Assembly: GCA_027486895.1 (NCBI GenBank)
Contig: JAIXOE010000039.1
Location: 1 to 34,260, forward strand
From: Sphingomonadales bacterium
GTDB lineage: Bacteria > Pseudomonadota > Alphaproteobacteria > Sphingomonadales > Sphingomonadaceae
Reading direction: 5' to 3'
DNA length: 34,260 nt
Under the pieces are notes generated by a model. It ran no database searches, was not told the DNA's origin, and worked only from the letters and a program-made list of their open reading frames with translations. The position numbers were made by a program, and so were the translations under genes. Position 1 is the first letter of the stretch. The number at the start of each line of letters is the position of its first letter. Positions 1 to 34,260 of this stretch are shown piece after piece.

Positions 1-31
1 CAGGATGACCTGCCGTCGCCGTTAAACTTGG

Positions 32-2245
32 TTACTGGAAGCGATCTGCGTCCATCACCTTGGTCCATGCTGCGATGAAATCGGTCACGAACTTTTCTTT
101 CGCGTCGTCCGAAGCATATACTTCGGCAACAGCACGTAACTCGGAATTTGACCCGAATACGAGGTCAACCGGCGTTGCGGTCCACTTGGCGGTTCCGGTT
201 GCCCGATCCTTGCCCTCATAAAGGCCCGCATTCGTTGCCGACTTCACCCAGACTGTGTCCATTGACAGCAGGTTGGTGAAGAAGTCGTTCGTCAGCGTGC
301 CTGGCTTGCTGGTGAATACACCGGCAGTCGAACCGCCGGCGTTCGCACCCAGCACGCGCATACCACCAACCAATACGGTCGTTTCTGCAACGGTCAGGCC
401 AAGCAAGTCCGCTTTGTCGACAAGTGCTTCAGTTGGACCGAAATAGGCATCCGACGCAAAGTAGTTACGGAAGCCATCGGCTTTTGGCTGAAGCTGGTTG
501 AACGAATCGACATCGGTTTGGTCCTGCGCTGCGTCGACCCGTCCGGCCTTGAACGGAACCGTGACATCCTGCCCAGCAGCCTTTGCAGCTTGTTCGATCG
601 CCGCGTTACCGCCGAGTATTATCAAATCAGCAAGGCTAACTTGTTGGGCGCTTTTTGCGCCCTTGTTGAACGCGGCACGAACCGTTTCCAGCTTGGCCAC
701 AACCTTGCTGACTTCGGCGGGATCATTGACTGCCCAATCCTTTTGCGGCGCGAGACGCAAGCGGGCGCCGTTGGCTCCGCCACGCATATCGGTCGAGCGG
801 AAGGTTGATGCCGATGCCCATGCTGTCCGCACCAATTCAGCGGTCGTGAGGCCGGATGCAAGAACGCTGGCCTTCAACTGGCTGATATCCTGCGCACCGA
901 TGGGAGCATAATTCGCCTTTGGAAGCGGGTCCTGCCACTTCAGGGTCACTTTGGGTGCATCCTTACCAAGGTAACGTGCTTGCGGACCCATGTCGCGGTG
1001 GGTGAGCTTGAACCATGCCTGCGCAAATGCATCTGCGAACTCTTGCGGATTTTTCTGCCAGCTCTGCGTGATTTTCCGGAAACCTGGGTCTTCACGCATC
1101 GCTATGTCGGTCGTGAACATGATTGGCGCATGGCGGACATCAGGACGATGTGCGTCTGGAACCATATTCGCTGCTGACGGATCGGTTGGTATCCACTGAA
1201 TGGCACCGGCAGGGCTTTTCGTCTTTACCCACTCGAATCCATAAAGATTGTCCAGATACTGGGTGGTGAACGCGATTGGATTGGACGTCCAAGCACCTTC
1301 AAGTCCGCTGGAAATCGTATCTTCCGAATGGCCTTTGCCGCATTTGTTGGTCCAGCCCAAGCCTTGCTGTTCAATCGGCGCCACACCTGGATCACCTGCA
1401 ATGCACTCTTCTGGTTTCTTGGCGCCATGTGCTTTTCCGAACGTGTGGCCACCCGCGATAAGCGCAGCTGTTTCGGCATCGTTCATTGCCATTGCACCAA
1501 ATGCACGGCGGATGTCGTTAGCAGCGGCGAGGGGGTCCGGAACGCCATTTGGACCTTCAGGATTGACATAGATGAGGCCCATTTGCGTTGCAGCCAATGG
1601 TCCCTTCAAATTGCCCTTTGCATCGCGGCGTTGGTCGGTCAGCAGTTTGGTTTCAGGGCCCCAGAATACCAGATCAGGCTGCCATGTGTCGACGCGACCA
1701 CCAGCAAAACCAAGGGTTTTGAAGCCCATATCTTCCATGGCAACATTTCCGGAGAGAACCATGAGGTCACCCCATGAGAGTTTACGGCCATATTTCTGCT
1801 TGATGGGCCACACCAGACGGCGTGCCTTGTCTAGGTTCACGTTATCTGGCCAAGAATTAAGGGGTTCAAAGCGCATCTCGCCGCCATCAGATCCGCCACG
1901 GCCATCGCCGGTGCGATAGGTGCCAGCGCTGTGCCATGCCATGCGGATGAAGAACGGGCCGTAATGGCCGTAGTCTGATGGCCACCAAGGCTGCGATGTT
2001 GTCAGGACCTTGCGAATGTCTGCCTTTACGGCATCAAGATCGAGCGTGGCAAATTCGGCGGCGTAGTTGAAATCGTCGCCATAAGGGTTCGCGCGCGCTT
2101 CGTTTTGGCGCAGTGCGGTCAAGTCGACCTTCTTTGGCCACCATTCCGCTTTTGGTTCAGCCGTTTCGGCATGTGCAGCAGAAGCGAGGGCCACTGGTGA
2201 TGTGGCCGCAAGCAACGCGACGAGGGCGATGTTGCGTATTTTCAT
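32..2245 (-). CDS. katG: Catalase-peroxidase with export signal
   Basis: Bifunctional haem catalase-peroxidase of 737 residues, the usual length for a two-domain KatG, which removes H2O2 and oxidises small donors. The distal haem pocket is visible as R101, W104 and H105 in [11 protein letters not shown]. The proximal histidine is H267 in [11 protein letters not shown]. The Trp-Tyr-Met adduct needed for catalase activity is W104-Y226-M252, at spacings equal to M. tuberculosis KatG (offset 3). Unlike cytoplasmic KatG it starts with a signal peptide: MKIR, a hydrophobic core, then an AHA cleavage site near residue 26. This predicts a periplasmic enzyme of KatP type. The ATG is preceded by GGAG at about 9 nt. 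It is monocistronic in this window and divergent from the polysaccharide-export gene. No clear OxyR site was recognised upstream. Confidence 0.96.
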
Positions 2246-2485
2246 GAATATGTTCTCCCGTTCAACCCTGGATACCCCATGGGTGTAGAGTGGAGTTAGT
2301 GGCGATGTGATGCAAAACCCAACGAGATTGATTTGTCACAATAATCGATTGCATTGATAACATGGAGCGAAAGCCAGCGCTGAAGCAGGGAGTTGATGTT
2401 TGTTTCATGCGCGCGAATGCAAAAGGGGTGGCTTTACTTTTCGCGCTTCGCTAGCAGCAGAAGCGAACGTTTTTGGGAATCATTG

Positions 2486-3208
2486 ATGCGTAAACTGGTA
2501 GTTCTTCTTGCTTTGTCTTCGGCATTGACTGCTTGCGGCAGTTCGCAACTTGGCGGGGCTGGCAGTCTTTCGGACATAAAGGTAGTCGAGAGCGACGTTT
2601 TACCAGAGCCTACGCGACTTGATCTTTTTGAACAAAACCGGCCCTATCTCATTGGCCCGTTTGATAAGCTGACCATTGACGTGTTCGGTATTGAAGAGCT
2701 CAGCAAGCAAGAAGTTCAAACCGATGCGGGCGGACGGATATCTTTCCCGTTGGCCGGCATTATTGAAGCTGCCGGCAAAACGCCGGGCGAGCTTGAGGAG
2801 GAAATTGAGGGGCGGCTTCGCGGCCAATATGTGCGCGACCCGCAAGTTACCGTAAACCTCAAGGAAACTGTCAGTCAGGTCATCACGATCGACGGTCAGG
2901 TGCGTGAACCAGGTTTATACCCTGTCATTGGCAAAATGACGCTCATGCGAGCCGTGGCTATTGCCAAAGGTACTGCCGAATTTGCCAAGCTGGATGACGT
3001 GGTGATTTTTCGTACGGTAAACGGTCAGAAGATGGCCGCACTGTACAATCTGAAGTCCATTCGCCGCGGCATTTACAACGACCCTGAGGTTTTTGCGAAC
3101 GACGTGGTCGTGGTCGGTGACTCGCAGGCCCGACGCCTGTTCAAGGATGCATTGCAAGTTGCACCAACCTTGCTGACGCCGCTCGTTTACATCTTAACTA
3201 CGAACTAA
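2486..3208 (+). CDS. Polysaccharide export lipoprotein (Wza/ExoF-type, short)
   Basis: Outer-membrane auxiliary protein of 240 residues for export of exopolysaccharide or capsule. It begins with a lipoprotein signal whose lipobox is LTAC, with lipidated cysteine at residue 17. A Poly_export domain follows (about residues 50-125, starting RPYLIGPFDKLTIDVFG), then an SLBB domain (about 130-215, IDGQVREPGLYPV). The last 25 residues form a hydrophobic C-terminal segment, as expected for the membrane-spanning helix of this family. I chose ATG 2486 over the upstream ATG 2393 because it places the signal peptide at the N-terminus and has GGGA 7 nt upstream. The gene lies 150 bp before the DSF synthase gene on the same strand. 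No glycosyltransferase or Wzc kinase gene is adjacent, so the exported polymer is unknown. Confidence 0.9.
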   Translation: MRKLVVLLALSSALTACGSSQLGGAGSLSDIKVVESDVLPEPTRLDLFEQNRPYLIGPFDKLTIDVFGIEELSKQEVQTDAGGRISFPLAGIIEAAGKTPGELEEEIEGRLRGQYVRDPQVTVNLKETVSQVITIDGQVREPGLYPVIGKMTLMRAVAIAKGTAEFAKLDDVVIFRTVNGQKMAALYNLKSIRRGIYNDPEVFANDVVVVGDSQARRLFKDALQVAPTLLTPLVYILTTN

Positions 3209-3358
3209 GGCGGCGTACCATTCACCCATCGCGGTGTTTGTTTCGATATTACAGCCCGTTCCATCCATTTTGGTAAGTTTATAGCTTGCAAAATGGAATA
3301 ATATGCTATGACGTCCCTATCGGTTGGGGTGGCCGAACACTGATTTATCGGGGGCTTT
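3209..3358 (+). promoter_or_regulatory. AT-rich upstream region of the rpfF-like gene
   Basis: This 150-bp intergenic stretch separates the export lipoprotein gene from the DSF synthase gene and has an AT-rich core around 3275-3310 (AATGGAATAATATGCTATG). It probably holds the rpfF promoter, but I could not fit a convincing -35/-10 pair with normal spacing. A GGGG run sits just before the ATG at 3359 and likely serves as ribosome binding site. Confidence 0.3.
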
Positions 3359-4309
3359 ATGTCATTCCAATCCCGCGCCCGCGATGGCGCGCTAGATATT
3401 AACGCGTCCGGTTTTCCGGAGCGGAGTTTAGGTGTTCCGATCGTCGGACGCACTTTTAACGAAATTGTTGTTCGCCATGACCAGCAGGACAAGATTTTCT
3501 GGTGTTTCATGAACCAGAACGGTCGTCCAAGCTATACCTACAGCCTGGGCGCGGAAATTCAGCAAGTGCAGGACTGGGTTGCCGACAACTATGCGCTGCC
3601 GGCAAATGGCGGACCGGACGATTTGCGCTATTTTGTCTGTGGTTCCAAAACGCCCGGCGTTTACAATCTCGGCGGCGATTTACGGCACTTTGCCGAATGT
3701 ATTCGCGCCCGCGATCTCGGCGCGATGCGGAAATATGCGGAAACCTGCGTGCGCATGCAATATGTGAACAGCCAAGGATTTGGCGCGCCCATTATCACGA
3801 TTGCCCTTGTGCAGGGTGATGCATTGGGCGGCGGTTTTGAACACGCTCTTGCATTCGATATTCTTGTTGCCGAGCGCAGTGCACGCCTTGGATTACCAGA
3901 AATTATCTTTAACCTATTCCCTGGCATGGGTGCCTACAGTTTTCTTGTCCGCCGCGTAGGCCGCAAAATGGCTGAGAATTTTATTCTTGAAGGCAAAATC
4001 CACACTGCCGAAGAATTGCATGCATTGGGTATCGTCGACATTTTGGTGGAGGACGGCGAGGGTGAGGAAGCCATCGTCGATTATTGTAAACGCAATCAGC
4101 AACGATTTGCCGCCGAGCGTGCGGTGTATCTGGCCCGCCGTGTATCTTCTCCGGTGGAGATTGATGAATTGCTCAAAATTACGAACATTTGGGCCGAAAC
4201 AGCAATGTCGCTTACGGATGCCGACGTTCGAAAGATGGAACGGCTTGCTGACGCACAAGAGCGTCGGATGCAGCGCAGTATTAGAACTGTTAGCCCGCTT
4301 GGGCAGTGA
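3359..4309 (+). CDS. rpfF: DSF-type signal synthase (RpfF-like crotonase)
   Basis: Crotonase-fold enzyme of 316 residues that most resembles RpfF, which makes cis-2-unsaturated fatty acid (DSF) signals from acyl-ACP by combined dehydratase and thioesterase action. Diagnostic segments are GGDL (105-108, oxyanion region), VQGDALGGGFEHAL and GLPEIIFNLFPGMGAYSF. The two catalytic glutamates correspond to E161 (GGGFE) and E181 (GLPE), 20 residues apart, the same spacing as E141 and E161 of Xanthomonas RpfF. An ordinary enoyl-CoA hydratase does not carry the NLFPGMGAYSF segment. It is slightly longer than Xanthomonas RpfF (about 289), with an extended N-terminus. Its 3' end overlaps that of the converging histidine kinase gene by 20 bp. 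The next-door RpfC-like kinase and c-di-GMP regulator support a signalling role; the actual product chain is unknown. Confidence 0.88.
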   Translation: MSFQSRARDGALDINASGFPERSLGVPIVGRTFNEIVVRHDQQDKIFWCFMNQNGRPSYTYSLGAEIQQVQDWVADNYALPANGGPDDLRYFVCGSKTPGVYNLGGDLRHFAECIRARDLGAMRKYAETCVRMQYVNSQGFGAPIITIALVQGDALGGGFEHALAFDILVAERSARLGLPEIIFNLFPGMGAYSFLVRRVGRKMAENFILEGKIHTAEELHALGIVDILVEDGEGEEAIVDYCKRNQQRFAAERAVYLARRVSSPVEIDELLKITNIWAETAMSLTDADVRKMERLADAQERRMQRSIRTVSPLGQ

Positions 4310-6794
4310 CGCCATTCGGTGTGAGATACACATCTGATGTCAGGGCTTCTACTGCCATCGCTGCTTCCATTTCCATTTTTTGAAGATAGATGAATTTATG
4401 TGCAAGGAAGTCGGCTTCACTGATTTTTTCCAGCTGACTACATAACCGAGATAGTGACCCCGCGCCCATATTGTTCCCCGAACTTTTGAAAGCGTGCGCG
4501 CAGAAGCGGAATTCGGAAACATCTCCATCCGCAACGGCTTTACGCAACGGATCGAGCGTTTGTTCAACGTCTTCGATAAAGCCTTCAATCATCGCATTCA
4601 CAAAAGCCTGATCACCAATGGACCGAAGATATCGAATTTGATCGTCATCGATGGGAGCTGCAGCTGACGGAATTTCTCCGGAGATGGGAACGACTTTATT
4701 TAAGGGATCGATTGGTAGTGAGGTCTTAACCAACTGTGCATTTTTCTCTCCACCACAATATTTTTCGATCGTGTTGAGGAGCATATGGGCGTCCACCGGC
4801 TTGGTAATACGCATATCCATTCCAGCGTTTCGGCACTTTATTTCGGTCTCTGTGGTCGCGTCAGCGGTTACGCCGATAATCGGCAGGTGGTTGCGTCCAC
4901 CTTCAATCTGCCGCCACATCGAGCAGGTGTCGATGCCATTCAGTCGGGGCATATTGACGTCGAGCAGCAATATATCGATGCCACCCTTTTCCATTTCTTC
5001 AAGTGCTTCATCGCCGTCGGTGACCATGACGACGGAATGGCCTGCAGCTTCCAAAATGGCTGCCAAAACGTTCCGGTTTGTCCGGTTGTCGTCCGCGACC
5101 AAGATGCGCTTTGGCGTGTAGGTGGTTGATGGCTGCTGTTCATCTCCATGGGGAATGCGCATTTGCCGTGCGAAAGAGCAGCCAATGCGAATGGCACTGC
5201 GGAGTTCCGCAAAATTCGGCATGGCCGGGATAACGGAAGCAAATGCAGCCCGTAGCGCTACGTCTTCCAACTCTACAGCCTCATGTTCAGCCACAAGTAC
5301 AGGCGCAATTTCCGCGTTGGCAAAAATGGACCAGACGGTGTCTTCGGCGTCGATATGCTGCGAAACAGATTCTGCGATTAGCGCGACACTGAATTCAGCC
5401 AAATCAATTTTGGCAAGTGCCGCAACAAGTTCATCGCGACTTGTGCAAGGCACGTGGCGGACAAAGAAATTCTCTTGCGACTGCGCGTTGGCCAGCAATT
5501 CAGGCTTCATTTGACCAAATGAGAGGATTTTTACAGCATCTGCCGCATATACGTCATCAGCGGTAGACTGTTCATCAACCAATTTGATGGGTATTTGAAT
5601 ACGGAAGCTACTGCCTTGACCAATTTGGCTTTCAACAGAAATCTGGCCGTCAACCTGCTCAGTAAGCTGTTTGCAAATGGAAAGACCAAGACCTGTTCCG
5701 CCAAACCGGTTCATGACGCTGTCATCGGCTTGCTGGAACGGCTGAAAAATACGCTCACGCGCAGTTTCACAAATGCCAATACCGGTGTCCGACACAGTAA
5801 ACCAAATATGGCTCTGGTCATTTTTGATCACCAGACCGCTGTTGAGCGTTATGGATCCGGACTCTGTGAACTTTGTCGCATTGCCCACCAAGTTAAGGAG
5901 GATGTTCCGGATGACGCCATTGGGCCCTTCAATAAGCCTGTCACTCATGGGTTCTGCCTGAAGATGCAGGCTAAGCCCTTTTTCTTCCGCCCGGACAGTC
6001 ATGATATCCCGAATTTCAGTCAGCAATTCCGTAGGCCGGAATGTTGCCGACTTCACCTGCATCGTTCCCGTACCGGTTTTGGCTACATCGATCAGCTGTT
6101 CAATCAGGTGTAGCAAATGTTCGCCGGCAAGAACACTTGCCTCGACCATCTCCTTTTGCCCCCGGGGCATGTCTGACTGACTCAGGAGGTTTCCGTAACC
6201 GATGATGGCGTTCAATGGCGTTCGCAGTTCATGACTGACGCTGGCAAGGAAATAGCTTTTTGCTTTGCTCGCCTCTTCGGCTTGTTCTTTTGCATGTGAG
6301 ATTTTGCGGATGAGTGTTGAGCAATAAGCGGGAATGACGATCAACGCGAGCGCGAGCGCGATACCCAAAAATTGGTTCTGCTGCCAATATGCAGTTGAAA
6401 ACACAACGATGCCAAAGGTAGCCGTAGACAGGACCGACGCTACAAATAGCCATTTAATGCCATATCGAAAACCGTTGCCCAAAATCATCCACAAAATGAT
6501 CGGGTAAAATATCGACAAATGCTCTGGTTCGCGCAGCATGACGGCAAACGCCATCATCACGTCAAGTATAATGGCCGCAAACCAGCGCTCTTCCTGCTGC
6601 CAAATGCCATATCGTTGCATTGCGTACAGTGCCGCGTTGAATGACAAATAGGCAAAGAAGGCCGAAAATATAAGCGCATCGAACGCAAAAAAGTAACAGC
6701 CCAGGCCTGACACACTGCCCATAACGAGCCGGTTGCGGAGGATTTCCTGTTCAGGTGTCAAATCACCACGCAACTTTTTCAGAAAGCCCCTCAT
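4290..6794 (-). CDS. RpfC-like membrane hybrid histidine kinase with REC and HPt
   Basis: Hybrid sensor kinase of 834 residues. Residues 20-165 hold five or six hydrophobic membrane segments including GNGFRYGIKWLF, resembling the RpfC input module rather than a periplasmic sensor. A HisKA domain follows with H188 in SVSHELRTPLN, then a HATPase domain with N-box near 297-308 and G-boxes DTGIG and GGTGLGLS. Residues 420-545 look like a degenerate receiver lacking the acidic pocket. A true receiver is at 562-680 with phospho-acceptor D612 (LLDVNMP), and an HPt domain is at about 715-810 with H767 (AHAFKSSG). This TM-HK-REC-HPt layout matches RpfC, which senses DSF. The start overlaps the stop of the upstream regulator gene by ATGA, so the two are translationally coupled. 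DSF as ligand is inferred from the neighbouring rpfF. Confidence 0.88.
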   Translation of the reverse strand: MRGFLKKLRGDLTPEQEILRNRLVMGSVSGLGCYFFAFDALIFSAFFAYLSFNAALYAMQRYGIWQQEERWFAAIILDVMMAFAVMLREPEHLSIFYPIILWMILGNGFRYGIKWLFVASVLSTATFGIVVFSTAYWQQNQFLGIALALALIVIPAYCSTLIRKISHAKEQAEEASKAKSYFLASVSHELRTPLNAIIGYGNLLSQSDMPRGQKEMVEASVLAGEHLLHLIEQLIDVAKTGTGTMQVKSATFRPTELLTEIRDIMTVRAEEKGLSLHLQAEPMSDRLIEGPNGVIRNILLNLVGNATKFTESGSITLNSGLVIKNDQSHIWFTVSDTGIGICETARERIFQPFQQADDSVMNRFGGTGLGLSICKQLTEQVDGQISVESQIGQGSSFRIQIPIKLVDEQSTADDVYAADAVKILSFGQMKPELLANAQSQENFFVRHVPCTSRDELVAALAKIDLAEFSVALIAESVSQHIDAEDTVWSIFANAEIAPVLVAEHEAVELEDVALRAAFASVIPAMPNFAELRSAIRIGCSFARQMRIPHGDEQQPSTTYTPKRILVADDNRTNRNVLAAILEAAGHSVVMVTDGDEALEEMEKGGIDILLLDVNMPRLNGIDTCSMWRQIEGGRNHLPIIGVTADATTETEIKCRNAGMDMRITKPVDAHMLLNTIEKYCGGEKNAQLVKTSLPIDPLNKVVPISGEIPSAAAPIDDDQIRYLRSIGDQAFVNAMIEGFIEDVEQTLDPLRKAVADGDVSEFRFCAHAFKSSGNNMGAGSLSRLCSQLEKISEADFLAHKFIYLQKMEMEAAMAVEALTSDVYLTPNGVTAQAG

Positions 6795-8932
6795 TTTGCG
6801 ACTAGCCTGAACGGCTCGGCACCGTCCTTAAACAGTGAATGAAGGTCACGCACCGAAAGCGGCCGACCCAGAAGATATCCTTGAACCTCATCGCAACCTG
6901 AGGCGCGAAGCAATGTGAACTGGGCTTCGGTCTCAACGCCCTCTGCGACGACGCGCATATTCAATGCGTGGGCCAGGTGGGCGATCGTTGAAATGATTGC
7001 GCGGTCTGTGGCGGATGTCTCGATCCGCGAGATAAAAGTTTGGTCAATTTTCAAGCGCGTTGCGGGTAAGTCGCGCAAATATTGAAGAGACGAATAGCCC
7101 GTACCAAAATCGTCGATGGAAATCTGAATGCCGCCGGCGCGCAGCGTTGCCAATTGCTCATGCACCTTCTGGCTGTTGTCTATTAACAGCTCTTCGGTGA
7201 TTTCAATCGCTAGCTTGCCGCGTGGAATTGCATATTTCGCGACAAGACCCAGTATCTCCGAGCACATCGCTGCATATTGAAACTGCTTCGGCGATACGTT
7301 GACGGCTACGTGCGGGAGCTCAATGCCTTCTTCGGCAAACAAGGCAATTTGCTTACACACGGATTCGATAACCCAGGTGCCGATGCGGCCGATTAAGCCG
7401 GAGTCATTGGCCACTTTAATGAAGTCGGACGGGCACAACCGGCCCCTGACGGGGTGGTTCCAACGGACCAACGCTTCAAGGCCGACATAATTGCCTGAGG
7501 CGGTGTCGACAATTGGCTGATATTCGAGGAATAACTGATCGTTATTCAGCGCATCGCGGAGGTCGCTCTCGATACCAGCGTTCATTTGCGCAATATGATT
7601 CATGTGCGGTGAGAAAAAGCAGAAGCAATTTCGGCCCGATGATTTGGCTTCATACATGGCAAGATCGGCCAGACGCAGCAGTTCGTCGGGCGAAGTACCA
7701 TCTTCGGGGATAAGCGCGACGCCAATGCTTGCGCCGATGAGCTGCTCGACGCCTCCAATGGTATATGGCTCACCGATTTTCGCGAGTAGCTTTGTGCACA
7801 CGGCTGCCGCGCTGCTATTATCATCAAGATTTTGAAGAACGATGGCGAATTCATCCCCGCCGATACGCGCTGCAAAACCGTTGCTATCCAAGGCCGAGAT
7901 AAGGCGCTCAGCAACCTGACGCAGCAAAACATCGCCCGTTTGGTGCCCGCGGGTGTCGTTAATGACTTTAAACCGGTCAAGGTCGAGCAGCAGCAGCGCA
8001 GCAGCTTTGCCGCTTGCGTTGCTCTCATCAATGGCCGTGCGCATCCATTGTGCCAGCAATGTGCGGTTGGGAAGGCCCGTGAGCATATCATGCAATGCCA
8101 AATGCGTACGGTGCTCTTCGGCAAATTTGCGCGCAGTGATATCCAGTCCCGTGGTCAGAATACCTATGGTTTGGTTATCTTTGTTCAGCAGTGGCGACTT
8201 GTTGCAGTGGAAAATCAGCTCAATGCCTTCACTGACAAACTTCTCTTCGAAATTAGGTATCGAAATGCCCGTTTCGAGGATGACGTTATTCCGCCGCGTT
8301 TCCCGATCAACCAAGTCTGGTTCCATGATATCCGAAATGGATCGGCCGACCAGTTGTTCCGGGTCGCGTCCGAAAAGCGCGGCCTGATATGAGTTTAGAA
8401 ACAGAAACTTACCATTTCGGTCAGTTGCATTGATCAAGATCGGTGTGGTGTCGATGATTTGTTCTAGCATCGACTTACCGCTTTTGTCGTCGGCGTCAGC
8501 GCTATCCGAGCCAGTGCGGTTGTTCTCAAGTGACTGCTTGAGTTCCTGCTGCCGATAGTGCTGGCCCAAAAGCAGCAATGCGCGATCGCGAAATTCGATG
8601 TGGGAAACGGGCGTTTGCAAAAAGTCAGTCGCGCCAGCGTCTAGGGCAGTGATGCGGCATTCCCGGTCTTGCCGCGCGGTGATGATGATCGCAGGAATGT
8701 GCGCGCCAACGGTGCGTGAGCGGATTTTACTGATAAATTCTGCGCCGTTCATTTCTGGCATGCGATAGTCAACGACAAGGAGGTCGGCAGTCTCGGTCTC
8801 AAGCCATTTCAAAGCCTCAATCGCGCTGTGAAAACACTTCGCGGAGAACTCCGGACCCATCATCGCAACATATTGCGCGTAAACGCGTAAGTTGGTCGAC
8901 CTGTCGTCTACAATGACAATGCGCGCATGCAT
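6791..8932 (-). CDS. REC-PAS-GGDEF-EAL response regulator (c-di-GMP metabolism)
   Basis: Cytoplasmic response regulator of 713 residues. The receiver domain is at 1-125 (DD at 9-10, phospho-acceptor D55 in VVDYRMPEMNG, K-type end TPVS). A PAS domain lies at about 155-270, with the typical PAS-PAC ending GILTTGLDITARK. The diguanylate cyclase domain has an intact GGDEF at 358-362. The phosphodiesterase domain has EAL at 486-488 and DDFGTGYSS at 607-615. Both c-di-GMP motifs look intact, but no RxxD inhibitory site precedes GGDEF. The gene opens an operon with the RpfC-like kinase, whose HPt could phosphorylate D55. In Xanthomonas the partner of RpfC is RpfG (REC-HD-GYP); here the output is GGDEF-EAL, reminiscent of the PAS-GGDEF-EAL DSF receptor RpfR. 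Whether it makes or breaks c-di-GMP cannot be told. Confidence 0.92.
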   Translation of the reverse strand: MHARIVIVDDRSTNLRVYAQYVAMMGPEFSAKCFHSAIEALKWLETETADLLVVDYRMPEMNGAEFISKIRSRTVGAHIPAIIITARQDRECRITALDAGATDFLQTPVSHIEFRDRALLLLGQHYRQQELKQSLENNRTGSDSADADDKSGKSMLEQIIDTTPILINATDRNGKFLFLNSYQAALFGRDPEQLVGRSISDIMEPDLVDRETRRNNVILETGISIPNFEEKFVSEGIELIFHCNKSPLLNKDNQTIGILTTGLDITARKFAEEHRTHLALHDMLTGLPNRTLLAQWMRTAIDESNASGKAAALLLLDLDRFKVINDTRGHQTGDVLLRQVAERLISALDSNGFAARIGGDEFAIVLQNLDDNSSAAAVCTKLLAKIGEPYTIGGVEQLIGASIGVALIPEDGTSPDELLRLADLAMYEAKSSGRNCFCFFSPHMNHIAQMNAGIESDLRDALNNDQLFLEYQPIVDTASGNYVGLEALVRWNHPVRGRLCPSDFIKVANDSGLIGRIGTWVIESVCKQIALFAEEGIELPHVAVNVSPKQFQYAAMCSEILGLVAKYAIPRGKLAIEITEELLIDNSQKVHEQLATLRAGGIQISIDDFGTGYSSLQYLRDLPATRLKIDQTFISRIETSATDRAIISTIAHLAHALNMRVVAEGVETEAQFTLLRASGCDEVQGYLLGRPLSVRDLHSLFKDGAEPFRLVAK

Positions 8933-9040
8933 GGCATGGCGGTATCGTTATAACCTCAAGGAATGGTTAAGAACGCGTTCGTATTTCAAAGGCGGAGCGG
9001 ACTGAAAGTGTTTGGGCAAACCCACTAGCGGCCTTGTTTG

Positions 9041-11170
9041 TCACATCATGTGCGCGTTGTTAGCGAAAGCACTAATTGCTTGATTTAATGTCGGAACTAT
9101 TTGCCCATGGATAGACCGCAGACCCGATTGCGCCGGGCGGGGTGCTATCCATCCCAATTCCTCTGCCGATGCCGATCCAATGTGTCGCGGGTTGAGATCA
9201 CATGCCGCGCTAATCTCATGGGCAAACTGGAGCCAGTTGAGCGTTTCACCATTACTGATGTGATACAGTCCATGTGCACGATCAATGATGAGGTCGAGCA
9301 CAATATCGGCAAGATGCGGTACATAGGTTGGCGAAATCATATGGTCTGGCGATGCCAAAAACGTTTCTCCGGTTTTTACCGTGGCGAAGAGTTGGTGCGC
9401 GAAATTAAAACGATCGAAAGGCGAGAAAAACGCCGCTGTTCGAACAACGAGCGGGGTCGACATTTCCAGCAGAGCCGCATCAGCGATTGCTTTGCTCTCT
9501 CCATAAACACTCAACGGGCTGGTGGCTGCGTATTCGCTGTACGGCGTATCTGATTTACCATCAAACACAAGATCGCTGGAAAAATGCGCGTTCGGGATGC
9601 CCCGCGCCTCACAGCATTGCGCGAGCCTAAGCGCTCCCAATGCGTTCGCTGACATGCAGGAATCATAAGCGCCTTCTGCTTCGTCGACCTTGACCCAGCC
9701 CGTCGCGTTGATGACGGCCCACGGGTTGTATTTTTTTAAGGCGGCATCGATGCTGCTGCAGTCATCAAGTGCCAATTGCGACCGCGACGTGGTCACTATT
9801 CGCAGGCCACGATGCTTGGCTGCACGCGTCAGAGCCTGGCCAAGCGATCCTGTTATGCCGGCAATCAACAGCGGAGCGTTAGGTGCATTATTATGTGTGC
9901 GCGTAACCGGGCGTGCCACGTGCGCGGGCGGAAATTTCAACCGGTCTTCACGTTGCCACCAGCCTGGCCCCGATACAGCGGCGGGAAGAGCGGTATTATG
10001 TGCAAGACACTTAATGGTCTCCGCAAGTCCCGTCGGCCTAATCGTTCCGCCGCGCGGATCAAAAACGCCGCCTTCGAAATCCACGAATTCTTGCGTGAGC
10101 AAGTTGCACCAACCCCGTGCCCCCATGAGTGTCCATATTGTGACCGCGACGATCGATGCGCCAGCAGCATTTAGGGCTTCGGCATTATGCCAAGCATCGC
10201 GTACCCAACGCATTTGCTCTTCACGCGTGCAACCATTGTGGCATTCCGTCAGCGCAACAGGTATTTTGTATCGTTCCCAAGCTTCGGACAACGCAGCTTT
10301 GAGGCCGTTAGTCGGGGCTGATAGGACTCGTACAGCCTCAACATCGGCAAAATCTTGTCTGCCGTTGGTCCCAATGGAATGCACTGGATAGCGCTCTATC
10401 CGATGGTCGAGAAACCGGTCGCTGGTCAGGTAATGGTTCACGCCAATGACGTCAGGCGGGCAGGGCGCGCTCGCAATTCTATCGAGTTGGTCTTTGAAGC
10501 CCAATCCACAGAGTGCCTCGTAAAAACTATGCTCCGGACCGACAAGACCGCAGAGCAAATCCCAAGTCATCCAGCGCCGTTGATTGTCATAAGCTGCTTG
10601 GTCTGACATCGCCGCCGTTGCATAAGTTATACCCAAGTCTTCGGTCTGGATCAGCTTTGCTTCCGGATTTACAAGCCGAATTTCGCGCATGGCGGCGATC
10701 GTTGCTTCAGTCTGATTTAGGAGCGCGGTCCAAAAGGAAATTTCGTTGCTGTGATGCGGATACCAATGCCCGTAAAGCGCCGAAAAACGTGCGGTGGTAA
10801 GCGGTTCGTTGATAGGCGTCCAATATTCAACCGTTGGTAATTTGCGTGCGACTTCGCGGGCATGTGCCGCCATTCCTGCAACAAAATTATCGTCAATCAG
10901 GCTGGTGTCCCTCGGTCCGCTGCCATGATGAAGCAATCCGATTATTGGCTTTATGTTATGCGATGTGAGTGAAGCGATATCCTCAGTTACTGCTTCCCAA
11001 GGTGTCGCTACGTCGTCCCAAGCGATGCGATAACGAAACGCAGTGATGCCAAGTGCTGGTAACGATTCAAGGCAGGCGGATCGCATTGCGCGTTCCGTTG
11101 GCAACAGCTGGTCCTGAAAGCGGTCGCCGACCCGATTCAGGGTGCATTCAAATCCAGCCCACATTTCCAT
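9041..11170 (-). CDS. GH1-like glycosidase fused to RmlD-like sugar reductase
   Basis: Two-domain protein of 709 residues. Residues 1-395 resemble family 1 glycoside hydrolases: the acid/base motif is NEP (E122), the nucleophile position is E309 in ALTECHNG, and VNHY and WTLMG follow family order. Residues 430-700 resemble the dTDP-4-dehydrorhamnose reductase family: Rossmann motif GITGSLG (438-444), SSDLVFDG, and the catalytic pair Y556 and K560 in YGESK. Both domains appear catalytically intact. No signal peptide is seen, so it should be cytoplasmic. The ATG at 11170 has GAGGAAA about 8 nt upstream. It is divergent from a glycosyltransferase-UDP-galactopyranose mutase fusion with an 86-bp gap, suggesting a joint job in glycan or glycolipid synthesis. 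The substrate is unknown; the GH1 domain may act as a transglycosidase or a structural partner. Confidence 0.82.
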   Translation of the reverse strand: MEMWAGFECTLNRVGDRFQDQLLPTERAMRSACLESLPALGITAFRYRIAWDDVATPWEAVTEDIASLTSHNIKPIIGLLHHGSGPRDTSLIDDNFVAGMAAHAREVARKLPTVEYWTPINEPLTTARFSALYGHWYPHHSNEISFWTALLNQTEATIAAMREIRLVNPEAKLIQTEDLGITYATAAMSDQAAYDNQRRWMTWDLLCGLVGPEHSFYEALCGLGFKDQLDRIASAPCPPDVIGVNHYLTSDRFLDHRIERYPVHSIGTNGRQDFADVEAVRVLSAPTNGLKAALSEAWERYKIPVALTECHNGCTREEQMRWVRDAWHNAEALNAAGASIVAVTIWTLMGARGWCNLLTQEFVDFEGGVFDPRGGTIRPTGLAETIKCLAHNTALPAAVSGPGWWQREDRLKFPPAHVARPVTRTHNNAPNAPLLIAGITGSLGQALTRAAKHRGLRIVTTSRSQLALDDCSSIDAALKKYNPWAVINATGWVKVDEAEGAYDSCMSANALGALRLAQCCEARGIPNAHFSSDLVFDGKSDTPYSEYAATSPLSVYGESKAIADAALLEMSTPLVVRTAAFFSPFDRFNFAHQLFATVKTGETFLASPDHMISPTYVPHLADIVLDLIIDRAHGLYHISNGETLNWLQFAHEISAACDLNPRHIGSASAEELGWIAPRPAQSGLRSIHGQIVPTLNQAISAFANNAHMM

Positions 11171-11256
11171 CCGATTTTCCTCAGTTCATCGTGAAATACG
11201 GGAACCATCGGGGGATGAATTGGTTTCATAAGGGATATGAACTTGGAATAAATAAC

Positions 11257-13599
11257 ATGTTAATCACCGCTACAGACGTAAACAAAATAAATCATAATGA
11301 TAAACCTGTTTTGATTTGTTTTAGCCATCTACGATGGGAGTTTGTATTCCAGCGGCCGCAACATTTAATGTCGCGTTTTGTAAATAATTTTAAGGTTATT
11401 TATTGGGAGGAACCAAGTTTCATTATTGGTTCTCAACCACTGCTCGATTTACAGGTCTGTAGGGACACTGGCGTCACTGTCGCCACGCCGCAGTTGCCTG
11501 AAGGCTTATCGGAACAACAACAGGAAATCGCGCTGCGTGGATTGCTTGATAAGCTCGCCTTGTCTGGCGTGAACAAATTGGTCCGCTGGTATTATACCCC
11601 AATGATGCTGCCATTCTCCCGGCATTTGAAGGCCTCCGCTGTAGTATATGATTGTATGGATGAGCTGAGCGCGTTCCGCTTCGCGCCTCCAGCTCTACTT
11701 CAACGTGAGTCAGAATTGCTTGAGGAGGCTGATTTGGTCTTCACTGGCGGCAAGAGCTTGTACGAAGCAAAGCGGAACCGTCACACTTCGGTCCACTGCT
11801 TCCCGTCCAGCGTCGACGTTGCGCATTTCGCAGCTGCGCGGACGCATTCCCAAGACCCCGCTGACCAAGCGGACATCGCGTTCCCGCGCCTCGGCTATTA
11901 CGGCGTCATTGACGAACGTATTGATCTTGAGCTGTTGTCACAGGTTGCAGATGCACGGCCCGAGTGGAACTTCGTGATGATCGGGCCGGTCGTTAAGGTG
12001 TCCGAAGAAGAACTGCCACGTCAGCCCAACATTCACTGGCTTGGTGGCAAATCTTACAAGCAATTGCCCCAATATCTTGCTGGCTGGGATGTTGCGCTGA
12101 TGCCATTCGCCATCAATGAATCTACACGGTTTATCAGCCCCACCAAAACACCCGAGTATCTCGCCGGAGGTAAGGTAGTTGTTTCCACACCAGTGACCGA
12201 TGTCGAAGCTGGTTATGGCCAGTGCCCGCGTGTATGCATAGCATCGTCACCTGAAGGCTTCGTCGCCGCGTGCGAGATGGCGCTTATTTACGCCAAAACA
12301 GGCGAAGGTGCCAAGGTGGCAGATGCCATGATCGCCGCATCAAGCTGGGACAAAACACAGGCGGAGATGGCGAGCCTTATTGCCGATGTGCGGTCGTCGG
12401 ATTTGCGGGTTTATCCGATTACGGCCCCCTTGTCATGGCCAGCACCCGCGCAGAAGCATTATGATTGGGTCGTTGTCGGCGCTGGCTTTGCCGGATCGGT
12501 GATGGCTGAACGGCTCGCCGCTGGATCTGGCTACAAGGTGCTTGTCGTCGATCGCCGCCCGCATATCGCCGGGAATGCGTTTGATGAACGGAATGAGGTG
12601 GGACAGCTGTATCACAAATATGGCCCGCATATTTTTCACACAAACTCGGCCGATGTCTTTGAGTATCTGTCGCGCTTCACCAAATGGCGCAAATATGAAC
12701 ATCGTGTCTTAGCCAGCGTCGATGGTCAGTTGGTGCCAATCCCTATCAACCGGACGACCATTAACACTTTATACGGACTCGACTTGCGAACCGATGACGA
12801 GGCTGAAGCGTGGCTTGCCGCAAGGGCCGAGCCAGTAGACACGATTGAGACATCTGAAGATGTCGTGGTGTCTGCAATCGGGCGCGAATTGTATGAAAAG
12901 TTCTTCCGTGGTTACACCCGCAAACAATGGGGTCTTGACCCAAGCGAGTTGGACAAATCGGTGACTGCGCGCGTTCCTACCCGAACGAATGCCGATGACC
13001 GATATTTTACCGATAAATATCAAGCCATACCGGCGGATGGATATACCAAGATGTTTGAAAACATACTGGATCATCCAAAAATCGACGTCATCACCGGTGC
13101 CGATTTTGCGGAAATCAAGGATGCCTATTCCTATGATCGTCTCGTTTATACAGGACCAGTCGATGAATATTTCGGCTTTTGTTATGGTGCGCTGCCATAC
13201 CGCTCGCTTCGTTTCGACCATGCGGTAGTCGAACAGGAAAATTTCCAGCCTGTTGCAACGGTCAATTATCCCGATGAAGCGACGCCCTATACGCGCATTA
13301 CTGAATATAAGCATTTTACCGGCGATACTGGCGGCGTAACGAGCATTACAACCGAATATCCAGCCGCCGAAGGTGATCCCTATTACCCAATCCCGCGTCC
13401 GGAAAATCAGAAGCTTTATAAACGCTATGAAGCATTGGCGATGGCTGAAGAAAGCACGTTGTTTGTGGGTCGGCTTGCCACATATAAATATTACAACATG
13501 GATCAGGTTGTGGGGCAGGCTCTCGCCACCTGGCGTAAACGCGTAGTTGCTGAGCAGGATACGATATCTGCGGTATCGCCGGTTCAGGCGGTAGGATAG
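11257..13599 (+). CDS. Glycosyltransferase fused to UDP-galactopyranose mutase
   Basis: Fusion protein of 780 residues from ATG 11257. Residues 1-375 form a GT-B-type glycosyltransferase that begins with FSHLRWEFVFQRPQHLM and ends with a donor-binding segment containing SPTKTPEYLAGGKVVV. Residues 401-775 form a flavoprotein UDP-galactopyranose mutase (Glf): FAD motif GAGFAGSVMAERL, then GNAFDE, KYGPHIFHT, FRGYTRKQW and a C-terminal KYYNMDQVVGQAL. Glf converts UDP-Galp to UDP-Galf, so the linked transferase may add galactofuranose. An in-frame ATG at 11215 with an upstream GGGA is an alternative start; I preferred 11257 because it lies directly before the conserved fold. Both candidate ribosome binding sites are weak. 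The first 150 bp are strikingly AT-rich compared with the rest. A strong hairpin follows the stop codon. Confidence 0.85.
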   Translation: MLITATDVNKINHNDKPVLICFSHLRWEFVFQRPQHLMSRFVNNFKVIYWEEPSFIIGSQPLLDLQVCRDTGVTVATPQLPEGLSEQQQEIALRGLLDKLALSGVNKLVRWYYTPMMLPFSRHLKASAVVYDCMDELSAFRFAPPALLQRESELLEEADLVFTGGKSLYEAKRNRHTSVHCFPSSVDVAHFAAARTHSQDPADQADIAFPRLGYYGVIDERIDLELLSQVADARPEWNFVMIGPVVKVSEEELPRQPNIHWLGGKSYKQLPQYLAGWDVALMPFAINESTRFISPTKTPEYLAGGKVVVSTPVTDVEAGYGQCPRVCIASSPEGFVAACEMALIYAKTGEGAKVADAMIAASSWDKTQAEMASLIADVRSSDLRVYPITAPLSWPAPAQKHYDWVVVGAGFAGSVMAERLAAGSGYKVLVVDRRPHIAGNAFDERNEVGQLYHKYGPHIFHTNSADVFEYLSRFTKWRKYEHRVLASVDGQLVPIPINRTTINTLYGLDLRTDDEAEAWLAARAEPVDTIETSEDVVVSAIGRELYEKFFRGYTRKQWGLDPSELDKSVTARVPTRTNADDRYFTDKYQAIPADGYTKMFENILDHPKIDVITGADFAEIKDAYSYDRLVYTGPVDEYFGFCYGALPYRSLRFDHAVVEQENFQPVATVNYPDEATPYTRITEYKHFTGDTGGVTSITTEYPAAEGDPYYPIPRPENQKLYKRYEALAMAEESTLFVGRLATYKYYNMDQVVGQALATWRKRVVAEQDTISAVSPVQAVG

Positions 13600-13615
13600 C
13601 GCCAACGAACGAAAT

Positions 13616-13645
13616 GACGGGATGTCGATAGGCCGACGTCCCGTC
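13616..13645 (+). terminator. 12-bp hairpin after the Glf fusion gene
   Basis: An inverted repeat of 12 pairs (13616-13627 with 13634-13645; arms GACGGGATGTCG and CGACGTCCCGTC, one G-T wobble) with a 6-nt loop starts 16 nt after the stop codon. It is not followed by a strong T-run, so it may be a weak intrinsic terminator or an mRNA-stabilising 3' structure between this gene and thyA. Confidence 0.55.
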
Positions 13646-13722
13646 AGCTTCTATGTGCCGTATCATGACGTGGCCCAATCGCGGCAGTTGCCAAAAACAT
13701 GCTCTGGCCTTAGCGACGTACC

Positions 13723-14655
13723 ATGCACACTACGCCACATTATGAAGAGCAATATTTATCGTTGATGCGCCGCATTTGGGACGAGGGCGCTCTGCAGCGC
13801 GATCGCACCGGTGTTGGCACCAAAGCGTTATTCGGCGCAACTATGCGCTTCTCGCTTGCAGACGATGCTATTCCGCTGCTGACCACAAAACGGGTGTATT
13901 GGAAAACGGCTGCGCGCGAGATGCTGTGGTTTCTGACAGGCAACACAAATATTCAGCCCTTGCTTCAGCAGAATGTCAAAATCTGGAGCGATTGGCCTTT
14001 GGCGCGGTATCTGCGCGAAACTGGTGACGAAATCACGCAGGAGGCATTTGAACAACGCATCGTCGAAGATGATGACTTTGCCGCTAAATGGGGTGATTTA
14101 GGCCCCGTATATGGCGCACAGTGGGTCAATTGGCCGCGTTATGAGGCTGCTGGGAACGGTCTATTTCGGCGTGCTGATAAAGGCATTGATCAGGTCAGTC
14201 TGCTGGTTGAAAGTTTGAAAAATAACCCGGGATCGCGTCGCCACATCATTGAAGGCTGGAATGTCGCAGAGCTCGACCAAATGGCGCTTCCGCCTTGCCA
14301 TAAAACATACCAGTTTCACGTCGCGGACAATGTTCTGAGCTGTATATTGTTTCAGCGCTCTTGTGACCTTGGACTGGGATTTGCCTTCAATGCATTTTCC
14401 GCTGCTTTGCTCACGCGGATGCTAGCGGCCGTCTGTGGCTATCAGGCTGGTGAACTGATCTGGCAAGGCGGTGACGTGCATCTCTATTTGAATCATGCAC
14501 CGCTGGTTGAGGAGCAATTGAGCCGCACGCCGTCCGGCCATCCCAAATTGAAGCTGTTGCGCACGCCCGAGAGCATCTTTGACTTCCGCATCGAAGATTT
14601 CGAGGTGTCGGATTATCAACCACAATCCCACATTTCTGCGCCCGTCGCCGTTTAA
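13723..14655 (+). CDS. thyA: Thymidylate synthase (long form)
   Basis: Thymidylate synthase of 310 residues: methylates dUMP to dTMP with 5,10-methylene-tetrahydrofolate. The catalytic cysteine is C192 in MALPPCHKTYQF; the dUMP-binding segment QRSCDLGLGFAFN follows at 211-223, and the N-terminal RTGVGTKALFG loop is present. It is about 46 residues longer than E. coli ThyA (264), owing to an insertion around residues 88-125 that includes DEITQEAFEQRIVEDDDFA. Long ThyA forms with an insertion here are known in other bacteria. No dihydrofolate reductase gene follows, although folA often sits next to thyA. The start is ATG 13723 with no strong ribosome binding site. The upstream hairpin separates it from the sugar gene, so it is probably transcribed on its own. 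Confidence 0.96.
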   Translation: MHTTPHYEEQYLSLMRRIWDEGALQRDRTGVGTKALFGATMRFSLADDAIPLLTTKRVYWKTAAREMLWFLTGNTNIQPLLQQNVKIWSDWPLARYLRETGDEITQEAFEQRIVEDDDFAAKWGDLGPVYGAQWVNWPRYEAAGNGLFRRADKGIDQVSLLVESLKNNPGSRRHIIEGWNVAELDQMALPPCHKTYQFHVADNVLSCILFQRSCDLGLGFAFNAFSAALLTRMLAAVCGYQAGELIWQGGDVHLYLNHAPLVEEQLSRTPSGHPKLKLLRTPESIFDFRIEDFEVSDYQPQSHISAPVAV

Positions 14656-14676
14656 ATCCTTATTAGGACAGCTACA

Positions 14677-14705
14677 TTGACCTAAACGACTGTTTGAAAT
14701 ATTAT
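14677..14705 (+). promoter_or_regulatory. Near-consensus sigma-70 promoter for the bkd operon
   Basis: TTGACC (14677-14682) and TATTAT (14700-14705) are separated by exactly 17 bp and lie 60 bp before the E1 alpha ATG. The whole gap after thyA is AT-rich. This is the best match to a housekeeping promoter in the interval and fits the start of a three-gene operon. Confidence 0.6.
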
Positions 14706-14764
14706 AACAACCGTAGATAATAAACTGCCTGAGTCGGTTCGGGCGAGAAACTGCGGAGATGTAG

Positions 14765-16051
14765 ATGGTGCAAGGTATCAAGGACAATCTCGCGCCGCTG
14801 CATCTTCATGTGCCGGAACCAAAGTTCCGCCCAGGGGATCAGGCAGACTTTAGCGATATTGTTGTACCTGAAGTTGACGCTATTTCGCGGCCCGATGAAC
14901 ACACAAATCCGGCTGACATTCACGCTTTAGCATATGGCTTAGTCCGGGTTTTGGGGGATGATAACCAAGCCGCTGGAAGCTGGAACCCCGGACTTGATGC
15001 CGATACGCTACGCCTTATGCTCCGCAAGATGCTGTTATTGCGCGCATTTGATGACCGCATGTTTCGCGCGCAGCGCCAAGGTAAAACTAGTTTCTACATG
15101 AAGTCTTTCGGCGAGGAGGCAACGTCGGTTGCAACCACGATGGCGCTGCATTCAGACGATATGTGTTTTCCGAGCTATCGACAGCAAGGTATTCTGATTA
15201 CACGGGATTATCCACTCGTTGATATGATGAACCAGATTTATTCGAACAGTGGCGACCGTTTGAAGGGCCGCCAGCTTCCCATCATGTATTCGGCCAAGGA
15301 TTATGGGTTTTTCAGTATTTCGGGCAACCTGACAACGCAATATCCCCAAGCGGTTGGCTGGGCCATGGCATCAGCATCGCGTGCAGATACGCGCATCTCT
15401 GCGGTTTGGTGTGGTGATGGATCGACAGCAGAAGGTGACTTCCACAGCGCATTAACTTTCGCTGCCGTTTATAACGCGCCGGTTATCTTTCAGGTGGTGA
15501 ACAACCAGTGGGCTATTTCTTCCTTCTCCGGTTTTGCAGGGAGCGAGCGGACCACGTTCGCCGCGCGCGCGATTGGTTATGGGATCGCGGGACTGCGGGT
15601 TGATGGCAACGATGCGCTCGCTGTTTTTGCCGCAATGCAATGGGCAGCAAATCGTGCACGTACCAATGGTGGGCCGACATTGATTGAGTATTTCACCTAT
15701 CGCGGCGAAGGGCATTCAACGTCGGATGATCCCGGCGCTTATCGTGCAGCCGAAGAATATGCATTGTGGCCTCTTGGCGACCCTGTGACGCGCCTAAAGG
15801 ATCATCTGATAGCGATCGGCGCATGGACTAACGAACAGCATGACGCGCTCATTCTCGAACTTTCCGATCATGTGAAAGTCATCCAGAAAGAGGCTGAACA
15901 GAATGGTATTCTGGGGCACGGCCTGCATCACCCGTTTGAGACTATGTTCGAAGACGTGTTCGAAGAAATGCCATGGCATTTGAAAGAGCAATGCGAACAG
16001 ATGTTGGAAGAACAACGCGACAAATTTGGCCCTGAATGGGAGGCGCGCTGA
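14765..16051 (+). CDS. bkdA1: Branched-chain 2-oxoacid dehydrogenase E1 alpha subunit
   Basis: Thiamine-diphosphate-dependent decarboxylase alpha subunit of 428 residues, first enzyme of the complex that converts 2-oxo acids of Val, Leu and Ile to acyl-CoA. The ThDP motif runs from GDGSTAEG (217-224) to VVNNQWAIS. FYMKSFGEEAT and PSYRQQGIL match bacterial and mitochondrial branched-chain E1 alpha rather than pyruvate dehydrogenase. The roughly 60-residue N-terminal extension (VPEPKFRPGDQADF) is typical of this subfamily. The ATG at 14765 has GGAG 5 nt upstream. Its TGA overlaps the ATG of the E1 beta gene by one base. The acyl-CoA products can prime branched fatty acids. That could matter for the chain type of a DSF signal, but this link is only an inference. 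Confidence 0.93.
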   Translation: MVQGIKDNLAPLHLHVPEPKFRPGDQADFSDIVVPEVDAISRPDEHTNPADIHALAYGLVRVLGDDNQAAGSWNPGLDADTLRLMLRKMLLLRAFDDRMFRAQRQGKTSFYMKSFGEEATSVATTMALHSDDMCFPSYRQQGILITRDYPLVDMMNQIYSNSGDRLKGRQLPIMYSAKDYGFFSISGNLTTQYPQAVGWAMASASRADTRISAVWCGDGSTAEGDFHSALTFAAVYNAPVIFQVVNNQWAISSFSGFAGSERTTFAARAIGYGIAGLRVDGNDALAVFAAMQWAANRARTNGGPTLIEYFTYRGEGHSTSDDPGAYRAAEEYALWPLGDPVTRLKDHLIAIGAWTNEQHDALILELSDHVKVIQKEAEQNGILGHGLHHPFETMFEDVFEEMPWHLKEQCEQMLEEQRDKFGPEWEAR

Positions 16052-17079
16052 TGTCTGAGCCGGCAACCAAAACGATGAACATGATCGAGGCGATCAACAG
16101 TGCCTTGGACGTGATGCTCGGCAAAGACCCCGAAGTTGTCATCATGGGTGAGGACGTCGGCTATTTCGGCGGCGTGTTCCGTGCCACCGCTGGGCTTCAG
16201 AAAAAGCATGGCAAAACCCGCGTTTTTGATACGCCCATCAGCGAATGCGGGATCATTGGCGTCGGCGTAGGCATGGCGGCTTATGGCCTTCGTCCGGTGC
16301 CCGAGATTCAGTTTGCCGATTACATCTACCCTGGCCTTGACCAGTTGGTCAGTGAGGCCGCACGCATTCGCTATCGTTCCGCCAATGACTTCATTTGCCC
16401 AATGACGGTGCGGTCGCCTTTTGGCGGCGGCATATTCGGCGGTCAAACGCATAGCCAAAGTCCCGAAAGCCTTTTTACCCATGTTTGCGGGATCAAGACG
16501 GTTATTCCGGCGACGCCTTATGACGCGAAGGGTTTGCTGATAGCGGCGATTGAAGACAATGACCCGGTTGTGTTTTTTGAGCCCAAGCGAATCTATAATG
16601 GACCGTTCAGCGGCTATTATGACCGTCCAGTCGAACCATGGTCAAAACATGAAGGCAGCGCCGTTCCCGAAGGCTATTATCGCATCGACTTAGGCAAGGC
16701 TGCGGTCGTGCGGGAAGGGGAGGCGGTGACGGTCCTGACCTACGGCACGATGGTCCATGTTGTGAAAGCAGTTGTCGCAGAGCAAGGCATTGATGCCGAA
16801 ATCATCGACCTGCGGACGTTGTTGCCACTGGACATCGAAACCATTGAAGCATCGGTGAAGAAAACGGGCCGTTGCATGGTTGTGCACGAAGCGACGCGTA
16901 CCAGCGGCTTCGGCGCCGAACTGGCTGCGCAGGTGCAGGAACGCTGCTTTTACCATCTCGAGGCCCCGGTGGAACGAGTGACTGGATTTGATACGCCATA
17001 TCCTCACAGCCTCGAATGGGCATATTTTCCCGGCCCGGTGCGGCTCGCCCGCGCATTTGACAAGATCATGAAGGACTGA
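16051..17079 (+). CDS. bkdA2: Branched-chain 2-oxoacid dehydrogenase E1 beta subunit
   Basis: Beta subunit of 342 residues that completes the E1 heterotetramer. Family segments are visible: VVIMGEDVGYFGGVFRAT, DTPISECGIIGVGVGMAA, EIQFADYIYPGLDQ and RSPFGGGIFGGQTHSQSPE. The C-terminal transketolase-like domain has VVHEATRTSGFGAELAAQV. I chose ATG 16051 over the upstream in-frame ATG 16036 because it forms TGATG with the E1 alpha stop and has GGGAGG at 8 nt. The next gene (E2) begins 4 nt after its stop. Expression is expected to be strictly coupled with its neighbours. Confidence 0.94.
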   Translation: MSEPATKTMNMIEAINSALDVMLGKDPEVVIMGEDVGYFGGVFRATAGLQKKHGKTRVFDTPISECGIIGVGVGMAAYGLRPVPEIQFADYIYPGLDQLVSEAARIRYRSANDFICPMTVRSPFGGGIFGGQTHSQSPESLFTHVCGIKTVIPATPYDAKGLLIAAIEDNDPVVFFEPKRIYNGPFSGYYDRPVEPWSKHEGSAVPEGYYRIDLGKAAVVREGEAVTVLTYGTMVHVVKAVVAEQGIDAEIIDLRTLLPLDIETIEASVKKTGRCMVVHEATRTSGFGAELAAQVQERCFYHLEAPVERVTGFDTPYPHSLEWAYFPGPVRLARAFDKIMKD

Positions 17080-17083
17080 CTTT

Positions 17084-18361
17084 ATGCCCACGTTCACATT
17101 CAACTTGCCCGATATTGGTGAAGGCATAGCCGAAGCAGAGATCGTCGCATGGCACGTAAAAGTTGGCGACAGAATTTCTGAAGATCAGCCGCTGGCCGAC
17201 ATGATGACGGACAAAGCGACCGTCGAAATGGAAAGCCCGGTGTCGGGGATCGTTACTAAGGTGGCTGGCGAAGCAGGCGATGTCATTGCCATCGGCTCTA
17301 TGCTTGTGGAGATTGAAACGGCGAGTGACGTCAGTCAAACGCAAAGCAACGCCGAACTACAACCTGCCGCAACGGTAGAAGACGAGCTGCCACATGCACC
17401 TGAAACCGTTGTCACGCCTGAACCTGTCGCTACGCAACCCGCTGTTATGGTGGAAAAGCCGGCATCTGCGCCGGTTTTACCGCAAGTTGTAAGTGCGGAA
17501 AACAAGATCACGGCGTCACCCGCTGTGCGCCAACGCGCAAAGGACCTTGGCGTCGAATTGACTGACGTCAAGGCGGCAGGCGGACATGTGCGGCACGCTG
17601 ATCTCGACGCGTTTTTAGCTTATGGAAGCGGACAGGGCTATCGCGCATCGAATATCAGCGCGCGCCGTGAAGACGAGAATGTCAAAGTCATCGGTATGCG
17701 CCGGCGTATCGCGGACAACATGGCTGCGTCCAAGCGCCACATTCCGCATTTCACCTATGTCGAGGAAATCGACGTTACAGCCATTGAGGCAATGCGCGCT
17801 GACCTAAACGCAAATCGTGGCACAAAGCCGAAGCTTACATTGCTGCCGCTGCTGATCGTGGCGATCTGCAAGACGATACCACAATTCCCGATGATCAACG
17901 CCCGTTTCGACGATGAAAATGGCATTGTGACCCGCCATGGCGCGGTACATTTGGGTATGGCAACACAGACTGATGCCGGCCTGATGGTTCCAGTTATTCG
18001 CGATGCGCAGGACAGAAATATCTGGCAGCTTGCGACCGAGATTGCGCGCCTTGCCGACGCAGCACGGAACGGTTCAGCCAAAAGTGAAGAGCTGTCTGGC
18101 TCGACGCTAACGATCACATCGCTTGGGCCGCTCGGTGGTATCGCAACCACGCCCGTTATCAATCGCCCTGAAGTCGCAATCATCGGACCAAACAAGATTG
18201 TTGAACGCCCTATGTTTGTTGGCGACACAATCGAGGCCCGGAAATTGATGAACCTGTCGATCAGCTGCGACCATCGTGTGGTCGACGGTTGGGATGCTGC
18301 CAACTATGTCCAGGCGTTGAAAAAGCTGATCGAAACGCCGGTTTTGCTATTTGCCGATTAA
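17084..18361 (+). CDS. bkdB: Dihydrolipoamide acyltransferase E2 of the branched-chain complex
   Basis: E2 core protein of 425 residues that transfers acyl groups from lipoamide to CoA. One lipoyl domain is at 1-80, with lipoylated lysine K44 in MTDKATVEM. An Ala/Pro/Val-rich linker follows, then a peripheral subunit-binding domain at about 143-180 (SPAVRQRAKDLGVEL) and the catalytic domain to the end, with H397 and D401 in DHRVVDG. Length and single lipoyl domain fit BCKDH E2. No E3 (lipoamide dehydrogenase) gene follows; E3 must come from elsewhere. Its stop codon overlaps the stop of the converging outer-membrane protein gene (shared TTAA), leaving no room for a separate terminator. Confidence 0.94.
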   Translation: MPTFTFNLPDIGEGIAEAEIVAWHVKVGDRISEDQPLADMMTDKATVEMESPVSGIVTKVAGEAGDVIAIGSMLVEIETASDVSQTQSNAELQPAATVEDELPHAPETVVTPEPVATQPAVMVEKPASAPVLPQVVSAENKITASPAVRQRAKDLGVELTDVKAAGGHVRHADLDAFLAYGSGQGYRASNISARREDENVKVIGMRRRIADNMAASKRHIPHFTYVEEIDVTAIEAMRADLNANRGTKPKLTLLPLLIVAICKTIPQFPMINARFDDENGIVTRHGAVHLGMATQTDAGLMVPVIRDAQDRNIWQLATEIARLADAARNGSAKSEELSGSTLTITSLGPLGGIATTPVINRPEVAIIGPNKIVERPMFVGDTIEARKLMNLSISCDHRVVDGWDAANYVQALKKLIETPVLLFAD

Positions 18362-21300
18362 AATTTGTAACCAGGCAAGCTGGTTTGGTCGAACTTCAGC
18401 TTGAAGGTTACAAACGGACCTGAACGGCTGTAGCGCGCTTCTTCGAAATCGCGGTCTTCATAGCCAACGATGTTATAGCCAAATGTGATGTTGGCATTTT
18501 TGAACGGAGTAACGGTGAGCAGCGGGCCAAAGGAATATGAAATATTCTTGCCGTTGCTACCGATACGCACGCTGCCTGAGGCGCCAATGTCGGCGACATT
18601 GCTGATATCGAATTTCAAATCGCCGCCAACAACATTGCTCCAGCCTTTTACATCGTCTCGGCCAAAGCGATCAGTCGCGTAGCGGGTGCCCCAGAACAAT
18701 GCATATTCGCCGCGCTCGACAAAGCTGCCGGATTGCTCGTCAATCGGCGTGTAGTTCAGCGACAGGCTGTTGATGACGCGGCGCGAGGTCGCATCGCCGT
18801 CAATTTCCAGCAATGCGCCGCCGATTGGTCCAGCTTGGCCGGCAACAGCACCGCGTACGGCATCATAGCGGAATTCAGTTTTGTTCAGCACCGACCACTG
18901 GCTGTTGCCGGGGCGGTGTGCCCAGCTGATTTCAGCTTGAGCCGTCGTGGTTTGTGCGCCGCCATTTTCGCGTGCGCGGAACCAGCTCAACGCTCCGCCA
19001 ACAGCGCGGCCTTCACCGATTTGACGCAGTATCGCGGTCGTCAGGCCATAGCGATTAGTGGTTTCGCCATCGCGATATTCCGCGCGGCCAGTCCAGCTCC
19101 AGCGGTTGCCGCGATAGGTGGCGCCAGCCGTGATGGCGGTGAAATCTTCGGTCAGTTCGCCGCTGTTGCCGCGGAAGCCGCCCGATGCAACGGGTTGTTC
19201 AATGTTAACGACATCGGCAGGGTTGATCCCGCCAATGGTCGTGTTGGCATCCAACGTGATATCTGCTGACCATTTTTCGCTGATCCGGAAGGACTGTGCG
19301 AGGCCATATGCGGCGTAAGTCCGTGCGCCGAGTTCAGTGATTTGCTGTTGGTTGGCGCTCGCCAAAACGCGACCGCCAGCCCATGGCGCCAGGTCGAACC
19401 CAACGCGCGCAGTTCTCGCGTCAATGTTTGCACCCTTGGCGATTTCATAGCCCGCAACAAGCGCGACGCCTGATTTGATCTGGTACCGAGCGGTCACATT
19501 GTGCCGGGCAGGGAAGTCGACGCTTTCGTCTTGGCCGCCCAAGGCAAATTCGGTTTGCGCAGACAGTTCAAGCTTGCCATTAAAGAAGCGCTGTGAGGCA
19601 CCCAGACGGGCAAGAGTGGACTGGTTGGTAGTACCATCCGAAAGCTTGTCATTGGCATGCGTCAGGCCAGCGCGCAGCGTTGTTTCATCGCTGCGATACT
19701 CGAGTTCGGCTATGGCGGCACGGCGACGCGCATCGCTGCCGAAAAATTCTTCCTGATACGCAATTAGCGATGCCGACAATTGGTCGGTCAAACGGACGCG
19801 GCCATCGACGCCAAATTTGCGTGTGCCGATTTCAGAGCGATTCTGCTGGCCTACACCGAAACCAGCCTGCTGTTCGCGCACATAAGCAAGCACATCGAAA
19901 CGTTCGTCATGATGCTCTGCTTCAACCAGCCAAGCGGTTGCACCGCCGGCACTTGGGACGATGCTTGATGCCTGTGCTTGCGACGACGATCCAGCAAATT
20001 CCGCACGGATCTGCGTTCCTGTCCCAGGGCGGTAAATGATGTCCGCGCCGACCAAGTCGGTTTTTGCAACGTCGCTTTCGTCATGGATGCCTGTTGCCGC
20101 AATCTGCAGTTTTTCATCGCTGCTTGTCCAGCGCACGCGGCCACCAGCGTTTGCAACACGCTTGCCAATGCCATCAACTTCATATTCGGCGATGATGAAC
20201 TGTGGGTCGAGGCCGCTTGAACGCGACAATATAGGCTCGCGGAAACGCAGGCTGCCCGACAGATAGTCAATGTCATAATCGATATGACGCAGCAAAACCT
20301 TGGTTTCGATAATGCGGTCTGACCGGAGCCGGTCACGTGTTTCAATGCGGACACGTTCGCTGTTCGCGATGATGTCACGCGCGCCAAGCATATACGGTCC
20401 GGACAAGCCATTGCCCTGAATTTCTTCGCGGCGGTACCGGTACGGCGTATCTGAACCAAAAGCGGTCGCCTGAATTTCGTCGTTACGGAATTCGGCTTTG
20501 ATACCGTTGAACGACCGCTGATACCGCGCCAACTCGGGCTCATCGATGCCGGTTTGATAATCACCGAACAGCGCATAAAATTGCGGGCGCTCAAGCTTCA
20601 GATACAGACGACGAACCGATGCAGCGTCATAACGCTGGTCAGTTCGGTCTGCATAAATTGTGTAATAGCGACGTGGATCAATGATGCCAGCAAAGCGCGT
20701 CTCATCCTCTTTTTTGTCGCTGTCATAGGCCATGGTCATGAGCCATTTGCCCGTCACGCGACCCTTTGCGTACAATGCAATGCGGCCATCCACGTTGAGT
20801 GGGCTATCGTCTTGTACAAGCGTCTCAAGACCTTCTTCAAGCTTATTGAAACCAACGGTGCCCGCCGCAAAGCCCACGACTGTCCAAGGACGATCACCTG
20901 GATCGAGCCATGTTTCTACGCGTTGCTCGCGGCGTACTTCGCCATCGGTAAAACCAAAGCTGATGGCAACGGTGCCCGATGCGGTGGTTGGTTCCAACTC
21001 GATGTAGGCAAGGCCATTGTCGCCATGGACGCGCCACACAGGGGCAGCACGCTCTAGACCCGAAAGCTGGTTTGCCTGCTGCGCATCAACCTCGATAGCC
21101 GCACGATAGGGCTCCGAGACTTGGAAATCACCGACAGAGCCATGCTGAACTGGCTTGCCAGTCCGGTCAGTCAAGCGAACCACGATACGTGGCCGCGTAA
21201 CGCCATCTGCAACCAATACCGATTGGTCCTTGATAAACTGGGCTTTCATAGGTGCGTGCGCAAAATAGACGCTCCGCTCAAGTGTTTCGACGATAGTACC

Positions 21301-23445
21301 CGAAGCATCCTTGATGCGGGCGAGCAGCTTGTTCTGGCCGTCTTCAATTCCGACGCCGCGCCAGATCGCGACGAGTATCTGTCCATCGGCGTTCTTCTTG
21401 GTGCCATCGAAGTTAAGTGCGCTTACCGTTTTGCCATTTACCAGCAGTTCAACAGATTGGCCCGCGCGGTGCTTTACGGCAACGCGAATGGACTTCACCC
21501 GAGGGTTTTGGTCTACGTCAGGGTATAGAAAGCCGGTGCCAGGGTCTTGCCCGACAAACCAATCACGTTCCGCACCTGCGGCTTGTGGGTCGGTTAATAC
21601 GGTGGGCAAGACTGCGACTGATTTGCGGTTATCCGCGCGTGGCGCAGTCGTTTGTGCCCGAAAATCTGCGCGCTTTAGGCTTCCGCCTGTGCCTTCGACA
21701 AAGCGCGATATGGCACTGCCAGCGCTGCGGGTATTGTTTGCACAATCCACAGGCGTCTGGTCGAGCGGGAAGCTACTTGGGTCGATTTGAACGATATGAA
21801 TGCCCGGGATGAGACCTTCGAAATGGTAACGGCCATCGTCGTCGGTGACGGTATATGTGCCGTCCTGAAGCATGACGCGAACGCCAGCAATGCCCTTGGC
21901 TTCAAGCGGATTTACGGTGCAGCCGCCGGTCGTGACCCGGCCAATGAGGGTGAATCGCTCGGAAATGCCATCTTTGATAATCCGGATTGCGGCATCCACC
22001 GTGTCGCTGCGCGCGCCACGGTTGTCGGCTGCGGACGCGATATTGAGGGCATTGCCCGGACGCGCGTCTTGGCGAACTTCCGCCAGATAGGTCAAAAGCC
22101 CTGTTGCGCCAGGGGCGAGGGCAGGAACAGCCACGCTAAAGCTGCTGCCATCCGGCGCAACAATAGCAGACGTAATAACGCCCTGATATTTAATGCTATT
22201 CTGCCGCAACCGTAGCGATGGTGGCAGCTGGTCCATGATCGTCACGACGCCAGAAGAGCGCGTCCGATCCGGGTTCTGCACCGAGATCCTATATTGCACG
22301 ATGTCACCGGGCATCGCTGTCACGGTCGATGTGACTTTACGGATAGTAAGTGCACCGCCCGGACGATCAAGCGGTATATCGATGCGCACGGGTGCCGGAT
22401 CAGAAAGCGTTATGGTGCCTCCATAGGATCCGGGGCCAATAACAAATGCACCGCCATCTGGGCGCGTCAACGCAGCGATTTCGACAGCCGTAGCGACTGA
22501 CGGAAATTTATACGGTGCGGGCGGCGTTACAATCAGGCGATACGTTCCCCTTCGGAGGAAGGGAAACCGGTAAAATCCTGAAGTAAATGCATAAATATGG
22601 CCGCTGGAGTCGGTAACCGTTGATCCGGTGATGAGGCTATTCGGAAAAACCGATAGCCCGTCATCCCCGAATACCTCGGCAGGTCGTCCTGTGGCGGCGT
22701 CCACAATAGTAACGCGGCTGCCATCTACGGGCGCTCCGTCACCACTGTCAAAAGTCAATCCGAAGGGATCGACCAGAATTTCGACGTCGGCTTGACCAAC
22801 CGCTAGGCCGCTTGAGACGTCGTCGAGTTCAACATTGATTGTATCACCGGGATTTACGGACAACGCGCAGTCGCCTGCCAATGGGGTCGGTGGGATAGCC
22901 TTGGTATTGATGAAAGCCAGGAATCTGCCGCTATTTGGCGCATCTTCTGTGAAAGAAATGCGCTCCCGATCACCATTGGACGTGACAATTACCGCTTCGA
23001 ATGAGTCAATCGCGGTGGGATTGAGGTTTTTGGCGGGTGCGGTCACCCCAATTACAAGTGGTTCGCCGGCACGAATGGTTGTTGTAACCAAAAGACTTGC
23101 AGCGGCGGTCTGCACATCGGCGTACGGTCCACCTAATACCATAGGTGTACGGCCAGCTGAGCCAATACACATAGTGGAGGGCAGGGTATGTGTAGTAGCG
23201 CCCGGATCTCGCGACAAACGGTAAAGCGTTATGCCTGTTTGTGGGTCGCGCTGCTCAACTGCAAATTGGACAGTGTTCGAGCTTACCGAGAGACGATTTG
23301 CGCCAACATCCCATTGCGCCGACGCGGTATTCACGATTTGCTGCGGTTGGCTTTGCGCGTACGCAGGTAAGCTGGCGACAGGAAGGAGCATTCCTGTCGC
23401 CAGCTTAACAGCGTTCTTAATAATATGTTTGGTTAACATGTTCAT
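18358..23445 (-). CDS. Giant exported DUF11/SdrD-B protein with outer-membrane barrel
   Basis: Protein of 1695 residues. A signal peptide ends near ASLPAYA (about residue 30). Next comes an N-terminal segment IVNTASAQWDVGANRLSVSSNTVQF, related to the starts of its operon partners. A DUF11-like domain lies at about 368-490 (PGDIVQYRISVQNPD) and an SdrD-B/CNA-B-like domain at about 497-555 (KGIAGVRVMLQDGTYTVTDDDGRYHF). From about 850 to the end the sequence alternates aromatic and polar residues, as in a large beta-barrel, and ends GPFVTFKLKF... with C-terminal Phe, a typical BAM signal. I recognise the style from sphingomonad proteins annotated only as DUF11 domain-containing. Role in adhesion, secretion or assembly is inferred. 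Start Met could be 23445 or 23439; a strong hairpin sits just upstream and no clear RBS is seen. Confidence 0.85.
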   Translation of the reverse strand: MNMLTKHIIKNAVKLATGMLLPVASLPAYAQSQPQQIVNTASAQWDVGANRLSVSSNTVQFAVEQRDPQTGITLYRLSRDPGATTHTLPSTMCIGSAGRTPMVLGGPYADVQTAAASLLVTTTIRAGEPLVIGVTAPAKNLNPTAIDSFEAVIVTSNGDRERISFTEDAPNSGRFLAFINTKAIPPTPLAGDCALSVNPGDTINVELDDVSSGLAVGQADVEILVDPFGLTFDSGDGAPVDGSRVTIVDAATGRPAEVFGDDGLSVFPNSLITGSTVTDSSGHIYAFTSGFYRFPFLRRGTYRLIVTPPAPYKFPSVATAVEIAALTRPDGGAFVIGPGSYGGTITLSDPAPVRIDIPLDRPGGALTIRKVTSTVTAMPGDIVQYRISVQNPDRTRSSGVVTIMDQLPPSLRLRQNSIKYQGVITSAIVAPDGSSFSVAVPALAPGATGLLTYLAEVRQDARPGNALNIASAADNRGARSDTVDAAIRIIKDGISERFTLIGRVTTGGCTVNPLEAKGIAGVRVMLQDGTYTVTDDDGRYHFEGLIPGIHIVQIDPSSFPLDQTPVDCANNTRSAGSAISRFVEGTGGSLKRADFRAQTTAPRADNRKSVAVLPTVLTDPQAAGAERDWFVGQDPGTGFLYPDVDQNPRVKSIRVAVKHRAGQSVELLVNGKTVSALNFDGTKKNADGQILVAIWRGVGIEDGQNKLLARIKDASGTIVETLERSVYFAHAPMKAQFIKDQSVLVADGVTRPRIVVRLTDRTGKPVQHGSVGDFQVSEPYRAAIEVDAQQANQLSGLERAAPVWRVHGDNGLAYIELEPTTASGTVAISFGFTDGEVRREQRVETWLDPGDRPWTVVGFAAGTVGFNKLEEGLETLVQDDSPLNVDGRIALYAKGRVTGKWLMTMAYDSDKKEDETRFAGIIDPRRYYTIYADRTDQRYDAASVRRLYLKLERPQFYALFGDYQTGIDEPELARYQRSFNGIKAEFRNDEIQATAFGSDTPYRYRREEIQGNGLSGPYMLGARDIIANSERVRIETRDRLRSDRIIETKVLLRHIDYDIDYLSGSLRFREPILSRSSGLDPQFIIAEYEVDGIGKRVANAGGRVRWTSSDEKLQIAATGIHDESDVAKTDLVGADIIYRPGTGTQIRAEFAGSSSQAQASSIVPSAGGATAWLVEAEHHDERFDVLAYVREQQAGFGVGQQNRSEIGTRKFGVDGRVRLTDQLSASLIAYQEEFFGSDARRRAAIAELEYRSDETTLRAGLTHANDKLSDGTTNQSTLARLGASQRFFNGKLELSAQTEFALGGQDESVDFPARHNVTARYQIKSGVALVAGYEIAKGANIDARTARVGFDLAPWAGGRVLASANQQQITELGARTYAAYGLAQSFRISEKWSADITLDANTTIGGINPADVVNIEQPVASGGFRGNSGELTEDFTAITAGATYRGNRWSWTGRAEYRDGETTNRYGLTTAILRQIGEGRAVGGALSWFRARENGGAQTTTAQAEISWAHRPGNSQWSVLNKTEFRYDAVRGAVAGQAGPIGGALLEIDGDATSRRVINSLSLNYTPIDEQSGSFVERGEYALFWGTRYATDRFGRDDVKGWSNVVGGDLKFDISNVADIGASGSVRIGSNGKNISYSFGPLLTVTPFKNANITFGYNIVGYEDRDFEEARYSRSGPFVTFKLKFDQTSLPGYKF

Positions 23446-23454
23446 GACGAAAAG

Positions 23455-23484
23455 GGCGGCACACGGGAAAACCCGCGTGCCGCC
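23455..23484 (-). terminator. GC-rich hairpin with T-run directly before the barrel gene
   Basis: A stem of 12 pairs with one mismatch (23455-23467 with 23472-23484; closing GGCGGCAC/GTGCCGCC, then CGGG/CCCG, loop AAAA on the plus strand) lies between the stop of the 367-residue DUF11 gene and the start of the giant protein gene. On the minus strand it is followed by CCCTTTTCG, as in an intrinsic terminator, only 9 nt before the ATG. It probably causes partial termination or masks translation, so the barrel protein would be made in smaller amounts than the upstream proteins. Confidence 0.6.
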
Positions 23485-23492
23485 GCCATTTC

Positions 23493-24596
23493 TTAGTTGA
23501 TGGTTGCGCGGAAGATGAGTGCGCTGGAGTTACCACCGGTGATGTTCGTCAGCGAACCTGCCACCGTATTTGCTGGCGACCCAAAGCTTCCGCCATCAGC
23601 ATCAGCCGAACTGTCGGTCACCGCAGTACCAGCAGCACATGTCTGACCGGCACCAGGCGACGAAACCGTGCCGTTGATGCGAACCGATGCCGGAACATAG
23701 GTCATGTTCGTGGGCACAAGGTCGGAAATGCTGATGTTGGTAGCAGTTGCAGCTGACGGCGCGTTGGCAACCGAGATGCAATATTCCACGACAGCGCCCG
23801 GAATTGACTTAAACGCGCTTGCGCTGACTCCATCGCTGATGACGCGGCTGCTCTTGAACACGCTGAGTGCTGCTGCAGACACGGTGAAGCTGTCAGTTGC
23901 AACGTCAATACCGTCACGTGCTGCCGATGCACCACCGATACCTGTCTTCACTGTGTCAGCGAAGATGGTTTCAACGGTATTCGCGCCGTTCGCAGTGCTG
24001 TCATTTACGGCAGTAATCGCACCGCCAGCGCTTTCCAACGCTGTTGCTGAGAGCTGAACACCCGCAATTTGACCGTTTGTTGCGGTCAGCGGAACGTTTC
24101 CAACGACAAAGATAAAGCGCGATTGGTCGAGGCCAAGATTGTCAACGACCGTGGCCGTATCAGTACCGGGTTCGTACGTGCCGTTGCCATTGGAATCGAC
24201 AAAGAACGAAAACGCGGTGAGATCAAAGCCATCTTGACCACCATGTGCGGCATTCGTCGCAGTCGCTTGTTGGATAGGGGCCAAGTTGAAGTCCAACGTG
24301 TCGTTTGACGTATTGGTCAACTGAAAACGCGCTACCTGTCCAGTTTGGCCGGGGTTGACTGTTGTCGTACCCGTCGTCGCTGCTTCAACAAGGCTGAAGA
24401 TAATTTTACGGTCAACTTTGAACGTATCTGACGCTGTGACAGCCGTTTGTGCGACTGTTCCAACCTGATAGTTGACGCTTACTGTGTTCAAAATGTCGGT
24501 GCCTGGTGCAGTACCCCCAGCAAATGCTGGTGCAGAGCACAGCATGGCTACAGAAACTGACGAACAGGCAACGAGCAGTTTAAGCTTTCTGGTCAT
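23493..24596 (-). CDS. Exported DUF11-type beta-sandwich protein (367 aa)
   Basis: Secreted protein of 367 residues from ATG 24596, chosen because it starts a clean signal peptide (MTRKLKLLVACSS to APAFA, about 26 residues) and has AGGAG 9 nt upstream; an ATG at 24662 would overlap the preceding gene but adds 22 unlikely residues. The mature start GGTAPGTDILNTVSVNY and the segment NPGQTGQVARFQLTNT are shared with the 343-residue partner, so the two are paralogues. At about residue 134 there is DSNGNGTYEPGTD, a calcium-loop-like motif. A DUF11-like domain follows near 270-360 (PGAVVEYCISVANAP, ISDLVPTNMTYVP). It ends in IFRATIN. Two cysteines (in EYCI and QTCAAG) could form a disulfide. Function unknown; likely a surface or periplasmic subunit working with the barrel protein. 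Confidence 0.82.
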   Translation of the reverse strand: MTRKLKLLVACSSVSVAMLCSAPAFAGGTAPGTDILNTVSVNYQVGTVAQTAVTASDTFKVDRKIIFSLVEAATTGTTTVNPGQTGQVARFQLTNTSNDTLDFNLAPIQQATATNAAHGGQDGFDLTAFSFFVDSNGNGTYEPGTDTATVVDNLGLDQSRFIFVVGNVPLTATNGQIAGVQLSATALESAGGAITAVNDSTANGANTVETIFADTVKTGIGGASAARDGIDVATDSFTVSAAALSVFKSSRVISDGVSASAFKSIPGAVVEYCISVANAPSAATATNISISDLVPTNMTYVPASVRINGTVSSPGAGQTCAAGTAVTDSSADADGGSFGSPANTVAGSLTNITGGNSSALIFRATIN

Positions 24597-24658
24597 GCTT
24601 TTAACTCCTGTTGCATAATTGATTGCCCCCACACCGCCGCAATCAGGACGGTTCGTGA

Positions 24659-25135
24659 TCATCTTACGACTCCACGAAAGATCAGCTTGCCCTCTGCGCC
24701 TGCAGAGAGCGGTTGATTAAAATTCCATTTTAGATGCGTCACATCGGCCGAAGTGGCCGCGCGATCGCCTCCGTTTGACTGGGCGATGCGCAGAGTTGCG
24801 AGCGCACCCCAGTTTTTGCCGCCATCGACAGAAACAAGCTCTGCTCCGTCGGCTGTGCCGTCAAACCGCACAGCGCGCGGCATGGGGTTTGTCACCACAA
24901 AGTTGCTTGCAGTGGCTGTTCCAACGTTCTTGTAGCGAACGACGAAGACAAGCTGGTCACCCGGAACGACTGTTTTGGGCTCTTCAAGCAATTTTGCCTT
25001 GGTGCCGTCAGGCTTTGCAATTTCCCGTTCAACGAAGACGTCGCTCGCCAATTGCAGTGGGCCTTGCGCATATGCAGGTCCAATTACGGCGCAAAATGCC
25101 ACAAAAAATGCTGTCCGGACCAGACCGCGGATCAT
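24659..25135 (-). CDS. Small exported single-domain DUF11-type protein
   Basis: Protein of 158 residues. A signal peptide (MIRGLVRTAFFVAFCAV to GPAYA, about 23 residues) is followed by one DUF11-like beta-sandwich: VVPGDQLVFVVRYKNVGTATASNFVVTNPMP is the hallmark segment, and GKNWG plus LIFRGVVR complete it. It lacks cysteines after the signal region. The start overlaps the stop of the 343-residue gene by ATGA, so translation is coupled. Its small size, with only one domain, sets it apart from its paralogous partners; it might be a minor subunit, a cap or a periplasmic helper. Nothing in the sequence decides between these. Confidence 0.82.
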   Translation of the reverse strand: MIRGLVRTAFFVAFCAVIGPAYAQGPLQLASDVFVEREIAKPDGTKAKLLEEPKTVVPGDQLVFVVRYKNVGTATASNFVVTNPMPRAVRFDGTADGAELVSVDGGKNWGALATLRIAQSNGGDRAATSADVTHLKWNFNQPLSAGAEGKLIFRGVVR

Positions 25136-26163
25136 TGGATAACAACCCGGAATGTTACTGTGCGTGTTTCACCGGCAGGAACATTGCCAGCGGACACCGC
25201 GATCCGCGTGCCGTTGAAATTGCCCGCATCTGCATCTGCAGCGTCAGTCAATGTTGTCGCGGGCGATGCCGCAACTTGAAGCGTCAGTGATCCGGCCTGA
25301 TAGGTGGAGCCGGCAGGAATGGGGTCATTTATCGCCAGATTGTTCAAAGTGCCCGCGCCCGAGACCGTCGCAACAAGGCGATAGGTAACGATAGCGCCAG
25401 GAACTGGACGTTGACCGCCAAAGGGGTCAGCGATGGTTGCGGACTTTGTCAGCGTCACCGATGCGGATTGAACGGCTAGAAAGCTACTTGCTTGGGCATC
25501 AGCGCCAGTTGAGCCAACAACGGCGTCGCCACCGCCTTGGCCTTGGCCAGCAAATGAAGTTCCCGGCGTGCCGGTGCCGGTAACAGCAGATGCCAGCAGG
25601 CTGACATTCGCCCGGTTGCCATTGGCAACACCCGCAGGGGTCGATGTGATGACGAATATCGTCTTGCTTTGGTCTGGCGCCACGACCGGTTCATTTGAAC
25701 CCGCTACGTAAACGACATCAACGCCTGCGTCATACACGCCGTTGTTGTTGCTATCGATGATGATCTGTTGAAGCGAAGGGTCGAAATCATCACCTCCGTT
25801 TGCCGTGTTGGCAACCAGGCTGAAAGCTTCGTCGCCATTGCCGGTGTTGGTGATGCGGAATGCCTGTACGTTGCCAGTCTGGCCCGGGTTTGTGATAACG
25901 TCGCCCGGATCTGTCGTGACAACGGTCACGTCAAGCAACTCGTCGACTTTGATGACGACCGTATTGGAGTCGATCGTTACCGGCCCAACCGGACTGTCGA
26001 AGGTTGCCGAAGCAATGTTTTGAATATCCGTACCTGCAACAGTGCCCGCTGCGAACGCTGGCGCGCTGACTGTCAGAAGCAGAAGTGATAGTGACGTGCC
26101 AAGCGCCAGCCGATGATTTCGGGCAGGGCGGTTGTTCCGTCGGAAGGCGAAGATGTTGTCCAT
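25132..26163 (-). CDS. Exported DUF11-type beta-sandwich protein (343 aa)
   Basis: First gene of the exported-protein operon, 343 residues. The signal peptide has a longer basic n-region (MDNIFAFRRNNRPARNHRL), a Leu-rich core and an APAFA cleavage site near residue 39. The mature start AGTVAGTDIQNIASATF, the segment NPGQTGNVQAFRITNTGN, the calcium-loop-like DSNNNGVYDAGVD near residue 139, and the C-terminal DUF11-like domain (PGAIVTYRLVATV, INDPIPAGSTYQAGSL) align in order with the 367-residue partner. It ends in TFRVVIQ. There are no cysteines in the mature part. It resembles proteins annotated only as DUF11 or hypothetical in sphingomonads; a structural or adhesive surface role is inferred from the repeats of this fold and from the barrel gene downstream. 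Confidence 0.83.
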   Translation of the reverse strand: MDNIFAFRRNNRPARNHRLALGTSLSLLLLTVSAPAFAAGTVAGTDIQNIASATFDSPVGPVTIDSNTVVIKVDELLDVTVVTTDPGDVITNPGQTGNVQAFRITNTGNGDEAFSLVANTANGGDDFDPSLQQIIIDSNNNGVYDAGVDVVYVAGSNEPVVAPDQSKTIFVITSTPAGVANGNRANVSLLASAVTGTGTPGTSFAGQGQGGGDAVVGSTGADAQASSFLAVQSASVTLTKSATIADPFGGQRPVPGAIVTYRLVATVSGAGTLNNLAINDPIPAGSTYQAGSLTLQVAASPATTLTDAADADAGNFNGTRIAVSAGNVPAGETRTVTFRVVIQ

Positions 26164-26375
26164 AGCCAGCCTTATGCCGAAACTATGTCAAGAAACCGTT
26201 AATGGGGGGAAGGCCGGTTAACCAAGCTAAACGTAACGAATATCAAGTGAAATTGTATATTCTGGTCAACTGGGTAGGGTTAATATCCACGCCGCTGGTA
26301 AGATTTGAAAACGATTGTGAAACAGGCGGGCTTCAAACTCATTTACGCGAAAACGACCTTTTACGACAAATGCCG
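26164..26375 (-). other. Intergenic region upstream of the DUF11 operon
   Basis: This AT-rich gap must hold the promoter of the four-gene exported-protein operon. On the minus strand a TTGACC lies at 26264-26269, but the hexamers at 17-18 bp spacing (TTGATA/TGATAT) are poor -10 elements, so I do not call a promoter. No ORF, repeat or RNA was recognised here. Confidence 0.3.
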
Positions 26376-26402
26376 TTGACAGAATCTTGCGCCGCTTATA
26401 GT
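26376..26402 (+). promoter_or_regulatory. Promoter of tRNA-Asp
   Basis: A perfect TTGACA (26376-26381) and a TATAGT (26397-26402) with 15-bp spacing lie 19 bp before the first tRNA base. The spacing is shorter than ideal, but the location and the consensus -35 fit a stable-RNA promoter. Confidence 0.5.
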
Positions 26403-26421
26403 GCGCCCCCACCGCAAGTTA

Positions 26422-26498
<77 letters not shown>

Positions 26499-26510
26499 CT
26501 TCCCTGATAA

Positions 26511-26747
26511 TCAGGTTGTAGGTGGTGCGCGGAATGAACCTGTTTCCATCCAGATGAGCAATGGCCGCATCGGCGCAATCCATATGATTCCGGCGACCAG
26601 GTAGATGACGCTCTGCAGTAATATGTGCAATTGGCCGATGAATTCAGATGCACTGACAATCAGCACAGCCCAAACCAAAATAATCAACAATATCGCCAGC
26701 ATACCTGCGGGTTTACGCCATGTGGGCTGCTTTAACGGTCCGGTCAT
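26511..26747 (-). CDS. DUF2842 small membrane protein
   Basis: Inner-membrane protein of 78 residues with two hydrophobic helices (about 15-35 and 43-65). The pattern WRKPAGMLAILLIILVW, then VIYLVAGIIWIAPMRPLLIWM, matches the alphaproteobacterial DUF2842 family of unknown function. I chose ATG 26747 because it overlaps the stop of the cyclo-ligase gene by ATGA; an ATG four codons upstream (26759) is possible. It is the last gene of the zapA-6S-cyclo-ligase strand and converges with tRNA-Asp, 12 nt away. No function is known for the family. Confidence 0.8.
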   Translation of the reverse strand: MTGPLKQPTWRKPAGMLAILLIILVWAVLIVSASEFIGQLHILLQSVIYLVAGIIWIAPMRPLLIWMETGSFRAPPTT

Positions 26748-27313
26748 AATGTTATCCAAGATTTTTCTGTAAGTACGGCATCGAGCGGGGCGTCCCAGAT
26801 ATCCGAAGCAAGTTCAGATGTGAATTGAACCGACCAAGCAAGGCCGATGGCAATCGAATGTTCGAGCAGGCTCAGTGCGCGATCATAATGACCAGCGCCT
26901 TGGCCCAAGCGGATGAGCCTGTCGTCATATGCCAGCAATGGAACAAGAACTATATCGGGTTTACACTCAGGGGCTGTTTCTGCGGGCTGCTGAAGGCCAA
27001 ATGGCCCCGGAACAAGTCCTTCGTCCGGAGACCAGCGTAGAAACCGCATCGGTGCGCTTTTGCTGGTCACATGCGGAAGGGCAATGTCGCAGCCAAGCGC
27101 ATGCGCCTGCGTTAAAATCGCTGACGGATCTACTTCGGACCCTTTTGCAACATAACCTGCAACAATTTTTCCGGGTGTCAGAAATTTGACTAAAGGGCTT
27201 GGGATTCGAGAGAAAGAAAGCGCCCGGTCCTGATCTGTCAAATTATTGACGTAAGAATCTCGAACCTGCCGAAACTCGGCGCGCTGTGTTTGTTTGTCTA
27301 ATTCTGAATTCAC
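26744..27313 (-). CDS. 5-formyltetrahydrofolate cyclo-ligase
   Basis: ATP-dependent enzyme that converts 5-formyl-THF to 5,10-methenyl-THF, about 189 residues from GTG 27313. Family evidence is DKQTQRAEFRQVRDS at the N-terminus, VAGYVAKGSEVDP, and the nucleotide-binding segment RLGQGAGHYDRAL near the C-terminus. An open frame continues to ATG 27424, but those extra 37 residues lie inside the 6S RNA gene and match nothing. GTG 27313 has CGGGA 7 nt upstream and begins just after the 6S closing stem, so I take it as the start. This is the ygfA position next to 6S RNA, known from E. coli, and implies a shared 6S-ygfA transcript. The protein yields to DUF2842 through an ATGA overlap. Confidence 0.88.
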   Translation of the reverse strand: MNSELDKQTQRAEFRQVRDSYVNNLTDQDRALSFSRIPSPLVKFLTPGKIVAGYVAKGSEVDPSAILTQAHALGCDIALPHVTSKSAPMRFLRWSPDEGLVPGPFGLQQPAETAPECKPDIVLVPLLAYDDRLIRLGQGAGHYDRALSLLEHSIAIGLAWSVQFTSELASDIWDAPLDAVLTEKSWITL

Positions 27314-27333
27314 AGCATTTCCCGAAATCGGTT

Positions 27334-27505
27334 GGCGGAACCACCATGGGTCGTTTTCCGGAATATCCTCTGACGCCAGCACGTCAGGTGGGCACCGTGT
27401 GATCTGGACCTTAAGGTTGCCCAAATGGCCCAGGCAGGGACAGCTCCCTTAGATAAATAATCGCCTCAGGGATGTTCTCATCAGCTCGTACCGGGCAGTT
27501 CCGCC
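27334..27505 (-). ncRNA. ssrS: 6S RNA
   Basis: Regulator of sigma-70 RNA polymerase in stationary phase. The region lies between zapA and 5-formyl-THF cyclo-ligase, the conserved 6S position. On the minus strand it contains ATCCCTGAGGCGATTATTT, close to the E. coli 6S segment CCCCTGAGCCGATATTT. The ends pair: GGCGGAAC at 27505-27498 with GTTCCGCC at 27341-27334, giving a closing stem for an RNA of about 172 nt. Ends are inferred from this stem and the promoter. Confidence 0.85.
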
Positions 27506-27511
27506 AAAACC

Positions 27512-27539
27512 AATATAGGCGCGTTACGTTAATTCTCAA
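27512..27539 (-). promoter_or_regulatory. Sigma-70 promoter of 6S RNA
   Basis: On the minus strand TTGAGA (27539-27534) and TATATT (27517-27512) are separated by 16 bp, with a predicted start near 27505. The -35 box lies within the last codons of zapA, so 6S RNA can be made independently of the zapA transcript. Confidence 0.6.
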
Positions 27540-27849
27540 GCCTTAGTGCCAGATTTTCTAATCGGGTGGCCAAGCCTTCCAGAGCTTCGGCTGCTTGTGA
27601 GGATTTCTCTGCTGCCTGAGCATTATCCGCTACAACCTGCGTCCCGCCAGACATGTCATGCAGACGGTCAGCGAGCAGCAATGCGGAAAACAATAAACTG
27701 CGGGTTTCATTAAGTCCGCCGGAGCCGCCACCGGCTTCCCGTGCCTTTTCATCGACCATGGCCCCCAAGGCTAGTAAGCGGGCTTCTTCACCGTTGTTGC
27801 AAGCCACCGCATACTCGCGGCCAGCAATCGAAAGCTTCACCTCGGCCAT
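27529..27849 (-). CDS. zapA: Cell division protein ZapA
   Basis: FtsZ-ring-associated protein of 106 residues that bundles FtsZ protofilaments. The N-terminal globular head is recognisable (VKLSIAGREYAVACNNGEEARLLALGAMVDEKA), followed by a heptad-like coiled-coil tail (residues about 75-106, AEALEGLATRLENLALRLEN). Length matches the family. Its ATG overlaps the stop of the preceding small gene in a TGATG, so both are translated from one mRNA. The downstream neighbour is 6S RNA, the usual order. Confidence 0.9.
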   Translation of the reverse strand: MAEVKLSIAGREYAVACNNGEEARLLALGAMVDEKAREAGGGSGGLNETRSLLFSALLLADRLHDMSGGTQVVADNAQAAEKSSQAAEALEGLATRLENLALRLEN

Positions 27850-28034
27850 CAGTTTGCGCCCAGCAATATTTGGTCAATGCCGCGAATGGCTTCTAACGTT
27901 TCGCTCTTTAGACGTTCATGGCGCTCCACCAGATCAGCGTCCTGCTTTTGGGTGGGCAGTGTCGACAGTTTTTCAACCCGCGAAAGCGCGCGCTCTATGC
28001 GACCAATAGCTACAATTAATCGTTCATCTGCCAT
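27849..28034 (-). CDS. Small coiled-coil protein upstream of zapA
   Basis: Conserved-looking hypothetical protein of 61 residues. It is almost wholly helical with heptad spacing (AIGRIERALSRVEKL ... LVERHERLKSETLEAIRGIDQIL) and lacks a signal or membrane segment. AAGGGGA lies about 9 nt before ATG 28034. Translational coupling with zapA (TGATG) suggests a role with ZapA in division, possibly as a coiled-coil partner; this is inference from position. Confidence 0.7.
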   Translation of the reverse strand: MADERLIVAIGRIERALSRVEKLSTLPTQKQDADLVERHERLKSETLEAIRGIDQILLGAN

Positions 28035-28256
28035 GGCTTACATCCCCTTGGTCAGAGGTTGTAACAGACTAAAGATGCTATGCAAACGCAACAAAGCAAA
28101 TTTAGCGACAGATTCCCCGCATGAAATGCGCGCCCCTCCCTTGACGCTTGGCGCTTGCATCCGCAAAGGGTTCGCACCAAACGACTCGGCGGTATCGCAT
28201 ATGTTGTGTGCATCCGCCTCCCGCTCCCAATCTGGAGTATTTTGTGGGGATAGAAC
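28035..28256 (+). promoter_or_regulatory. Divergent upstream region of tkt and the zapA operon
   Basis: This 222-bp gap lies between two divergent transcription units and must carry promoters for both. A TTGACG is at 28141-28146, but no good -10 lies at 17 bp. The tkt ribosome binding site is GGGGA at 28246-28250. No further element was recognised. Confidence 0.35.
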
Positions 28257-30215
28257 ATGACCGTTAATGAGCAGCAAATGGCCAATGCAATTCGGGCGCT
28301 GGCCATGGATGCTGTGCAGGCCGCAAACAGCGGTCATCCTGGTATGCCGATGGGCATGGCCGACGTCGCAACGGTGCTCTATTCCAAGTTTTTGAAATTT
28401 GATCCTAAAGCCCCTGATTGGGCCGATCGTGACCGGTTTGTGCTCTCCGCGGGTCATGGGTCTATGCTTGCTTACGCAACATTGTATCTTACAGGCTACG
28501 CAAGCCCCACCATCGACGATATTAAGAACTTTCGCCAATTGGGCAGCCCATGCGCTGGACACCCCGAGAATTTTTTGATTGATGGCGTTGAATGCACAAC
28601 GGGGCCGCTCGGGCAGGGTCTTGCCATGGCTGTCGGCATGGCTGTTGCAGAACGGCATCTAAATGCGCGCTTTGGCGACGATCTGGTTGACCACCGCACA
28701 TGGGTCGTGGCGGGCGATGGTTGCCTAATGGAAGGCATCAACCATGAAGCAATCGGGCTCGCTGGGCATTTAGGCCTTGGCCGTTTAATCGTATTCTGGG
28801 ACGACAACCGCATCACGATCGACGGTGCAACTGACCTGTCGACCAGTGAAGACATCGCGGCACGTTATGTCGCAAGCGGATGGCATGTCGAGGCATGTGA
28901 CGGGCATGATTTCAATGACATAGAGCGTGCAATTAAGGCGTCTCTTGCTGATAATCGTCCTTCGCTCATCGCATGTCGTACGTTAATCGGCAAAGGATCG
29001 CCCAACAAGGAAGGCACGAAGGCGCCGCATGGCAGCCCGCTGGGAGCTGACGAAATCGTCGCTACCCGTGCCGCGATCAACTGGCCGTATCCGGCATTCG
29101 AAATCCCGGCGGACATTCTGGATGCGTGGCGGGCAACGGGGCAGGCAGGCGCTGAATCGCACGCCGAATGGTCAAAGCGACTTGCTGCATCCGATCACGC
29201 GGGGGCGTTCACCCAAGCGATGGCTGGTGAACCCGGGTCTGCTTGGCTTGCGCCACATTTGGAAAGCCTGATCGCATCGCCGCAGAATATTGCGACGCGA
29301 AAGGCATCCGAGATTGCGCTCACGGCGGCAACGGCTGCTATTCCGGAGCTGCTTGGCGGATCGGCGGATCTTACCGGTTCAAACTTTACGCGAACTTCAT
29401 CGACGAACACATTGGATAAAAACGACTATTCTGGTCGGTACGTCAATTACGGCATTCGTGAATTCGGCATGGCCGCGGCCATGAACGGGATGGCGTTGCA
29501 TGGCGGTATCATTCCTTATGGCGGCACATTCCTTATCTTCTCGGACTACTGCCGCGCTGCCATTAGGTTGTCTGCGCTTCAGGAAACCCGCGTTGTTTAT
29601 GTCATGACGCACGATTCCATAGGCGTTGGTGAAGATGGCCCGACCCATCAGCCAATTGAGCAGATCATGTCGTTGCGGCTCATTCCAAACCTCGATGTGT
29701 TTCGCCCGTGCGACACCATCGAAACGGCAGAATGCTGGGCACTTGCCATTGAAAGCGCACACACGCCATCGGTGCTAGCGCTATCGCGGCAGAATTTGCC
29801 GCAACTACGTACTGACATCAGCGAAAATATGTCCGCTAAGGGCGGCTACCGGCTTCGCGCCGCGAAGGCTGCACGCAAGGTTGTACTGGTCGGGACGGGA
29901 TCAGAGGTCGCTATTGCGGTCTCGGTGGCAGAGCAGCTCGAAGAAAAGGGCATTGGCGCCGATGTCGTGTCGATGCCAAGCTGGGAGCGTTTCGATGCAC
30001 AGCCGGCTTCCTATAAGGCTGATGTTCTGCCGTCCGATGCATTGCGCGTTTCTGTCGAGGCGGGCACAACGATGGGCTGGGAGCGTTATGTCGGTGACGG
30101 CCTAAGGATCGGTATCGATAGTTTCGGTGCATCAGGCCCGATTGATGCACTTTATGACCATTTCGGCCTGACCGCCGATAAGATAACCGCGCAAATTCTC
30201 GCTAAACTTGGCTGA
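28257..30215 (+). CDS. tkt: Transketolase
   Basis: ThDP-dependent transketolase of 652 residues; moves two-carbon units between sugar phosphates in the pentose phosphate pathway. Conserved elements are [10 protein letters not shown] (H27), [10 protein letters not shown] (H67), the ThDP motif starting GDGCLMEG (153-160) and ending [19 protein letters not shown] (catalytic glutamate), and [19 protein letters not shown]. The length is close to E. coli TktA (663). The ATG has GGGGA 6 nt upstream. The stop lies 11 nt before gap, so it probably leads a central-carbon operon with gap and pgk. Confidence 0.97.
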
Positions 30216-30226
30216 TTGGAGCACGC

Positions 30227-31234
30227 ATGACTATTAAAGTAGCTATTAACGGATTTGGCCGCATCGGTCGCCTGGTTGCGCGTGCTATTTTGGAGCGTGA
30301 CGACCATGACCTGGAATTGGTCGCCATCAATGACCTCGCCCCAGCCAAGGCCAACGCTTTATTGTTCAAACGTGACAGCGTTCATGGCCCTTTCCCCGGC
30401 ACAGTTGAAGCCGATGGCAACGACATAATCGTCAACGGCAAGCGCATTCACGTGACTGCCGAACGCGATCCAGCCAACTTGCCGCATGCCGCAAATGGCG
30501 TCGATATTGCGTTGGAATGCACTGGTTTCTTCACCGACCGCGCAAGTGCAGAAAAGCACCTCGCCGCTGGCGCGAAGCGCGTTTTGATTTCAGCGCCTGG
30601 CAAAAATGTCGACAAAACCGTTGTGTTTGGCGTAAACCACGACGTCTTGACGTCAGACGATATCATCGTGTCGAACGCAAGCTGCACCACCAACTGTCTT
30701 GCACCACTCGCGAAGGTGCTGAATGACGCTATCGGTATCGAACGTGGGCTGATGACCACGATCCACAGCTACACCAACGACCAGAAAATCCTCGACCAGA
30801 TTCATGACGACATGCGCCGTGCACGTGCTGCAGCAATGTCGATGATTCCAACAACGACGGGCGCTGCACGCGCAGTCGGCGAAGTAATGCCTGAATTGAA
30901 GGGTAAGCTGGATGGCTCGGCCATTCGCGTACCAACGCCCAATGTCAGCATCGTCGACCTGACATTCACGCCTTCACGGGATACCACGAAGGAAGAGGTG
31001 AACGCACTGTTGAAGGCCGCTTCCGAAGGCGCTTTGAAGGGCGTCCTGGCCTATTCCGATGAACCTTTGGTATCCATCGACTATAATCACTGCCCCGCCA
31101 GCTCGACGATCGACAGTCTTGAAACGGCTGTAATCGACGGTAAACTCGTCCGTGTCCTCAGCTGGTATGACAATGAATGGGGCTTTTCCAACCGCATGGT
31201 CGACACTGCCGGCGTCATTGGAAAGTTGCTTTAA
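30227..31234 (+). CDS. gap: Glyceraldehyde-3-phosphate dehydrogenase
   Basis: NAD-type GAPDH of 335 residues. The Rossmann motif is NGFGRIGR (8-15) and D36 in AINDL suggests NAD preference. The catalytic cysteine is C153 in [12 protein letters not shown], and [12 protein letters not shown] marks the C-terminus. GGAGCACGC precedes the ATG. It sits 11 nt after tkt and 2 nt before pgk, so the three genes are likely co-transcribed. Confidence 0.97.
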
Positions 31235-31236
31235 CC

Positions 31237-32433
31237 ATGGCATTTCGCACGCTCGACGATCTTGGTGACATTAAAGGAAAGCGCGCACTTGTGCGCGTGG
31301 ACTTGAATGTCCCCATGGCCGACGGGCGGGTGACAGACGAAACCCGGTTGCGGGCATTGCTGCCCACCGTCAGCGAACTCGCTGATAAGGGCGCCAAAGT
31401 TCTATTGCTTGCCCATTTTGGCCGTCCCAAGGGCGCCAAGCACAGCGAAATGTCGGTTTCGATGGTTTTGGATGCGCTGCAAGCGGTGCTTGGCCGTGAA
31501 GTTATGTTCGTGCCCGAAATTGCTGGCCCTGTGGTTGCTCAATCCATTGGAATATTGGCTGACGGCGACATCGCCCTGCTTGAAAACACGCGTTTTTGGC
31601 CAGGAGAGGAACAAAACGACCCTGAACTTGCGCGCGCGGTTGCTGCGAATGGCGACTTGTACGTTAATGACGCGTTTTCGGCGGCACATCGGGCGCACAT
31701 GTCGACGGAAGGTCTTGCGCATGTTTTGCCGGCTTATGCCGGTCGTTCGATGGAAGCTGAATTGAAGGCGTTGGAAGCCGCGCTGGGCTCGCCCGAGCAC
31801 CCTGTGGCAGCAGTGGTCGGCGGCGCAAAAGTGTCGAGCAAACTGGATGTGCTCAACAATCTGGTGAAGCAAGTGGATCATCTCATCATTGGCGGAGGCA
31901 TGGCTAATACCTTTCTCGCTGCCCGTGGGATCAATGTTGGCAAGTCGCTGTGCGAGCATGATCTTGCCGACACAGCGAACGCAATTTTGGAAGCCGCAGA
32001 CGCTGCAGGCTGCACCGTGCATTTGCCATATGACGTCGTGACGTCAGTCGAATTCCGCGCAAATCCGCCAGTGCGCACGGTCAACGTCCATGAGGTAGCG
32101 GCTGACGAAATGATTCTTGATGTCGGCCCTGCCGCTGTGGAGGCGCTGGCTGATGTCCTGAAAACATGCCGGACCTTGGTTTGGAATGGGCCGCTGGGCG
32201 CATTTGAGATGGAGCCATTTGACGCGGCGACGGTTTCACTCGCGCGCACGGCTGCTGCGTTGACGCGTGAAGGCTCGCTTGTGTCGGTTGCCGGCGGCGG
32301 TGATACCGTCGCGGCACTCGCCCATGCTGGAGTGACGGGGGATTTCACCTTTGTTTCGACTGCTGGCGGCGCTTTCCTGGAGTGGATGGAGGGTAAACCG
32401 CTTCCGGGCGTGGATGCTTTGAACATTATTTAA
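31237..32433 (+). CDS. pgk: Phosphoglycerate kinase
   Basis: Phosphoglycerate kinase of 398 residues; makes ATP from 1,3-bisphosphoglycerate in glycolysis. The N-domain shows [13 protein letters not shown] and [10 protein letters not shown]; the hinge and C-domain show [23 protein letters not shown], and the nucleotide loop [12 protein letters not shown] chose ATG 31237 rather than 31177, since the latter lies inside gap and adds 20 residues without similarity. A strong terminator follows the stop. Confidence 0.97.
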
Positions 32434-32438
32434 ACATG

Positions 32439-32460
32439 CGGGGCCTTGCCCCGTTTTTTT
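32439..32460 (+). terminator. Intrinsic terminator after pgk
   Basis: CGGGGC and GCCCCG pair around a CTT loop and are followed by seven T residues, 5 nt after the pgk stop. This is a textbook rho-independent terminator and closes the tkt-gap-pgk unit, so the aldolase gene likely has its own promoter. Confidence 0.93.
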
Positions 32461-32508
32461 GGGATGCTAATGCATACGTATGCACAGCGTAGATACAGGG
32501 AAATGCTG

Positions 32509-33396
32509 ATGAACGACCAAGAAATGTTGGAAAAAGTAGCGACCGCAACGGGCTTTATTGCGGCGCTTGACCAAAGTGGCGGTTCTACGCCCAAGGCGCT
32601 TCGTGGCTATGGCATCGAGGAAGATGCTTATTCGACCGAAGACGAAATGTTCGGGCTCATCCATGACATGCGTTCGCGCATCATAACATCGCCAAGCTTT
32701 TCCGGTGAAAAGGTGCTTGGTGCAATCTTGTTCGAGCGCACGATGGATGGAGATGCGAACGGCAAGCCTGTGCCGGACGCTCTGCGCGATCGCGGTGTTG
32801 TGCCATTTTTGAAGGTGGACAAGGGCCTTGAGGATGAGGCGGATGGCGTTCAAATGATGAAGGCAATGCCTGAATTAGATGCGCTGCTTAAGCGCGCCAA
32901 AGCAAAAGGTGTTTTTGGAACCAAAAAGCGTTCCGTGATCAATAAAGCATCGCCATCGGGTATTGCCGCGATTGTGCAGCAACAATTTGAAGTGGCCGAG
33001 CAAATCATTGCCCACGGGCTAATGCCCATGATTGAGCCTGAGATTAACATCAAGAGCGCCGACCGTGCACAGAGCGACGTCATTCTGCGCGACGAGATAC
33101 TAAAGGCTCTGGATACAGTTTCGGGCGACAATAAGGTGATGTTGAAACTGTCGATTCCTGCAGAGGCTGGTACTTTTGACGCGCTCGTTAGCCACCCGCG
33201 GGTATTGCGCGTGGTTGCGTTATCCGGCGGATTTGCGCGTCCTGAGGCCTGCGCGGAGCTTGCAAAAAACAAAGGGATGATCGCCAGCTTCTCGCGTGCA
33301 TTGTTGGAAGATTTGCGTCACCAAATGACACCAGCGGAATTTGATGCGGCGCTGGGCGACGCAATCGACCAGATCCACGCTGCGTCGGCGACATAA
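32509..33396 (+). CDS. fba: Class I fructose-bisphosphate aldolase
   Basis: Schiff-base aldolase of 295 residues (COG3588-like class I family) that cleaves fructose 1,6-bisphosphate. Diagnostic segments are ALDQSGGSTPKALRGYG at the N-terminus, ILFERTMDG, GVVPFLKVDKGL, MPMIEPEI and VMLKLSIP, which contains the probable Schiff-base lysine. No metal-binding histidines of class II aldolases are seen. ATG 32509 has CAGGGA at 7 nt; ATG 32503 and 32446 give less suitable spacing, and 32446 lies within the pgk terminator. It is isolated from pgk by that terminator, and is followed by a second hairpin. Confidence 0.93.
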   Translation: MNDQEMLEKVATATGFIAALDQSGGSTPKALRGYGIEEDAYSTEDEMFGLIHDMRSRIITSPSFSGEKVLGAILFERTMDGDANGKPVPDALRDRGVVPFLKVDKGLEDEADGVQMMKAMPELDALLKRAKAKGVFGTKKRSVINKASPSGIAAIVQQQFEVAEQIIAHGLMPMIEPEINIKSADRAQSDVILRDEILKALDTVSGDNKVMLKLSIPAEAGTFDALVSHPRVLRVVALSGGFARPEACAELAKNKGMIASFSRALLEDLRHQMTPAEFDAALGDAIDQIHAASAT

Positions 33397-33407
33397 GTTT
33401 GGAGAGG

Positions 33408-33444
33408 GGCCGGCGGTAGATGCGCAAGATGTTTGCCGCCGGCC
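33408..33444 (+). terminator. 9-bp hairpin after the aldolase gene
   Basis: GGCCGGCGG (33408-33416) pairs perfectly with CCGCCGGCC (33436-33444) around a 19-nt loop, 12 nt after the aldolase stop. Only a short TT follows, so it is a possible but weak terminator before thiE. Confidence 0.4.
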
Positions 33445-33467
33445 TTAAGCCTCGCTAAGAGCGCGGC

Positions 33468-34091
33468 ATGAAAGAATTTCCCTGCCAGTTATATCTCATT
33501 TCCCCGCCCGATGTTGGCGGAGATTTCCCTCAAACGCTTGAATCTGCTCTATCTGCTGGACCCGTTGCGGCTTTCCAGTTTCGCGTCAAGGATCTGGACC
33601 AGCATGAGGCCGCGGCCTTGGCTGAGCCTTTACAAGCGATATGCGCGGCGCACGATGTCGCGTTCATTGTCAATGACAGCGTCGCGCTGGCCAAGCGGCT
33701 TAAGGCTGACGGCGTGCATTTGGGCCAGGGTGATGGCGACGTTCGTGAAGCCCGTGAATTGCTTGGGCCTGACGCGCAGATTGGCGTCACATGTCACAAT
33801 AGCAGGCATCTTGCGATGGAGGCCGCAGAGGCCGGCGCAGATTATGTCGCATTTGGTGCATTCTTCCCGACGACAACCAAAAATGTTGATCATGTCGCTG
33901 AACTGGACACAGTGCAGAAATGGTCGTTTATCACCGAGGTCCCATGCGTCGCGATTGGCGGAATTACGCCCGAAAACGCAAAGCCTCTCATCGACGCAGG
34001 TGCAGACTTCCTTGCCGTTAGCGGTGCTGTTTGGAGTCATCCGCAGGGCCCAGCCGAAGCGGTAAAGGCATTTAACGCTTTGCTTGCCTAA
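33468..34091 (+). CDS. thiE: Thiamine-phosphate synthase
   Basis: TIM-barrel enzyme of 207 residues that joins hydroxymethylpyrimidine diphosphate and thiazole phosphate. The typical segments appear in order: FIVNDSVALAKRLKADGVHLGQ, IGVTCHN, YVAFGAFFPTTTK, CVAIGGITPENA and DFLAVSGAVW. Length is normal for ThiE. It is the only thiamine gene in the window, but its product supports the ThDP enzymes encoded here (transketolase and the branched-chain E1). No THI-box riboswitch was recognised in the 70 bp upstream. Confidence 0.93.
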   Translation: MKEFPCQLYLISPPDVGGDFPQTLESALSAGPVAAFQFRVKDLDQHEAAALAEPLQAICAAHDVAFIVNDSVALAKRLKADGVHLGQGDGDVREARELLGPDAQIGVTCHNSRHLAMEAAEAGADYVAFGAFFPTTTKNVDHVAELDTVQKWSFITEVPCVAIGGITPENAKPLIDAGADFLAVSGAVWSHPQGPAEAVKAFNALLA

Positions 34092-34172
34092 TCGTCCCGT
34101 CAGCGCTAAAGGCCCCGTCCAACGGCACGCATTTGCGTGCATGCTCTTTCCATCTGTTAAGCGAGTGCTCTC

Positions 34173-34260
34173 ATGAAAATCAACGCGGTTGAAATCAAGC
34201 CGGGTAATATTCTGGAATATGAAAACGGTCTGTGGCGCGTGGTGAAAACCGCGCATACCC
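34173..34260 (+). CDS. efp: Elongation factor P (5' part, cut by window end)
   Basis: The last 88 bases encode [20 protein letters not shown] and then WRVVKTAHT, which match the N-terminal KOW-like domain of EF-P, the factor that relieves ribosome stalling at polyproline. The modifiable lysine of EF-P lies just beyond the end and cannot be inspected. The 81-bp gap after thiE holds no recognised element and the ribosome binding site is weak. Confidence 0.9.

What the first reader, a model, noticed from the sequence alone, without database searches (positions are those of the whole stretch)
3359..8932. DSF quorum-sensing cassette whose output is REC-PAS-GGDEF-EAL instead of HD-GYP
An RpfF-like synthase with the catalytic glutamate pair at the Xanthomonas spacing converges on an operon of an RpfC-like kinase (multi-TM, HK, REC, HPt) and a regulator with REC, PAS, GGDEF and EAL domains. 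Known DSF systems use either RpfC with RpfG (REC-HD-GYP) or the one-protein receptor RpfR (PAS-GGDEF-EAL). This locus seems to join both: a phosphorelay into an RpfR-like c-di-GMP module. That it is a working DSF circuit is inference; the domain architectures are seen directly.
Basis: partly seen in the sequence, partly recalled or inferred. Interest (0 to 1): 0.82.

Follow-up and report, generated by a model that had tools for sequence, protein, structure and literature searches.

The report
DSF signalling cassette with swapped output
A three-gene bacterial cell-to-cell signalling cassette, known so far with one kind of output enzyme, is found here with a different one in the same slot, and relatives carry yet another, so the output end appears to be exchangeable.

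Summary
The trio is real: rpfF (3359-4309 +) converges on an RpfC-type kinase (4290-6794 -) and a REC-PAS-GGDEF-EAL regulator (6791-8932 -). It is conserved as a unit in Sphingorhabdus and near genera. Searched against six genomes with classical rpfFCG loci, the regulator's receiver finds the RpfG receiver first in 6 of 6, and the kinase's membrane sensor finds RpfC first in 6 of 6. So this is rpfF-rpfC-rpfG with the HD-GYP of RpfG replaced by PAS-GGDEF-EAL. It is not RpfR: no FI domain, BDSF-contact residues not kept, RpfR model failed, GGDEF-EAL apart from RpfR in a tree. In most other alphaproteobacterial loci that I read, the slot holds REC-PAS-histidine kinase, and outputs changed more than once. 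Most likely this is a fatty-acid-sensing phosphorelay driving an EAL phosphodiesterase. A real caveat: of five RpfC residues needed to sense DSF, the window kinase keeps one, so the ligand may differ. Searches of an open-access library showed no paper on this layout. All function is inferred.

The parts
3359..4309 (+). rpfF-like DSF-family synthase (crotonase, 316 aa; Glu pair E161/E181)
   Evidence: ORF; NF006452 351.5 bits over cut-off 177, RpfF model NF053515 215 bits; best PDB matches 7zq7 (crotonase family), RpfF 3m6m, 5fus (putative enoyl-CoA hydratase), RpfF 6dgn; inside the 100/100 RpfF clade
4290..6794 (-). rpfC-like hybrid kinase (834 aa): membrane sensor, HisKA, HATPase, REC, HPt
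   Evidence: sensor module finds RpfC first in 6 of 6 genomes
6300..6794 (-). N-terminal sensor region plus membrane helices of the kinase (residues 1-165); of five DSF-contact positions only the Glu (E15 here, E19 in Xanthomonas) is kept
6069..6263 (-). HisKA domain, H-box SHELRTP from residue 187
5586..5912 (-). HATPase domain
4767..5105 (-). kinase receiver domain, D612; among PDB chains matched over the receiver alone, RpfC REC 3m6m_D is best (69.8 bits; next RcsC 65.7)
4425..4592 (-). HPt domain, HAFKS from residue 767
6791..8932 (-). rpfG-slot regulator REC-PAS-GGDEF-EAL (713 aa)
   Evidence: conserved partner
8588..8920 (-). RpfG-type receiver domain, D55
8126..8452 (-). PAS (PAS_4) domain, shared with REC-PAS-kinase regulators
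7628..8098 (-). GGDEF domain, motif GGDEF from residue 358
6860..7564 (-). EAL domain; all seven EAL catalytic patterns searched are present
2393..3208 (+). neighbouring polysaccharide export protein (Poly_export, SLBB); linkage seen only in near relatives, a possible target of the circuit
   Evidence: found beside rpfF in 5 of 20 genome-contig loci (L039, L041, L056, L057, L058)

Best explanation
This is an rpfFCG-type fatty-acid quorum-sensing cassette in which the HD-GYP output of RpfG has been replaced by PAS-GGDEF-EAL. RpfF makes a cis-2-unsaturated fatty acid (inferred). The membrane sensor of the RpfC-like kinase detects it or a relative of it (inferred). Phosphate passes His to Asp to HPt-His within the kinase and then to D55 of the RpfG-type receiver of the regulator (inferred from homology and intact residues). 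This switches the EAL phosphodiesterase and lowers c-di-GMP, as HD-GYP does in RpfG (inferred). Shown here: the architecture, conservation as a unit, the homology of synthase, sensor module and receiver to RpfF, RpfC and RpfG in particular, and the different output end.
For: Same order and orientation in the six classical rpfFCG loci read (L089-L092, L094, L095). RpfF clade 100/100 in a 68-row tree. 37 of 37 regulator receivers form one group (SH-aLRT 98) apart from 27 other receivers of the window genome and 40 kinase receivers. Sensor-module profile: best hit in 6 of 6 is RpfC, 95-135 bits; the only match outside RpfC has 18.7 bits. Window protein: D55, GGDEF and all seven EAL patterns present; window kinase: H-box, N-box, G-box, REC Asp and HPt His patterns present. 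No HD_5 match in the window genome.
Against: Of the five RpfC residues next to the membrane that PMC5391125 reports as needed to sense DSF (R15, D17, S18, E19, Q22), the window kinase keeps E19 only, and 0 of 13 sphingomonad kinases compared keep Q22. The GGDEF pattern is present in 15 of 16 regulators, so net cyclase activity is possible. The NCBIfam RpfF cut-off is not met (215 against 550), although synthases beside four RpfR-type genes score only 179-184. Absence of HD-GYP does not explain the swap: 6 of 14 other cassette genomes have HD_5. No expression, ligand or enzyme data.
Confidence: 0.72

Rival explanations
1. Hybrid of RpfC with an RpfR-like receptor: the PAS-GGDEF-EAL part is RpfR-derived, or its PAS at least is a second DSF sensor.
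For: Same order PAS-GGDEF-EAL; N at the position of RpfR N202 in 12 of 13 sphingomonad regulators. The PAS matches PAS_4, and a PAS_4 domain senses DSF in the Xanthomonas kinase RpfS (PMC4504480, passage), so sensing by this PAS is not excluded.
Against: REC in place of the FI domain; 0 of 30 PAS rows keep all five contacts, R187 is E in 28 of 30 (distant alignment, gaps uncertain); RpfR model not met; GGDEF-EAL apart from RpfR; the PAS is shared with REC-PAS-kinase regulators.
Confidence: 0.08
2. Same cassette, but the signal is not DSF or BDSF: another fatty acid made by this RpfF branch and read by a rebuilt sensor.
For: Sensor residues changed in the sphingomonad branch (0 of 13 keep all five; L118 keeps four) and in L097 and L099, while 13 of 15 kinases of REC-PAS-kinase cassettes keep all five.
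Against: E19 kept in 40 of 40 kinases; RpfF catalytic residues conserved; binding sites can drift with the ligand unchanged.
Confidence: 0.3
3. Net output is synthesis, not breakdown, of c-di-GMP (GGDEF active, EAL regulatory).
For: GGDEF and FKxxND patterns in 15 of 16 regulators.
Against: All seven EAL patterns in the window protein; L168, which lies apart in the RpfC tree, lacks the GGDEF pattern but keeps six of the seven EAL patterns.
Confidence: 0.15
4. The synthase is an ordinary fatty-acid-metabolism crotonase and its neighbours are unrelated two-component genes.
For: The only NCBI model whose cut-off it passes among the 25 listed is named crotonase/enoyl-CoA hydratase family protein.
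Against: RpfF clade, conserved trio, RpfC-specific sensor and RpfG-specific receiver.
Confidence: 0.03

Closest known systems
RpfF-RpfC-RpfG system of Xanthomonas (PMC4504480, passages seen)
   Same: Synthase, membrane hybrid kinase with REC and HPt, RpfG-type receiver, gene order and orientation
   Different: Output is PAS-GGDEF-EAL, not HD-GYP; four of five DSF-contact residues of the kinase are changed
RpfF-RpfR system of Burkholderia and Cronobacter (PMC6361424, passages seen)
   Same: rpfF convergent with its partner gene; a regulator ending PAS-GGDEF-EAL
   Different: Here the regulator has a receiver and no FI domain, PAS contacts are not kept, a separate kinase stands between, GGDEF-EAL is not sister
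REC-PAS-histidine kinase regulator beside rpfF-rpfC in other Alphaproteobacteria (found here; I found no name in print)
   Same: Same cassette, same REC and PAS front
   Different: HisKA-HATPase instead of GGDEF-EAL

Membership tests
RpfF (DSF synthase) | Falls in the RpfF clade rather than among ordinary crotonases | tested here: met
   100/100 with synthases of rpfFCG and rpfR loci, against only 4 crotonases of the own genome
RpfF (DSF synthase) | NCBIfam RpfF equivalog cut-off (550 bits) | tested here: not met
   215 bits; 3 of 398 phylum genomes pass, and synthases beside four RpfR-type genes score 179-184, so the cut-off is narrow
RpfF (DSF synthase) | Two catalytic glutamates 20 apart | tested here: met
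   E161, E181; not discriminating
RpfF (DSF synthase) | Makes a cis-2-unsaturated fatty acid | not testable with these tools
   needs LC-MS
RpfC | RpfC-type membrane sensor, HisKA, HATPase, REC, HPt | tested here: met
RpfC | DSF-contact residues R15, D17, S18, E19, Q22 | tested here: not met
   window has D, T, P, E, I; residues from PMC5391125 passages
RpfC | REC binds RpfF | not tested
   interface residues of 3m6m were not compared
RpfG | RpfG-type receiver domain | tested here: met
   best hit in 6 of 6 genomes, one group
RpfG | HD-GYP output | tested here: not met
   no HD domain in the protein, no HD_5 match in the genome
RpfR | N-terminal FI domain | tested here: not met
   REC occupies residues 5-115; FI found in RpfR L101
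RpfR | BDSF-contact residues S169 N172 Y183 R187 N202 | tested here: not met
   window E R I E N; 4 of 4 RpfR rows S N Y/F R N
RpfR | Model NF007474 cut-off 782 (that this model stands for Gmr/RpfR is recalled) | tested here: not met
   416 bits against 1052-1295 for L101, L103, L104, L108

The most novel reading that the evidence does not exclude
The rpfF-rpfC pair with an RpfG-type receiver is a general fatty-acid signalling front end whose output domain is exchanged in evolution (HD-GYP, GGDEF-EAL, or a second histidine kinase), and in the sphingomonad branch both ends were rebuilt: a new c-di-GMP output and a rewritten ligand site, giving a DSF-family signalling language not described before.
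Probability: 0.3. Interest if true: 0.8.

Novelty: new variant of a known kind. Interest (0 to 1): 0.64.

Why it matters
The 2015 review names two core ways of reading DSF signals, RpfC with RpfG and RpfR, plus accessory sensors (RpfS, BCAM0227, PA1396); a 2026 review sets out the same two (PMC4504480, PMC13220807; passages). This locus is a further layout, lies in Alphaproteobacteria, for which my searches of the library listed no DSF study, and has one class of c-di-GMP phosphodiesterase replaced by an unrelated one behind the same receiver. With the REC-PAS-kinase form it makes testable how a phosphorelay keeps its input while its output is swapped, and it offers natural variants of the RpfC ligand site.

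Tried and rejected
RpfR ancestry of the output was tested by family model, PAS contacts and a GGDEF-EAL tree, and dropped. A single origin of the GGDEF-EAL output is rejected on the RpfC tree (AU p = 0.008), as is a single origin of the kinase output (p = 0.0002); GEsph + L097 + L099 without L151 is not rejected (p = 0.11). The two trees differ in part: L097 and L099 join the sphingomonads in the RpfC tree but L151 alone in the RpfF tree, where the sphingomonad group has only 94/66. That the swap follows absence of HD-GYP is weak: 8 of 14 other GGDEF-EAL-cassette genomes lack HD_5 and 6 have it; of 15 kinase-output genomes 6 lack it. The EPS neighbour as a conserved part was dropped (5 of 20 loci). 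Of the plasmid records matched (16, 14) I read five: rpfF lies beside an EAL gene in L229, L231 and L232, beside no signalling gene in L233, and L230 has no gene table; no further trio. Structure prediction and fold search were not used.

Limits. Trees are quick searches; the receiver tree has 126 columns for 104 rows. The crotonase outgroup was four rows. Row L159 was left out of the PAS contact count; one background receiver, L170, was dropped, and 7 of 37 receiver matches of the own genome gave no locus. Pattern counts miss some rows: kinases H-box 40 of 40, G-box 37, REC Asp 36, HPt 34, N-box 27; EAL patterns 14 to 16 of 16, and in L099 and L119 one pattern hit a wrong place. Loci read: of 62 phylum hits 20, besides the window, G068 and G041; of 102 family hits 41 besides the window; of 24 class hits 20, besides the window and L096. 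One search was poor: 1,812 papers, the 25 listed without rpfF. Paper lists were capped (20 of 23, 30 of 41, 12 of 19). On checking, two papers from the lists that could have held sphingomonad rpf genes did not in the passages shown (PMC9040811, PMC10304161).
Full report
What is there. The window (contig C60 of a 2.87 Mb genome) holds an RpfF-like crotonase at 3359-4309 (+), converging with a hybrid kinase (4290-6794, -) and a regulator (6791-8932, -). Pfam gives ECH_1; HisKA-HATPase-REC-Hpt; and REC-PAS-GGDEF-EAL, all above cut-off. The 4-base overlap of regulator and kinase genes suggests one transcript. The nearest named relatives of the synthase are Sphingorhabdus and similar sphingomonads, the closest a Sphingomonadaceae MAG at 95%.

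Conservation. Of 298 genomes of the family, 102 have a synthase at E <= 1e-20. I read 40 of those besides the window and G041 later. All 11 with a synthase at least 51% identical carry the full trio in the same order and orientation. Of the other 30, seven have rpfF convergent with a GGDEF-EAL gene and no kinase, and 23 show neither a kinase nor an EAL gene by my profiles. Of 20 genome-contig loci 16 show the full trio and four are cut by a contig end (L043 and L050 in or at the kinase gene, L053 in the regulator, L054 after rpfF). So the trio is a stable unit of a few genera, not of sphingomonads at large; two other genomes of the window's own genus (G137, G192) gave no synthase match.

The synthase belongs to the RpfF clade. 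In the PDB it matches a crotonase-family chain (7zq7) first and RpfF 3m6m second. With synthases of rpfFCG and rpfR loci it forms a 100/100 clade against four crotonases of its own genome. The NCBIfam RpfF cut-off is not met, but the synthases beside four RpfR-type genes (G334, G537, G608, G565; the genes pass NF007474) score lower, 179-184, than the window protein.

The kinase is of the RpfC type. A profile of the sensor module from nine kinases of GGDEF-EAL cassettes, searched in six genomes with rpfFCG loci, finds the rpfC gene first in 6 of 6 (95-135 bits); G674 has two copies of the module in one ORF; the only match outside rpfC has 18.7 bits.

The regulator is RpfG with another output. 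A profile of seven receivers from GGDEF-EAL regulators finds the rpfG receiver first in 6 of 6 of those genomes, 117-129 bits, with 76.3 bits for the next best of 302 matches. In a tree of 104 receivers all 37 regulator receivers (GGDEF-EAL, kinase and HD-GYP types) form one group, SH-aLRT 98, apart from 27 other receivers of the window genome and 40 kinase receivers (quick search, few columns). The window genome has no HD_5 match, but 6 of 14 other cassette genomes do.

It is not RpfR. RpfR has an FI domain and a PAS that holds BDSF through S169, N172, Y183, R187 and N202 (PMC6361424, passages). Here a receiver stands in place of FI; of 30 PAS rows none keeps the set, 28 have E at R187, and only N202 has a counterpart, in 12 of 13 sphingomonads (gap placement between distant PAS domains is uncertain). 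GGDEF-EAL modules of the cassette group together weakly (SH-aLRT 88, one background row inside) and apart from RpfR. The PAS is of the PAS_4 type, as is the DSF-sensing PAS of Xanthomonas RpfS (PMC4504480, passage), so a sensing role for it stays possible.

The slot is exchangeable. Of 385 sampled Alphaproteobacteria genomes 24 have an RpfF-clade synthase at E <= 1e-40. Of 20 read, 14 have rpfF convergent with an RpfC-type kinase followed by a REC-PAS-histidine kinase regulator (L153-L166); L151 has the kinase and such a regulator in the opposite orientation; L168 has REC-PAS-GGDEF-EAL; L149 is cut in the kinase; L152 has no RpfC-type kinase but a divergent REC-PAS-HisKA_2 protein; L150 and L167 show no partner. 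Pfam confirms REC-PAS-GGDEF-EAL in L097, L099 and L168 and REC, PAS and HisKA in the 11 of 15 kinase-type regulators run (L154, L158, L162, L166; L151, L153, L155, L157, L159, L160, L161); HATPase is found in 10 of these 11 (not L151), and the PAS of L159 is marginal. L156, L163, L164 and L165 were judged by my own profiles only. The PAS domains of the two regulator types align throughout except L159. On the RpfC tree the GGDEF-EAL set and the kinase set are each rejected as one clade (AU p = 0.008 and 0.0002), so outputs changed more than once, by fusion or by exchange of regulators.

The ligand question. PMC5391125 (passages) shows that Xanthomonas RpfC binds DSF through a 22-residue N-terminus and that R15, D17, S18, E19 and Q22 are needed. 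All five are kept in 13 of 15 kinases of the kinase-output type, 4 of 6 of the HD-GYP type and 1 of 3 of the loci without a neighbouring rpfG. Of 13 sphingomonad kinases none keeps all five: E19 is kept in 13, Q22 in none, and L118 keeps the other four; the window has D, T, P, E, I. L097, L099 and L151, which join them in the RpfC tree, have lost Q22 too, while L168 keeps all five. Either the site drifted or the ligand changed.

Mechanism. Inferred: synthase product, sensing by the kinase, phosphorelay to D55, control of an EAL phosphodiesterase. All seven EAL patterns are present in the window; the GGDEF pattern is missing in one of 16 regulators, L168, which keeps six of seven EAL patterns. 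This favours breakdown of c-di-GMP as the conserved activity, without excluding synthesis. A possible target is exopolysaccharide: an export gene lies next to rpfF in the window and in five near loci, and RpfC sensing mutants of Xanthomonas make less EPS (PMC5391125).

Literature. The lists of searches (some capped) showed no paper on rpf genes in sphingomonads or on an RpfC cassette with GGDEF-EAL or kinase output; the 2015 review names two core modes and accessory sensors, the 2026 review the same two modes (passages). The library lacks most subscription papers, so absence is not proof.

Noticed in passing
L120-L123, L125, L128, L129, L100; named plasmid loci L229 (Methylobacterium sp. NMS14P), L231 (Sphingomonas parapaucimobilis): rpfF convergent with a GGDEF-EAL gene; in the three read closely (L120, L229, L231) the N-terminus holds several hydrophobic segments and a GYxAGxxxRNAGRP motif, with a PAS_7 in L229 only: possibly a membrane-bound one-protein receptor, another layout I found no report of.
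   Followed up: partly
L153-L166, also L151: rpfF-rpfC cassettes whose regulator is REC-PAS(-PAS)-HisKA-HATPase, a phosphorelay into a second histidine kinase of unknown target.
   Followed up: partly
L152:10249-11787: rpfF without an RpfC-type kinase nearby but with a divergent REC-PAS-HisKA_2 gene, a kinase family other than in L153-L166.
   Followed up: partly
L124, L130, L142, L150: Solitary sphingomonad rpfF genes lie next to ORFs that look like asparagine-synthase-type and glycosyltransferase genes of exosortase polysaccharide clusters (names from memory, ORF starts).
   Followed up: no
L105, L106, L107: Small genomes of one family (f38) have rpfF-rpfC but no rpfG-type gene next to them, although HD_5 matches occur in these genomes (5, 15 and 1).
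   Followed up: no
L089:6300-9032: The rpfC ORF of 910 aa holds two sensor modules in tandem, as if an rpfH-like module were fused in frame.
   Followed up: no
window 9041-11170 (-) and 11053-13599 (+): Two divergent two-part sugar genes: RmlD-type reductase behind a region with a sub-threshold glycoside hydrolase 1 match, and glycosyltransferase with UDP-galactopyranose mutase; their mechanical ORF starts overlap by 118 bases.
   Followed up: no
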